A DNA stretch of 44,888 nt from Cyanobacteriota bacterium (GTDB lineage: Bacteria; Acidobacteriota; Vicinamibacteria; Vicinamibacterales; UBA2999), in NCBI GenBank assembly GCA_019752015.1, contig JAIEMQ010000047.1:1-44888 (forward strand). Direction: 5' to 3'. Positions 1 to 44,888 of this stretch are shown piece by piece. Every line of letters begins with the position of its first letter. Position 1 is the stretch's first letter. The notes under the pieces were generated by a model. The model ran no database searches, was not told where the DNA came from, and saw only the letters and a program-made list of their open reading frames with translations. The position numbers and the translations under genes were made by a program.

Positions 1-11
1 ACCCCCCGCCC

Positions 12-73
12 TTCGGTAACACCTGTTATGGCGCGACGAAGCGTCGTTCGGTAACACTTACTTATGGCTCGAC
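12..73. repeat. Imperfect direct repeat spanning two candidate start sites
   Basis: Two related copies of about 25 bases (12-36 and 47-73) each begin TTCGGTAACAC and end in an ATG followed by a Met-Ala-Arg coding triplet set (ATGGCGCGAC and ATGGCTCGAC). The first ATG (28) runs into a stop at 52-54 after eight codons; the second (64) opens the 162-codon gene. The duplication therefore copied a start region. Which copy drives initiation cannot be told from the sequence. Confidence 0.6.
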
Positions 74-552
74 ACGCAACGCCCGTCGTCATTGAAGGGG
101 CAAAAACCCCCGAGCTGATTCCTGAGTGGTACCGGTGGGAACGCGTGCTCACGCGGACTGCCGAAGCAGTTCAAATCCCGGACTCCGACAGTGCGCAGCA
201 TTTGTCGCACACGCTAGTCCTTTCGGAGGCCGATCTGACCGTTCTTCGGAAGGAAGCCGAGGTTCAAACGTTGCGTCACGGCCTTCACAAACGACGCGTG
301 AACGCAGCTCTCGAAAGCTTCGATCGCACCGGAATCAAGCCCGAAGATCTGATGGAGAAAATCTATAACCACTTGTTTGCGTTGGAACTCGAATACCGCC
401 GCGAGATTCTGGTGTCGCGAGCGAGAGTGCTCGAGGGTTTGTCGACCGAGGGGCAACTGGCTCTCGCGACTTGGATACACGACGTTCTTGTCAAGAACAC
501 CAAAGTGATCTTGTCCCCACTCGATGTGAACCGTTTTGCTCAACCACAATAG
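64..552 (+). CDS. Hypothetical protein, 162 aa
   Basis: I do not recognise this protein. It is 162 residues, soluble and mostly helical in character, with no signal peptide, membrane segment or obvious catalytic motif. The middle third (about residues 55-125) is rich in charged residues and Leu, as in helical bundles. The ATG at 64 lies in the second copy of a duplicated start region and has no clear Shine-Dalgarno sequence; TAACAC lies a few bases upstream and could be a -10 element. The stop overlaps the AGGAGG ribosome site of the next gene, which starts 12 bases later, so the two are probably co-transcribed. Function cannot be inferred; that it is a real gene rests on codon-like composition and spacing to its neighbour. 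Confidence 0.6.
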   Translation: MARHATPVVIEGAKTPELIPEWYRWERVLTRTAEAVQIPDSDSAQHLSHTLVLSEADLTVLRKEAEVQTLRHGLHKRRVNAALESFDRTGIKPEDLMEKIYNHLFALELEYRREILVSRARVLEGLSTEGQLALATWIHDVLVKNTKVILSPLDVNRFAQPQ

Positions 553-564
553 GAGGCTACGCCG

Positions 565-1581
565 ATGCGATCGATAGCGACGGTTGTTGCGTTGATGTTC
601 GTTCTTGTTGGGGCGTCGAAGGCCGACGCACAATGTGGATCTTTCGAAATGGAGTACGGCGGGTATTGGAACCCGACTTTGGATCGCGCGGGCGGCTATT
701 CCATCACTAGTCGCTCGGAAGCTTGGGCAGCTATCTGCAATGGCGATGTTCGCGGTGAAGTGTGGTTGAGCAACTACGGCGGCTATAACGTCGGCGACGG
801 CTACACGCGTGGACACGGTATTTATGAGGTTGAGCCGAGCTATACCGGCACGCACACCGCCAACACCAAGCACTGGTGGATCAGTCCCACCAGCCAGTAC
901 TACTTGCTGCTTAACGGGCTCGACAACTTTTGGGCCGAACACACGTGCAATCCACCGCCCGGAGGGTGTCCGATCGAAGGCTCGGTCTGGGATCCTGTCG
1001 CGTGCCAATGCACTGAGGGTTGTCCGCTGCTCTTGGACACGGAGGCGAACGGTTTCAGACTCACGAGTCGCGATGACGGTGTATACTTCGATCTAAACAG
1101 CGACGGGACTCCAGAGCTCATTTCATGGACTGAAGCTAATAGCGATGATGGATGGCTCGTGATGGACCGGAATGGAAACGGGAGAATCGACAATGGTCGA
1201 GAGCTCTTCGGAAACTTTAGTTCGATTTACCAAGATGCCCTGTTTCCAATTGCGACTGACGGGTTCCAAGCGCTCCGAGCGCTTGAAAATAATCCTAGTT
1301 GGGGCGTGAGCCGCCGGGACAGTGCCATTAATGGCCATGATGCGTCCTATTCGTCGCTCCAAGTGTGGCGCGACCTTGATCACGATGGCGCCACCGATGA
1401 AGGCGAACTAACCGCGCTCCCGTCGCTCGGCGTGGTCTCACTCGACCTTAACTACAAGACCTCTCGGCAACGTGATGAGCACGGCAACTTCTTCCGGCTA
1501 AAGGCCCCCAGCGATTGGCAGTTGCCGGACGGCAAGATCAAGAAGCGAATATTCTGGGACGTCTACTTGCTGATTCAATAG
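565..1581 (+). CDS. Secreted protein with EF-hand-like calcium-binding loops
   Basis: A 338-residue exported protein. Residues 1-22 are a signal peptide (hydrophobic core, cleavage likely after ADA, before Gln23-Cys24). The N-terminal half is rich in Tyr, Trp and Gly and has a Cys cluster around residues 131-153. The C-terminal half carries three Asp-rich loops: DLNSDGTPE at about 176, DRNGNGRIDNGRE at 201 and DLDHDGATDEGE at 270. These match the dockerin/EF-hand-like pattern DxNxDGxxDxxE and the FDLDGDG...DRNGNGxID...LFG arrangement seen in many large secreted bacterial calcium-binding proteins. Calcium binding is inferred from these loops. Start ATG 565 is preceded by AGGAGG at 551-556. A strong terminator follows, so this and the upstream small gene form a short transcription unit. 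Partner or enzyme activity unknown. Confidence 0.75.
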   Translation: MRSIATVVALMFVLVGASKADAQCGSFEMEYGGYWNPTLDRAGGYSITSRSEAWAAICNGDVRGEVWLSNYGGYNVGDGYTRGHGIYEVEPSYTGTHTANTKHWWISPTSQYYLLLNGLDNFWAEHTCNPPPGGCPIEGSVWDPVACQCTEGCPLLLDTEANGFRLTSRDDGVYFDLNSDGTPELISWTEANSDDGWLVMDRNGNGRIDNGRELFGNFSSIYQDALFPIATDGFQALRALENNPSWGVSRRDSAINGHDASYSSLQVWRDLDHDGATDEGELTALPSLGVVSLDLNYKTSRQRDEHGNFFRLKAPSDWQLPDGKIKKRIFWDVYLLIQ

Positions 1582-1594
1582 CAAGTGCCGGAGC

Positions 1595-1637
1595 GCGCTT
1601 GGCGGCGCTGGATACCTGCTGCCAAGCGCCGTTCTTT
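1595..1637 (+). terminator. Rho-independent terminator
   Basis: Arms GCGCTTGGC (1595-1603) and GCCAAGCGC (1621-1629) are perfect inverted repeats of 9 bp, followed by the T-rich TTCTTTT at 1631-1637. It sits 14 bases after the stop of the secreted calcium-loop gene. The run of T ends where the opposing lipoprotein gene stops, so it separates two convergent units. Confidence 0.75.
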
Positions 1638-1993
1638 TATCGGAGACACCCATTCTCGCTCGGGGCCAGGTTTACCACCGTTGGCCACCATAGAATGTGT
1701 CGTTGAGTGTGATCGATTAAGTAGAGGTCGAAACGCTTCACGCGATCCACCTCGGTTTCGAACTCGACAAATAGAAGACAGCGACCATTGCGATTGAACG
1801 CCCTCCAGCTGTACTGCCAGCCTTCGGTTCGAGCGTCAATCGTCCTTTCGGGTGATCCGAATGTTGTGCGGACTGCGGTTCGGCTCGGGCGGTCCGTCAA
1901 TTGCTGCAATTGAGCCAAGCTCACACCGACTGATCGACCGCAGGCGCCGACCGCCGACAACGCGAGTATCACAACGAGCCGAGAAGCCGTCAC
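1637..1993 (-). CDS. Probable small lipoprotein
   Basis: From the GTG at 1993 the product is about 118 residues with a lipoprotein-type N-terminus: a short basic start, a hydrophobic stretch (VVILALSA) and VGAC with Cys18 as the likely lipidated residue. The mature part has QLQQLTDRPSRTAVRTTFGSPERT, reminiscent of small outer-membrane-associated lipoproteins in which a helix is followed by a TxFGxP turn, but I do not recognise a family. The frame stays open to a GTG at 2056 inside the end of the RNase H gene; I prefer 1993 because it puts the hydrophobic segment at the N-terminus and because CATATT lies 8 bases upstream as a possible -10 of a leaderless message. It ends against the terminator of the convergent gene. 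Confidence 0.55.
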   Translation of the reverse strand: MTASRLVVILALSAVGACGRSVGVSLAQLQQLTDRPSRTAVRTTFGSPERTIDARTEGWQYSWRAFNRNGRCLLFVEFETEVDRVKRFDLYLIDHTQRHILWWPTVVNLAPSENGCLR

Positions 1994-2048
1994 GCGAGCG
2001 CAATATGACGGAATCGCTGTTGCTGCCGGCGGCGCACCGGACCGGTGA

Positions 2049-2453
2049 CTAGCCACACTGATTTCCGTCCATGCCGACGTTCGACAACCGATCAGCGTCC
2101 TTGTTCTGCTCGCGGCGCACGTGCTCGAACGACACGTCCCCGATCTGCATCACCAGCATGCGCGCCTTGAGGTAGAGGGGCTTCAAGCCTTCATTCTTGA
2201 CCTTATAGTTGCCCTTCATCTGCTCGATGATCAGCTGCGAGTCACCCTTGATCGCGATCTGCGTGAGGTCGTGATCGATCGCCCACTGCAGCGCGGCGAT
2301 CAATCCGTTGTATTCCGCGATGTTGTTGGTGGCGATTCCGAGCGAGCCGTGCAGCTCCGCCAGCACGTTGCCGAGATCGTCGACGATGTACACACCGTAA
2401 CCGGCAGGCCCGGGATTACTTCGGGCGCCGCCATCGAAATACGCGGTAATCAA
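2049..2453 (-). CDS. Ribonuclease H (type HI family)
   Basis: A 134-residue RNase H-fold enzyme expected to cleave the RNA strand of RNA:DNA hybrids in the cytoplasm. The four acidic catalytic positions are visible: Asp7 in YFDGGARSNPGPAGYGV, Glu47 in NIAEYNG, Asp71 in IKGDSQL and Asp121 in KDADRLSN. It is short and lacks the basic protrusion of E. coli RNase HI, like the small RNase HI proteins of many bacteria and archaea. The start is a TTG at 2453 giving MITAYFDGG; the frame continues upstream only through low-complexity repeat and antisense-like Arg/Ala-rich sequence, so a longer protein is unlikely. It follows the zinc-ribbon gene on the same strand, separated by 37 bases that consist of repeat. 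Confidence 0.88.
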   Translation of the reverse strand: MITAYFDGGARSNPGPAGYGVYIVDDLGNVLAELHGSLGIATNNIAEYNGLIAALQWAIDHDLTQIAIKGDSQLIIEQMKGNYKVKNEGLKPLYLKARMLVMQIGDVSFEHVRREQNKDADRLSNVGMDGNQCG

Positions 2454-2538
2454 GGTGCCTGGGTGCCTGGATGCCTGGGTGCCTGGGTGCCTAAGGTGCC
2501 TGGGGTGCTTCAGGTGCCCTGGGTGCTTGAGGGGCGGC
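2454..2538. repeat. Octamer minisatellite (GGGTGCCT-like)
   Basis: About nine units of a GGGTGCCT-type motif lie head to tail, mostly with an 8-base period that drifts to 9-10 at the right end (units such as GGATGCCT, GGGTGCTT). The array covers the last codons and stop (2491-2493, minus strand) of the zinc-ribbon gene and the whole spacer to the RNase H start. In the zinc-ribbon frame it encodes an Ala/Pro tail. Confidence 0.85.
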
Positions 2539-3234
2539 GAAGTAGAGGATGCGGTTGCAGCTGTCGCACTGCACGATCTGATCGTTCTTGCGGACTTCGG
2601 CGAAGACCGCCGGTCGCAGGCGCACCTGGCAGACGGTGCAGCGCTCGCCTTCGGCGCGCGCGAGCGCGGTGCCGCGGACCTTCGCAATGCGCTGGAACGT
2701 TTCGACCGCGCCCTTGTTGTCCATGGCGCCAACCACGCTGGCGCGCGCGGCGGTCATCTCGGCGACGGTCGCCTGATGCGCCTTCGTCTCGTTCTCGATC
2801 GCCGCGCGCTCGGCGGCGACCTTCGCCTGTGCCGCCTTCAGCGCCGCTTCCGCTTTCTTGATGGCGGCGTTGATCTCGTCGGCTTCCATCATGTTGACGA
2901 GGACGCGCTCTTCCTGCCTGCCGATGTCGTCTTCGACCGATTTCATCTGGTGCTGCATGGCGTGCAGCTGCTCGTTGGTCTTGACCGCCATGATCTGGTC
3001 TTTGTATTTGTCGAGACGCTGCTGGTCGGCGATCAGGTCCTTGTCGATGGAGCGGCGGGAGGTCTTGTTGTCTTCGAGGGACTGCCTGGCGGCGGCGAGG
3101 GCGGTCGTGGCGGACTGCAGCAGCGCATCGAGCGCCGCAATCCGGCCGGGCGCCTCGGCGATCGCCTTGTTCGCGATCGCCGCCCGGCTTTCGATGTCCT
3201 GCAGTTGGATTAGTCGTTCAAGATCTGGGAGCAT
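2491..3234 (-). CDS. C4-type zinc-ribbon coiled-coil protein (DUF164 family)
   Basis: A protein of about 247 residues with the two-part build of the DUF164 / C4-type zinc-ribbon family: a long antiparallel coiled coil (about residues 5-170, Ala/Lys/Glu-rich heptads) and a C-terminal zinc ribbon with CTVC and CDSC pairs (Cys202, 205, 226, 229 counted from the upstream TTG). Family members are cytoplasmic and often sit beside RNase H and NIF3-like genes; a nucleic-acid or translation-linked role is suspected but not settled. The ATG at 3234 gives the typical MLPDLERLIQLQD start; a TTG three codons upstream (3243) is an alternative. The family normally ends soon after the ribbon; here about 14 extra Ala/Pro residues are encoded by the octamer repeat. 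Confidence 0.88.
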   Translation of the reverse strand: MLPDLERLIQLQDIESRAAIANKAIAEAPGRIAALDALLQSATTALAAARQSLEDNKTSRRSIDKDLIADQQRLDKYKDQIMAVKTNEQLHAMQHQMKSVEDDIGRQEERVLVNMMEADEINAAIKKAEAALKAAQAKVAAERAAIENETKAHQATVAEMTAARASVVGAMDNKGAVETFQRIAKVRGTALARAEGERCTVCQVRLRPAVFAEVRKNDQIVQCDSCNRILYFAAPQAPRAPEAPQAP

Positions 3235-3282
3235 CTTCTCCAACGGTCAATGGATCACCTTCGCCCTGCGGGCTACGGTGGA

Positions 3283-3341
3283 CAACCTTCGCAGAGCTTG
3301 CCAACCGTAGCTCGCGCTCTCCGGCAAGCGCGAGCGAAGGT

Positions 3342-3343
<2 letters not shown>
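3283..3343. repeat. Long inverted repeat abutting the tRNA 3' end
   Basis: Arms 3283-3302 (CAACCTTCGCAGAGCTTGCC) and 3323-3343 (begins GGCAAGCGCGAGCG, ends AAGGTTG) pair over nearly their whole length around a 20-base loop. The right arm touches the encoded CCA of the tRNA. A related fragment, ACCTTCGCCCTGCGGGCTACGG, precedes it at about 3258. It looks like a mobile or extragenic palindromic element and may also act as processing or termination structure for the minus-strand tRNA transcript. Confidence 0.65.
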
Positions 3344-3418
<75 letters not shown>

Positions 3419-3422
3419 GTAG

Positions 3423-3456
3423 AAAGTTTGAAGTTCAAAGTTCAAACTTTAAAGTT

Positions 3457-3459
<3 letters not shown>
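3423..3459. repeat. Heptamer array forming an AT-rich hairpin behind rpoD
   Basis: Five consecutive 7-base units of consensus AGTTYAA fill 3425-3459, reaching into the rpoD stop codon (TAA on minus, 3457-3459). Neighbouring units agree at 5-7 of 7 positions. The same bases form a perfect 10-bp inverted repeat, AAAGTTTGAA (3423-3432) with TTCAAACTTT (3441-3450). It may cap the rpoD transcript, but it lacks the GC stem and U tail of a classical terminator. Confidence 0.75.
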
Positions 3460-5210
<1,751 letters not shown>

Positions 5211-5214
<4 letters not shown>

Positions 5215-6986
5215 TGTAACTCTTTTGGCGGTTTCATCGCCTCTAAGGCGCGGATCATGCGCTGTTTCCGATCGAGCAGCGCCATGACGGCGCTCCCGCT
5301 ATCTCCTTGATCCTGCAAGCGCTTGAGCTCTCGTTGCACTTCGGCCAGCTCGCGTTCGAGCCGGACGTATTTGAGGGCGACCACGCATAAATCCGGAAGC
5401 ACGGCTGGAGGAGAAGGCTCAGCCGCGACGGAAGCGAGAAGTTCGGCCTCCTGAGTACTTAGACGCTCCATGAGCGCCGTCGGCACATCTTCCGCCCTGA
5501 CATTTAGATCACGGGCGGTCTGAAGGAGGTGTTGCGTGCTAAGTCCTTTCAAATCATCAGGTTCCAGAGAGCGGAGGGCCGCCACGGCATCTCCGGGCTG
5601 GTGCACCAGCGTCCAAATCAGGCCCTTTTCCGCCTTGCGGATGTGGCCCTGAAGGGTCGGCACCCGCTCGGCAGGAAGCTCGGTCTTTCTCGCGGCGGCT
5701 GCCTTCCTGATTTCGGCTCGAACGACGTCCTCCGTCACTCGAGCTTTGTGCGCCAGCCGATCCGCGAATTGATCGCGAACGGCCGGGTCAGGAATGCGCG
5801 CCGCGACACCCAGCATCCGCTTCAGGAAGTCACGGCGGCTGTCGTCGCGCGATAAGTCGTGCTCGGCCGCCGCCCGATCGAGCAGGAATTCCAGATAGGG
5901 CCGCGATTTCTTCAGCTGCGCGAAAAACGCGTCGCGCCCCTGCTTCTGGATGAACGTGTCCGGATCCTCGCCGCCCGGCAATTGAACTACGTTGACGTCG
6001 AAGCCCTCGCTTACCAGCAGCTCGGAGCTGCGCTCGGCGGCGGTCTGGCCGGCCCGATCGGCGTCGTAGCAAAGCACAGCCTTGGCGGCGAAACGTCGCA
6101 GCATCTGTGCTTGTTGAGACGTCAGCGCGGTGCCGCAGGTCGCAATGACCGGGAAGCCGCCGGCCTGGTGCACCTGCGCGAAATCAAAGTAGCCCTCGAC
6201 GATCAGCGCGAAGTTGCCTTTGCGAAGCACGCCTTTCGTCAGGTTGAGGCCGTAGAGCGTCCGGCTCTTGGTATAGATCGGCGTCTCCGGCGAGTTCAGG
6301 TACTTGGGCTGCTGATCCGCCTCGAGAGCGCGGCCGCCGAACGCGATCACGGTGCCGGTATCGCGCGCGATTGGGATCATCAGGCGGTTGCGGAAACGAT
6401 CGATCTCGGTCCCATCGTCGCGCCGCGTCACCAGCCCGCTCGTCACCAGCTGCAGCGCGGTGAACCCTTCCTTCAAGAGCCGCTGGCGCAGCGCGTCGCG
6501 AGAGGGCGGCGCCCAGCCGATCTGCAGTTGATCGATCGTCTCCTGCTTGAGGCCGCGATCCGTCAGCAGGTAGTCGCGCCACTTCGCGCCGGCCGGCGAG
6601 GCGAGCTGTTCGCGGAAATACGCGAGTGCGATCTCATGAATCTTGACGAGCGCCTCGCGCTCCGCGGCGCTCTCGCGCGGCTCGCCGTCCTGCACTTCGG
6701 GGATCGGAATGCCGAAGCGATTCGCGAGATGCCGGACCGCTTCCTGGAAGCCGACCTTCTCCTGCAGCTCGACGAACTTGAACACGTCGCCGCCGACGCC
6801 GCAGCCGAAGCAGTGGAAGAAGCCGCGCTCGCGCATGACGTTGAACGACGGCGTCTTCTCGCCATGGAACGGGCAGAGTCCCTTGTAGGCGTTGCCGGCC
6901 TTGCGCAGCGAGACGGAGTCCGAGATGACGGTGACAATATCTGCCGCCGCTCGAACCTCATCGATGAAGGATTGTGGGAATTTCAA
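5211..6986 (-). CDS. dnaG: DNA primase
   Basis: A 591-residue primase that makes RNA primers at the replication fork together with DnaB helicase. The N-terminal CHC2 zinc finger is complete (Cys38, His41, Cys59, Cys62, with [11 protein letters not shown] and HCFGCG). The catalytic core follows, with the TOPRIM Glu in LIVEGYFDF (about 260) and Asp pair in CYDADRAGQ (about 305-310). The C-terminal third is the poorly conserved helicase-binding part. The start is a TTG at 6986 giving [18 protein letters not shown], matching family N-termini; no strong ribosome site precedes it. TAAAAT about 20 bases upstream may be a -10. It is followed by rpoD with a 4-base overlap. The upstream spacer to the NHL gene is only 45 bases. 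Confidence 0.97.
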
Positions 6987-7031
6987 GGCTGGCCCGAAAT
7001 TCCTATTTTACTGGCCCAGCCTCCCGTTGAA

Positions 7032-8192
7032 TTAACGTTTCAGGCGCATCACGAATTTCGTGAGGCCCTGAATTGGGCCTACTTCGCCGCCGTACACATT
7101 TCCTTGCGCATCAACGGCGATACCCTCGCCCATCGATCCATATCCGCCCATGCCCGACGGATTTCGCGACACGTGCTCCGGCACGAAATACCAGACCTCG
7201 CCGGTGCGCGCGCTGCCGACGCGCAGTCCCTTGCGCCAGCCGGGATTGTAGTTGTCGTCGCTCTCCGAATCGATCGCGTAGAGCGTGTCGTTGCGATCGA
7301 TGTAGAGGCCGCTGATGCGGCTGAACTGATACCAGGTGTCCAGGTGCTTGCCGTCCTGATCGAAGATCTGGATGCGGCGGTTGCCGCGATCGGCGACGAA
7401 CAAACGCCCGCGCGAATCCATTGCCAGTGAATGCGGCCCGCGGAACTGGCTCGGGCCGTAGCCGTACGATCCGAACGTCTTGATCAACTTGCCGTCGGGC
7501 GACCACTTGGTGATGCGGCCGATGCCATTCGGCGGATTTTCATCGAGGAACTGCGCCTGGTGCGCTTCGGCGATGAAGATGCTGCCGTCGGGCGCGACCA
7601 AAACGTCGTTCGGCTCGGTCAGCTTCGCGGGCGGATCGCCGGCCTCGCCGCCGGTGCCGATCGTCAGCAGGAGCTTGCCTTGCGGACTGAACTTCAGCAC
7701 GGTGTGGCCCTTGCCCTTCCACTCCGGGAATTTCGCAAGCTCGCCGGCGGTTGCGGATCGCGCGTCGGCGACCCAGATGTTGCCCTGCCTGTCGACGTCC
7801 ATGCCGTGCGGCCACAGAATCTGTCCCGCGCCGAAACTCGCGACGACCTTGCCGGTTGGATCGAGCTTCACCATCGGATCGACGTTCGATCCGACGCACG
7901 CATTGGCGCCGCACCGGTCGCCGGCCCAGATGTGTTTGCCGTCGGCGTCGACGTGCACCGCGCTGACCGATCCCCACTTGCGGTTGTCGGGCAGCGTGCC
8001 CCAGTTGCGAATCGTCTCGTACGGATTCGGCAGGTTGTTGATCGGCGCAACCTTCGCGTGCTCGGGCGGACCGGACGATCCGCGCGGCGGCCCGGCAGGC
8101 TGCGGCGGCGCCGGCTGCTGCGCGGAAACGAGGACGGTTGAAACGATGAGCGCGCCCGCGCCGATCACCAGGCTGATTCGAGACAGGGACAT
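7032..8192 (-). CDS. Exported NHL-repeat beta-propeller protein
   Basis: A 386-residue secreted protein. Residues 1-24 form a signal peptide ending SAQQ, followed by a Pro-rich linker. The rest is a six-bladed NHL propeller: repeated blades such as LWPHGMDVDRQGNIWVAD, LTEPNDVLVAPDGSIFIAEA and FRGPHSLAMDSRGRLFVADRGNRRIQIF. This architecture is shared with peptidylglycine alpha-amidating lyase-like and other NHL proteins; many are annotated as lyases without proof, so a substrate cannot be assigned. The start ATG (8192) has a good ribosome site, GGAGGT, and TAGAAT at 8215-8220 upstream. The preceding minus-strand gene ends 30 bases before, so it may be read with the GT87-like gene, although its own -10 is present. 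Confidence 0.85.
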   Translation of the reverse strand: MSLSRISLVIGAGALIVSTVLVSAQQPAPPQPAGPPRGSSGPPEHAKVAPINNLPNPYETIRNWGTLPDNRKWGSVSAVHVDADGKHIWAGDRCGANACVGSNVDPMVKLDPTGKVVASFGAGQILWPHGMDVDRQGNIWVADARSATAGELAKFPEWKGKGHTVLKFSPQGKLLLTIGTGGEAGDPPAKLTEPNDVLVAPDGSIFIAEAHQAQFLDENPPNGIGRITKWSPDGKLIKTFGSYGYGPSQFRGPHSLAMDSRGRLFVADRGNRRIQIFDQDGKHLDTWYQFSRISGLYIDRNDTLYAIDSESDDNYNPGWRKGLRVGSARTGEVWYFVPEHVSRNPSGMGGYGSMGEGIAVDAQGNVYGGEVGPIQGLTKFVMRLKR

Positions 8193-8222
8193 GAACGACC
8201 TCCGCTGGAGGGCGATTCTACG

Positions 8223-9485
8223 TCAAGCGGTCGCGCGGTAGACGCGCCGCGTCAGCGTCCAGAGGAACAGCGTCAGCAGGCACGCGACGATCAGCGCCTG
8301 CAGCGGATAGGAGTTCTCGACCAGCCAGGGCCATGCCCAATAGCCGGCCGCCAGTCGCAGGGCGCGCGGCACGTCCATGACGCGGAACAGCACGAGGGCG
8401 CCGACCACCAGGACGCGCCGCCGATCGCTCGAGAGCAACCCGGACTCGGGCCACATCAGCAGCCAGATCGCCGGAATGCTCAACACGCCGTTATAGAGCT
8501 GGTGCGGCAGGAACGCGAGCGACCACAACAGCGACGCCGCGGCGACGTGCACGAGCGTGACCGGATCGCGGCGCCGCATGGCGGCGGACACGATGATCAC
8601 CAGCGCGCTGACGGCAAGCGTGATGTAGGCCAGCGTCGCGAGCCGGTGATTGCCGATGAAGCCCTCGAGCACCCAGCGGATGCTGAGCATGCCCGGCAGC
8701 GCATCGGGGCCGTCGTACATCGTCGCGAGAATCTGCACGTAGCGCAGCAGGAGATCGGACAGCGGCGCATCGACGGTTGCCGCGAACAGCGCGTTTTGCG
8801 CGGCGGCCAGCGCCGCCGCGTAGATGACGACGTCGCGCCGCTTCGTCAGGGCGATGACGAGCGCGAAGCCGATCGCGACGTGCGGCTTGAACGCGCACAA
8901 TGACAGCGCGAGTGCCGCGAGCCACGGACGCCGCGCCGCCCAGTGCAGCGCGAGCGCGCCGAACAGGAACGACAGCGGCGCGGTTTGGCCGCGCCAGATG
9001 GCGCCGCGCACGGAGCTGCCGGCGAGCACCATCGCGACGAGCGCGGTTTGCTCCTGCCAGCGCAGCCTGATGCCGAGCCGCTCGGCGAACGATTGCAGCA
9101 GCACCAGCGCGGCGGCGGCCGACGCCATCACCATCAACGGCGGCATGATCACCGCCGCCACGTTGTCGCTGGCGAGCGACAACGGCCACAGCACGAGGAA
9201 CGCGTTCGGCGGGTAATCGAGATTGTCGAAGGCGACATATGGATTACCGTGATCGCGCCAGTGCGCGAGCCAGTCGCGCAGCAACCAGAGGTCGAGCAGT
9301 TGTCCCGGACGGCCCGCGACGGCCGTCGCAAGGACCGCGCTCAGCAGGCCGAGGCAGATCCAGAGCAGCAGCGATGGTGACGGATCCGCCGCGGGGCGGA
9401 TCAGAAACACATCGCGCAGCGCCGCCCATACCCGGTCGAGGCGCTCGCGCGCCCGGCTCGGTATTTGCGCGTGATGGATGCGCAA
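8223..9485 (-). CDS. Membrane glycosyltransferase-like protein (GT87 / DUF2029 type)
   Basis: A 420-residue integral membrane protein with about ten hydrophobic segments. It resembles GT87 (DUF2029) enzymes, which use polyprenyl-phosphate sugars to mannosylate or arabinosylate lipids on the outer face of the membrane. Supporting features are the loop after the first segment with NPYVAFDNLDYPPNAFLVLWP (Asp and PP typical of the family), RGQTAPLSFLFGALAL, and CAFKPHVAIGFALV. The sugar and acceptor cannot be told. The start is a TTG at 9485; a later start before the first membrane segment is possible. The divergent DUF4956-like gene starts 35 bases away, and the two share overlapping -10-like elements. 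The stop is 30 bases upstream of the NHL gene. Confidence 0.75.
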   Translation of the reverse strand: MRIHHAQIPSRARERLDRVWAALRDVFLIRPAADPSPSLLLWICLGLLSAVLATAVAGRPGQLLDLWLLRDWLAHWRDHGNPYVAFDNLDYPPNAFLVLWPLSLASDNVAAVIMPPLMVMASAAAALVLLQSFAERLGIRLRWQEQTALVAMVLAGSSVRGAIWRGQTAPLSFLFGALALHWAARRPWLAALALSLCAFKPHVAIGFALVIALTKRRDVVIYAAALAAAQNALFAATVDAPLSDLLLRYVQILATMYDGPDALPGMLSIRWVLEGFIGNHRLATLAYITLAVSALVIIVSAAMRRRDPVTLVHVAAASLLWSLAFLPHQLYNGVLSIPAIWLLMWPESGLLSSDRRRVLVVGALVLFRVMDVPRALRLAAGYWAWPWLVENSYPLQALIVACLLTLFLWTLTRRVYRATA

Positions 9486-9498
9486 CAGTAGCAGTCAG

Positions 9499-9508
9499 AT
9501 AGTAGAAT
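9499..9508. promoter_or_regulatory. Overlapping divergent -10 elements
   Basis: In the 35-base gap between two divergent genes the plus strand carries TAGAAT (9503-9508), 12 bases before the GTG at 9521. The minus strand carries TACTAT (9504-9499), 13 bases before the TTG at 9485. The two hexamers overlap by two bases, so polymerase could probably use only one at a time. Neither gene has a Shine-Dalgarno sequence, consistent with leaderless transcripts. Confidence 0.45.
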
Positions 9509-9520
9509 CGCCCGCGACCC

Positions 9521-10303
9521 GTGACAACACTGTCAAGGCTGTATCGTCGATCTCCGCGAAATCTGTGCGCCGCCGTCTTTGCCGTTGTTCTCGCGGGATT
9601 GGCGCCCGTTTTCCTCCATGCGCAGCAGCCGCCCCCCGCTGCCGAGCCGAATCCCCTCACCGCCGCCGCGCCGGCGTTCGACGCGCCGACCGAAATCCGC
9701 CTCGCGCTCGAGCGGTTGCCGGTCGCGATCATCCTCGGCACCGCGCTCGCGCTCAGGCCGCGCCGCCGCAACCAGGGCGCGCGCAAGGTCGTCGTGATGC
9801 AGACGCAGATCATGCTCGCCGTCGTCGGCGCCGTGATCATGCTGGTGGTCGGCAACAGCCTCTCGCGCGCGTTCGGCATTGTCGGCGCCGCCGGGTTGAT
9901 TCGTTATCGATCGACGATTGCCGATCCGAAAGATGCGGTCGTGATGCTGTGCGCGCTGGCGGCGGGACTCGCGGCCGGCGTCGGCCTGTTCCAGCTTGCC
10001 GCGGTGGCGACGGTCTTCATGATGCTGGCGCTGTGGGTGATCGAATTCTTCGAGCCCGCGGCCCGAAAGAAATTCGAGCTGCGGCTCAAGACCCCGGACG
10101 CCGCTGATTTTCGAGCGAAGGCCGAGGACGTGCTCAAGGCGCTGGGCCTCGAGCACGAGCTGCTGATCGAGGATCAGGAAGAGATTCGTTACAGCGTGTC
10201 GGCGCCGGTCGATGTCCGCACCAAGGACGTGTCCGACACCTTGCGCCTGGTCGGCGGCGGCAACGTGATCGTGCGCTGGGAAGAAAAGAAGCCCGGGTAC
10301 TAA
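9521..10303 (+). CDS. DUF4956-like membrane protein
   Basis: A 260-residue protein with an N-terminal signal or anchor segment (ending LHAQQ), a periplasmic Pro/Ala-rich stretch and then a compact block of membrane helices (about residues 65-185). The block contains VVGNSLSRAFGIVGAAGLIRYRSTIADPKDAVVM, the hallmark of DUF4956 proteins, where RAFG(L/I)VGA(L)xLIRxR...DPxD is conserved. A soluble tail of about 80 residues follows, with a ferredoxin-like alternation of strands and helices. Function is unknown; similarity in layout to MgtC/SapB proteins is noted but the RxR...DPxD motif favours DUF4956. The start is GTG 9521 close behind TAGAAT. The stop TAA shares bases with the stop of the convergent cyclophilin gene. 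Confidence 0.75.
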   Translation: MTTLSRLYRRSPRNLCAAVFAVVLAGLAPVFLHAQQPPPAAEPNPLTAAAPAFDAPTEIRLALERLPVAIILGTALALRPRRRNQGARKVVVMQTQIMLAVVGAVIMLVVGNSLSRAFGIVGAAGLIRYRSTIADPKDAVVMLCALAAGLAAGVGLFQLAAVATVFMMLALWVIEFFEPAARKKFELRLKTPDAADFRAKAEDVLKALGLEHELLIEDQEEIRYSVSAPVDVRTKDVSDTLRLVGGGNVIVRWEEKKPGY

Positions 10304-10911
10304 TTCACCCGGGCCACTTTCAGAATCTTGATCGGCGGCGTCAGCCGTTGCGCTTCGGCATTCGTGGTCCGCGTCGCCGACGACGGCGCGGCCTGAATTT
10401 TCCTGACCACATCCATTCCGCTGACGACGCGCCCGAACGCGGCGAAGCCCTGACCGTCGGGATTGCGCGCGCCGCCGAAGTCGAGCGACGGCTGATCGTT
10501 GATGCAGATGAACCAGCCCGACGTCGCGCTGTCGGGACCGCCGCGCGCCATCGAGACCACGCCATCCCTGTGAAGAAGACCAGTGACGCTGGTCCGCTCC
10601 AGCGGGATCGCCGGGAACCCTTCCTTCGCGCGCAGCGGATCGACACCGGCCTGGATCACCTCGATCTTCACGGGGCTCTCGGGCTGGTTGTCCATCTTCA
10701 CGGTGCGATGGAAGCTGCCGTTGTTGTAGTGGCCGGCGTCCACATACTTCAGGAAGTTGGCGGTCGTGCCCGGCGCCTTGACCGGATCGACCTCGATGAC
10801 GATGTCGCCGAGCTCGGTTTGCACGCGCACGCGAACATTCTTCGATTGTGTAGACACGAGCGCGGTGGCCGACACCACCGCGCTCAGAACGAGAGCAAAC
10901 CACATCTTCAT
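10300..10911 (-). CDS. Exported cyclophilin-type peptidyl-prolyl isomerase
   Basis: A 203-residue cyclophilin that would catalyse proline cis/trans isomerisation of proteins in the periplasm. Residues 1-20 form a signal peptide. The fold is marked by LGDIVIEVDPVKAPGTTANFLKYVDAGHYNNGSFHR (catalytic Arg in FHR), VVSMARGGPDSATSGWFICI and GFAAFGRVVSGMDVVRKI. Typical bacterial PpiA has FHRVI...QGG; here an insert follows FHRTVK, so substrate handling may differ. The gene begins 9 bases after the stop of the broken TonB receptor on the same strand and probably belongs to the same transcript, where it may originally have helped fold the outer-membrane barrel. Its stop overlaps that of the convergent DUF4956-like gene. 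Confidence 0.9.
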   Translation of the reverse strand: MKMWFALVLSAVVSATALVSTQSKNVRVRVQTELGDIVIEVDPVKAPGTTANFLKYVDAGHYNNGSFHRTVKMDNQPESPVKIEVIQAGVDPLRAKEGFPAIPLERTSVTGLLHRDGVVSMARGGPDSATSGWFICINDQPSLDFGGARNPDGQGFAAFGRVVSGMDVVRKIQAAPSSATRTTNAEAQRLTPPIKILKVARVN

Positions 10912-10920
10912 AGCGCGTTC

Positions 10921-13445
10921 TCAGAAGCGATAGGTCAGGGCGAACTGGAACTGCCGCCCGGGCAGCACGTTCGATCCGCCGGTGTGCTGGCCAAACCGCG
11001 GGTTGCCGACCAGGTTGATGTAGCCGCCGGCGAGCAGGTTCTGGTTGTTGAGCACGTTGAACACGTCGGCGCGGAGCTCGATGCGATCCCCGCCGACCTG
11101 GAACATCTTGCCGAGCGTGAGATCGGCGTAGTTGATGAACATGCCGCGCGCCGTGTTGCGTCCGTTCGGCGTGCTCGGCTGGCAGCCGCGCGAATTGCAG
11201 GCGGCGCCGACACCGGCGCCGTAGCCGACGGGATCGCCGGCATAGCGAATCGTATACGGCGCGCCGCTCTGACTGTGTGACACGGTGCTGAGCCGCCAGC
11301 CGCTGAGTATCGGGCCGCTGCCGGGCAGGTTCCAGGTGAAGCTGGTGACCAGATTATGGGGCGTGCTCGCGCCGGTCGGGCCGCGGTCGGACTCCGGATC
11401 GCGGCTGTTCTCCGGCGAGAACCAATGGTTCAGCATGTCCTCGGCCTTCGAGAACGTGTATGAAGCGGTCATGATCACCGGCCGGGTGCGATGGGCGGCG
11501 GAGAAACGCACGCCCTGATACCACGAGCGGCCCTGGTTGGTGAGCACGTCCATGTGGCGGAAACCGTTCGGTCCCGGGACATTCGGCCGCGTCAAATCGG
11601 CCTGCGCCTGCGTGCGGACAATCGCATTCGGGTTGGCGCTGAGCGCCGCATTCAGCTGATCTTTCGGAATCGGGTCCGGCGCGTTCATGTCGAGGAACCC
11701 GTGCTTCACGCCGCGGTTCATGTTGAAGTCGACCGCGACATTGGAGCGCGCGCCGAGCTGGTGCTGAACGCCGAAGCTGCCGTTCCACGAGTATTCGTTC
11801 TGGAGATCCGGAGAGATCTCCTGGATGCTGCGCGCCGGGAGCACCGCTCCGGCGGGGAAACCGGGCAGCGTGTTCGGGAATGTCGGGAACAGCGGATCGG
11901 TCGAGTTGAGCGACAACGTCACCAGTCCATTACGGCCGCCGACGCCGCCTTTCACGATCGTGAAGATCGCGTACTGCTGCGTAAAGCGCCCGATGCCGCC
12001 GCGCACCGCCCATTTCTGATCGCCCTTCGGATCCCACGCGAACCCGACGCGCGGATCGAAGTTGTTCTTGTCCGTGCCGGCCGGCCAGTCGGGAACGTCC
12101 TTGATGATCTCGACGTCGTAGCGGAGGCCGAGGTTGAGCGTCAGGTTGTTGCGGACGCGCCAGTCATCCTGCAAGAAGCCGGCGAGCACGTAGGCCTTTG
12201 GGGAACATCAGCCGCGCCTCGGGCGTGAGCGCGAACGCCTGCGAGTACTGAAACGGCGCCGCCGCCACCGCCGGCGAGCCCGAGAACGTGTAGCGCCCGT
12301 TCTGCAGCGGAGCGAACAGCTGCCTGGTCACGTCATACGTGAACGACGCGCCGGTCTTCATCGTGTGATTGCCTTTCCACAGCGACAGCGAGGTCGACAG
12401 GTCGTAGGTTTCTTCCGGCATCACGCCCCACGTGCCCTGATCGTTGCCGCCTGAGGTCGAGTAACCCTGGCGAACGATCGAGACGCATTCACACTTCGCG
12501 GCGCGGCGATCGGTATAGCGTGAGTGCCGAAGAAGAAGATCTTGTCGCGGGCGATCGGTCCGCCGGCGGTGCCGCCGAACTGCTGCTGGTTGTAGGGCGC
12601 CTTGACCTTTTCGCCGTTGACGATCGGCGCGAGCGGCGGCGCCGCGTCGAGATCGCCGGGCCGGATCATCACGAACGCCGACCCGGCGAGCTGGTTGGTG
12701 CCGGTCTTGGTGATCATGCTCGACACGCCGGCGGAGTGGCCGCCGAACTCGGCTGAGAACTGGTTGGTGATCAGCTGCACTTCCTTCACCGTCTCGATCG
12801 CGAAGCCGCTCGAGCCGAGCTGCGGCGCGCGCTGCAGCGTCAGCCACTTCGAGTGGTTGTTGGTGCCGTCGACGTAGGTGCCGAAGTTCCAGACCTCCTG
12901 GCCGCCGACGTTGAGCGCGTTGGAGCCGGTGCCCGACGCGACGACGTTCGAGTCGAGCGTCAGCGCCGGAAGTAGTTGCGTTCCTTGACCGGCAGCGTCT
13001 CGAACGCCTGCCGATCGATCGTGCCCGACACTTCCGATGACGTGGTCTGCACGATCGGCGTGTCGCCGGCGACGGTGATCGTTTCCTGCACCGTCGACAG
13101 GCGCAGCGAGAAGTTGATCGCCGCGCGCTGGCCGGCGTTGAAAACGATGTCTTCGCGCACCGCGGTCGCGAATCCCGCCAGCTCCACCTGCAGCCGATGG
13201 CGGCCTTCGGTCGGCATGGCGGTGAACACATACCGGCCGCCGGCATCCGTGGTCGTGGCGCGGACCAGGCCGGTGGCGGTGTTGGTAATCGTGACGGTGG
13301 CGCCGGGCAGCACGGCTTGCTGCGCGTCGATGATGACACCTTCAACCGAGAACGTGGGAGTTTGCGCGGACGCCGGTGCGTGCGCGCCGAGAATGATCAG
13401 AAGCGCGGCTAACACGGTCTTCAAAGACTTCCAAAATATGGACAT
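10921..13445 (-). pseudogene. Frameshifted Oar-like TonB-dependent receptor
   Basis: This reads as one outer-membrane receptor split over four segments. Segment 1 (13445 to about 12965): signal peptide ending ASAQ, then a carboxypeptidase-regulatory domain (GVIIDAQQAVLPGATVTITN) and the start of the plug. Segment 2 (to about 12520): plug, with ETVKEVQLITNQFSAEFGGH and GGTAGGPIARDKIFFFGT. Segment 3 (to about 12200): first barrel strands. Segment 4 (to 10921): barrel, FLQDDWRVRNNLTLNLGLRYDVE to the terminal aromatic LTYRF. The junctions need a missing base near 12967 and 12520 and an extra base in the CCCCAAAGG tract near 12200. Total coding length is about 840 residues against roughly 1,000-1,150 for the family; about 150 or more barrel residues seem missing after the IFFFGT motif. 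Start has GGAGGG upstream. Decay is more likely than sequencing error because neighbouring genes are intact. Confidence 0.85.
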
Positions 13446-13491
13446 GGCAGGGCCCTCCGCAAGGCTGAGCGCCTGCCAGCTTACTGGAGGA

Positions 13492-15890
13492 TTACTCCTT
13501 CAATTGCACAATCGTCGCGCCGCCGCCGCCCTGGTTCTCGGGCGCGGCGAAGTACTTTTCGACCTGCGGATGCGTCTTCAGGAAGGCGGCAATCCCTTTC
13601 CGCAGCTGACCCGTCCCATGACCGTGGACGATTCGTACCTCCTGGAGATCCGTGACCAGGGTGTCATCGAGAAAGCGGGACACGCGATCGACGGCTTGAT
13701 CCACCGTCATGCCGATCACGTTCAGCTCGCTGAGCACGCCGTCGCGCGGTTTGAGATCGACGTTGACGCGCACCTTGCCCGCCGTTTTTGCGGCCGGCGG
13801 TCCACCGATCACGCGAAGCTCTTTGACCTTGGCGTGGATGCGCTTGCCGCGCACGTCGATCTCGGCGCGGTTGCCGTCGATCGAAATGACGACACCCTCT
13901 AGTCCAAGCCCGCCAACGGTGACGCGTGATCCGACTTCGGCCTCAGGCGGGTCTGAAGACCCGCCTCTACGGCCGTCTTGTAGCGGCGCGTCTTTAGACG
14001 CGCCTGCCGGATGCCGCAGATCTTCAACGATGCGATCGATCTCCGCGCGGGCTTCCGCTCGCGCCGATCCCGTTTCTCCCGTATTGATCGCCGCGCGCAG
14101 CGACGCCTTCCCGGCGATCGCCTCGGACTTCTCCTTCAGCTGATCGATCACCGCATCGACATCGCGCCGCGCCTGTCGCAGGCGCTCGTCGAGCCGCTCG
14201 TTCAACCGCCTCTTGAACACGTCCTCGCGCTCCGCGAGCGCCTTCTCGCGCTTCGACAGCTCCGCGTTGGTTTCGTTGAAGGCGCGCCGCTCGCGTTCGA
14301 GCTTGACGCGATCGCTTTCGAGCGCGCGCGCCTGCGCGTCGAGCCGTGACAGGTGCGCCTGCAGCCGCTTCTGGTCGTCGCTGAGATATCCGCGGGCCGC
14401 GGCAATCACTGATGCCGGCATGCCGAGTCGCTGCGCCATCTCGATCGCCAGGCTCCGGCCCGGCGCGCCGTAGAGCAGTTTGTAGGTCGGCGCGAAGTTC
14501 TGCGGATCGAACGCGAATGCCGCCACCGTCACGCCTTCAGTGCCGATGCCCCACGTCTTCACCGCATCAAAATGCGTCGTCGCGATGATCAGCGAGCCGC
14601 GCTGGCGGAAATGCTGGACGATTGCGGTGGCGAGCGCGCCGCCCTCGTTCGGATCGGTGCCCGTGCCCACTTCGTCGAGCAACACCAGCGCCGGCAGCTC
14701 CAGCTCGCGATCCATCGACACCAGGTTGCGGATGTGCGACGAAAAAGTGCTGAGGCTGGCTTCGATCGATTGCTCGTCGCCGATGTCCGCAAACACAGAG
14801 CAGAACACCGGCAGGCGGGCGACGGTCGCGGGCAAGTGCAAGCCCGCCTGCGCCATCAACGCAAACAGTCCGGCCGTCTTGAGCGCCACCGTCTTGCCGC
14901 CCGTGTTCGGACCGGTGATCAGCAGCACGCGATTCGGCGGATCGAGCAGCACGTCGACCGGCACCGCATGTTCGAGCATTGGATGGCGCGACGCCTTCAA
15001 GTGCAGGCTCGTATCGATCGTGAACTCCGGCTCGATGCCGTTGACCTTCGCGCTGTAACGCGCCTTCGCCTGCAGCACGTCGAGCTGGCGGGCGACTTCG
15101 CGGCTGACGATCATGTCCTCGGGCCGCGCCCGGAAGCGATCGGTCAGCTCGAGCAGGATGCGGAGAATCTCCTCGCGCTCGCGATCCTCGAGCTCGACGA
15201 TGTCGTTGTTGATCTCGACGGTCGCGGCGGGCTCGAGGAACAGCGTCGCGCCGGTCGTCGACGAGGCGTGGACAATGCCGGGCACGCTGCCGCGATGCTC
15301 GGCGCGCACCATCAGCACGAAGCGGCCGTTGCGCTCCGTGATCACTTCATCCTGCAGATACTTCGCCGACGAGCCGCGCGTGAACTGTTCGAGAGTGCCG
15401 CGCAGCTTCTGGCGTTTCTGCCGCAGCTCGTTGCGGATGCGCTTCAGCTCGGGGCTGGCGCCGTCGAGGACCTCGCCGCCCGGATCGATCGCGTCACGCA
15501 CCGCGGCGACTTCGCTCTTGAACGCGGTGACCTTCGACACGAGCTCGCGAAGGATGGGGAAGCCGTCGCCCGCGCGCGCGATGCCGGCGCGTGATTGATC
15601 GACGGAATCGACGAAGTCGGCCAGCAAACGGAGCTGCAACGGCTCGAGCGGGCGGCCGGTGACGTCGAGTGCCTCGAGCGCGAGCGGCAGCGCCTCGCCG
15701 CCGCGAAGCGGAAAGAGCGGATGACGCTCGAGAAACCGCACCGTCTCGCTCGTCGCCGCCTGCGCCGCGACCACGACTTTCGGATCCGTCGACGGCTCGA
15801 GCTCCGACAACGACACCGCACCGAGCGGCGTGATCGCCAGCGCGGTCACCGCATCGACAATGCGATCGAATTCAAGCGAAGCAGGAGCTT

Positions 15891-15894
<4 letters not shown>
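13492..15894 (-). CDS. mutS2: MutS2 family ATPase with Smr domain
   Basis: An 800-residue MutS2 homologue. Family members act on branched DNA or suppress homologous recombination, and some rescue collided ribosomes. The MutS-type ATPase core has Walker A GPNTGGKT (about 325), signature around STFSSHI (about 380) and Walker B LVLLDEVGTGTDP (about 400). A long coiled coil (about 500-620), a KOW-like segment (SRVTVGGLGLEGVVISIDG) and a C-terminal Smr nuclease domain with DLKPRDG, ELNVIGMTVDQA and IVHGHGTGQLRKGI follow. I choose the GTG at 15894 (MKAPASLEFDRIV), which overlaps the larB stop as GTGA; the frame is open further upstream but only inside larB. An in-frame palindromic repeat adds about 22 residues in the linker at about 628-650. 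Confidence 0.95.
13946..14004. repeat. Two 20-bp palindromes inside mutS2
   Basis: Two perfect palindromes with 9-bp arms and 2-base loops lie in tandem: 13946-13965 (arms GGCGGGTCT / AGACCCGCC) and 13985-14004 (arms GGCGCGTCT / AGACGCGCC). Both carry GTAG or its complement beside the stem. They are translated in frame as part of MutS2. A third member of the same family lies at 32576-32595 between two genes, so this looks like an extragenic palindrome family that has entered a coding sequence. Confidence 0.85.
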
Positions 15895-16655
<761 letters not shown>

Positions 16656-16662
16656 TTGCCGT

Positions 16663-16668
16663 ATTATG
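16663..16668 (-). promoter_or_regulatory. Candidate -10 of larB
   Basis: CATAAT on the minus strand ends 7 bases before the larB GTG (16655). That spacing puts the transcription start at or near the start codon, so a leaderless message is likely. The plus strand of the same bases reads TATTATGAT and may serve the divergent glycosyltransferase, whose ATG is 36 bases away. Confidence 0.4.
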
Positions 16669-16703
16669 ATGGTTTGGCTAGTGGGCAGAAACCTTCATCA
16701 TAG

Positions 16704-18197
16704 ATGACCCCCGTCGAGACGCTCATCCTCGCTTCGTATTTTTTCGTTCTCCTGATCCTCGCTGTATACGGATGGCATCGGTACTACCTGGTCTACGTCT
16801 ACATGAAGCACAAGAACGACCAGCCTCAGCCGAAGGCGTCGTTCGATGAGCTGCCGGTCGTCACCATTCAGCTGCCGCTCTACAACGAGATGTATGTCGT
16901 CGATCGGCTGGTCGACGCGGTGTGCCAGATCGAATACCCGCGCGAGCTGCTCGAGATCCAGGTGCTCGACGATTCAACGGACGAGACGAGGCAGATCGCC
17001 GAGCTCGCGGTGCGGCGGCATGCGCTGCAGGGCATCGACATCAAGTACATCCATCGCGACGACCGCACCGGGTACAAGGCCGGAGCGCTCGATGAAGGCC
17101 TGAAAGTCGCGCGCGGCCGCTTCGTCGCCATCTTCGACGCCGACTTCATCCCGAAGCCCGACTTCCTGACGCGCACCATCAACTATTTCACCGACGAGAA
17201 GGTCGCGCTGGTGCAGGCGCGGTGGGGACACGTCAACGAGGACTACTCGCTGTTGACGAAGATCCAGGCCGTGCTGCTCGACGCGCATTTCGTGCTCGAG
17301 CACGGCAGCCGCAACCGCGGCGGATGCTTCTTCAACTTCAACGGCACCGCCGGCATCTGGCGGCGCGAGGCGATCGACGACGGCGGCGGCTGGCAGCACG
17401 ACACGCTGACCGAGGATCTCGATCTCAGCTACCGCACGCAGCTCAAGGGCTGGCAGTTCATCTTCGTCCAGGACCACGTCTCGCCCGCGGAGCTGCCGGT
17501 CGAGATGAACGCGTTCAAGTCGCAGCAGCATCGCTGGGCGAAGGGCTCGATCCAGACGTTCCTGAAGCTGATGCCGCGCATCCTGCAATCGAATCAGCCG
17601 TTCCATGTCAAGGCGGAAGCGTTCTTTCACCTCTCGGCGAATTTCAACTACCCGCTGATGTGCGTGCTGTCGGTGTTGATGGCGCCGTCGATGGTCATCC
17701 GCTACAACATGGGCTGGTACGAAATGATGCTGATCGACATCCCGCTGTTCGTCGCGGCGACGGCATCGGTGGCGAACTTCTACATGGTCTGCCAGCGCGA
17801 GCTGTATCCGCAGACGTGGACCGAGCGGCTCAAGTACCTGCCGTTCCTGATGTCGATCGGCATCGGCCTCGCCGTCAACAACACCAAAGCGGTGTTCGAG
17901 GCGTTGTTCCACAAGCCGAGCGAATTCGTCCGCACGCCCAAGTACGCCGTCGAGGGCACCAACGACGAGTGGAGCCAGAAGAAATACCGCCAGGCGGTGT
18001 CCGTCCAGCCGATGATCGAGGTCGCGCTCGGTCTCTATTTCACCGCCACGCTGTTCTACGCGTTGAGCAACGGCATCTACGGCACGGTGCCGTTCCTGAT
18101 GCTGTTCCAAATCGGATTCCTTTACACCGGCCTCCTGTCGCTGCTGCAGCAGTACGGACCGGAAACCGTCGAAGTCGTCCAGGGAAAAGAAGCCTGA
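16704..18197 (+). CDS. Processive family 2 glycosyltransferase (cellulose/mannan synthase-like)
   Basis: A 497-residue inner-membrane glycosyltransferase of the GT2 family. An N-terminal membrane helix (about 5-27) precedes the cytoplasmic GT-A domain. Motifs in order are IQLPLYNEMYVV, DDSTD (89-93), DAD (145-147, metal-binding), TEDLDLSYR (Asp about 238 region, catalytic base) and QQHRW (274-278), the Q(Q/R)xRW signature of processive synthases that build beta-linked polysaccharides. At least four membrane helices follow. It resembles the mannan or glucan synthase branch rather than BcsA, since no PilZ domain follows. The product is not predictable. ATG 16704 has no evident ribosome site. 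Its last 50 bases recur at 19881-19930. Confidence 0.88.
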   Translation: MTPVETLILASYFFVLLILAVYGWHRYYLVYVYMKHKNDQPQPKASFDELPVVTIQLPLYNEMYVVDRLVDAVCQIEYPRELLEIQVLDDSTDETRQIAELAVRRHALQGIDIKYIHRDDRTGYKAGALDEGLKVARGRFVAIFDADFIPKPDFLTRTINYFTDEKVALVQARWGHVNEDYSLLTKIQAVLLDAHFVLEHGSRNRGGCFFNFNGTAGIWRREAIDDGGGWQHDTLTEDLDLSYRTQLKGWQFIFVQDHVSPAELPVEMNAFKSQQHRWAKGSIQTFLKLMPRILQSNQPFHVKAEAFFHLSANFNYPLMCVLSVLMAPSMVIRYNMGWYEMMLIDIPLFVAATASVANFYMVCQRELYPQTWTERLKYLPFLMSIGIGLAVNNTKAVFEALFHKPSEFVRTPKYAVEGTNDEWSQKKYRQAVSVQPMIEVALGLYFTATLFYALSNGIYGTVPFLMLFQIGFLYTGLLSLLQQYGPETVEVVQGKEA

Positions 18198-18198
18198 G

Positions 18199-18258
18199 AG
18201 ATTTCAGATTGCAGATTTGCAAAGGCAATCTGAGATCTAGAATCTGACAGCTGAAATC
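18199..18258. repeat. Heptamer array folding as a stem-loop after the GT2 stop
   Basis: Starting two bases after the stop codon, three 7-base units of type AGATTKC are followed by units of the complementary type AATCTGA. The outer parts pair as an inverted repeat: 18200-18217 and 18241-18258 match at 15 of 18 positions. It could end the glycosyltransferase transcript. The sequence is much poorer in GC than its surroundings. Confidence 0.75.
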
Positions 18259-18283
18259 GCCTGCTCCCCCAAGGAGTGCCTTC

Positions 18284-19792
18284 ATGCGTGTTAAGTTGAC
18301 GCTCGTCTTCGTGGCGGCGCTGTGCGGCGTCGTGTCGGCGCAGCTGCCGCGTCCCGCGGATCTCGCCGGGATAGCCCGCAAGCTGCCGTCGCTCGATCGA
18401 TTCCTGCAGAACCGGCCGCTCGAAACCACCTTCGACAACACTCTCGGCCAATTGAAGATGCTCGATCGCGTGGGCACGGCGCGTCAGCCCGGTGACATGA
18501 GACGGCTGGCGCGCGCCGGCAACGGGGCGTTCGTGCTGCAGCCGGGACTGTGGGAAGGCACCTTCGAAAGCTATTGCCTGCGTGCCGCCACCTGGGCGCC
18601 GGGCGCCGGCGATGGTTACCTGTGGGCGCCGATCCGGGGCGCACGCGCCGGTGCGATCGCGGCGATCCTGCGCACGTCGGTGCAGCGTCCCGACATTCCG
18701 CAGGGGGACATCCAGATGTTGCTGTGGGCGATGCTGTCGCGGACGCGTGTCAGCGACATGCCGCCGAAGCTGCAGGCGGCGGCGCGCGCGCTGCTGCCGG
18801 CGAGCGAGATCAACGGCATCACCGTCAACGCCGCGCAGGTGCTGGACGTCGCGAGCCGCACGCGATTGTTCCGCGACGTCACCGCGCCGGTGCGGCAGGC
18901 GCTCGACATCGAGAACGAGCTGCGCTACCAGTTTTCGCGAGGCAACGGCAATTACGATCAGATCGCGAAGATCGCGATCCTCGCCGGCGCGGCGCCGGCA
19001 CGGGATCGCAACGCCATTCAGCGTGGCCAATGGTCGATGGCACCCGGCGGATATTTCGTTCGTTACTATCCGGACACGTTCGCGCGGATGAAAGTGCAGG
19101 TGCTGCGTCCCGCGCCGGTCAAAGTGGTGCGCGACCAGCTCAATCGCATCCTCTCGGTGGAGGACTCGTACGGCCGGATCGAGACGACCTATAACGACGC
19201 GATTGCGGCGCGACCGCACCCCACCAACAAGCGCCTGAAAGCGTACGCGTTCCAGACCATTCGCATCACTCATCGCGGCCTGAACGGCGCCACCGAGACG
19301 AAGGAATACAGGGACCAGGGGTATACGTTCCACCAATCCGCGCCGGGCCGCCGCGGCGCCGCCGCGCTGCTGATCGGCGGCGTTCGTTACGCCTTCTCGT
19401 TGATGACCGGCACGCCGCTCGAGGCGCGTCAGGATTGGGCGGGTTGGGCGGACCGGGCGCAGCGCGCGCGCGAAGCGTACGACGACGCCGAGTACCTCCG
19501 CGATCGTTATGAAGGCGCGACGACGAGCGGCGGCGCATCGTCCGTTGATGATGCCGCGGACACGGCGCACTACCGCGAGGGCGTGCGCGTGGTGTTCGTC
19601 GGCGATACCAGTGAGCGCGTGAGCTGGATCACCGAGATGCAGGAGCGCTTCACCAACATGCTCGAGTACGCGATCAGCGTGCTGAGGACACTGCCCGACG
19701 GGTCCGGCTCCGACCAGTTCGATCCGGGCGGCGGCGTTGCCGTGCCGTCACATGGCGGCCAGACGCTCGGCGCCTCGGGCAGATTCGACTGA
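18284..19792 (+). CDS. Exported protein of unknown function, 502 aa
   Basis: I do not recognise a family. Residues 1-19 form a signal peptide (LTLVFVAALCGVVSAQ). The mature protein is mostly helical in composition in its first half, with a Trp/Tyr-rich section around residues 85-115. The middle has FVRYYPDTFARMKVQVLRPAPVKVVRDQLNRILSVEDSYGRIETTYNDAI, which alternates like a beta-rich domain. The C-terminus is low-complexity, Gly/Ser/Asp-rich. The position directly after the processive glycosyltransferase suggests a periplasmic role linked to the polysaccharide, but this is inference from neighbourhood only. ATG 18284 is preceded by CCCCCAAGGAG (ribosome site AAGGAG, 6 bases away). Confidence 0.7.
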   Translation: MRVKLTLVFVAALCGVVSAQLPRPADLAGIARKLPSLDRFLQNRPLETTFDNTLGQLKMLDRVGTARQPGDMRRLARAGNGAFVLQPGLWEGTFESYCLRAATWAPGAGDGYLWAPIRGARAGAIAAILRTSVQRPDIPQGDIQMLLWAMLSRTRVSDMPPKLQAAARALLPASEINGITVNAAQVLDVASRTRLFRDVTAPVRQALDIENELRYQFSRGNGNYDQIAKIAILAGAAPARDRNAIQRGQWSMAPGGYFVRYYPDTFARMKVQVLRPAPVKVVRDQLNRILSVEDSYGRIETTYNDAIAARPHPTNKRLKAYAFQTIRITHRGLNGATETKEYRDQGYTFHQSAPGRRGAAALLIGGVRYAFSLMTGTPLEARQDWAGWADRAQRAREAYDDAEYLRDRYEGATTSGGASSVDDAADTAHYREGVRVVFVGDTSERVSWITEMQERFTNMLEYAISVLRTLPDGSGSDQFDPGGGVAVPSHGGQTLGASGRFD

Positions 19793-19880
19793 CCGGCCGG
19801 TCGCTCCCCTTCGGTTCGCATCAAGGGTGGCACCGGTGTGTCGGGCTGCAACGGCGCGGCGCGCGTGCCACTCGACCGAG

Positions 19881-19930
19881 CAGCAGCACGGACGGAAACC
19901 GTCGAAGTCGTCCAGGGCAAAGAAGCGTAA
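19881..19930 (+). pseudogene. Duplicated 3' end of the GT2 gene
   Basis: These 50 bases match 18147-18197, the last 17 codons of the GT2 glycosyltransferase, including GGAAACCGTCGAAGTCGTCC and a stop (TAA instead of TGA). One C is missing, which breaks the frame of the conserved ETVEVVQGKEA tail. No similarity is seen before CAGCAG. The rest of the 19793-20007 spacer holds no other gene that I can see. It is a scar of a duplication or a replaced gene. Confidence 0.8.
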
Positions 19931-20007
19931 CGATCGCAACCGCTGTGCTTGCGGTCGGATCCACCGGCCTGTAGTATCCAGGCGACCGCAAGTCGAAAGG
20001 CAGCAAG

Positions 20008-21633
20008 ATGAACATTCGCCGCGTCACTATGTTTCTAGCGCTCGCGCTGGCCCTCGCGAGCGGCTTCTCCACGACCAACGCGCAGCAATCCTCGACGCAA
20101 ACGCGCCTGGGCCGGCCCCATCAACCCGATCGTCGGATTCGCGACCATCGGGTCATGGTGTGCCATGCCGCCCGAGAAGGGAAGGGTGGCGTCAGCAGGC
20201 TCATTCTGTTGCCGGCGCTTAAGGGGCACATGAAGCACAATGACTGCCGTCTCGATGCGAGCGATCCGGTCGGCGCCGCCTGCGATCCTTCGGATTCGGA
20301 CGGTGACGGGTTCTGCGGCGTGGAGTGCGATCCGGTCACACAGGTGTGCCCCGGCTCGCAAAAGTGCGGCGATGGCGCCGGGCCGAGAGGCGCTGACGTG
20401 CAGTGCTCGTGCGGCGACACGGTCGTGACGAACACGACTCTGGATTTCGCTGTCGATCCGGTCACCAACACGGTCTGCACCAGTGACGGTCTCGCACTCG
20501 CTGCGGGAGTGCAGCTCAACTTGAATGGCAACACGATCGCCGGCAGCGACACTGGCAATGGTCTGTCCGTGGCGAGCGGGGGCGCGATACAGAACGGGAC
20601 GGTGCGAGGCTTCGGCGTCGGCATCTGGATCGGGACGGGAGCTCCCGGCAGCACCACCGTCTCGAGCACGGTGATCGAGAGCAACGCCGGCGCGGGTGTC
20701 CTCGTCGCTAATGAGAATTCAGCGAGCCGGGCGGTCCTCAGCCAGGTGACGGTGCAAAGCAATGGCGGCGACGGTATCCATGTGCGCGGCGCGCCGGGGC
20801 TGGCGAATCTCGACGACGGCACGCAGCAGCTGCCCATCGCTGACTACGGCTTCAGGGTCGAGCGGTCGATCATTGCCAACAACACGGCGAACGGCATTCA
20901 CCTCGGCGATACCACAGAGGTTGCCGATGTTTCCGCGATGGTCGGCGGATCAGAGTCGAGCAACGACATCCACGGCAATGGCGGTGTCGGGATATTGGTG
21001 GAGCAGGAGTCGGGCCTGCCTCCGGGCGCCGATTGCGGCGCGTCGGCCGCCCAGCCGGGCTGCACCGGCGCGACCATTGCCGGCAATGTGATTTACGACA
21101 ATATGGGTGCCGGCGTTGAGCTTCGCTCGGGCTTCATCATTCCACTGTACGTCGCCGGCGCGATCGAGTATGGCCTCGGGTTCGTTTCCAACGAAGTCAA
21201 CGGCAACGGCATGGCCGGGCCCGGATGCCTGGCCGCGCAAAGCGTGGCCGACATCACGGTGACCGGCCCCGTGGGACTGAGTAGTGCCGTATGCGGCTCC
21301 GCGGAGACCAATCCCTCTGCCTGCCAGGCGTTGAATACGCCTGTCAACCAGCACTGCGTTTATACCGGGACGAGCTGCGTCGTGGCGTGGGATCTTCGTG
21401 GCGACACTTCCACTATGTGCAACAACAACCTGCTGAATGCGGTGTTCGACTACAACACCTCGGACGCTGGGAATTTCAACTCGGTGGGCCTGCGCGCGAT
21501 CAATGACTCGGTCGTCTGGGCAGATAACAACGTGTGGCGATCCTCGGATACGACACAGAATTACTCGGCAGCTCCCGGCTCGTTCATCAAAGCCAATCTG
21601 ATCTGTTCCACGAGGGGCACCTGCATGCGCTAG
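20008..21633 (+). CDS. Secreted right-handed beta-helix protein
   Basis: A 541-residue secreted protein. Residues 1-26 are a signal peptide ending TNAQQ. An N-terminal part contains VMVCHAAREGKGG...LKGHMKHNDC, which resembles the short CH(x)n...HxxHxD module seen in many secreted bacterial proteins, followed by a Cys-rich DSDGDGFCGVECDPVTQVCPG segment. From about residue 150 the sequence is a parallel beta-helix (PbH1-type coils): LNLNGNTIAG, IQNGTVRGFGVGIWI, VIESNAGAGVLVANEN, IIANNTANGIHLGD, NDIHGNGGVGILVE, NVIYDNMGAGVEL. Such proteins bind or cut polysaccharides, but I see no lyase active site, so a structural or carbohydrate-binding role is as likely. ATG 20008 follows AAGGCAGCAAG. It ends 25 bases before the convergent vapC. 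Confidence 0.8.
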   Translation: MNIRRVTMFLALALALASGFSTTNAQQSSTQTRLGRPHQPDRRIRDHRVMVCHAAREGKGGVSRLILLPALKGHMKHNDCRLDASDPVGAACDPSDSDGDGFCGVECDPVTQVCPGSQKCGDGAGPRGADVQCSCGDTVVTNTTLDFAVDPVTNTVCTSDGLALAAGVQLNLNGNTIAGSDTGNGLSVASGGAIQNGTVRGFGVGIWIGTGAPGSTTVSSTVIESNAGAGVLVANENSASRAVLSQVTVQSNGGDGIHVRGAPGLANLDDGTQQLPIADYGFRVERSIIANNTANGIHLGDTTEVADVSAMVGGSESSNDIHGNGGVGILVEQESGLPPGADCGASAAQPGCTGATIAGNVIYDNMGAGVELRSGFIIPLYVAGAIEYGLGFVSNEVNGNGMAGPGCLAAQSVADITVTGPVGLSSAVCGSAETNPSACQALNTPVNQHCVYTGTSCVVAWDLRGDTSTMCNNNLLNAVFDYNTSDAGNFNSVGLRAINDSVVWADNNVWRSSDTTQNYSAAPGSFIKANLICSTRGTCMR

Positions 21634-21658
21634 CGGCAACGCGGGGACCGCGCCATCG

Positions 21659-22045
21659 TCAAGCGCTGAATCGGCCGACGAGGTTCAGCGATTCCATCCG
21701 CGCGAAATCAGAATCGGCGGACCAGACCAGTCCGCCGATCTCCTGCGTCAACACGCCGATCAGCAAGTCGCCAACCGTGAAGGCCGCGCCGGCGCGCGAG
21801 GCCGTCGCCGTCCACTCGTCGATCGTTCGCCACGACTCGTCCGACGGGTAGAGCAGCGGGACGCTTTTCAATGCCTTGATGAGCTTCTTTCGATCGGCGG
21901 TTTTGGCCCCCATCAGCAGCTCGCTTCTGACGACGACCGGCAAGGCGACTTCATCCGCATCGAGCAGCGATCGCAGCACGATCGCCTCCGGCCCTCCGGC
22001 CGACCGCAACGCGCGAATCCAAATCGACGTATCGACGGCGATCAC
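21659..22045 (-). CDS. vapC: PIN-domain toxin VapC
   Basis: A 128-residue PIN-domain ribonuclease, the toxin of a type II toxin-antitoxin pair. The acidic metal-binding residues are present: Asp5 (VDTSIWI), Glu42 (SELLMGA), Asp93 (TVGDLLIG) and Asp111/Asp113 (ADSDF). VapC toxins cut specific tRNAs or rRNA in the cytoplasm; the target here is unknown. The GTG start (22045) overlaps the vapB stop as GTGA, so toxin translation depends on antitoxin translation. All key residues are intact, so the toxin is probably active. Confidence 0.93.
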   Translation of the reverse strand: MIAVDTSIWIRALRSAGGPEAIVLRSLLDADEVALPVVVRSELLMGAKTADRKKLIKALKSVPLLYPSDESWRTIDEWTATASRAGAAFTVGDLLIGVLTQEIGGLVWSADSDFARMESLNLVGRFSA

Positions 22046-22245
22046 GACCGCACGCGACGGCCACGTACCTTGTCCATGTCCAGCTCGATGTGGACCTTCC
22101 CGAACAGATCCGTCAACCTCTTGCCGTATCCGCGCCGGATGACTTCTTTCAGCGCGTACACGACGGTGTCGGTCTTGGATTTGAAGCCCAACACATCACG
22201 TGCTTCATCGATCAATTCCTCAGGCAAATCCAGGGTCGTGCGCAT
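22042..22245 (-). CDS. vapB: Antitoxin VapB
   Basis: A 67-residue antitoxin. The N-terminal MRTTLDLPEELIDEARDVLG is a ribbon-helix-helix-type DNA-binding start, followed by TDTVVYALKEVIRRG. The C-terminal tail (DLFGKVHIELDMDKVRGRR) should wrap over the VapC active site. It is expected to repress its own promoter together with VapC. ATG 22245 lies 6 bases after the -10-like TACCGT and has no ribosome site, which points to a leaderless message. The A+T content of the promoter region is well above the local average, as is common for transferred toxin-antitoxin modules. Confidence 0.92.
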   Translation of the reverse strand: MRTTLDLPEELIDEARDVLGFKSKTDTVVYALKEVIRRGYGKRLTDLFGKVHIELDMDKVRGRRVRS

Positions 22246-22251
22246 ATGAAC

Positions 22252-22280
22252 ACGGTAAAAGATATGCTTTTAGATGTCAA
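22252..22280 (-). promoter_or_regulatory. vapBC promoter with palindromic operator
   Basis: On the minus strand a consensus -35 TTGACA (22280-22275) is followed after 17 bases by TACCGT (22257-22252). The spacer holds a perfect palindrome, TAAAAG-ATATG-CTTTTA (22256-22272), lying between and touching the -10. This is the expected place for binding by the VapBC complex and hence autorepression. Confidence 0.6.
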
Positions 22281-22336
22281 GACAGCATTTCTGTATGCAG
22301 GCAGTTCGCCCCTCCGGCGGTGCAGAATGTCTAGCC

Positions 22337-22459
22337 ATGAAAACCGTGCTTGGTGTGTTCGGCGTCGTCATCGCCGGCGTGCTGGTCTACGCCGTGCAGC
22401 CCGCCGACGTGAACTGGGCGATCAACGGTAGTATCGTCGCCTTCGCTTTACCGAACTGA
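22337..22459 (+). CDS. Possible small membrane peptide, 40 aa
   Basis: An ATG at 22337 opens 40 codons: MKTVLGVFGVVIAGVLVYAV, then a short polar stretch and SIVAFALPN. It would be a single-span membrane peptide. It ends 7 bases before the ATG of the Tricorn-like protease, and its stop overlaps that gene's ribosome site GAGG, so it could act as a leader. No family is recognised, and it may be only the chance reading of a promoter region (GTAGTATC lies near its end). Confidence 0.3.
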   Translation: MKTVLGVFGVVIAGVLVYAVQPADVNWAINGSIVAFALPN

Positions 22460-22466
22460 GGTACCC

Positions 22467-25400
22467 ATGAACCGCCGCTTCCTGTTCTCCTGGCTGCTGA
22501 GCTTCGTAGTCGTTGCCGCCGCGTCCGCGGCGCCGATCAAACTCGCGCGGCATCCCGATTATCACGCCGGCAAGATCGTCTTCAGCTACTTCGGCGATCT
22601 CTGGATCGCGAACGAAGACGGCAGCGGTGCGCGCCGCATCACCGATCACACCGCGCGCGACATCTATCCGCGCTTCTCGCCGGACGGAAAATGGATCGCG
22701 TTCTCGTCGAATCGCTACGGCAACAACGACGTGTTCATCATTCCGACCGACGGCGGCACGGCGAAGCAGCTGACCTATCACAGCGGCAACGACGAAGTGG
22801 TGGGCTGGACGCGGGATAGCAGGAGCGTGGTGTTCCGCGCGCCGCGCGGGCTCGGCGCGTTTCCCAACGTCGCCACGCTGCACACCGTTGCGGTCGATGG
22901 CGGCATGGAGCAGCCGTTGCCGACCGACTGGGGCTGGTCGGGATCGTTTTCGCCCGACGGCAAGTCGCTCGTCTTCAACCGTCATCCGTCGACGTGGTCG
23001 CGCCGCCACTATCGCGGCAGCTACGCCGCCGATTTGTGGATCACCAATCTCGCCGACAAGACCTACACGCGGCTGCTGCCGGATGAGAAATACAACCGCT
23101 ACTGGCCGATGTGGGGCGCCGACGACAACATTTATTTCGTCGGCGATCCCCTGCCGAACGAGAAGAACGTGAAGCCGGGAAGTCCGGACGTGCGCTTGAG
23201 CGTGAACAACATCTACCGCATCTCCGCGAAGGGCGGCCCGCCGGTGCAGGTGACCAAGCACGCGGACGGCAGCCTGTTCTGGCCGTCGATGTCGAGCGAC
23301 GGCAAGACGATCGTCTACGAAGACGACTTCGGCATCTGGAAACTCGATGTCGCGAGCGGGCGCACCAGCGAAATCAAGATCGAGCTCGGCACCGACTACA
23401 AGGACAACCAGATCGAATTCGCCACGGTCAGCGATGAGGTCGACGCGTTCGACATTTCGCCGTCGGGCCGCCGCGCGGCGATTTCCGCCCGCGGCCAGAT
23501 CCTGACCATCGCGACCGATCGCGGCGACATCACGCGCGTCAATCCCGATCGCATGGCGTCGCGCAGCCAGACGCCGAAGTGGTCGGCCGACGGCAAGTAC
23601 ATCGCGTTCGTGTCGGATCGCTCCGGGCGCGATGAAATCTGGATCTCCGATCCCGAAGGCCGCACCCCGAAAAAGATCACCGATCTCGACAACGAGAAGG
23701 TCGCGCCGATCTGGTCGCCGGACTCGAAGTCGCTGCTCTACATCGCCGGCGGCAAGCAGCTGTACAACTACACCGTTGACGACGGCAAGACCACGGTCGT
23801 CACGAAGAACGACATCGGCCGCATCGGATCGGTGGCAGTGTCGCCGGACAGCAAATGGATCACCGTGGCGAAGCAGGATCGCACGCTGCGCTCGCACATC
23901 TACATCCTGCCAATCGGCGGCGGCGAGGAACGGCACATCTCGGACGATGCGTTGATGTTCGCGGAGAACGAAGCCGTCTGGACGGCGGACGGGCAGTACA
24001 TCCTGTTCACCTCGACGGAAGGCTTCAGCAACGGCATTGCGACGCAGGGCGGCATTACCGCGTCGACGGAGCTGTGGGTGCTGGCGTTGCGCGACCGCGA
24101 TCGCGATCCCGGCAACCGCGACATCGACAACGAGGCGCAGGGACTCGCGGCGCAGGCCGAGGCGCGCCGCAACACCGCCGGCGGTACCACGACGCCGGTC
24201 GTGCAGATCGACTGGAGCGGACTGCCACGCCGCGCGAAGCAGTTGACGGTGCCCGGCAACAACATCGGCTCCCTGACGCCGGGTGAGGAAGGCGCGTTCG
24301 TCGCGTTGACGATTGGGCAGCGCGCCGCCGGCGGTGGCGGCGGCCAGGGCGGCGGCGCTGGTGACATGTATGTCATCAACGTCGAGAGCGGGCAGCTGAC
24401 GCGCGTGCCGCGCGCGCCGCAGAACACCGACGCGGGCGCCGGCAATCAGGGCGGTGGCGGCGGCGGATTCGGCGCTGGTCCCGATTTCGTGTTCGCGCGC
24501 GACGGCCGCACGCTGTATTTCCGATCCGGCAACGGCGAAAACAGCGCGCTCTACGCAGCCACGATCAATCTGCAGCAGGCCAGCCAGAATCCGCGCGCCG
24601 GTGGCGGGCGTGGAAACATTGAAGAGCCGACCGGCGCGAATGCGACCGCCCGCAAGGTGACCTACACGGCGAACCTCGAGATCGATCACAAGGCGCTGCG
24701 CGCGCAGATCTTCAACGAAGGCTGGCGCATCATGAAGAACCGTTTCTACGACGCCAACATGCACGGCACGCCGTGGAACGAGATGCGATCGATCTACGCG
24801 CCGCTGCTCGAGAACCTGGTGGACGACGAGGAGCTGCACGTCGTGATGATGATGATGATCGGCCGGCTCAACGCGTCGCACACGGGCGTCGCCGGGCCGG
24901 CGGGCAACAATCGCGGCAACGCGCAGACGCGCTATCCGGGATTCGATCTGGTCGCCGATGCGTCGGGGTATTACAAGGTCGGGCGCCTCTACAAGGACGG
25001 CCCCGCCGGCAAGGACTACCTGAAGATCAAGGAGGGGCAGTTCATCATTGCCCTCGACGATCGCGAGCTGAAGACCACCGACAATTACTGGCAGCGGTTC
25101 ACGTATCCGCTCGGGCAGAAATTCCATTTCCTGTTGAACGACAAGCCGACGCGCGCCGGCGCGTGGGAAGTGACGATCACGCCGGTCACGAACCAGGCGT
25201 TCGCCGATCTGCAGTACGACCGCTGGGTCGCCGATCGCGGCGAGATCGTCGCCAAGGCGAGCAACGGCGAGATCGGTTACCTGCATATCCGCGCCATGGA
25301 CGCGCCGTCATTGCGTCGCTTCCAGCTCGATCTCGCCTCCAACCGCACCAAGAAGGCGCTGGTGATCGATCAACGCTTCAACGGCGGCGGCGGCATCGAT

Positions 25401-25841
25401 CAGGAGCTGCTCGGCATCCTGTCGGGCCGTCGCTACCAGTACACGCAGGGCCGCGATGCCGGCTTCGAGCAGCCGCGTCCGCAGAATTTCTACGGACCGA
25501 TGGTGGTGATGCAGAACGAGCGCTCGGCGTCGGACGCCGAAATGTTCCCGGCCGGCTTCAAGGCGCTCGGCCTCGGCAAGACGGTCGGCGTGCCGACGAT
25601 GGGCGCGGTGATCGGGACGGGATCGTACACGCTGCTCGACGGCTCGACGATCCGCACGCCGGGCAGCGGCGTGTGGACGTCGGAGGGCATCAACATGGAG
25701 AACTACGGCGTGCCGCCGGATGTCTTCGTGGACAACCTGCCGGCGGATTTCTTCAGAGGCCGCGATGCGCAGCTGGAGAAGGCGGTCGAGGTGCTGAAGG
25801 AGCAGCTCGCGAAGCCGCGCACGTCAACGCAGCAGCAGTAA
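22467..25841 (+). CDS. Tricorn-type S41 serine protease, exported
   Basis: A 1,124-residue Tricorn protease homologue. Residues 1-22 form a signal peptide, unlike archaeal Tricorn, so it works in the periplasm or outside. Two WD40/PD40 propellers follow (about 25-620; blades such as DIYPRFSPDGKWIAFSSNRYGNNDVFIIPTDGG and TPKWSADGKYIAFVSDRSGRDEIWI), interrupted by Gly-rich loops (GGGGGQGGGAG, about 620-690). The C1 helical domain, a PDZ domain (about 850-910) and the S41 catalytic domain close the protein. The active-site tetrad is complete: Ser804-His805 (NASHTG), Ser1022 (RSASDAE) and Glu1078 (MENYGVPPD), with spacing close to that of Tricorn (745/746, 965, 1023). ATG 22467 follows GAGGTACCC. 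It probably degrades peptides for nutrition. Ends at a terminator. Confidence 0.93.
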   Translation: MNRRFLFSWLLSFVVVAAASAAPIKLARHPDYHAGKIVFSYFGDLWIANEDGSGARRITDHTARDIYPRFSPDGKWIAFSSNRYGNNDVFIIPTDGGTAKQLTYHSGNDEVVGWTRDSRSVVFRAPRGLGAFPNVATLHTVAVDGGMEQPLPTDWGWSGSFSPDGKSLVFNRHPSTWSRRHYRGSYAADLWITNLADKTYTRLLPDEKYNRYWPMWGADDNIYFVGDPLPNEKNVKPGSPDVRLSVNNIYRISAKGGPPVQVTKHADGSLFWPSMSSDGKTIVYEDDFGIWKLDVASGRTSEIKIELGTDYKDNQIEFATVSDEVDAFDISPSGRRAAISARGQILTIATDRGDITRVNPDRMASRSQTPKWSADGKYIAFVSDRSGRDEIWISDPEGRTPKKITDLDNEKVAPIWSPDSKSLLYIAGGKQLYNYTVDDGKTTVVTKNDIGRIGSVAVSPDSKWITVAKQDRTLRSHIYILPIGGGEERHISDDALMFAENEAVWTADGQYILFTSTEGFSNGIATQGGITASTELWVLALRDRDRDPGNRDIDNEAQGLAAQAEARRNTAGGTTTPVVQIDWSGLPRRAKQLTVPGNNIGSLTPGEEGAFVALTIGQRAAGGGGGQGGGAGDMYVINVESGQLTRVPRAPQNTDAGAGNQGGGGGGFGAGPDFVFARDGRTLYFRSGNGENSALYAATINLQQASQNPRAGGGRGNIEEPTGANATARKVTYTANLEIDHKALRAQIFNEGWRIMKNRFYDANMHGTPWNEMRSIYAPLLENLVDDEELHVVMMMMIGRLNASHTGVAGPAGNNRGNAQTRYPGFDLVADASGYYKVGRLYKDGPAGKDYLKIKEGQFIIALDDRELKTTDNYWQRFTYPLGQKFHFLLNDKPTRAGAWEVTITPVTNQAFADLQYDRWVADRGEIVAKASNGEIGYLHIRAMDAPSLRRFQLDLASNRTKKALVIDQRFNGGGGIDQELLGILSGRRYQYTQGRDAGFEQPRPQNFYGPMVVMQNERSASDAEMFPAGFKALGLGKTVGVPTMGAVIGTGSYTLLDGSTIRTPGSGVWTSEGINMENYGVPPDVFVDNLPADFFRGRDAQLEKAVEVLKEQLAKPRTSTQQQ

Positions 25842-25861
25842 GGCCCTCAGACTATGGGTGA

Positions 25862-25889
25862 AGGCCACCCCTTCTTTGGGGCGCGGCCT
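25862..25889. terminator. Bidirectional terminator hairpin
   Basis: AGGCC-A-CCCC (25862-25871) pairs with GGGG-CGC-GGCCT (25878-25889) around the loop TTCTTT. It lies between the stops of the convergent Tricorn-like and SnoaL-like genes and can serve both. There is no long T run on either side. Confidence 0.55.
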
Positions 25890-25905
25890 ACTTGTGACAT
25901 GAGCG

Positions 25906-26322
25906 TTAGATGCGAGCGGCAGCCGCTTTCAGCTCGGCGGCCAATGCCGCGGTGTCGATGTACTCCTCAAACGCCGCGACCTTTCCGTCGCGGATCGTAA
26001 AGACGTGGCACCAGCCCTCAGTCAGGCTTTGGCCTGACCCGCCCTTGACCTTGTAACGTTCGATGCCGAGCACGACGACGCGATCGCCATCAGCCAGAAA
26101 TGTCTGCGGCTCGAACTGCTCGAACTCGATCAGCTCGTTCAAGAGACGAAAGAATTCGCCTACTTCCGCGTGACCGCGCCGTTGGCCTGCCGTCGGAAGG
26201 TCGGCAGCCCCCGGCGTCGTCCACTCGATGCCGGCATCAAGTACGGACAGCAGCCCCGGAATGTCACCCCGCCCGAACGCCGCGTAGCCCGCTTTTGCAA
26301 GCTCGATGTTTTGCTGACTCAT
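25906..26322 (-). CDS. SnoaL-like (NTF2-fold) protein
   Basis: A 138-residue protein of the NTF2/SnoaL superfamily, a cone-shaped fold that binds small ligands. Typical features are NIELAKAGYAAFGRGDIPGLLSVLDAGIEWTTPG at the N-terminus, the central HAEVGEFFRLLNELIEF helix and the strands VVVLGIERYKVKGGSG and HVFTIRDGKVAAFEEYIDTAAL. Close relatives are annotated as ketosteroid isomerase-related proteins; substrate and reaction cannot be inferred. ATG 26322 has a good AGGAGG ribosome site 6 bases upstream. Monocistronic, convergent with the protease gene. Confidence 0.85.
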   Translation of the reverse strand: MSQQNIELAKAGYAAFGRGDIPGLLSVLDAGIEWTTPGAADLPTAGQRRGHAEVGEFFRLLNELIEFEQFEPQTFLADGDRVVVLGIERYKVKGGSGQSLTEGWCHVFTIRDGKVAAFEEYIDTAALAAELKAAAARI

Positions 26323-26355
26323 GGGAGCCTCCTGGAAGGCGGCGATAATAGCGCA

Positions 26356-26714
26356 CTATCGTCCGAGGCGATACAGCGTTGTCTCTGTTCGCAGAAAGAT
26401 CGTGTCCGGGGCGAGCGCAGGTGATGCGAAGCTCATCCCATCCACGCTGTTGTTGGACAGCTCGACGTACTTGTCGCCAGGTCGTCGGTAACTGTCGGTC
26501 GAAAATGCCGGCGCCTGCGGGGCCGAAACTGCGGCCAGGCCACAGATGGCTCGGAGCCCAACACCAGGGCCGCAGATGGCACAGACGCCAACACCAGGGC
26601 CGCAGATGGCACAGACGCCAACACCAGGGCCGCAGATGGCACAGACGCCAACACCAGGGCCACAGATGGCACAGATAGCATAGAGGAAATCAACACTAAA
26701 ACCAGACGGCGCAT
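26356..26714 (-). pseudogene. Gutted PQQ-like beta-propeller gene
   Basis: On the minus strand an ATG at 26714 starts a signal peptide (MRRLVLVLISSML), which runs into repeated ten-residue units of type SVPSAALVLA and then WPQFR, the usual first motif of secreted PQQ-like propeller proteins (WPQFRGP). There the frame shifts by one, and the sequence continues APQAPAFS, GDKYVELSNNSVDG and FASPALAPDTIFLRTETTLYRLGR to a stop at 26356. The last part matches the closing blade of the same family (ASPAxxxxxxFIRTxxxLYxIG). About 350 or more residues of propeller between the two ends are missing. It is a deletion remnant with an expanded signal peptide. Confidence 0.7.
26541..26676. repeat. 30-bp minisatellite, about 4.5 copies
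   Basis: Units start at 26541, 26571, 26601, 26631 and 26661 (partial). The three covering 26571-26660 are identical; the first differs at several positions and the last is cut short. The unit contains CAGATGGCACAGACGCCAAC. Thirty bases keep the frame, so in the broken propeller gene each unit adds ten residues to the hydrophobic leader. Confidence 0.92.
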
Positions 26715-26766
26715 GGATTGAAGCTAACATACGGGTTGCGGCTGGGCTAAATCTTGTGACGACCGC

Positions 26767-26794
26767 GGTTCCCGGCTCCCGGTTCCCGGCTCCC
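26767..26794. repeat. Heptamer array upstream of citrate synthase
   Basis: Four units of the 7-base motif GGYTCCC (alternating T and C at position 3) lie head to tail and end 6 bases before the citrate synthase -10. The same motif occurs as four units at 39780-39807. Confidence 0.85.
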
Positions 26795-26800
26795 GAAAGA

Positions 26801-26806
26801 TACAAT
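26801..26806 (+). promoter_or_regulatory. Candidate -10 of citrate synthase gene
   Basis: TACAAT at 26801-26806 is followed by 9 bases and the ATG at 26816. No Shine-Dalgarno sequence fits in that gap, so transcription would begin at or just before the start codon. The -35 region falls inside the heptamer array (26777-26783), which has no recognisable -35. Confidence 0.45.
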
Positions 26807-26815
26807 TCCCTTGAT

Positions 26816-27958
26816 ATGGCCACGGCAGCGGAAAAACCGAAGGGCGGACTCGAAGACGTCGTTGCGACGTCGTCGCGCATTTGTTTCCTCGATGGCGATC
26901 GAGGCGTGCTCGCGTATTGCGGGCACGACATCCACGATCTCGCGCGCAATGCGACGTTCGAGGAGACGTGCTATTTGCTGTGGCACGGCCGACTGCCGAA
27001 TCGCGCCGAGCTCGGCGATCTGCAATCGCAGCTGGCGGCCGCGCGGCCGTTGCCTGAGCCGATTCTCCGGCTGATGAAGATGCTGCCGCCGTCCGACGGC
27101 ATGGACGCGCTGCGCACGCTCACTTCGGCGCTCGGTCATTACGATCAGGACGCGCACGATAATTCGCTGCAGGCGTCATATCGCAAGGCGGTTCGCCTGA
27201 CGGGCCAGCTTGCCAGCATTGTCGCCACGTGGGGACGGATGCAGGAGGGCGGCGGACCAATCGCGCCCGATCCGGCAATGGGGCACGCCGCCAATTTTCT
27301 CTACATGCTGTTTGGGCGGCGTCCGAATCCGACCGAGATTCGCGCCATGGACATCGCGCTGACGCTGCACGCCGATCACGAGCTCAACGCGTCGACGTTT
27401 GCCGCGCGCGTCGCGGCGGCGACGCTCACCGACATGCATTCGGCGATCGTCGCCGGCATCGGCACGCTGAAAGGGCCGCTGCACGGCGGCGCCAACTCCG
27501 AAGTAATGAAGATGCTGATCGAGATCGGCCAGGACGCGCCGGCCGAGCGCATCGACGCGTACATCAAGGGCAAGCTGGCGCGCAAAGAGAAGATCTCCGG
27601 CTTCGGCCACCGCGTCTACAACACCGAGGATCCGCGCGCGACCCACCTGCGCAAGATGTCGAAGGAGCTCGGGCAGAAGGCGGGCAACACCAAGTGGTAC
27701 GAGATGAGCGAGCGCATCGAGGCGCTGATCAAGTCGGAGAAGAAGCTGTTTCCGAACGTCGACTTCTATTCCGCGTCGACGTATTACACGATGGGGATCG
27801 CGATCGATCTCTACACGCCGATCTTCGCGGTCAGCCGCATCAGCGGCTGGACGGCGCACGTCCTCGAGCAGCTTGCCAATAACCGCCTGATTCGCCCGCG
27901 CGCCGACTACATCGGGCCGTCGTATCCGCAGAACTGGATCCCCCTGGACCAGCGGTAA
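26816..27958 (+). CDS. gltA: Citrate synthase
   Basis: A 380-residue citrate synthase condensing oxaloacetate and acetyl-CoA at the entry of the TCA cycle. The three catalytic residues are present: His223 (GPLHGGANSEV), His265 (GFGHRVYNTEDPR) and Asp316 (FYSAS preceded by VD). The length and the N-terminus (GGLEDVVATSSRICFLDGDRGVLAYCGHDI) fit the short, dimeric citrate/2-methylcitrate synthase type without the NADH-sensing N-domain of E. coli GltA; a 2-methylcitrate synthase cannot be excluded from sequence alone, but no prpB or prpD neighbours are seen. I choose ATG 26816; the frame is open to 26756 but only through heptamer repeat. Forty-four bases separate it from the TPR gene. Confidence 0.95.
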   Translation: MATAAEKPKGGLEDVVATSSRICFLDGDRGVLAYCGHDIHDLARNATFEETCYLLWHGRLPNRAELGDLQSQLAAARPLPEPILRLMKMLPPSDGMDALRTLTSALGHYDQDAHDNSLQASYRKAVRLTGQLASIVATWGRMQEGGGPIAPDPAMGHAANFLYMLFGRRPNPTEIRAMDIALTLHADHELNASTFAARVAAATLTDMHSAIVAGIGTLKGPLHGGANSEVMKMLIEIGQDAPAERIDAYIKGKLARKEKISGFGHRVYNTEDPRATHLRKMSKELGQKAGNTKWYEMSERIEALIKSEKKLFPNVDFYSASTYYTMGIAIDLYTPIFAVSRISGWTAHVLEQLANNRLIRPRADYIGPSYPQNWIPLDQR

Positions 27959-27976
27959 CGCGCGGCGCCGTTACGC

Positions 27977-27998
27977 TAGAATCGCGGGTCTAGGGAGG
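27977..27998 (+). promoter_or_regulatory. Promoter -10 and ribosome site of the TPR gene
   Basis: TAGAAT (27977-27982) precedes the ATG at 28003 by 20 bases, and GGGAGG (27993-27998) is a well-placed Shine-Dalgarno sequence. This gives the TPR gene its own promoter in addition to read-through from citrate synthase. Confidence 0.45.
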
Positions 27999-28002
27999 CA
28001 AC

Positions 28003-29544
28003 ATGAAGATCCTGGGCCTGACAGCAGTCGTTCTTCTCGGGTTCGCGACCACGATTGGGTCGCAGGAGCTCGGCACGATCACGTTCCCGAACTCCGGAAA
28101 CGCCGCGGCGCAGGCGCCGTTCATCGAAGGCGTCAAGGATCTTCACAGCTTCCAGTTCGACGAGGCCGCGGTCGCGTTCCAGCGCGCGCAGAAAGCCGAT
28201 CCGTCGTTCGCGATGGCGTACTGGGGCGAAGCGATGAGCCACAACCATCCGTTGTGGGCGCAGCAGGATGACAAGGCCGCGAAGGCGATCCTCGAAAAGC
28301 TCGCGCCGACCTCCGATGCGCGCCAGGCGAAGGCGAAGCTGCCGACGGAGAAAGCGTTCCTGAAGGCGATCGATGTTCTCTACTACGCCCCGGGCGACGC
28401 TTCGACTTCGCTCAGCGCAAGCAAGCTCGCGCGCGACATGGCGTATTCGGACGCGCTGGCCTCGATGTACGCGCAGTGGCCGAACGATCACGAAGTGGCG
28501 ACGTGGTACGCGTTGTCGCTGCTCGGTACGGTGCGGCCCGCCGACAAGGGATTCCGCCGCCAGGCGCTGGCGGCGTCGATCGCGGAAAAAGTGTTCGCCG
28601 AAAATCCGAAGCATCCGGGCGCGGCTCACTTCATCATTCACGCCTTCGACGATCCCGATCACGCGCCGCTCGGACTGAGCGCCGCGCGTGCCTACGCCGG
28701 CATTGCGCCGGCCGCCGCGCACGCGCTGCATATGCCGTCGCACATCTTCGTGCAGCGCGGCATGTGGGAAGACGTTCGCAAGTCGAACATCGCGGCCTAC
28801 AAGTCCGCGACCGAGCTCAACGCGCGCATGAAGCTGGCCGAGGGCCGCGAAGATTTCCACACGCTCGGCTGGCTCGAATACGCGAACCTGATGCTCGGCA
28901 ACATCGACGAAGCGAAGGCCAACGTCGAATCCGCGAAGGCCGCCGCCGATCGCAATCCAGGCAACGCGGGAATCATGAACGGTTATCTCGGAATGCGCGC
29001 GCGCTTGATTCTTGAAACGGAAAAATGGGAACGCATTGCACTCGATGCACCCACCGCACCCGGCGCGCCCGACGCACACGCCGGTATGCCCGGTATGGCG
29101 ATGCCCTCGAATAACACATGGACGTTCATCGCCGGCTACAGCGCCGCGAAGCTCGGCGATCTTGCGACCGCCGAACGCGCCGTTGCGATGTTGCGCGGCG
29201 CGCGTGAAAAGGCGGAAGGCGGTTCGAATCCCTATGCGGGACGCTCGGTCGCGATTCTCGAAAAGCAGGTGGCCGCGCTCGTCAGCAATGCCCGGGGAAA
29301 CCGGGATGAAGCACTGAAGCTCGCGAAGGAAGCCATGGACATTGAGCTGGCCCTTTCGGCGCCGTCAGGACCGCCGGACCCGATCAAACCGGCCCCGGAG
29401 TTCTACGGCGAGCTGCTGATCGAGGCCGGAAAACACGCGGAAGCCGTTGCGGCGCTTGAACTTTCGCTGCAGCGAACCCCCAACCGCACGCCTTCCGTCA
29501 AAGCTATGCAGCGGGCCCGCGCGTCGGGCACGGCAATGCGATAA
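28003..29544 (+). CDS. Exported TPR-repeat protein
   Basis: A 513-residue protein with a signal peptide (1-20, ending IGSQE) and several tetratricopeptide-like helix pairs: FIEGVKDLHSFQFDEAAVAFQRAQKADPSFAMAYWGEAMSHNH, a conserved AAHFIIHAFDDPDHAPLGLSAARAYAGIAPAAAHALHMPSHIFVQRGMWEDV block and C-terminal YGELLIEAGKHAEAVAALELSLQRTPNR. The HALHMPSHIF block is typical of a widespread group of periplasmic TPR proteins in soil bacteria whose function is unknown; its histidines could bind a metal. A short Met/Pro/Ala-rich loop (HAGMPGMAMPSNN, about 360) stands between repeats. It is followed after 51 bases by the copper monooxygenase gene on the same strand and may be part of one export or uptake pathway. 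Confidence 0.8.
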   Translation: MKILGLTAVVLLGFATTIGSQELGTITFPNSGNAAAQAPFIEGVKDLHSFQFDEAAVAFQRAQKADPSFAMAYWGEAMSHNHPLWAQQDDKAAKAILEKLAPTSDARQAKAKLPTEKAFLKAIDVLYYAPGDASTSLSASKLARDMAYSDALASMYAQWPNDHEVATWYALSLLGTVRPADKGFRRQALAASIAEKVFAENPKHPGAAHFIIHAFDDPDHAPLGLSAARAYAGIAPAAAHALHMPSHIFVQRGMWEDVRKSNIAAYKSATELNARMKLAEGREDFHTLGWLEYANLMLGNIDEAKANVESAKAAADRNPGNAGIMNGYLGMRARLILETEKWERIALDAPTAPGAPDAHAGMPGMAMPSNNTWTFIAGYSAAKLGDLATAERAVAMLRGAREKAEGGSNPYAGRSVAILEKQVAALVSNARGNRDEALKLAKEAMDIELALSAPSGPPDPIKPAPEFYGELLIEAGKHAEAVAALELSLQRTPNRTPSVKAMQRARASGTAMR

Positions 29545-29563
29545 TCACGGGAACCCAAAAACA

Positions 29564-29591
29564 CGGCTTCCGGTCCCCTGGACCCAGGATT
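29564..29591. repeat. Degenerate heptamer array after the TPR gene
   Basis: Four 7-base units beginning CGGCTTC then CGGTCCC show a period of seven, with neighbours agreeing at 4 of 7 positions and C-x-G kept in all. It fills the spacer between the TPR stop and the ribosome site of the next gene. Weaker than the other heptamer arrays. Confidence 0.35.
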
Positions 29592-29595
29592 GATC

Positions 29596-31014
29596 ATGAG
29601 GAAACTCGTCGTTCCGGCGCTCGTCGTTGTGAGCGCGTTGTACTTCGCCCCACACGCTGTCGCTCAACAGGCCGCCGCGCCGACGTTCAACAAGGACGTG
29701 GCGCCGATCTTTTTCGCGAACTGTACGTCGTGCCACCGGCCCGGCGATATCGCGCCGATGTCGCTGCTCACCTACAAGGACGCGCGTCCGTGGGCGAAGT
29801 CGATCGCGTCCAAGGTCGCTGATGGGACCATGCCGCCGTGGCACGCCGATCCGCAGTACGGCAAGTTCGTGGGCGCGCGCGCGCTGGGCGCCGCGAACAA
29901 GGAAACGATTGCGAAGTGGGTTGCGGCCGGCGCGCCGGAAGGCAAGGCGTCGGATTTGCCCGCGGCTCCGGTGTACACCGATGAGTGGAACATCGGCACG
30001 CCCGACGCGGTGTTGTCGATGCAGGAGGACTATCCGATTCCCGCCACCGGCGAGATTCCGTACCAGTATCTCGTCATCCCGGCGAACTTCGAGGAAGATC
30101 GCTTCATCACGGATTGGGAGATCCGGCCCGGCGACCGTCGTGCCGTGCACCACCTGCTCGTCTATTTGCTGGCGCCAAAAGAAGTGGTCGAAGCGCAGAT
30201 GAAGCGGCAGACGCAGATGGCGCTGCAGCGCATGTTCGGCGGCGCGCAGGCCAATGGCGCGCCGGCCGCATCGCGCCCGGCCCCGCCATTCGAAATGGCG
30301 TGCTGCTTCCAGATTCCCGACGGCGAAGAGGGTGGTCGTCCGCTGCCGCCCGAGCAGCGAAAGGATCCCGGTCCCAACTATCGCGCGCGCCCGCAGGGCA
30401 TGGCCCAGGGCATGGGCGGCTTCTCGCCGGGCGGATCGATTCGCCACTTCCCGGAGGGAATGGGCATGCGCATTCCGAAGGGCTATTCGCTGGTCTTCCA
30501 GATGCACTACACCACCTACGGCAAGGCGACCACCGATCGATCGAAGATCGGATTGAAGTTCGCCAGGACGACGCCGAAGACCATCCTCAACACGATGGCG
30601 CTGATCAACGCGTCGTTCGCGATTCCGCCGGGCGCGCAGAACCACATGGTCGAGAACACCATGACGTTCAATCGCGACACCGTGATCTACAGCCTGATCC
30701 CGCACACCCATGTGCGCGGCACCGGCTGGCACTATGAAGCGACGTATCCCGACGGCCGCAAGGAAGTGATCCTGTCGGTGCCGAAGTACGACTTCAACTG
30801 GCAGCATGAGTACGTGTTCACGCAGCCGTGGAAGGTGCCGGCCGGCACCACGCTGCAGGCCAAGGCGTGGTACGACAATTCGGCGGGCAACAAGTCGAAC
30901 CCGGATGCAACCAGGACGGTGACGTGGGGCGATCAGACGTGGGAGGAAATGATGTACACGAGCATCACCTTCTACATGCCGCCGCCACCCACTACGTCCG
31001 CCCAGCAGCAGTAA
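29596..31014 (+). CDS. Cytochrome c / copper type II monooxygenase-like fusion, exported
   Basis: A 472-residue periplasmic protein. Residues 1-24 are a signal peptide. A class I cytochrome c-like domain follows with one haem site, Cys43-x2-Cys46-His47 (CTSCHRPG), and MPPWHAD as possible distal region. The rest resembles the two-domain copper type II ascorbate-dependent monooxygenase (PHM/DBH) fold: His185-His186 (RAVHHLLVYL) as CuA-type ligands, His304 (MHYTTYG), His370/His372 (PHTHVRG) as CuB-type pair and Met452/453 (WEEMMYT) as the CuB thioether. The haem domain could deliver electrons in place of ascorbate. Similar fusions are frequent in Acidobacteriota and Planctomycetes, and their substrates are unknown. 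I start at ATG 29596 with AGGA upstream, not at TTG 29590. The tannase-family gene begins 2 bases after the stop. Confidence 0.85.
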   Translation: MRKLVVPALVVVSALYFAPHAVAQQAAAPTFNKDVAPIFFANCTSCHRPGDIAPMSLLTYKDARPWAKSIASKVADGTMPPWHADPQYGKFVGARALGAANKETIAKWVAAGAPEGKASDLPAAPVYTDEWNIGTPDAVLSMQEDYPIPATGEIPYQYLVIPANFEEDRFITDWEIRPGDRRAVHHLLVYLLAPKEVVEAQMKRQTQMALQRMFGGAQANGAPAASRPAPPFEMACCFQIPDGEEGGRPLPPEQRKDPGPNYRARPQGMAQGMGGFSPGGSIRHFPEGMGMRIPKGYSLVFQMHYTTYGKATTDRSKIGLKFARTTPKTILNTMALINASFAIPPGAQNHMVENTMTFNRDTVIYSLIPHTHVRGTGWHYEATYPDGRKEVILSVPKYDFNWQHEYVFTQPWKVPAGTTLQAKAWYDNSAGNKSNPDATRTVTWGDQTWEEMMYTSITFYMPPPPTTSAQQQ

Positions 31015-31015
31015 A

Positions 31016-32566
31016 GTGGGCGCGGTACTCGCGTTAATGATCGCCGGGCAGGCCGCTATTGGCTTGCCCGCCGGAGCCCCGGCGCGGGTTGGTCAGCCCG
31101 CGTCGTCTCCCGCCGAATGCGCGTCGCTCAAAGCGCTGCAACTCCCGGACATCAGAATTACTGAAGCCGTCGCGGTGCCTGCGAACCAGCCGGCGCCGGT
31201 GCCGCCGTCGCCGCTTGCGCCGGCGCCGACCATCACCGTCCCGTACTGCAAAGTGAACGGCACCGTCGGCCGCGAGATCCGTTTCACGCTGCTCTTACCG
31301 GATCAGTGGAACCGCAAGTTCATGATGGGCGGCGGCGGAGGGTTCGTCGAAGGCATCGACAATCAATCGATCACGTCGGTGAATCTCGGCTACGCGACCG
31401 CCGGCACCGACACCGGTCACCAGGGCCGCGGCGTCGAGGCCATGTGGGCGCTCGACAACATCGAGCGGCAGTTGAATTTCGGCCATGTCGCGATCCATCG
31501 CGTCGCCGAAGCGTCGAAGGCGATCATTCGCGCGCGCTACACCGCGGCGCCGTCACGCTCGTACTTCAACGGCTGCTCGAACGGCGGCCGCCAGGCGCTG
31601 ATGGAAGCGCAGCGCTATCCCGACGACTTCGACGGCATTGTCGCCGGCGCCCCGGCGTATGACTTCACCGGCCTGGCCGCGCAGTTCATCCAGGACATCC
31701 AGGCGGCGTTCCCCGACAAGGAGAGCCTGTCGAAGCCGCTCTTCCCGAACGACACGCTGAAGAGCATCGAGACGCAGATCGTGGCGAAGTGCGACGCGAT
31801 TGACGGCGTCACCGACGGGTTGATGGAAGACCCGCGCAGTTGCACGATCGATGTGCCGGCGTTGACGGGCCTGAGCGATCCGCAGAAGAAAGCGCTCGCC
31901 ACGATTTACGGTGAAAAGAAACTGCCGGACGGCACCGTCATCTATTCGGCGCAGCCCGTCGGCGGCGAAGGCGATGCGGCGCTCGGCTGGCCGCTGTGGA
32001 TCAACGGCGTCACGCCAATGCTGCAGCTGGCTTACCGTGTTCCGAGCCTGCGATTTGGATTCGGCACGCAGTTCATGAAGTTCTTCGTCTTCAACAATCC
32101 GGAATGGGATTACTTGAAATACGACTTCGCGAACTATCGCCGCGATTCAAGGCTCGCCGGCTCGATGCTGAACGCCACGGACACCAACCTCGATGCGTTC
32201 AAGAAGCGCGGCGGCAAGCTGGTGCTGTATCACGGCTGGTCGGATGCCGCGCTGAGCGCGTTGGCAACGACGAAGTATTACGACGAGGTCAAGGCCCGCG
32301 ATGCGTCGGCCGCTGAGTTCACGCGGTTGTTCATGCTGCCGGGCGTGGCGCATTGTGGCGGCGGCGCGGGGCCCGATCGCGTCGATTGGTATTCGGTGAT
32401 CGACAACTGGGTCGACAAGGGCGCCGCGCCCGAGCGCATTGTCGCGACCAAGCTGGCGGCGGGGAAGGTCGCGCGCAGCCGTCCGTTGTGCGCGTATCCG
32501 GCGAAGGCGGTTTACAAGGGCACCGGCTCGATCGACGACGAAGCGAGTTTTACGTGCTCGAAATGA
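31016..32566 (+). CDS. Tannase / feruloyl esterase family protein, exported
   Basis: A 516-residue alpha/beta-hydrolase of the tannase and feruloyl esterase family, which split ester bonds of plant phenolics. The family's CS-D-HC arrangement is complete: Cys187-Ser188 (FNGCSNGGRQ), Asp410 (YHGWSDAALS) and His446-Cys447 (GVAHCGGG), where the two cysteines are known to form a disulphide joining nucleophile and His loops. Residues 1-20 form a signal peptide. The GTG at 31016 comes one base after the stop of the copper monooxygenase, so both are made from one message; a shared role in breakdown of lignin-like or tannin esters is plausible, but inferred. Ends 10 bases before a palindromic element that separates it from the convergent amidohydrolase. 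Confidence 0.92.
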   Translation: MGAVLALMIAGQAAIGLPAGAPARVGQPASSPAECASLKALQLPDIRITEAVAVPANQPAPVPPSPLAPAPTITVPYCKVNGTVGREIRFTLLLPDQWNRKFMMGGGGGFVEGIDNQSITSVNLGYATAGTDTGHQGRGVEAMWALDNIERQLNFGHVAIHRVAEASKAIIRARYTAAPSRSYFNGCSNGGRQALMEAQRYPDDFDGIVAGAPAYDFTGLAAQFIQDIQAAFPDKESLSKPLFPNDTLKSIETQIVAKCDAIDGVTDGLMEDPRSCTIDVPALTGLSDPQKKALATIYGEKKLPDGTVIYSAQPVGGEGDAALGWPLWINGVTPMLQLAYRVPSLRFGFGTQFMKFFVFNNPEWDYLKYDFANYRRDSRLAGSMLNATDTNLDAFKKRGGKLVLYHGWSDAALSALATTKYYDEVKARDASAAEFTRLFMLPGVAHCGGGAGPDRVDWYSVIDNWVDKGAAPERIVATKLAAGKVARSRPLCAYPAKAVYKGTGSIDDEASFTCSK

Positions 32567-32575
32567 ACCCGTAGA

Positions 32576-32595
32576 GGCGGGACTTCAGTCCCGCC
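32576..32595. repeat. 20-bp extragenic palindrome, possible bidirectional terminator
   Basis: Arms GGCGGGACT and AGTCCCGCC with a TC loop, preceded by GTAGA. It fills the gap between the convergent stops of the tannase and amidohydrolase genes and touches the latter's stop (32596-32598). It is the third member of the family found twice within mutS2. Confidence 0.8.
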
Positions 32596-33786
32596 TTACT
32601 GCGGCCACCCGGTCGTTGGCATCCCCTTGAAGATTCGAACGGCGTTCTTGTAATAGACCTTCTTCAACACTTCGTCCGGCAGGTTCATTCCGTACATCTT
32701 CCAGAACGCGTGGTAGTCGCGGTAGTAGTCGAAGTACTCGTCCGCGGTCTCGAACACGCGCCAGTAATACGGGAACTCTTCGGGCTGATACGAATCCTTC
32801 CCGAACAGGATGCGGTCCTGATACTTCACGAAGAAGTCGTGCGCGGCGCGCGGCTGGCGGCCGAAGTCGTACAACACCGCGCCGGCTTCGACCGTGACGT
32901 TCGGGAACTCATCGAGCAGCTTGCCGAGGCGCTGCAGATCGTTGGCGTGCCATCCGAAATGCGCGAGCACGAATCGCGTCTTCGGGTGCTTGCGGATCAT
33001 GTTGTTGCGCTCGATCATCAGCTGCTCGAACGTCACCTGGCCGGGCTGATTGTTGCGGCGATCCGCGAACAGCGACAGCTCCAGCCACCGCTCGTTCTTC
33101 ATGTCCTGCGGCTGGAAGAACTCCTGGGGCTCCGCGGTGTGGATGAACGCGGGCACGTCGAGCTTCGCGAACTCATCCCACACCGGATCGATGTCCGGAT
33201 CGTCGACCTTCAGTCGCGAGCCATCGGGCTTGGTGATGCGCAGCCCAAACTGCTTGCCGACTTCGCCAACGCCGAGCGCGCCGGCCTTGATGTCGGCGCG
33301 CAGCTGTTGAATCGCGCGATCGGACCAGCCCGGACCGACGTTGCTGAAGTTGATGCCCGCGAGCACGCGGAAGCGATCCTTGTACGGCGACGCGTTGATC
33401 GCGGCGACGGTCTGCACCAGGCGATCGCCGCTGATGTTGTCGGCGAGCGTCAGCACTCGCAGGTTCAGCGGATCCATCGTCTCGACGAGGCGCTTCATCG
33501 AGTCCTGCGTCAGCATGCCCTGGTGGCTGTGAATGTCGATGACCGGGAACTTCGCCTTCGGCACTTTGTGCTCGACGGTGACGAGCGTGCTCCTCGGCCG
33601 GTAATCGACAATGCTCGGCGGCGGCGTTGACGGCGCCTGGCAGCTGCCGGGGCGGGTTTCGGTAGTGCCCGGCGGGCACTCCTGCCCGGCGCCGATCCGC
33701 GTGCCTCCGCCGCCGCGCTGCGCGGCGAGACCGGCGCCGACCAGGCCGCTGAAAATGATGATGAAGGCGGTGCGAGAAAGATGCAT
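32596..33786 (-). CDS. Amidohydrolase-2 family protein, exported
   Basis: A 396-residue TIM-barrel metal-dependent hydrolase or decarboxylase of the amidohydrolase-2 group. After a signal peptide (ending GLAAQ) and a Gly/Pro/Thr-rich linker with two Cys, the barrel shows IDIHSHQG (metal-binding HxH), FIHTAEP, FVLAHFGWH and LFGKDSYQ (catalytic Asp). Relatives include aminocarboxymuconate-semialdehyde decarboxylase-like enzymes and lactonases acting on aromatic breakdown products; the periplasmic location is unusual but common in Acidobacteriota. The substrate is unknown. Start ATG 33786; the gene upstream on the same strand ends 21 bases before, so they are probably one transcript. Convergent to the tannase-family gene. 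Confidence 0.87.
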   Translation of the reverse strand: MHLSRTAFIIIFSGLVGAGLAAQRGGGGTRIGAGQECPPGTTETRPGSCQAPSTPPPSIVDYRPRSTLVTVEHKVPKAKFPVIDIHSHQGMLTQDSMKRLVETMDPLNLRVLTLADNISGDRLVQTVAAINASPYKDRFRVLAGINFSNVGPGWSDRAIQQLRADIKAGALGVGEVGKQFGLRITKPDGSRLKVDDPDIDPVWDEFAKLDVPAFIHTAEPQEFFQPQDMKNERWLELSLFADRRNNQPGQVTFEQLMIERNNMIRKHPKTRFVLAHFGWHANDLQRLGKLLDEFPNVTVEAGAVLYDFGRQPRAAHDFFVKYQDRILFGKDSYQPEEFPYYWRVFETADEYFDYYRDYHAFWKMYGMNLPDEVLKKVYYKNAVRIFKGMPTTGWPQ

Positions 33787-33807
33787 CCGATCATTCTCGC
33801 ACGGCTG

Positions 33808-35643
33808 TTAATTGCGTTTGTACCGTAACTTCACCGTCGCTTCTGCCCCGACCACGAGGGGTTTGACGAAGCGATGCGACACGCCGGCGCGCGGCACTTC
33901 GACCCGGATCGGCAGCACGCCCGACGCGCGTGCGTGCAGATTGACGACGTTCTGTGACGGCGGCGTCATCACCACCGCCTGCGGATCCGGCCGATACATG
34001 CGATCCGACTGGGACGCTTCGGCCGAGACCCTGATGGTTTCAGCAAGCTGCCCGATCTCCATGTCGAGCTCGAGTTGCCGTGGACTGCCGTCGAACGAGA
34101 ACGTGGTCTGACGCGTGGCGAACCCGGCGAGTTCCGCTGTCAGCAACACTTCGCCGGTCGGCATGCCGGAAAATATGAAGCCGCCGTTCGCGTCGCTGAC
34201 GGTTGAAGCGGAGTATGAGCCGATGCGGATCTCAACGGTGGCGCCCGGCAGGTAGCCGCCGGAACTGTCCGCAACGCGGCCGCGGATCTGACCGGGCAGG
34301 ACGCCGTACGGCGTCACGAGCCTCGCCGGCGCGGTGTTACGCGGATAGCCGCGCGCGAACGACATCGGCATGCTGATGTTGAAGCGCTTGGCATCGATCA
34401 CGTTGCCATCGATGGCGCGCGCGCGATATTGCTCGGGCACGAACACTTCCCATTCGACGACGCCAATCGGGATGTCCATCTTTGGCAACGCCATGTCGAT
34501 GTCGCCTTTCTTCTCGAAGGGCGTGCCCGCATGCACGTACACGAACGACATGCGGTACGGCGATGTCGTCGACAATCCGGCGCGCATCAGCGGAATGCGC
34601 GTGCCGTCGGCGCCGCTCGCGGGCTTGACGCTTTTGCCCGCGAGATCGACCGATACGATCGTCGCGCCGGCGGGCAACTGCACTTTGAGAAACGGCTGCG
34701 ATCGGTTGCGCAACTGCAGGATCAGTTCGGTGAGCGCGCGGCCTTCCCTGGTGACGAGCGTCGTCGCGGTGGCGCGATCCGCGGCGGCCGCGAGGACGCC
34801 CGCATCCTCGAATCGCTTCACGGTGACACCGACAGACGGCGGCGTCGCTTCCGCGGGCCGCTGATAGCGAAACGCCGAGAGAATCGGGTGACGCGCGAGC
34901 TCGTGCAGCGACGAGTTCAGCTCGCGCACGTCGATGCGATGCATGCCCGGCTGTTCGACCGCCGTCAGATCCATCGTCCCGACACCCTGGATGGCAATTT
35001 CACCGCGCTCGCGCTGAACGTCCTTGAGACTGACGATTCCGGTCTCGAAGTCGAACGTGCCGCCTGCGTGGGCGCGTTCGAGCGTGACCAGGAACTGGTG
35101 AGTGCGGGCGGCGGTGTTGCCGACGGTGAGAATCACCTCGCTGCCGAGCGGCGCCGACTCCTCGAGGGTATTGCCCGTGACCGACTGGAACTCATAACCC
35201 TTCGGCAGGAGCAGCGTCAGCGTTCGCAGCTCGCCTTGCGCGGTGCGCGACAACACCACGTGCGCGGGCGGACCTTCGATGAGCGCGACCGGCTGTCCGT
35301 CAAGACGCGCGTCGCGCACCATCAGCCCGGCCGGAATCGGCACCTTGACCCAGCCGTCTCGCAGCACATCGATCGTCAACACGGCTCGTCCCGCCACCGT
35401 GTCGCCGCCCGCGCCGAGCGCAGACGACGGATCGAGATGCAGCTCGTAATCGACTCGAGTCAACGTAGCGTCAACAGGAGGCGCGGTTGGCGGCGGCGTT
35501 TCAGGATTGGCGCGCGCGCGGAGCGCGCGATATTCGTCGACGGGAAGAACGACCCAGCCATCGGGAGGTGCCTGCGCGCGAGCGTTGACGGCTGCGCACA
35601 GGCACACGATTAGCGTAAGCACGACTCGTCGTGTGCGGGACAT
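33808..35643 (-). CDS. Exported protein with carboxypeptidase-regulatory domain
   Basis: A 611-residue secreted protein without a known enzyme motif. Residues 1-23 are a signal peptide (VNARAQ). The first 430 residues are beta-rich with repeated sandwich-like strands (DYELHLDPSSALGAGGDTVAGRAVLTIDVLRDGWVKVPIPAGL; LRTLTLLLPKGYEFQSVTGNTLE). A carboxypeptidase-regulatory-like Ig fold lies at about 447-545 (GQIRGRVADSSGGYLPGATVEIRIGSYSASTVSDANGGFIFSGMPTGEVLL), the same module that opens the TonB receptor at 13445. The C-terminus (PPSQNVVNLHARASGVLPIRVEVPRAG) recurs in Acidobacteriota surface proteins. Probably a cell-envelope adaptor; function unknown. ATG 35643 is preceded by GAGAGAGG. The 174-base region upstream contains its promoter. 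Confidence 0.7.
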   Translation of the reverse strand: MSRTRRVVLTLIVCLCAAVNARAQAPPDGWVVLPVDEYRALRARANPETPPPTAPPVDATLTRVDYELHLDPSSALGAGGDTVAGRAVLTIDVLRDGWVKVPIPAGLMVRDARLDGQPVALIEGPPAHVVLSRTAQGELRTLTLLLPKGYEFQSVTGNTLEESAPLGSEVILTVGNTAARTHQFLVTLERAHAGGTFDFETGIVSLKDVQRERGEIAIQGVGTMDLTAVEQPGMHRIDVRELNSSLHELARHPILSAFRYQRPAEATPPSVGVTVKRFEDAGVLAAAADRATATTLVTREGRALTELILQLRNRSQPFLKVQLPAGATIVSVDLAGKSVKPASGADGTRIPLMRAGLSTTSPYRMSFVYVHAGTPFEKKGDIDMALPKMDIPIGVVEWEVFVPEQYRARAIDGNVIDAKRFNISMPMSFARGYPRNTAPARLVTPYGVLPGQIRGRVADSSGGYLPGATVEIRIGSYSASTVSDANGGFIFSGMPTGEVLLTAELAGFATRQTTFSFDGSPRQLELDMEIGQLAETIRVSAEASQSDRMYRPDPQAVVMTPPSQNVVNLHARASGVLPIRVEVPRAGVSHRFVKPLVVGAEATVKLRYKRN

Positions 35644-35764
35644 CGGGGCCTCTCTCTTAGAACGACGGCGCGCGGTTCTTGCACGAGCGCGCTCAATTCA
35701 TTTGGACTGGCAGTGCAAGCGGCTGGCCGGATCTGATCTGTCGAAATACAGGCGGGAATGTGTA

Positions 35765-35780
35765 ATCACAAACTTGTGAT
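35765..35780. promoter_or_regulatory. Palindrome, possible operator or end-of-gene hairpin
   Basis: ATCACAA-AC-TTGTGAT is a perfect inverted repeat in the 35644-35817 spacer. It lies 37 bases past the stop of the CoA-transferase gene and about 120 bases upstream of the 611-residue protein's start, both on the minus strand. The rest of that spacer holds nothing I can assign. Confidence 0.4.
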
Positions 35781-35817
35781 CCACATGAATGCACGTGATG
35801 TCCAAGAAGGCGGAGGA

Positions 35818-36993
35818 TTATCCGATCGCACCCGCATATCGAAGCTGCTCGATCTCATCGCTCGAATAGCCGGCCGCCATCAGCACATCGTCGGTGTGCT
35901 CGCCGAGCATTGGCCCACGCCGCTTTGGATCGAGCGGCGTCGCCGACATCTTGATCGGCGTGCCGAGCGTGCGCAGCGGTCCGAGTGTTGGATGATCGAC
36001 GTCGACGGTCATCTCGCGCGCGATGGCCTGCGGTGTCGCGAGCGCGTGTTCGTAGTCGAGGATCGGACCGCACGGCACGCCCGCCTTCTCGAACTCGCTG
36101 AGCCAGGACGCGACCGGCTGCTTCGCAGTCTCCAGTTCGATCAATCGCGCCAGCTCTTCGCGATGAGCAATGCGCTGCGTATTGGTCGAGAATCGGTCGT
36201 CGGTCAGCCACTCGTGGTGGCCGAGGACCCGTGCCACTTTCTGGAAGTTGCGATCGTTGGCGGCGCCGATCGTCATGAAGCCATCGGCGCAGCGAAAGGC
36301 CTGATACGGCGCGCTGAGCCGATGCGCGGTGCCCAACGGCGCCGGCACGTCGCCGGTCGTGAAATACACGGCGGCTTCCCAGACCGAGAGCGCAATGCCC
36401 GCGTCGACGAGCGAGGTGTCGACGTGCTGACCGGTACCGCTGGTCGAGCGATGGTGAAGCGCTCCCAGGATGCCGATCGCCGCAAACAACCCCGCCCCGA
36501 GATCGGTGATTGGCACGCCGACCTTGACCGGTCCGCTGGTCGGAGATCCCGTCACCGACATCAGGCCGGACAGACCCTGCGCGATCAGATCGAATCCGCC
36601 TTTTTCCGCCCACGGCCCGGTCTGCCCGTGCCCGGAGATCGACGCGTAGATGAGCCGCGGGTTCTCGCTTTTCAGCGCCTCGTAGTCGAGCTCGTGGCGA
36701 GCCATCACCCCGGGCCGATAGTTCTCGACGAGGATATCGGCGGAACGCGCCAGCCGCTTGAAGACGCTGCGGCCCTTCTCGGTATTGAGATCGATGATGG
36801 TGCCCAGCTTGCCGCGGTTGACGGCGTTGAACGCGGCGCTGTCGTTGCCCCTGGCGCCGGCCATGCTGCGCGTCGAGTCGCCGGCCGGGGGCTCGACTTT
36901 AATCACGCGCGCGCCCATGTCAGCCAGTAACATCGCGCAATACGGCCCGGCCATCACCTGGGTCGCATCGAGAACCACTATGCCATCGAGCAT
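35818..36993 (-). CDS. Family III CoA-transferase (CaiB/BaiF type)
   Basis: A 391-residue class III CoA-transferase that moves CoA between carboxylic acids in the cytoplasm. Family landmarks are LDATQVMAGPYCAMLLADMGARVIKVEPPAGD near the N-terminus, ILVENYRPGVMARHELDYEAL, GGFDLIAQGLSGLMSVTGSP and VDTSLVDAGIALSVWEA. The length matches CaiB/FRC proteins (about 390-430). The start I choose, ATG 36993, gives MLDGIVVLDATQVMAGPYC, the family's normal beginning, and overlaps the ATG of the divergent crotonase-fold gene (CATG at 36991-36994). An ATG nine codons upstream (MSQVTGLLG) would increase the overlap. The substrate may be a dicarboxylic or hydroxy acid, given the neighbouring carrier and oxidase, but this is inference. 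Confidence 0.9.
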   Translation of the reverse strand: MLDGIVVLDATQVMAGPYCAMLLADMGARVIKVEPPAGDSTRSMAGARGNDSAAFNAVNRGKLGTIIDLNTEKGRSVFKRLARSADILVENYRPGVMARHELDYEALKSENPRLIYASISGHGQTGPWAEKGGFDLIAQGLSGLMSVTGSPTSGPVKVGVPITDLGAGLFAAIGILGALHHRSTSGTGQHVDTSLVDAGIALSVWEAAVYFTTGDVPAPLGTAHRLSAPYQAFRCADGFMTIGAANDRNFQKVARVLGHHEWLTDDRFSTNTQRIAHREELARLIELETAKQPVASWLSEFEKAGVPCGPILDYEHALATPQAIAREMTVDVDHPTLGPLRTLGTPIKMSATPLDPKRRGPMLGEHTDDVLMAAGYSSDEIEQLRYAGAIG

Positions 36994-37768
36994 GCCAAGT
37001 AAACCTGTCACCTGGGACATCAACGAATCCGTCGCGATCGTGACCGTGAATCGCCCCGAAGCGCGTAATGCGCTCACCTGGGACATGTACGACGCCATCG
37101 TCGAGGCCTGCGACAGGGCCGAGGCCGACCGCGACGTGCGCGTGCTCATCATACGCGGATCGGGCGGCGCCTTCGCGGCGGGCACCGACATCAAGCAGTT
37201 TCGCGATTTCGACAGCGGCGACGACGGCGTGGCTTACGAGAAGCGGCTGGACGCGGTGATCGATCGCATCGAGCGGCTGATGATCGCGACGATCGCCGAG
37301 ATCGACGGCGCCGCGGCGGGCGGCGGCTGCGCGATCGCGATGGCGTGCGACTTACGCATCTGCTCGGAGCGCGCGCGCTTCGGTGTGCCGGTGTCGCGGA
37401 CGCTCGGCAATTGCCTGTCGATGGCGAACACCGCGAGGATGGTCGACTTGATCGGCCCGGCGCTGACGCGCGATCTGCTGTTGACCGGCCGCATGATCGA
37501 CGCGCGGGATGCGCACGCGGCCGGCCTTGCCAGCCTCGTGGTGCCGTCGGTGGAGCTCCAGCAGGAAACGTTCAAGATTGCCGCTGAGCTCTCGACACGA
37601 GCCTGCAGCACCATCAGGGCAACGAAGAAAATGCTGACGCGCCTGCGCGAACATCGCCTTCCGCCGGCCGGCTCGGCCGACGACATCATCCGCGAATGCT
37701 ACGCCTCGCAGGAGTTCAGGGAAGGCGTGACCGCATTTCTCGCCGGCCGCAAACCCAACTGGTATTAG
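36992..37768 (+). CDS. Enoyl-CoA hydratase/isomerase family protein
   Basis: A 258-residue crotonase-fold protein. Both oxyanion-hole segments are present (GGAFAAGTDIKQF and AAAGGGCAIAMACDLRI). The usual catalytic Glu of the FGxPE motif is replaced: the sequence reads FGVPVSRTLGNCLSMANTARM with Val134 at that place, and the second hydratase Glu is not evident either. It is therefore unlikely to be a standard hydratase and may be a lyase, hydrolase or isomerase of the superfamily. ATG 36992 overlaps the start of the divergent CoA-transferase; ATG 36980 is a second candidate. Its stop shares bases with the stop of the convergent permease (37765-37768). It is the only plus-strand gene in this block. 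Confidence 0.88.
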   Translation: MPSKPVTWDINESVAIVTVNRPEARNALTWDMYDAIVEACDRAEADRDVRVLIIRGSGGAFAAGTDIKQFRDFDSGDDGVAYEKRLDAVIDRIERLMIATIAEIDGAAAGGGCAIAMACDLRICSERARFGVPVSRTLGNCLSMANTARMVDLIGPALTRDLLLTGRMIDARDAHAAGLASLVVPSVELQQETFKIAAELSTRACSTIRATKKMLTRLREHRLPPAGSADDIIRECYASQEFREGVTAFLAGRKPNWY

Positions 37769-39039
37769 AAGAGGATCCAGCAGATGACGGCGCCGACCAG
37801 CATCATCGACAGGCCCCACGCCAGCAGCTGATTGAACAGCTTCCTGGCGTCCTGCTCATTCGGCAGCGCCGCGATGCAGAGCGCCCCGATCGTCGAGAGC
37901 GGTGACAGGTCGACGAGATGCCCCCCGACGTACATCGATGCGGCAATGGACAGCGGATCCGCGCCGAGCCGCGCCGCCAGACCCGGCACCGTCGGCAGGA
38001 ATGCGGGCAACACCACGCCTGATGTGCTGCTGTAGACCGACACCGCCCCGGTGACGAGCGCAATCATGAACGTCACCGTGCCGGGCGTGGCGATGGTGGC
38101 GAGCAGATCGGTGAACAGGTCGATGCCGCGCTGCGCCGACAGCACGCCGATCAGCACCGTGACGCCGCACACCATCACGATCACGCCCCACGGCATCTTC
38201 TTGATCGCGTCCTTCTCGTCCGCGGCCTTCAGCAGCGAGAGGATGGCGGCGCCGGTGAGCGCGGCCAATCCGACGTGCGCCTTGAATTGGATGACGACCA
38301 CGACCAGCGTGATGAGGATCGCGAGCGTGAGCCAGTGGCGCGGCTCGAAGGGTTCGACATCAACGACCTCCTCGTCCCCGCGGGCGCCGGCCTGATCGGA
38401 CTGCGCCATTTGCACCGGCGCGACGCGCTTTCGCGCAAACAGCTTCCAGCCGCCGAGCACGAAATACGCAACGAACGTCACCACGACGTGCGCCATCAGA
38501 TTGTTGAGATAGGTCGAGATTTCATGACCGCCCAGTCCGATCGCGGTCATCGCGTCTTTGACGATCAGCCCGGTGGGAGCCACCGGCGACAGCGCGCCCG
38601 CCTGCGCGCCGTTGCCGACCATCAGCGCCATCAGGAACGGCGGGATCGTTGCGCGCATCGCCACGGCCATCGCCATCGGCGCCATGATCGCCGTCGTCGC
38701 GATGTTGCCGGGCCCGATGCTCGCCAGCGTGACGGCGATGAAGAAGAACATGATCGGCATGACGCCGGCGTTGCCGCGGCAGGCGCGAACCGCCCGTGCC
38801 GCCATGCGCCCGAGCGTGCCGTTGTTGTTGGCCATGCCGAACAGCAGCGTGATGCCGACGAGATTGATCAGCAGATCGATCGGGAACGTCCCGATGACGG
38901 CGGCGACTCTCATCCCGCCGAGATACACGCCGACGATCCATGCGAGGGCCAGCGACACCACGCCGACGTTGACGCTCGTCACCATGCTCAACGTGATGGC
39001 GATGATCAGCGCGGCGAGCGAGATCCAGGCAAGGTTCAT
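37765..39039 (-). CDS. MatC-like dicarboxylate carrier (SLC13/ion-transporter superfamily)
   Basis: A 424-residue inner-membrane carrier with about 11 helices. The first 150 residues match the MatC N-terminal domain of malonate and dicarboxylate carriers (SLAALIIAITLSMVTSVNVGVVSLALAWIVGVYLGG; GITLLFGMANNNGTLGRMA; GPGNIATTAIMAPMAMAVA; SPVAPTGLIVKDAM). A hydrophilic loop with acidic residues (GARGDEEVVDVEPFEPRH) divides the halves, and the C-terminal half repeats the fold (GVVLPAFLPTVPGLA; GGHLVDLSPLSTIGALCIAALP). Substrate is likely a dicarboxylate or a short hydroxy acid. Its ATG overlaps the stop of the FAD/Fe-S oxidase gene (ATGA), so it belongs to that operon and probably imports the oxidase substrate. 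Confidence 0.87.
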   Translation of the reverse strand: MNLAWISLAALIIAITLSMVTSVNVGVVSLALAWIVGVYLGGMRVAAVIGTFPIDLLINLVGITLLFGMANNNGTLGRMAARAVRACRGNAGVMPIMFFFIAVTLASIGPGNIATTAIMAPMAMAVAMRATIPPFLMALMVGNGAQAGALSPVAPTGLIVKDAMTAIGLGGHEISTYLNNLMAHVVVTFVAYFVLGGWKLFARKRVAPVQMAQSDQAGARGDEEVVDVEPFEPRHWLTLAILITLVVVVIQFKAHVGLAALTGAAILSLLKAADEKDAIKKMPWGVIVMVCGVTVLIGVLSAQRGIDLFTDLLATIATPGTVTFMIALVTGAVSVYSSTSGVVLPAFLPTVPGLAARLGADPLSIAASMYVGGHLVDLSPLSTIGALCIAALPNEQDARKLFNQLLAWGLSMMLVGAVICWILF

Positions 39040-41933
39040 CGTGGGTCCTTTTCCGGGTGGAGGAGCGAGCGCAATAGTACGGCGGGATGCACCGCGGCGA
39101 CACCGGCAAAATCGGCGACCTGGTGGCGGCAGGACGTGCCGCCGGCGACCAGGACCGATCCCGCTTTCATCGCTCGTGCGGCAGGCACCAGCTTACGCTC
39201 GGCGATCGCCTTCGAGACATCGTAGTGGTCGCGCGTGTAGCCGAACGAGCCGGCCATGCCGCAGCAACCCGCGTCGAGATCGACGACCGTCGCCGACGGA
39301 ATCCGCGAGAGCAGCGCCCTGGCCGGCGCCGCCAGGCCCATCGATCGCTGGTGGCAATGCGGATGGAGCAGCACCTCGCGCGGCCCTGGTGTCAGCGCCA
39401 GCGTGGCGCGTCCGTCGACGCATTCCCTTTCGAGGAATTCTTCGAACAGCACGGCATGATGCGCCATCACCCGCGCGCGGCGCCGCAGTTCGCCGCGTAG
39501 CAAATCCGGCGCGTCTTCACGGATCGCCGACAGGCAGCTCGGCTCGACGAACACGATCGCCTGGCCGTGGTGCGCGGCCTCGTACAGCGCGTGGACGTTG
39601 GCTTCGGCGAGCTTACGCGCTTCCGACAAGCGGCCTTGCGAGATCAGCGGCCGCCCGCAGCACACATTCGGCGCGATGCTCGTCTCGATGCCCGCGGCGT
39701 TCATCACGTCGATCGCGGCGAGTCCGATTTCTGGATCGCTGTGATCGGTGAAAGTATCGACGAATAAGAGAGCAGTTCCGGCTCCCGGCTCCAGGCTCCT
39801 GGCTCCCGACTGAAACTGTTTTCGCAACGTATTGCGAGTCCACTCCGGAAACGACCGCCTGCGGTCGACACCCATCAATTTCTCAGCGACCAATCGCGCG
39901 ATTGGCATCCTCGCGATCCGATTCGACAGCGGCGCGAAGCGGCTGCCCCACACCGCAGCACTGTGCGCGCTGCCAAATGCCTGGGCGGTGATCGACATGC
40001 CATGGCGATCCCAGTAGCCGGCGAGGAATTCGCTCTTGTAACGCGCAACGTCGACGCCGACCGGACATTCGCTCTTGCAGGCCCGGCACTCGAGGCACAG
40101 ATCGAGGACCTCGTGGACGCCTTCGTCGGACAGCTTCGCATCGCCGAGCTTGCCGGCCATGGCAAGCCGCAGCGTGTTCGCCCGTCCGCGCGTCGAGTGC
40201 GCTTCTTCGCGCGTCACCATGTATGACGGGCACATCGTGCCCTCACGCTTTTTCCGGCACAGCCCGACGCCGGTGCACGACTCGACGGCACGGCCGAAGC
40301 CCGCTTGATCGGAGAAATCGAAAAACGTCGCGGGGGACGGCGTCGCGTAGCCGGCACCGAATCGCAAGTGCGACGTGATCGGCGGCGTATCGACAATGCG
40401 CCCTGGATTGAAGATGCCCTGCGGATCGAACGTCTGCTTGACCTGTCGAAAGGCCTGGTAGAGCTCGGAGCCGAACATCTTTTCGTTGAACGCGCCGCGG
40501 ACCAGCCCGTCGCCGTGCTCTCCTGACAGCGCGCCGCCGAATTCGAGCACGAGGTCCGCAACTTCGTTGGCAATCGCCTCGAATTTGGCCACGCCCTCAG
40601 CGGTCTTCATATTCACGACCGGCCTGACGTGCAGGCAGCCGACCGAGGCGTGCGCGTAAACGCCGGCGGTCGTGTGATGACGCTGCACGATGCGGATGAA
40701 TCGCTCGATGTAATCGCGCAGCTTTTCCGGCGCAACCGCGGTGTCTTCGACGAACGAAATCGCCTTGCCGTCGCTCTTCGTCGCGGTCGACAGGCCGAGC
40801 GCCGCTTCGCGAAAGCTCCAGATCGCCTGCTGCAGCTGCGGATTGAGTACCTGCTGCATCGCGCGCGGGCGCGCCGAGGCAAGATCGCGCTCCACCGCAT
40901 CCATCCGCGCTTTCAGCTCGTCGACATGATCGGCGTAGAACTCCACGCACAGCAGCGACGAGCCGTCGGCGCTGATCATCGCGCGCCGCTGCGCATCGAG
41001 AGCGGGGTGGCTCTTCGCGTGCGAGAGGATGAAGTCGTCCATCACCTCGACGGCGGAAGGGCCGTGTTTGAGAATCAGCGGGGTGGCGCCGAGCGCATCG
41101 AGGAGCTGATCGAACTCGATCGTCAGCACCGACTTCTGTTTCGGCAATGCGATCAGCTTGATCCTGGCGTCGACAATGAAGCCGAGCGTGCCTTCGGAGC
41201 CGATCATGATCCTGGTCAGATCGATCGGTTTTGACGGATCGACGAACGCGTCGAGGTTGTAGCCGCCGACGCGGCGCAGGACTTTCGGGAACCGCCGATC
41301 GATCTCTGCGGCATGCCTGACGCCGAGCCTGGGGACGGCATGATACGCGCGCGCCTCGATACCGTCGCCGACCGTCGCCGCCAGGGCCTCGGCGCGGGAG
41401 AGCGGGCGGAAGTGCGCGAGCTTGCCGTCGGACAGGACCACGCGCTGCTCGAGCACGTGATCGATCGTCTTGCCGTAGAGCACCGATCGCGCGCCGCTCG
41501 AGTTGTTGGCCATCATGCCGCCAACGGTGGCGCGGCTCGCGGACGACACATCGGGAGCGAATCGCAGGTGGTGCGGGCGCAGCGCCGCGTTCAACTCGTC
41601 GAGGACGACCCCCGGCTCAACGCGAGCCCACTTCTCGTCCGGATTGATTTCGAGGATCCGGTTGAGATACTTCGACGTGTCGAGGACGATGCCCGAGCCG
41701 ATCGCTTGGCCGGCCTGTGACGTCCCGCCGCCTCTCGGCGTGATCGGCACGCCGTGGCTGGCGGCAAGATCGACCGCGCGCACCACGGCTTCTGCCGATT
41801 TCGGCAGCACGACACCGAGCGGCTCGATCTGATAAACACTCGCGTCGGTTGAATAAAGAGCGCGCGAGACTTTGTCGAAGCGCACCTCGCCGTCGATCGC
41901 CGTCTCGAGTTGCCGCTGCAGCGACAGGCCCAT
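39036..41933 (-). CDS. FAD-linked oxidase fused to Fe-S subunit (GlcD-GlcF / D-2-hydroxyacid dehydrogenase type)
   Basis: A 965-residue single-chain enzyme. The N-terminal half is a VAO-type FAD oxidase (PRGGGTSQAGQ at 67-77, SSASRATVGGMMANNSSGARSVLYG, GSEGTLGF, then GGALSGEHGDGLVRG). The second half has the ferredoxin pair (CTGVGLC...CPSY at about 550-570; CLECRACKSECPVGVD at about 611-626) and two CCG motifs (NVCCGRPL about 757; AGCCGMAG about 888), as in GlcF and heterodisulfide-reductase-like subunits. Such fusions oxidise D-2-hydroxy acids (D-lactate, glycolate, D-2-hydroxyglutarate) at the membrane. I choose ATG 41933, two bases after the stop of the PLP-enzyme gene; GTG 41969 is an alternative. 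A heptamer array adds about 11 residues at about 706-718, in the linker before the second CCG domain. Confidence 0.92.
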   Translation of the reverse strand: MGLSLQRQLETAIDGEVRFDKVSRALYSTDASVYQIEPLGVVLPKSAEAVVRAVDLAASHGVPITPRGGGTSQAGQAIGSGIVLDTSKYLNRILEINPDEKWARVEPGVVLDELNAALRPHHLRFAPDVSSASRATVGGMMANNSSGARSVLYGKTIDHVLEQRVVLSDGKLAHFRPLSRAEALAATVGDGIEARAYHAVPRLGVRHAAEIDRRFPKVLRRVGGYNLDAFVDPSKPIDLTRIMIGSEGTLGFIVDARIKLIALPKQKSVLTIEFDQLLDALGATPLILKHGPSAVEVMDDFILSHAKSHPALDAQRRAMISADGSSLLCVEFYADHVDELKARMDAVERDLASARPRAMQQVLNPQLQQAIWSFREAALGLSTATKSDGKAISFVEDTAVAPEKLRDYIERFIRIVQRHHTTAGVYAHASVGCLHVRPVVNMKTAEGVAKFEAIANEVADLVLEFGGALSGEHGDGLVRGAFNEKMFGSELYQAFRQVKQTFDPQGIFNPGRIVDTPPITSHLRFGAGYATPSPATFFDFSDQAGFGRAVESCTGVGLCRKKREGTMCPSYMVTREEAHSTRGRANTLRLAMAGKLGDAKLSDEGVHEVLDLCLECRACKSECPVGVDVARYKSEFLAGYWDRHGMSITAQAFGSAHSAAVWGSRFAPLSNRIARMPIARLVAEKLMGVDRRRSFPEWTRNTLRKQFQSGARSLEPGAGTALLFVDTFTDHSDPEIGLAAIDVMNAAGIETSIAPNVCCGRPLISQGRLSEARKLAEANVHALYEAAHHGQAIVFVEPSCLSAIREDAPDLLRGELRRRARVMAHHAVLFEEFLERECVDGRATLALTPGPREVLLHPHCHQRSMGLAAPARALLSRIPSATVVDLDAGCCGMAGSFGYTRDHYDVSKAIAERKLVPAARAMKAGSVLVAGGTSCRHQVADFAGVAAVHPAVLLRSLLHPEKDPR
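39780..39807. repeat. Heptamer array in frame inside the FAD/Fe-S oxidase
   Basis: Four units of the 7-base motif GGCTCCN (N = C, A, T, C). Read on the minus strand they encode the GARSLEPGAG stretch between RKQFQS and TALLFVDTF, a linker of variable length in the family. The motif is the same as in the array at 26767-26794. Confidence 0.88.
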
Positions 41934-41935
41934 TG

Positions 41936-43027
41936 CTATTGGGATTTTCCTCGAGCGGCGATCGGCCACACCGCCTCGACCCGGTCGCCGCGCAAGGCGT
42001 AAATGCTGTCGTAGAGATTGACCGTTGGATCGACGTGCGGAGGGATGAATTCGATGCGATCGCCGACGCGCAGCTCGCGCGACGCGTTGGTGACGTCGAG
42101 CCGCCCGTGTTCGTCGCCGGCCCAGTTGTAAACGACGCCCTCGATGCCGACGGCTCCGGGAGTAAACGGCCGATCGGTCGAGAACGCCTTGTAGCCGCCG
42201 TCGACGATCGCGATCCCCGGCGAGCGCGAGACCACCGTCGTTACCACCGTCAGCGCATTCTTGAAATCACGGTAGTCGCTGCCGTTGGGTCCGCCGATCG
42301 TTCCGTATTCCATGTCCATGAACACGAAGCTGCCCGGTTGCAGCTCCGTCATGCCGGGATTCTCGGCGTCGAAGCGATAGGTGCCCGTCGATCCGCCCGT
42401 GACGAGCGGGCACGCAATGCCTGATCGTTCGAGCATCGCCTTGGTCTCAACCGCCTTGCCCATCGTCGTCCTGGTTCGGGTCGACCGCGCGTCGAAGGGT
42501 GTGGTGTGGGCGGCCGCGCCGTCGTACGACTGCAGGCCGGCGAACGTAACGTTCGGAAGCGAATCGATCAATTGCGCCAGCTCCACGGCCGGCTGGCCCG
42601 GCGCAATGCCGGTGCGGCCAAAGAACAGATCGACGGCCAGCTTGATCGGCTCGGATCGTTTGCCGGCGGCATCGTTGATGTCGCGGACGTTCTGCCGATC
42701 GTCGACGACGAAAATCGTGTCGGGGGCGCTATCGGCCAGCGCGACCGCGCGCGAGATCTTGGCCTGGCCGATCACCGCCGTCGTGATCAGCAAACCCGGG
42801 ATACCGGCCTTGGCGAATACTTCCGCCTCGCTCAGTCGTGCCGCGCAGCAGCCAATTGCTCCGGCGCGAACCAGCGCCCGGGCGACTTCGGGGCACTTGT
42901 GCGTCTTGCCGTGGGGCCTGAATGCCTTGCCATGCGATCGCACGAACCCCGCCATGGTCGTGACGTTGTCTGCAAAGGCGTCGAGGTCGAGAACGAGGGC
43001 AGGGGTCGGGATGTCGTGACGATTCAC
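41936..43027 (-). CDS. D-threonine aldolase / D-serine dehydratase-like PLP enzyme
   Basis: A 363-residue fold-type III (alanine-racemase-like) PLP enzyme. The Schiff-base lysine is Lys41 in FRPHGKTHKCPEVA, and the metal pair His331/Asp333 in PPHVDPTVNLYDS is typical of the D-threonine aldolase family (Cys in place of Asp marks D-serine dehydratase). Known members split D-threonine, D-phenylserine or beta-hydroxyaspartate to glycine plus an aldehyde or glyoxylate. With a glycolate-oxidase-type enzyme and a dicarboxylate carrier directly downstream, a hydroxy-amino-acid or hydroxyacid breakdown pathway is likely. The GTG start is at 43027; no ribosome site is clear. The stop is two bases before the oxidase ATG. 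Confidence 0.88.
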   Translation of the reverse strand: MNRHDIPTPALVLDLDAFADNVTTMAGFVRSHGKAFRPHGKTHKCPEVARALVRAGAIGCCAARLSEAEVFAKAGIPGLLITTAVIGQAKISRAVALADSAPDTIFVVDDRQNVRDINDAAGKRSEPIKLAVDLFFGRTGIAPGQPAVELAQLIDSLPNVTFAGLQSYDGAAAHTTPFDARSTRTRTTMGKAVETKAMLERSGIACPLVTGGSTGTYRFDAENPGMTELQPGSFVFMDMEYGTIGGPNGSDYRDFKNALTVVTTVVSRSPGIAIVDGGYKAFSTDRPFTPGAVGIEGVVYNWAGDEHGRLDVTNASRELRVGDRIEFIPPHVDPTVNLYDSIYALRGDRVEAVWPIAARGKSQ

Positions 43028-43062
43028 GCTGTGATCCGATGAGTGTCGCGGAGGCCAGAGTG

Positions 43063-43068
43063 TATCAT
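43063..43068 (+). promoter_or_regulatory. Candidate -10 of the final membrane-protein gene
   Basis: TATCAT ends 11 bases before the GTG at 43080; no Shine-Dalgarno sequence is present, so the message may be leaderless. The 52-base gap to the divergent PLP-enzyme gene must hold promoters for both. Confidence 0.4.
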
Positions 43069-43079
43069 TCCAGTACCGC

Positions 43080-44858
43080 GTGAGCCTCCGCTACCTGTCG
43101 TGGCCGTGCGTCGCCGCGCTGTTAGCGGCCCTCAGTCTGCTGCTGCACGCCCCGCTCCTCCAGCACATCGATTCGGCCATCGCGAGCGATCTCGGCGACC
43201 CGCTCTTGAATACGTGGATCCTGTGGTGGAACACGCAGCAGGTACCGCTCACCGACGCGTATTGGAACGCGCCGGCTTTCGCGCCTGCGCCTAATGCACT
43301 GGCGTTGTCCGAAACGCTGCTTGGCCTGACGTGGCTCACGACGCCGCTGCAGTGGATGGGTCTGTCGCCGCTCGTGGCCTACAACGTTCTGTTCATCGTG
43401 AAGCCCGTATTGAACGGACTCGCCGCTTACTGGCTGTGCTGGGTCTTGACGGCGAGGCGAGACGCGGCCTTCATTGGCGCGCTTGCCCTCGCGTTCGCGC
43501 CCTACCACGCTGCGCAGATGGCGCACGTGCAGACCACGGCAGTCTTTTTCATTCCGATTGCCCTTGGTGCGCTGCATCGCTATTGGTCGTCGTCGGATCG
43601 ACGATGGCTTGCGTTGCTGACGGGTGCGCTGGCGATGAACGGGCTGGTGAGCGGCTACCTGCTGTTGTACTTCGCGGTCTTCCTCGGCGTGGCCATCCTC
43701 TGGCTGGCAATCTCGTCGCGCGATCGTCGCAAGACATTGCACGTTGTCGCTGCCACGGCGGCGGCCGCGATTCTGTTACTGCCGGTGATGTTGCGCTACG
43801 GAGAAGTGCGCCGGGAATTCCATCTTGGGCGGCCGATCACGGAGGTCGAACGGTTGAGCGCCGACGTGAGCTCGATCGCTCTCGGCTCGGATCGCCTGAG
43901 CTTGTGGCCGATCGCGGCGCCGCTGCATCGCGGCGAGATCGCCGGTTATCCGGGAGTCGCGATCGTGATCCTGTTGCTCGCTGCCGCAATTGCCGCCGCG
44001 GGCAGCGTCTCATGGAGGCGACGGCGAATCGGCGTGTCAACGGGCTTGGTGACATTGGCGACTCTCGCGATTGCGGTTGGAGTCATCGCCGTCGATCGGC
44101 CCTACAAAGTGATTGGCGTCGGCCTCGACCTCGTGATCATCGGGCTGTTGTGTTCACGCGAATTCGTTCGATCGATACGCAGCGGTTCGCTGCCGATCCT
44201 GTACACAATCGGCGCGATCATCTCGTTTGTGATTGCGCTGGGTCCGGTCGGCAAAGTCCTGGGCCATCGATTCTGGTACAAGGCGCCCTTCGCGTGGCTG
44301 ATGGAACTGCCGCCGTTCGAGTTCGCGCGTGTGCCGGCGCGGTTCGCGGCGATCGAGATTGTGTGTCTCGCGGCTCTCGCGGCCTTCGCCGTGGTCCGGC
44401 TCTGGCCGAACGCGACGCGCGCATCGTTGGTGGCAACGTTCGTTATCGCGGCCGCGATCGTCGCCGATGGCTGGGCACACATCCCGGTTCACTCCGTCCC
44501 GCAGCCGGTGCCGGTTCCCCTCACTGCCGACCTCGTCGTCGAGCTACCGATGCACGGCCCCTTCGAAGACGTCCGCGCGATGTACGACGGCATTGCGCAC
44601 CGCCGGCCGGTCGTCAACGGCTATAGCGGCTTCGAGCCGCCGCATTACGCGAAACTACGCGACGACCTGATGAAGGAATGCGTCGCGGCTCTCGAGACGA
44701 TCCGCGACGGCCGTTCAATGGATGCGGTGATCTGGCGCGCCGACGGCGAGGCCCCAATGATGGTGGAAGGCCTGAAGCTGTTGTGGCCCGAGGCCGTTCG
44801 AGAAGAGACGCCGGTAGGCCTGATCCGATTCAGTGGACGGTTTAGTTACGCTGTTTGA
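43080..44858 (+). CDS. Polytopic membrane protein, GT-C glycosyltransferase-like
   Basis: A 592-residue protein with about 12 membrane segments and a C-terminal soluble part of about 110 residues. The first luminal/periplasmic loop contains IASDLGDPLLNTWILWWNTQQ, an Asp-rich DPxxNxW motif common to a group of bacterial GT-C-fold mannosyltransferase-like proteins annotated as hypothetical. A second conserved piece is ALAFAPYHAAQMAHVQTTAVFFIPIALGALHRY. The C-terminal part (VELPMHGPFEDVRAMYDGIAHRRPVVNGYSGFEPPHYAKL) is shared with the same group. Transfer of a lipid-linked sugar is plausible, not proven. Start GTG 43080; the stop is at 44856-44858. Confidence 0.75.
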   Translation: MSLRYLSWPCVAALLAALSLLLHAPLLQHIDSAIASDLGDPLLNTWILWWNTQQVPLTDAYWNAPAFAPAPNALALSETLLGLTWLTTPLQWMGLSPLVAYNVLFIVKPVLNGLAAYWLCWVLTARRDAAFIGALALAFAPYHAAQMAHVQTTAVFFIPIALGALHRYWSSSDRRWLALLTGALAMNGLVSGYLLLYFAVFLGVAILWLAISSRDRRKTLHVVAATAAAAILLLPVMLRYGEVRREFHLGRPITEVERLSADVSSIALGSDRLSLWPIAAPLHRGEIAGYPGVAIVILLLAAAIAAAGSVSWRRRRIGVSTGLVTLATLAIAVGVIAVDRPYKVIGVGLDLVIIGLLCSREFVRSIRSGSLPILYTIGAIISFVIALGPVGKVLGHRFWYKAPFAWLMELPPFEFARVPARFAAIEIVCLAALAAFAVVRLWPNATRASLVATFVIAAAIVADGWAHIPVHSVPQPVPVPLTADLVVELPMHGPFEDVRAMYDGIAHRRPVVNGYSGFEPPHYAKLRDDLMKECVAALETIRDGRSMDAVIWRADGEAPMMVEGLKLLWPEAVREETPVGLIRFSGRFSYAV

Positions 44859-44886
44859 GTTCTTCGTCGTTCTTTCTTCGTTCTCA
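44859..44886. repeat. Possible heptamer array after the last stop codon
   Basis: Directly after the stop, four 7-base units of type GTTCTTC follow, adjacent ones agreeing at 4-5 of 7 positions with T fixed at positions 2 and 5. The array runs off the end of the window, so its true length is not visible. Confidence 0.4.
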
Positions 44887-44888
44887 TG

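Follow-up and report, generated by a model that had tools for sequence, protein, structure and literature searches.

PHM and dopamine beta-hydroxylase, the described enzymes closest to the protein considered here, are known mainly from animals and depend on ascorbate, and in dopamine beta-hydroxylase a DOMON domain precedes the catalytic core. In a more distant parallel, cellobiose dehydrogenase and LPMO, a haem domain acts outside the cell as the one-electron donor to a copper oxygenase. The window, i.e., the whole stretch of 44,888 nucleotides that was analysed, encodes on its plus strand a protein of 472 aa (29596..31014, ATG to TAA) identified by motifs, Pfam, profile and model as a fusion of a c-haem domain with a PHM/DBH-like copper monooxygenase. 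It shares with PHM (1OPM, 6ALA) the two-domain fold, which extends over residues 135-464 of the fusion (Z 21.4 with 6ALA), and the five His and, presumably, one Met in the same order. However, the fusion is bacterial, carries an N-terminal c-haem domain, has no known peptide substrate and is only 18% identical to PHM in the fold alignment. Dopamine beta-hydroxylase (4ZEL) is both its best fold match and its best profile match in the PDB, but the fusion has the c-haem domain where DOMON stands and no known amine substrate. Cellobiose dehydrogenase and LPMO differ from it in using a b-haem, in being separate proteins and in having an unrelated copper fold.

A c-type haem joined to a PHM/DBH-like copper core

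The haem attachment motif CTSCH occupies residues 43-47 (29722..29736), and M79 of the MPPW motif (29830..29832) is the likely axial haem ligand. Further along the chain, H185-H186 (30148..30153) match the two adjacent His of CuH and H304 of QMHY (30505..30507) its third ligand, while H370 and H372 of HTH (30703..30711) and M452 of EEM (30949..30951) correspond to the CuM site, the Met presumptively. The presence in the window protein of all ten residues (C43, C46, H47, M79, H185, H186, H304, H370, H372 and M452) was checked by script. The N-terminus, MRKLVVPALVVVSALYFAPHAVA, resembles a signal peptide by eye, and the protein is probably exported.

In Pfam, the Cu2_monoox_C match in the window protein reached 25 bits against a curated cut-off of 23, whereas that to Cytochrome_CBB3 (19.5 bits) remained under its cut-off of 27 and the N-terminal copper-domain model gave no match. 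Among 80 chosen family members, Cu2_monoox_C was found in 45 and Cytochrome_CBB3 in 66 (both at E <= 0.01), and the N-terminal copper-domain model in two. NCBIfam and PHROGs held no family for the fusion, and a single-sequence PDB search with the window protein returned no chain up to E = 1. On the other hand, when the profile of the 80 members, A1, was compared with the PDB, the best chain was human dopamine beta-hydroxylase (9.5e-8), with its HH, HY and HTH residues aligned to the five His of the fusion; the C-terminal profile alone, tried for the Met ligand, found no PHM/DBH chain in the PDB.

Relatives' open reading frames were aligned in 123 rows, two host genes being entered twice, and the ten ligand residues were jointly retained in 110 of them. 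Three further rows were partial, and the remaining ten, two of them short, kept CxxCH and had lost the copper ligands; each of these ten copper-less relatives shares its locus with an intact copy. CxxCH was present in 122 rows, the other one not covering that stretch, and M79 was not lost in any, so that the haem ligands C43, C46, H47 and M79 are conserved at least as well as the copper ligands. All ten residues were invariant in A1, which comprises the window protein and 79 rows picked from the 123 after long, partial, duplicate and copper-less rows were excluded. Since copper-less and partial rows had been left aside, this invariance is partly due to selection, and 110/123 is the unselected count. 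Given the ten copper-less rows with CxxCH, the haem part could serve without copper. Because Cu2_monoox_C exceeds its cut-off, the profile match reaches 9.5e-8 and the ten residues are retained together in 110/123 rows, the match of the fusion goes beyond chance.

The AlphaFold model of the fusion (pLDDT 90.6, pTM 0.86) adopts the two-domain PHM jelly-roll fold. The 31 best Foldseek rows were all PHM/DBH entries, from 2.4e-13 (PHM), and VIA-align superposed the model on dopamine beta-hydroxylase with Z 22.2 (268 residues, rmsd 2.9) and on PHM with Z 21.4 (251 residues, rmsd 2.6), against Z 8.7 for the best unrelated row. The end points of the fold alignment (model residue 464 against PHM 326 or 327) place PHM M314, the CuM Met ligand, at model residues 451-452, and M452 is presumed, indirectly, to be its equivalent. 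Modelled alone, the haem domain (pLDDT 85.8) retrieved no solved structure with Foldseek at E <= 0.001, the best Z being 3.2, with no cytochrome fold. The haem part is nevertheless clear by motif, and its succession of helix, CxxCH, helix, Met and helix would fit a small cytochrome of class I. The haem-domain profile also touched hydrazine synthase alpha (0.0009) and the monohaem cytochrome 4rlr (0.0073), in both cases over about 25 residues around CxxCH. The proposal of the first-pass annotation that a haem c domain is joined to a PHM/DBH-like domain in which no copper ligand is missing is supported, and the fold match lends indirect support to a convergence of these ligands in the model.

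Family expansion and a recurrent partner gene

When genome contigs were scanned, 297 stretches encoding relatives of the fusion were identified, the best 80 of which were kept and gave 78 loci. According to the titles of the records, 57 of these 78 best loci are of Acidobacteriota type and 18 of Planctomycetota type, with one title each for Verrucomicrobia, Hydrogenedentota and 'Acidimicrobiia'. The locus bearing the last of these titles, L003, shares its coordinates and matches with the contig of G004, a relative from the same genus as the window, and its title is probably a mislabel; further same-genus contigs (e.g., L004, L005, L006, L007 and L010) are also among the 78. In a sample of the phylum, fusion matches were found in 48 of 199 genomes, seven of them weakly, at no better than E 1e-5 to 1e-3. 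In the host genome itself, 33 match pieces were read as 16 fusion genes. CxxCH and MPP are present in all 16 copies and the full set of copper ligands in 14, three of which have a shifted third His and NM replacing EM; as for the other two, one ends before the Met in the gene call and L164 has no copper ligands. Additional modules are joined to the c-haem and copper core in some relatives, namely an AhpC/TSA-redoxin module in the Planctomycetota records L044, L061 and L073 and a TPR tail in the host copies L155 and L165, both of which are absent from the window protein.

Eight of the 16 host copies, the window copy not being among them, are accompanied by a gene for an exported protein, about 250-340 residues long, whose signature resembles EGW..DG..GY.NRN..P.GP.N..D.GQPTHF and which is encoded on the strand of the fusion in seven cases and divergently in one (L156); two of these host genes were scanned in Pfam and gave no match. 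A profile of this partner, A2, was built from genes picked beside fusions and matched 24 of 40 relatives, some of them weakly. Thirty loci, the best one per genome and the second best in six, were then scanned, A2 members being included: the partner was matched in 29 and not in the other one, and in 24 a fusion adjoins it on the same strand. These 24 are exactly the matches above 150 bits, and the five without an adjoining fusion are all weak (24-89 bits). Among the 78 best fusion loci the partner occurs in one (L048), and it is absent from the window. A dedicated pair of fusion and partner therefore exists in the family, though not at the window locus.

Concerning other neighbours of the 78 loci, a PQQ-type dehydrogenase (cluster 2) lies near fusions in nine, at less than 2 kb and on the same strand in seven; one representative was checked in Pfam, and the genomes are not independent. 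The neighbour clusters were derived from crude longest-ORF calling, and cluster 1, judged from its coordinates to consist of antisense ORFs, was dropped.

The family is large and apparently unstudied. Its architecture is visible to anyone, since sequence databases label these proteins by their copper domain, and both the fold and the active site are already known. For the haem c fusion, its expansion and the partner, no description was found in the open-licence part of the literature, an absence that carries little weight.

Readings of the fusion and of its tannase neighbour

Taken together, the fusion is read as an extracytoplasmic PHM/DBH-fold copper monooxygenase that is reduced in cis by its own c-haem and works without the tannase encoded next to it, with a probability of about 0.65. 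According to this reading, the signal peptide would export the protein from the cytoplasm, the cytochrome c assembly machinery would load haem onto CTSCH, and copper would fill CuH (H185, H186 and H304) and CuM (H370, H372 and M452), as suggested by the ligands and the fold. The host genome encodes cytochrome c assembly proteins (PF01578) in two places and SCO1/SenC (PF02630) also in two. Single electrons would then pass from the periplasmic cytochrome pool to the c-haem, from there to CuH and finally to CuM, ascorbate being replaced; it can reasonably be inferred that the c-haem takes the place of ascorbate as the reductant. Dioxygen activated at CuM would hydroxylate a C-H bond of a small molecule or peptide. 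More tentatively, and with somewhat less than even confidence, this may be extended to a whole bacterial PHM/DBH-type family, with 16 copies in this host and members in Acidobacteriota and Planctomycetota records, which would draw respiratory electrons through the haem c of its own chain, need no ascorbate and, in many members, act with a dedicated exported partner.

It could instead be that no oxygenase is involved, the PHM-fold part being a copper domain for electron transfer or handling and the fusion a periplasmic redox carrier. The high number of copies per genome (16 here) and the persistence of the haem motif in copper-less relatives are in line with a carrier, and no characterised member, nor any activity, copper or haem data for one, was found in the open-licence part of the literature. 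However, a carrier would need no two separate sites in PHM geometry, and the ligands of both CuH and CuM, the presumed Met among them, are maintained in 110/123 rows, which makes this possibility unlikely. It might also be considered that the protein is indeed a monooxygenase and that its haem domain serves for docking or sensing, or accepts electrons from copper, with some other small molecule as the reductant. The haem domain has no solved relative by fold, and redoxin and TPR modules are likewise fused to the core in relatives, both of which would fit such a role, but the retention of the haem ligands, at least as good as that of the copper ligands, argues against it and leaves it improbable.

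The first-pass annotation had also placed the fusion and the downstream gene one base apart and deduced a joint function from this spacing. The coordinates are correct, assuming that the GTG is the true start: the neighbour (516 aa, plus strand) extends from its GTG at 31016 to a TGA ending at 32566 (31016..32566), and this GTG is the first start codon in its frame after the preceding stop. The same GTG is retained in the nearest relative, L003, where the intergenic gap is 10 bases. The neighbour belongs unambiguously, by sequence, to the tannase/feruloyl esterase family: the Pfam Tannase model scored 349 bits against a cut-off of 29.8, the PDB search retrieved MHETase 6QZ1 (6.2e-64) and feruloyl esterase B 6G21 (6.5e-54), and the motifs GCSNGG, GWSDAA and VAHCGGG were found, which correspond to the catalytic CS-D-HC motif of this family.

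The two genes lie in a variable slot, which is flanked in 9/9 same-genus genomes by a citrate synthase gene on the left (26795..27958, plus strand, assigned by Pfam and the slot comparison) and by an Amidohydro_2 gene on the right (32596..33786, minus strand, Pfam). A third, optional occupant is a TPR-like gene (28003..29544, plus strand), for which every Pfam match was below cut-off and which is present in four of the nine genomes and as a remnant in one. The slot holds the TPR-like gene, fusion and tannase in G000, the genome of the window; fusion and tannase in G004; the fusion in G003 and in G005; the TPR-like gene and fusion in G006; the TPR-like remnant and tannase in G001; the TPR-like gene and tannase in G002; the TPR-like gene in G008; and none of the three in G007. 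Hence the fusion occurs in five slots and the tannase in four, with both in two, the fusion only in three, the tannase only in two and neither in two, and Fisher's test found no association between them (p = 1; n = 9, with little power). Because the order TPR-fusion-tannase never varies, repeated loss from a full ancestor explains these contents as well as repeated gain. In a tree that used the last 480 residues of the longer proteins, all five slot copies, that of the window included, are joined with support 100/100, and the fusions that G001 and G002 carry elsewhere are a sister pair.

Among the 78 best loci, the tannase adjoins the fusion in one, L003, which is the G004 contig itself, some loci ending near the fusion. 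From the side of the tannase, one locus was taken from each of 30 genomes out of the 41 that gave a match, and in three of these loci, those of G000, G004 and G054, a fusion was no more than 1.5 kb away. The fusion of G054 is divergent (31%) and lies about 1.3 kb from the tannase, both genes being on one strand, and G002 has a further tannase and a further fusion, also divergent, on a common strand with about 4.9 kb between them; these two co-locations mildly favour a link. The fusion and the tannase are nonetheless very probably independent occupants of the slot, adjacent in just two of the nine genomes, which are sisters and in which they may be co-transcribed. By eye, the tannases of G001 and G002 begin with an ATG of their own and carry a basic residue close to the N-terminus; those of the window and G004 start with GTG and show no such residue there. 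The close spacing may have arisen from a deletion that pushed the tannase against the fusion, and the export of the window tannase may have been affected.

The amidohydrolase was also considered as a partner and rejected, since it is present in 9/9 genomes whatever the slot holds and is therefore a border. It had been described as convergent and exported: the former is correct, the tannase lying on the opposite, plus strand, and the latter is suggested by a signal-peptide-like N-terminus recognised by eye. Separately, other amidohydrolase-like genes were observed near fusions in 6/78 loci (cluster 4, one representative checked in Pfam), which is a weak signal.

A shared extracytoplasmic pathway for aromatic esters, in which the esterase would free a phenolic and the monooxygenase hydroxylate it, can draw on the gap of one base in the window and 10 in the sister genome, on the sound family membership of the tannase, whose nearest solved relatives are MHETase and feruloyl esterases, and on the looser co-locations in G054 and G002, but it is largely refuted already and very improbable, given the independent assortment in nine slots, the linkage in 1/78 loci and the single, divergent case besides G000 and G004 among the 30 tannase loci. 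Accordingly, neither the joint function deduced from the spacing nor a conserved gene pair could be sustained, the genes being unlinked in relatives, and nothing was found that connects the fusion to aromatic esters.

Implications for the family

Should the reading of the fusion as a copper monooxygenase reduced by its own c-haem be true, a haem-fused bacterial branch, with complete ligand sets, many copies per genome and a recurrent partner, would carry out PHM/DBH chemistry without ascorbate, and self-contained copper oxygenases would be on offer. Additionally, as the fusion and the tannase show, a gap of one base between two genes can be a passing neighbourhood.

Partner family beside the fusions

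The gene encoding the haem-copper fusion adjoins a gene of the partner family, whose profile was built from genes beside fusions, in 24 of the 30 fetched loci, and within this set every locus with a strong partner match carries a fusion alongside. The family bears a GYxNRN ... GQPTHF-like signature, and the two members scanned gave no Pfam match. In host-genome loci, partner genes were found at L155:6135-7004, L155:18442-19320, L156:5939-6694, L159:3703-4596, L160:6022-7038, L161:3561-4415, L162:3008-4000 and L163:3587-4534.

Variation among fusion relatives

The copper ligands were lost and the haem motif retained in the host copy L164:4712-5920 and in ten non-host relatives (L016:9692-10744, L025:9031-10239, L027:9784-11055, L028:6037-7287, L031:4273-5421, L034:6242-7162, L039:10523-11746, L041:2410-3696, L049:6562-7707 and L055:6118-6939), each of these ten sharing its locus with intact fusion copies.

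Other fusions carry added modules, namely a redoxin N-terminal to the core (L044:5245-7218, L061:67-2616, L073:5350-7641), C-terminal TPR repeats (host-genome L155:10634-12421 and L165:4515-6521), or PEGA and PDZ domains, joined to the fusion within a single long open frame; L006:3805-7377 is also an extra-module version.

Genomic surroundings

In the window, a tandem array (26538-26675; 30-base unit, 4.6 copies, 94% matches) is flanked by a SnoaL-like gene and citrate synthase. The record of locus L003 is titled Acidimicrobiia, yet its contig is that of G004, a same-genus relative of the window, and L003 is probably a mislabelled MAG.

A cluster of PQQ-type dehydrogenase genes recurs as same-strand neighbours, directly adjacent to the fusion in L020, L024, L033 and L080 and within 2 kb in L032, L036 and L048; the single representative checked combines PQQ and cytochrome domains.
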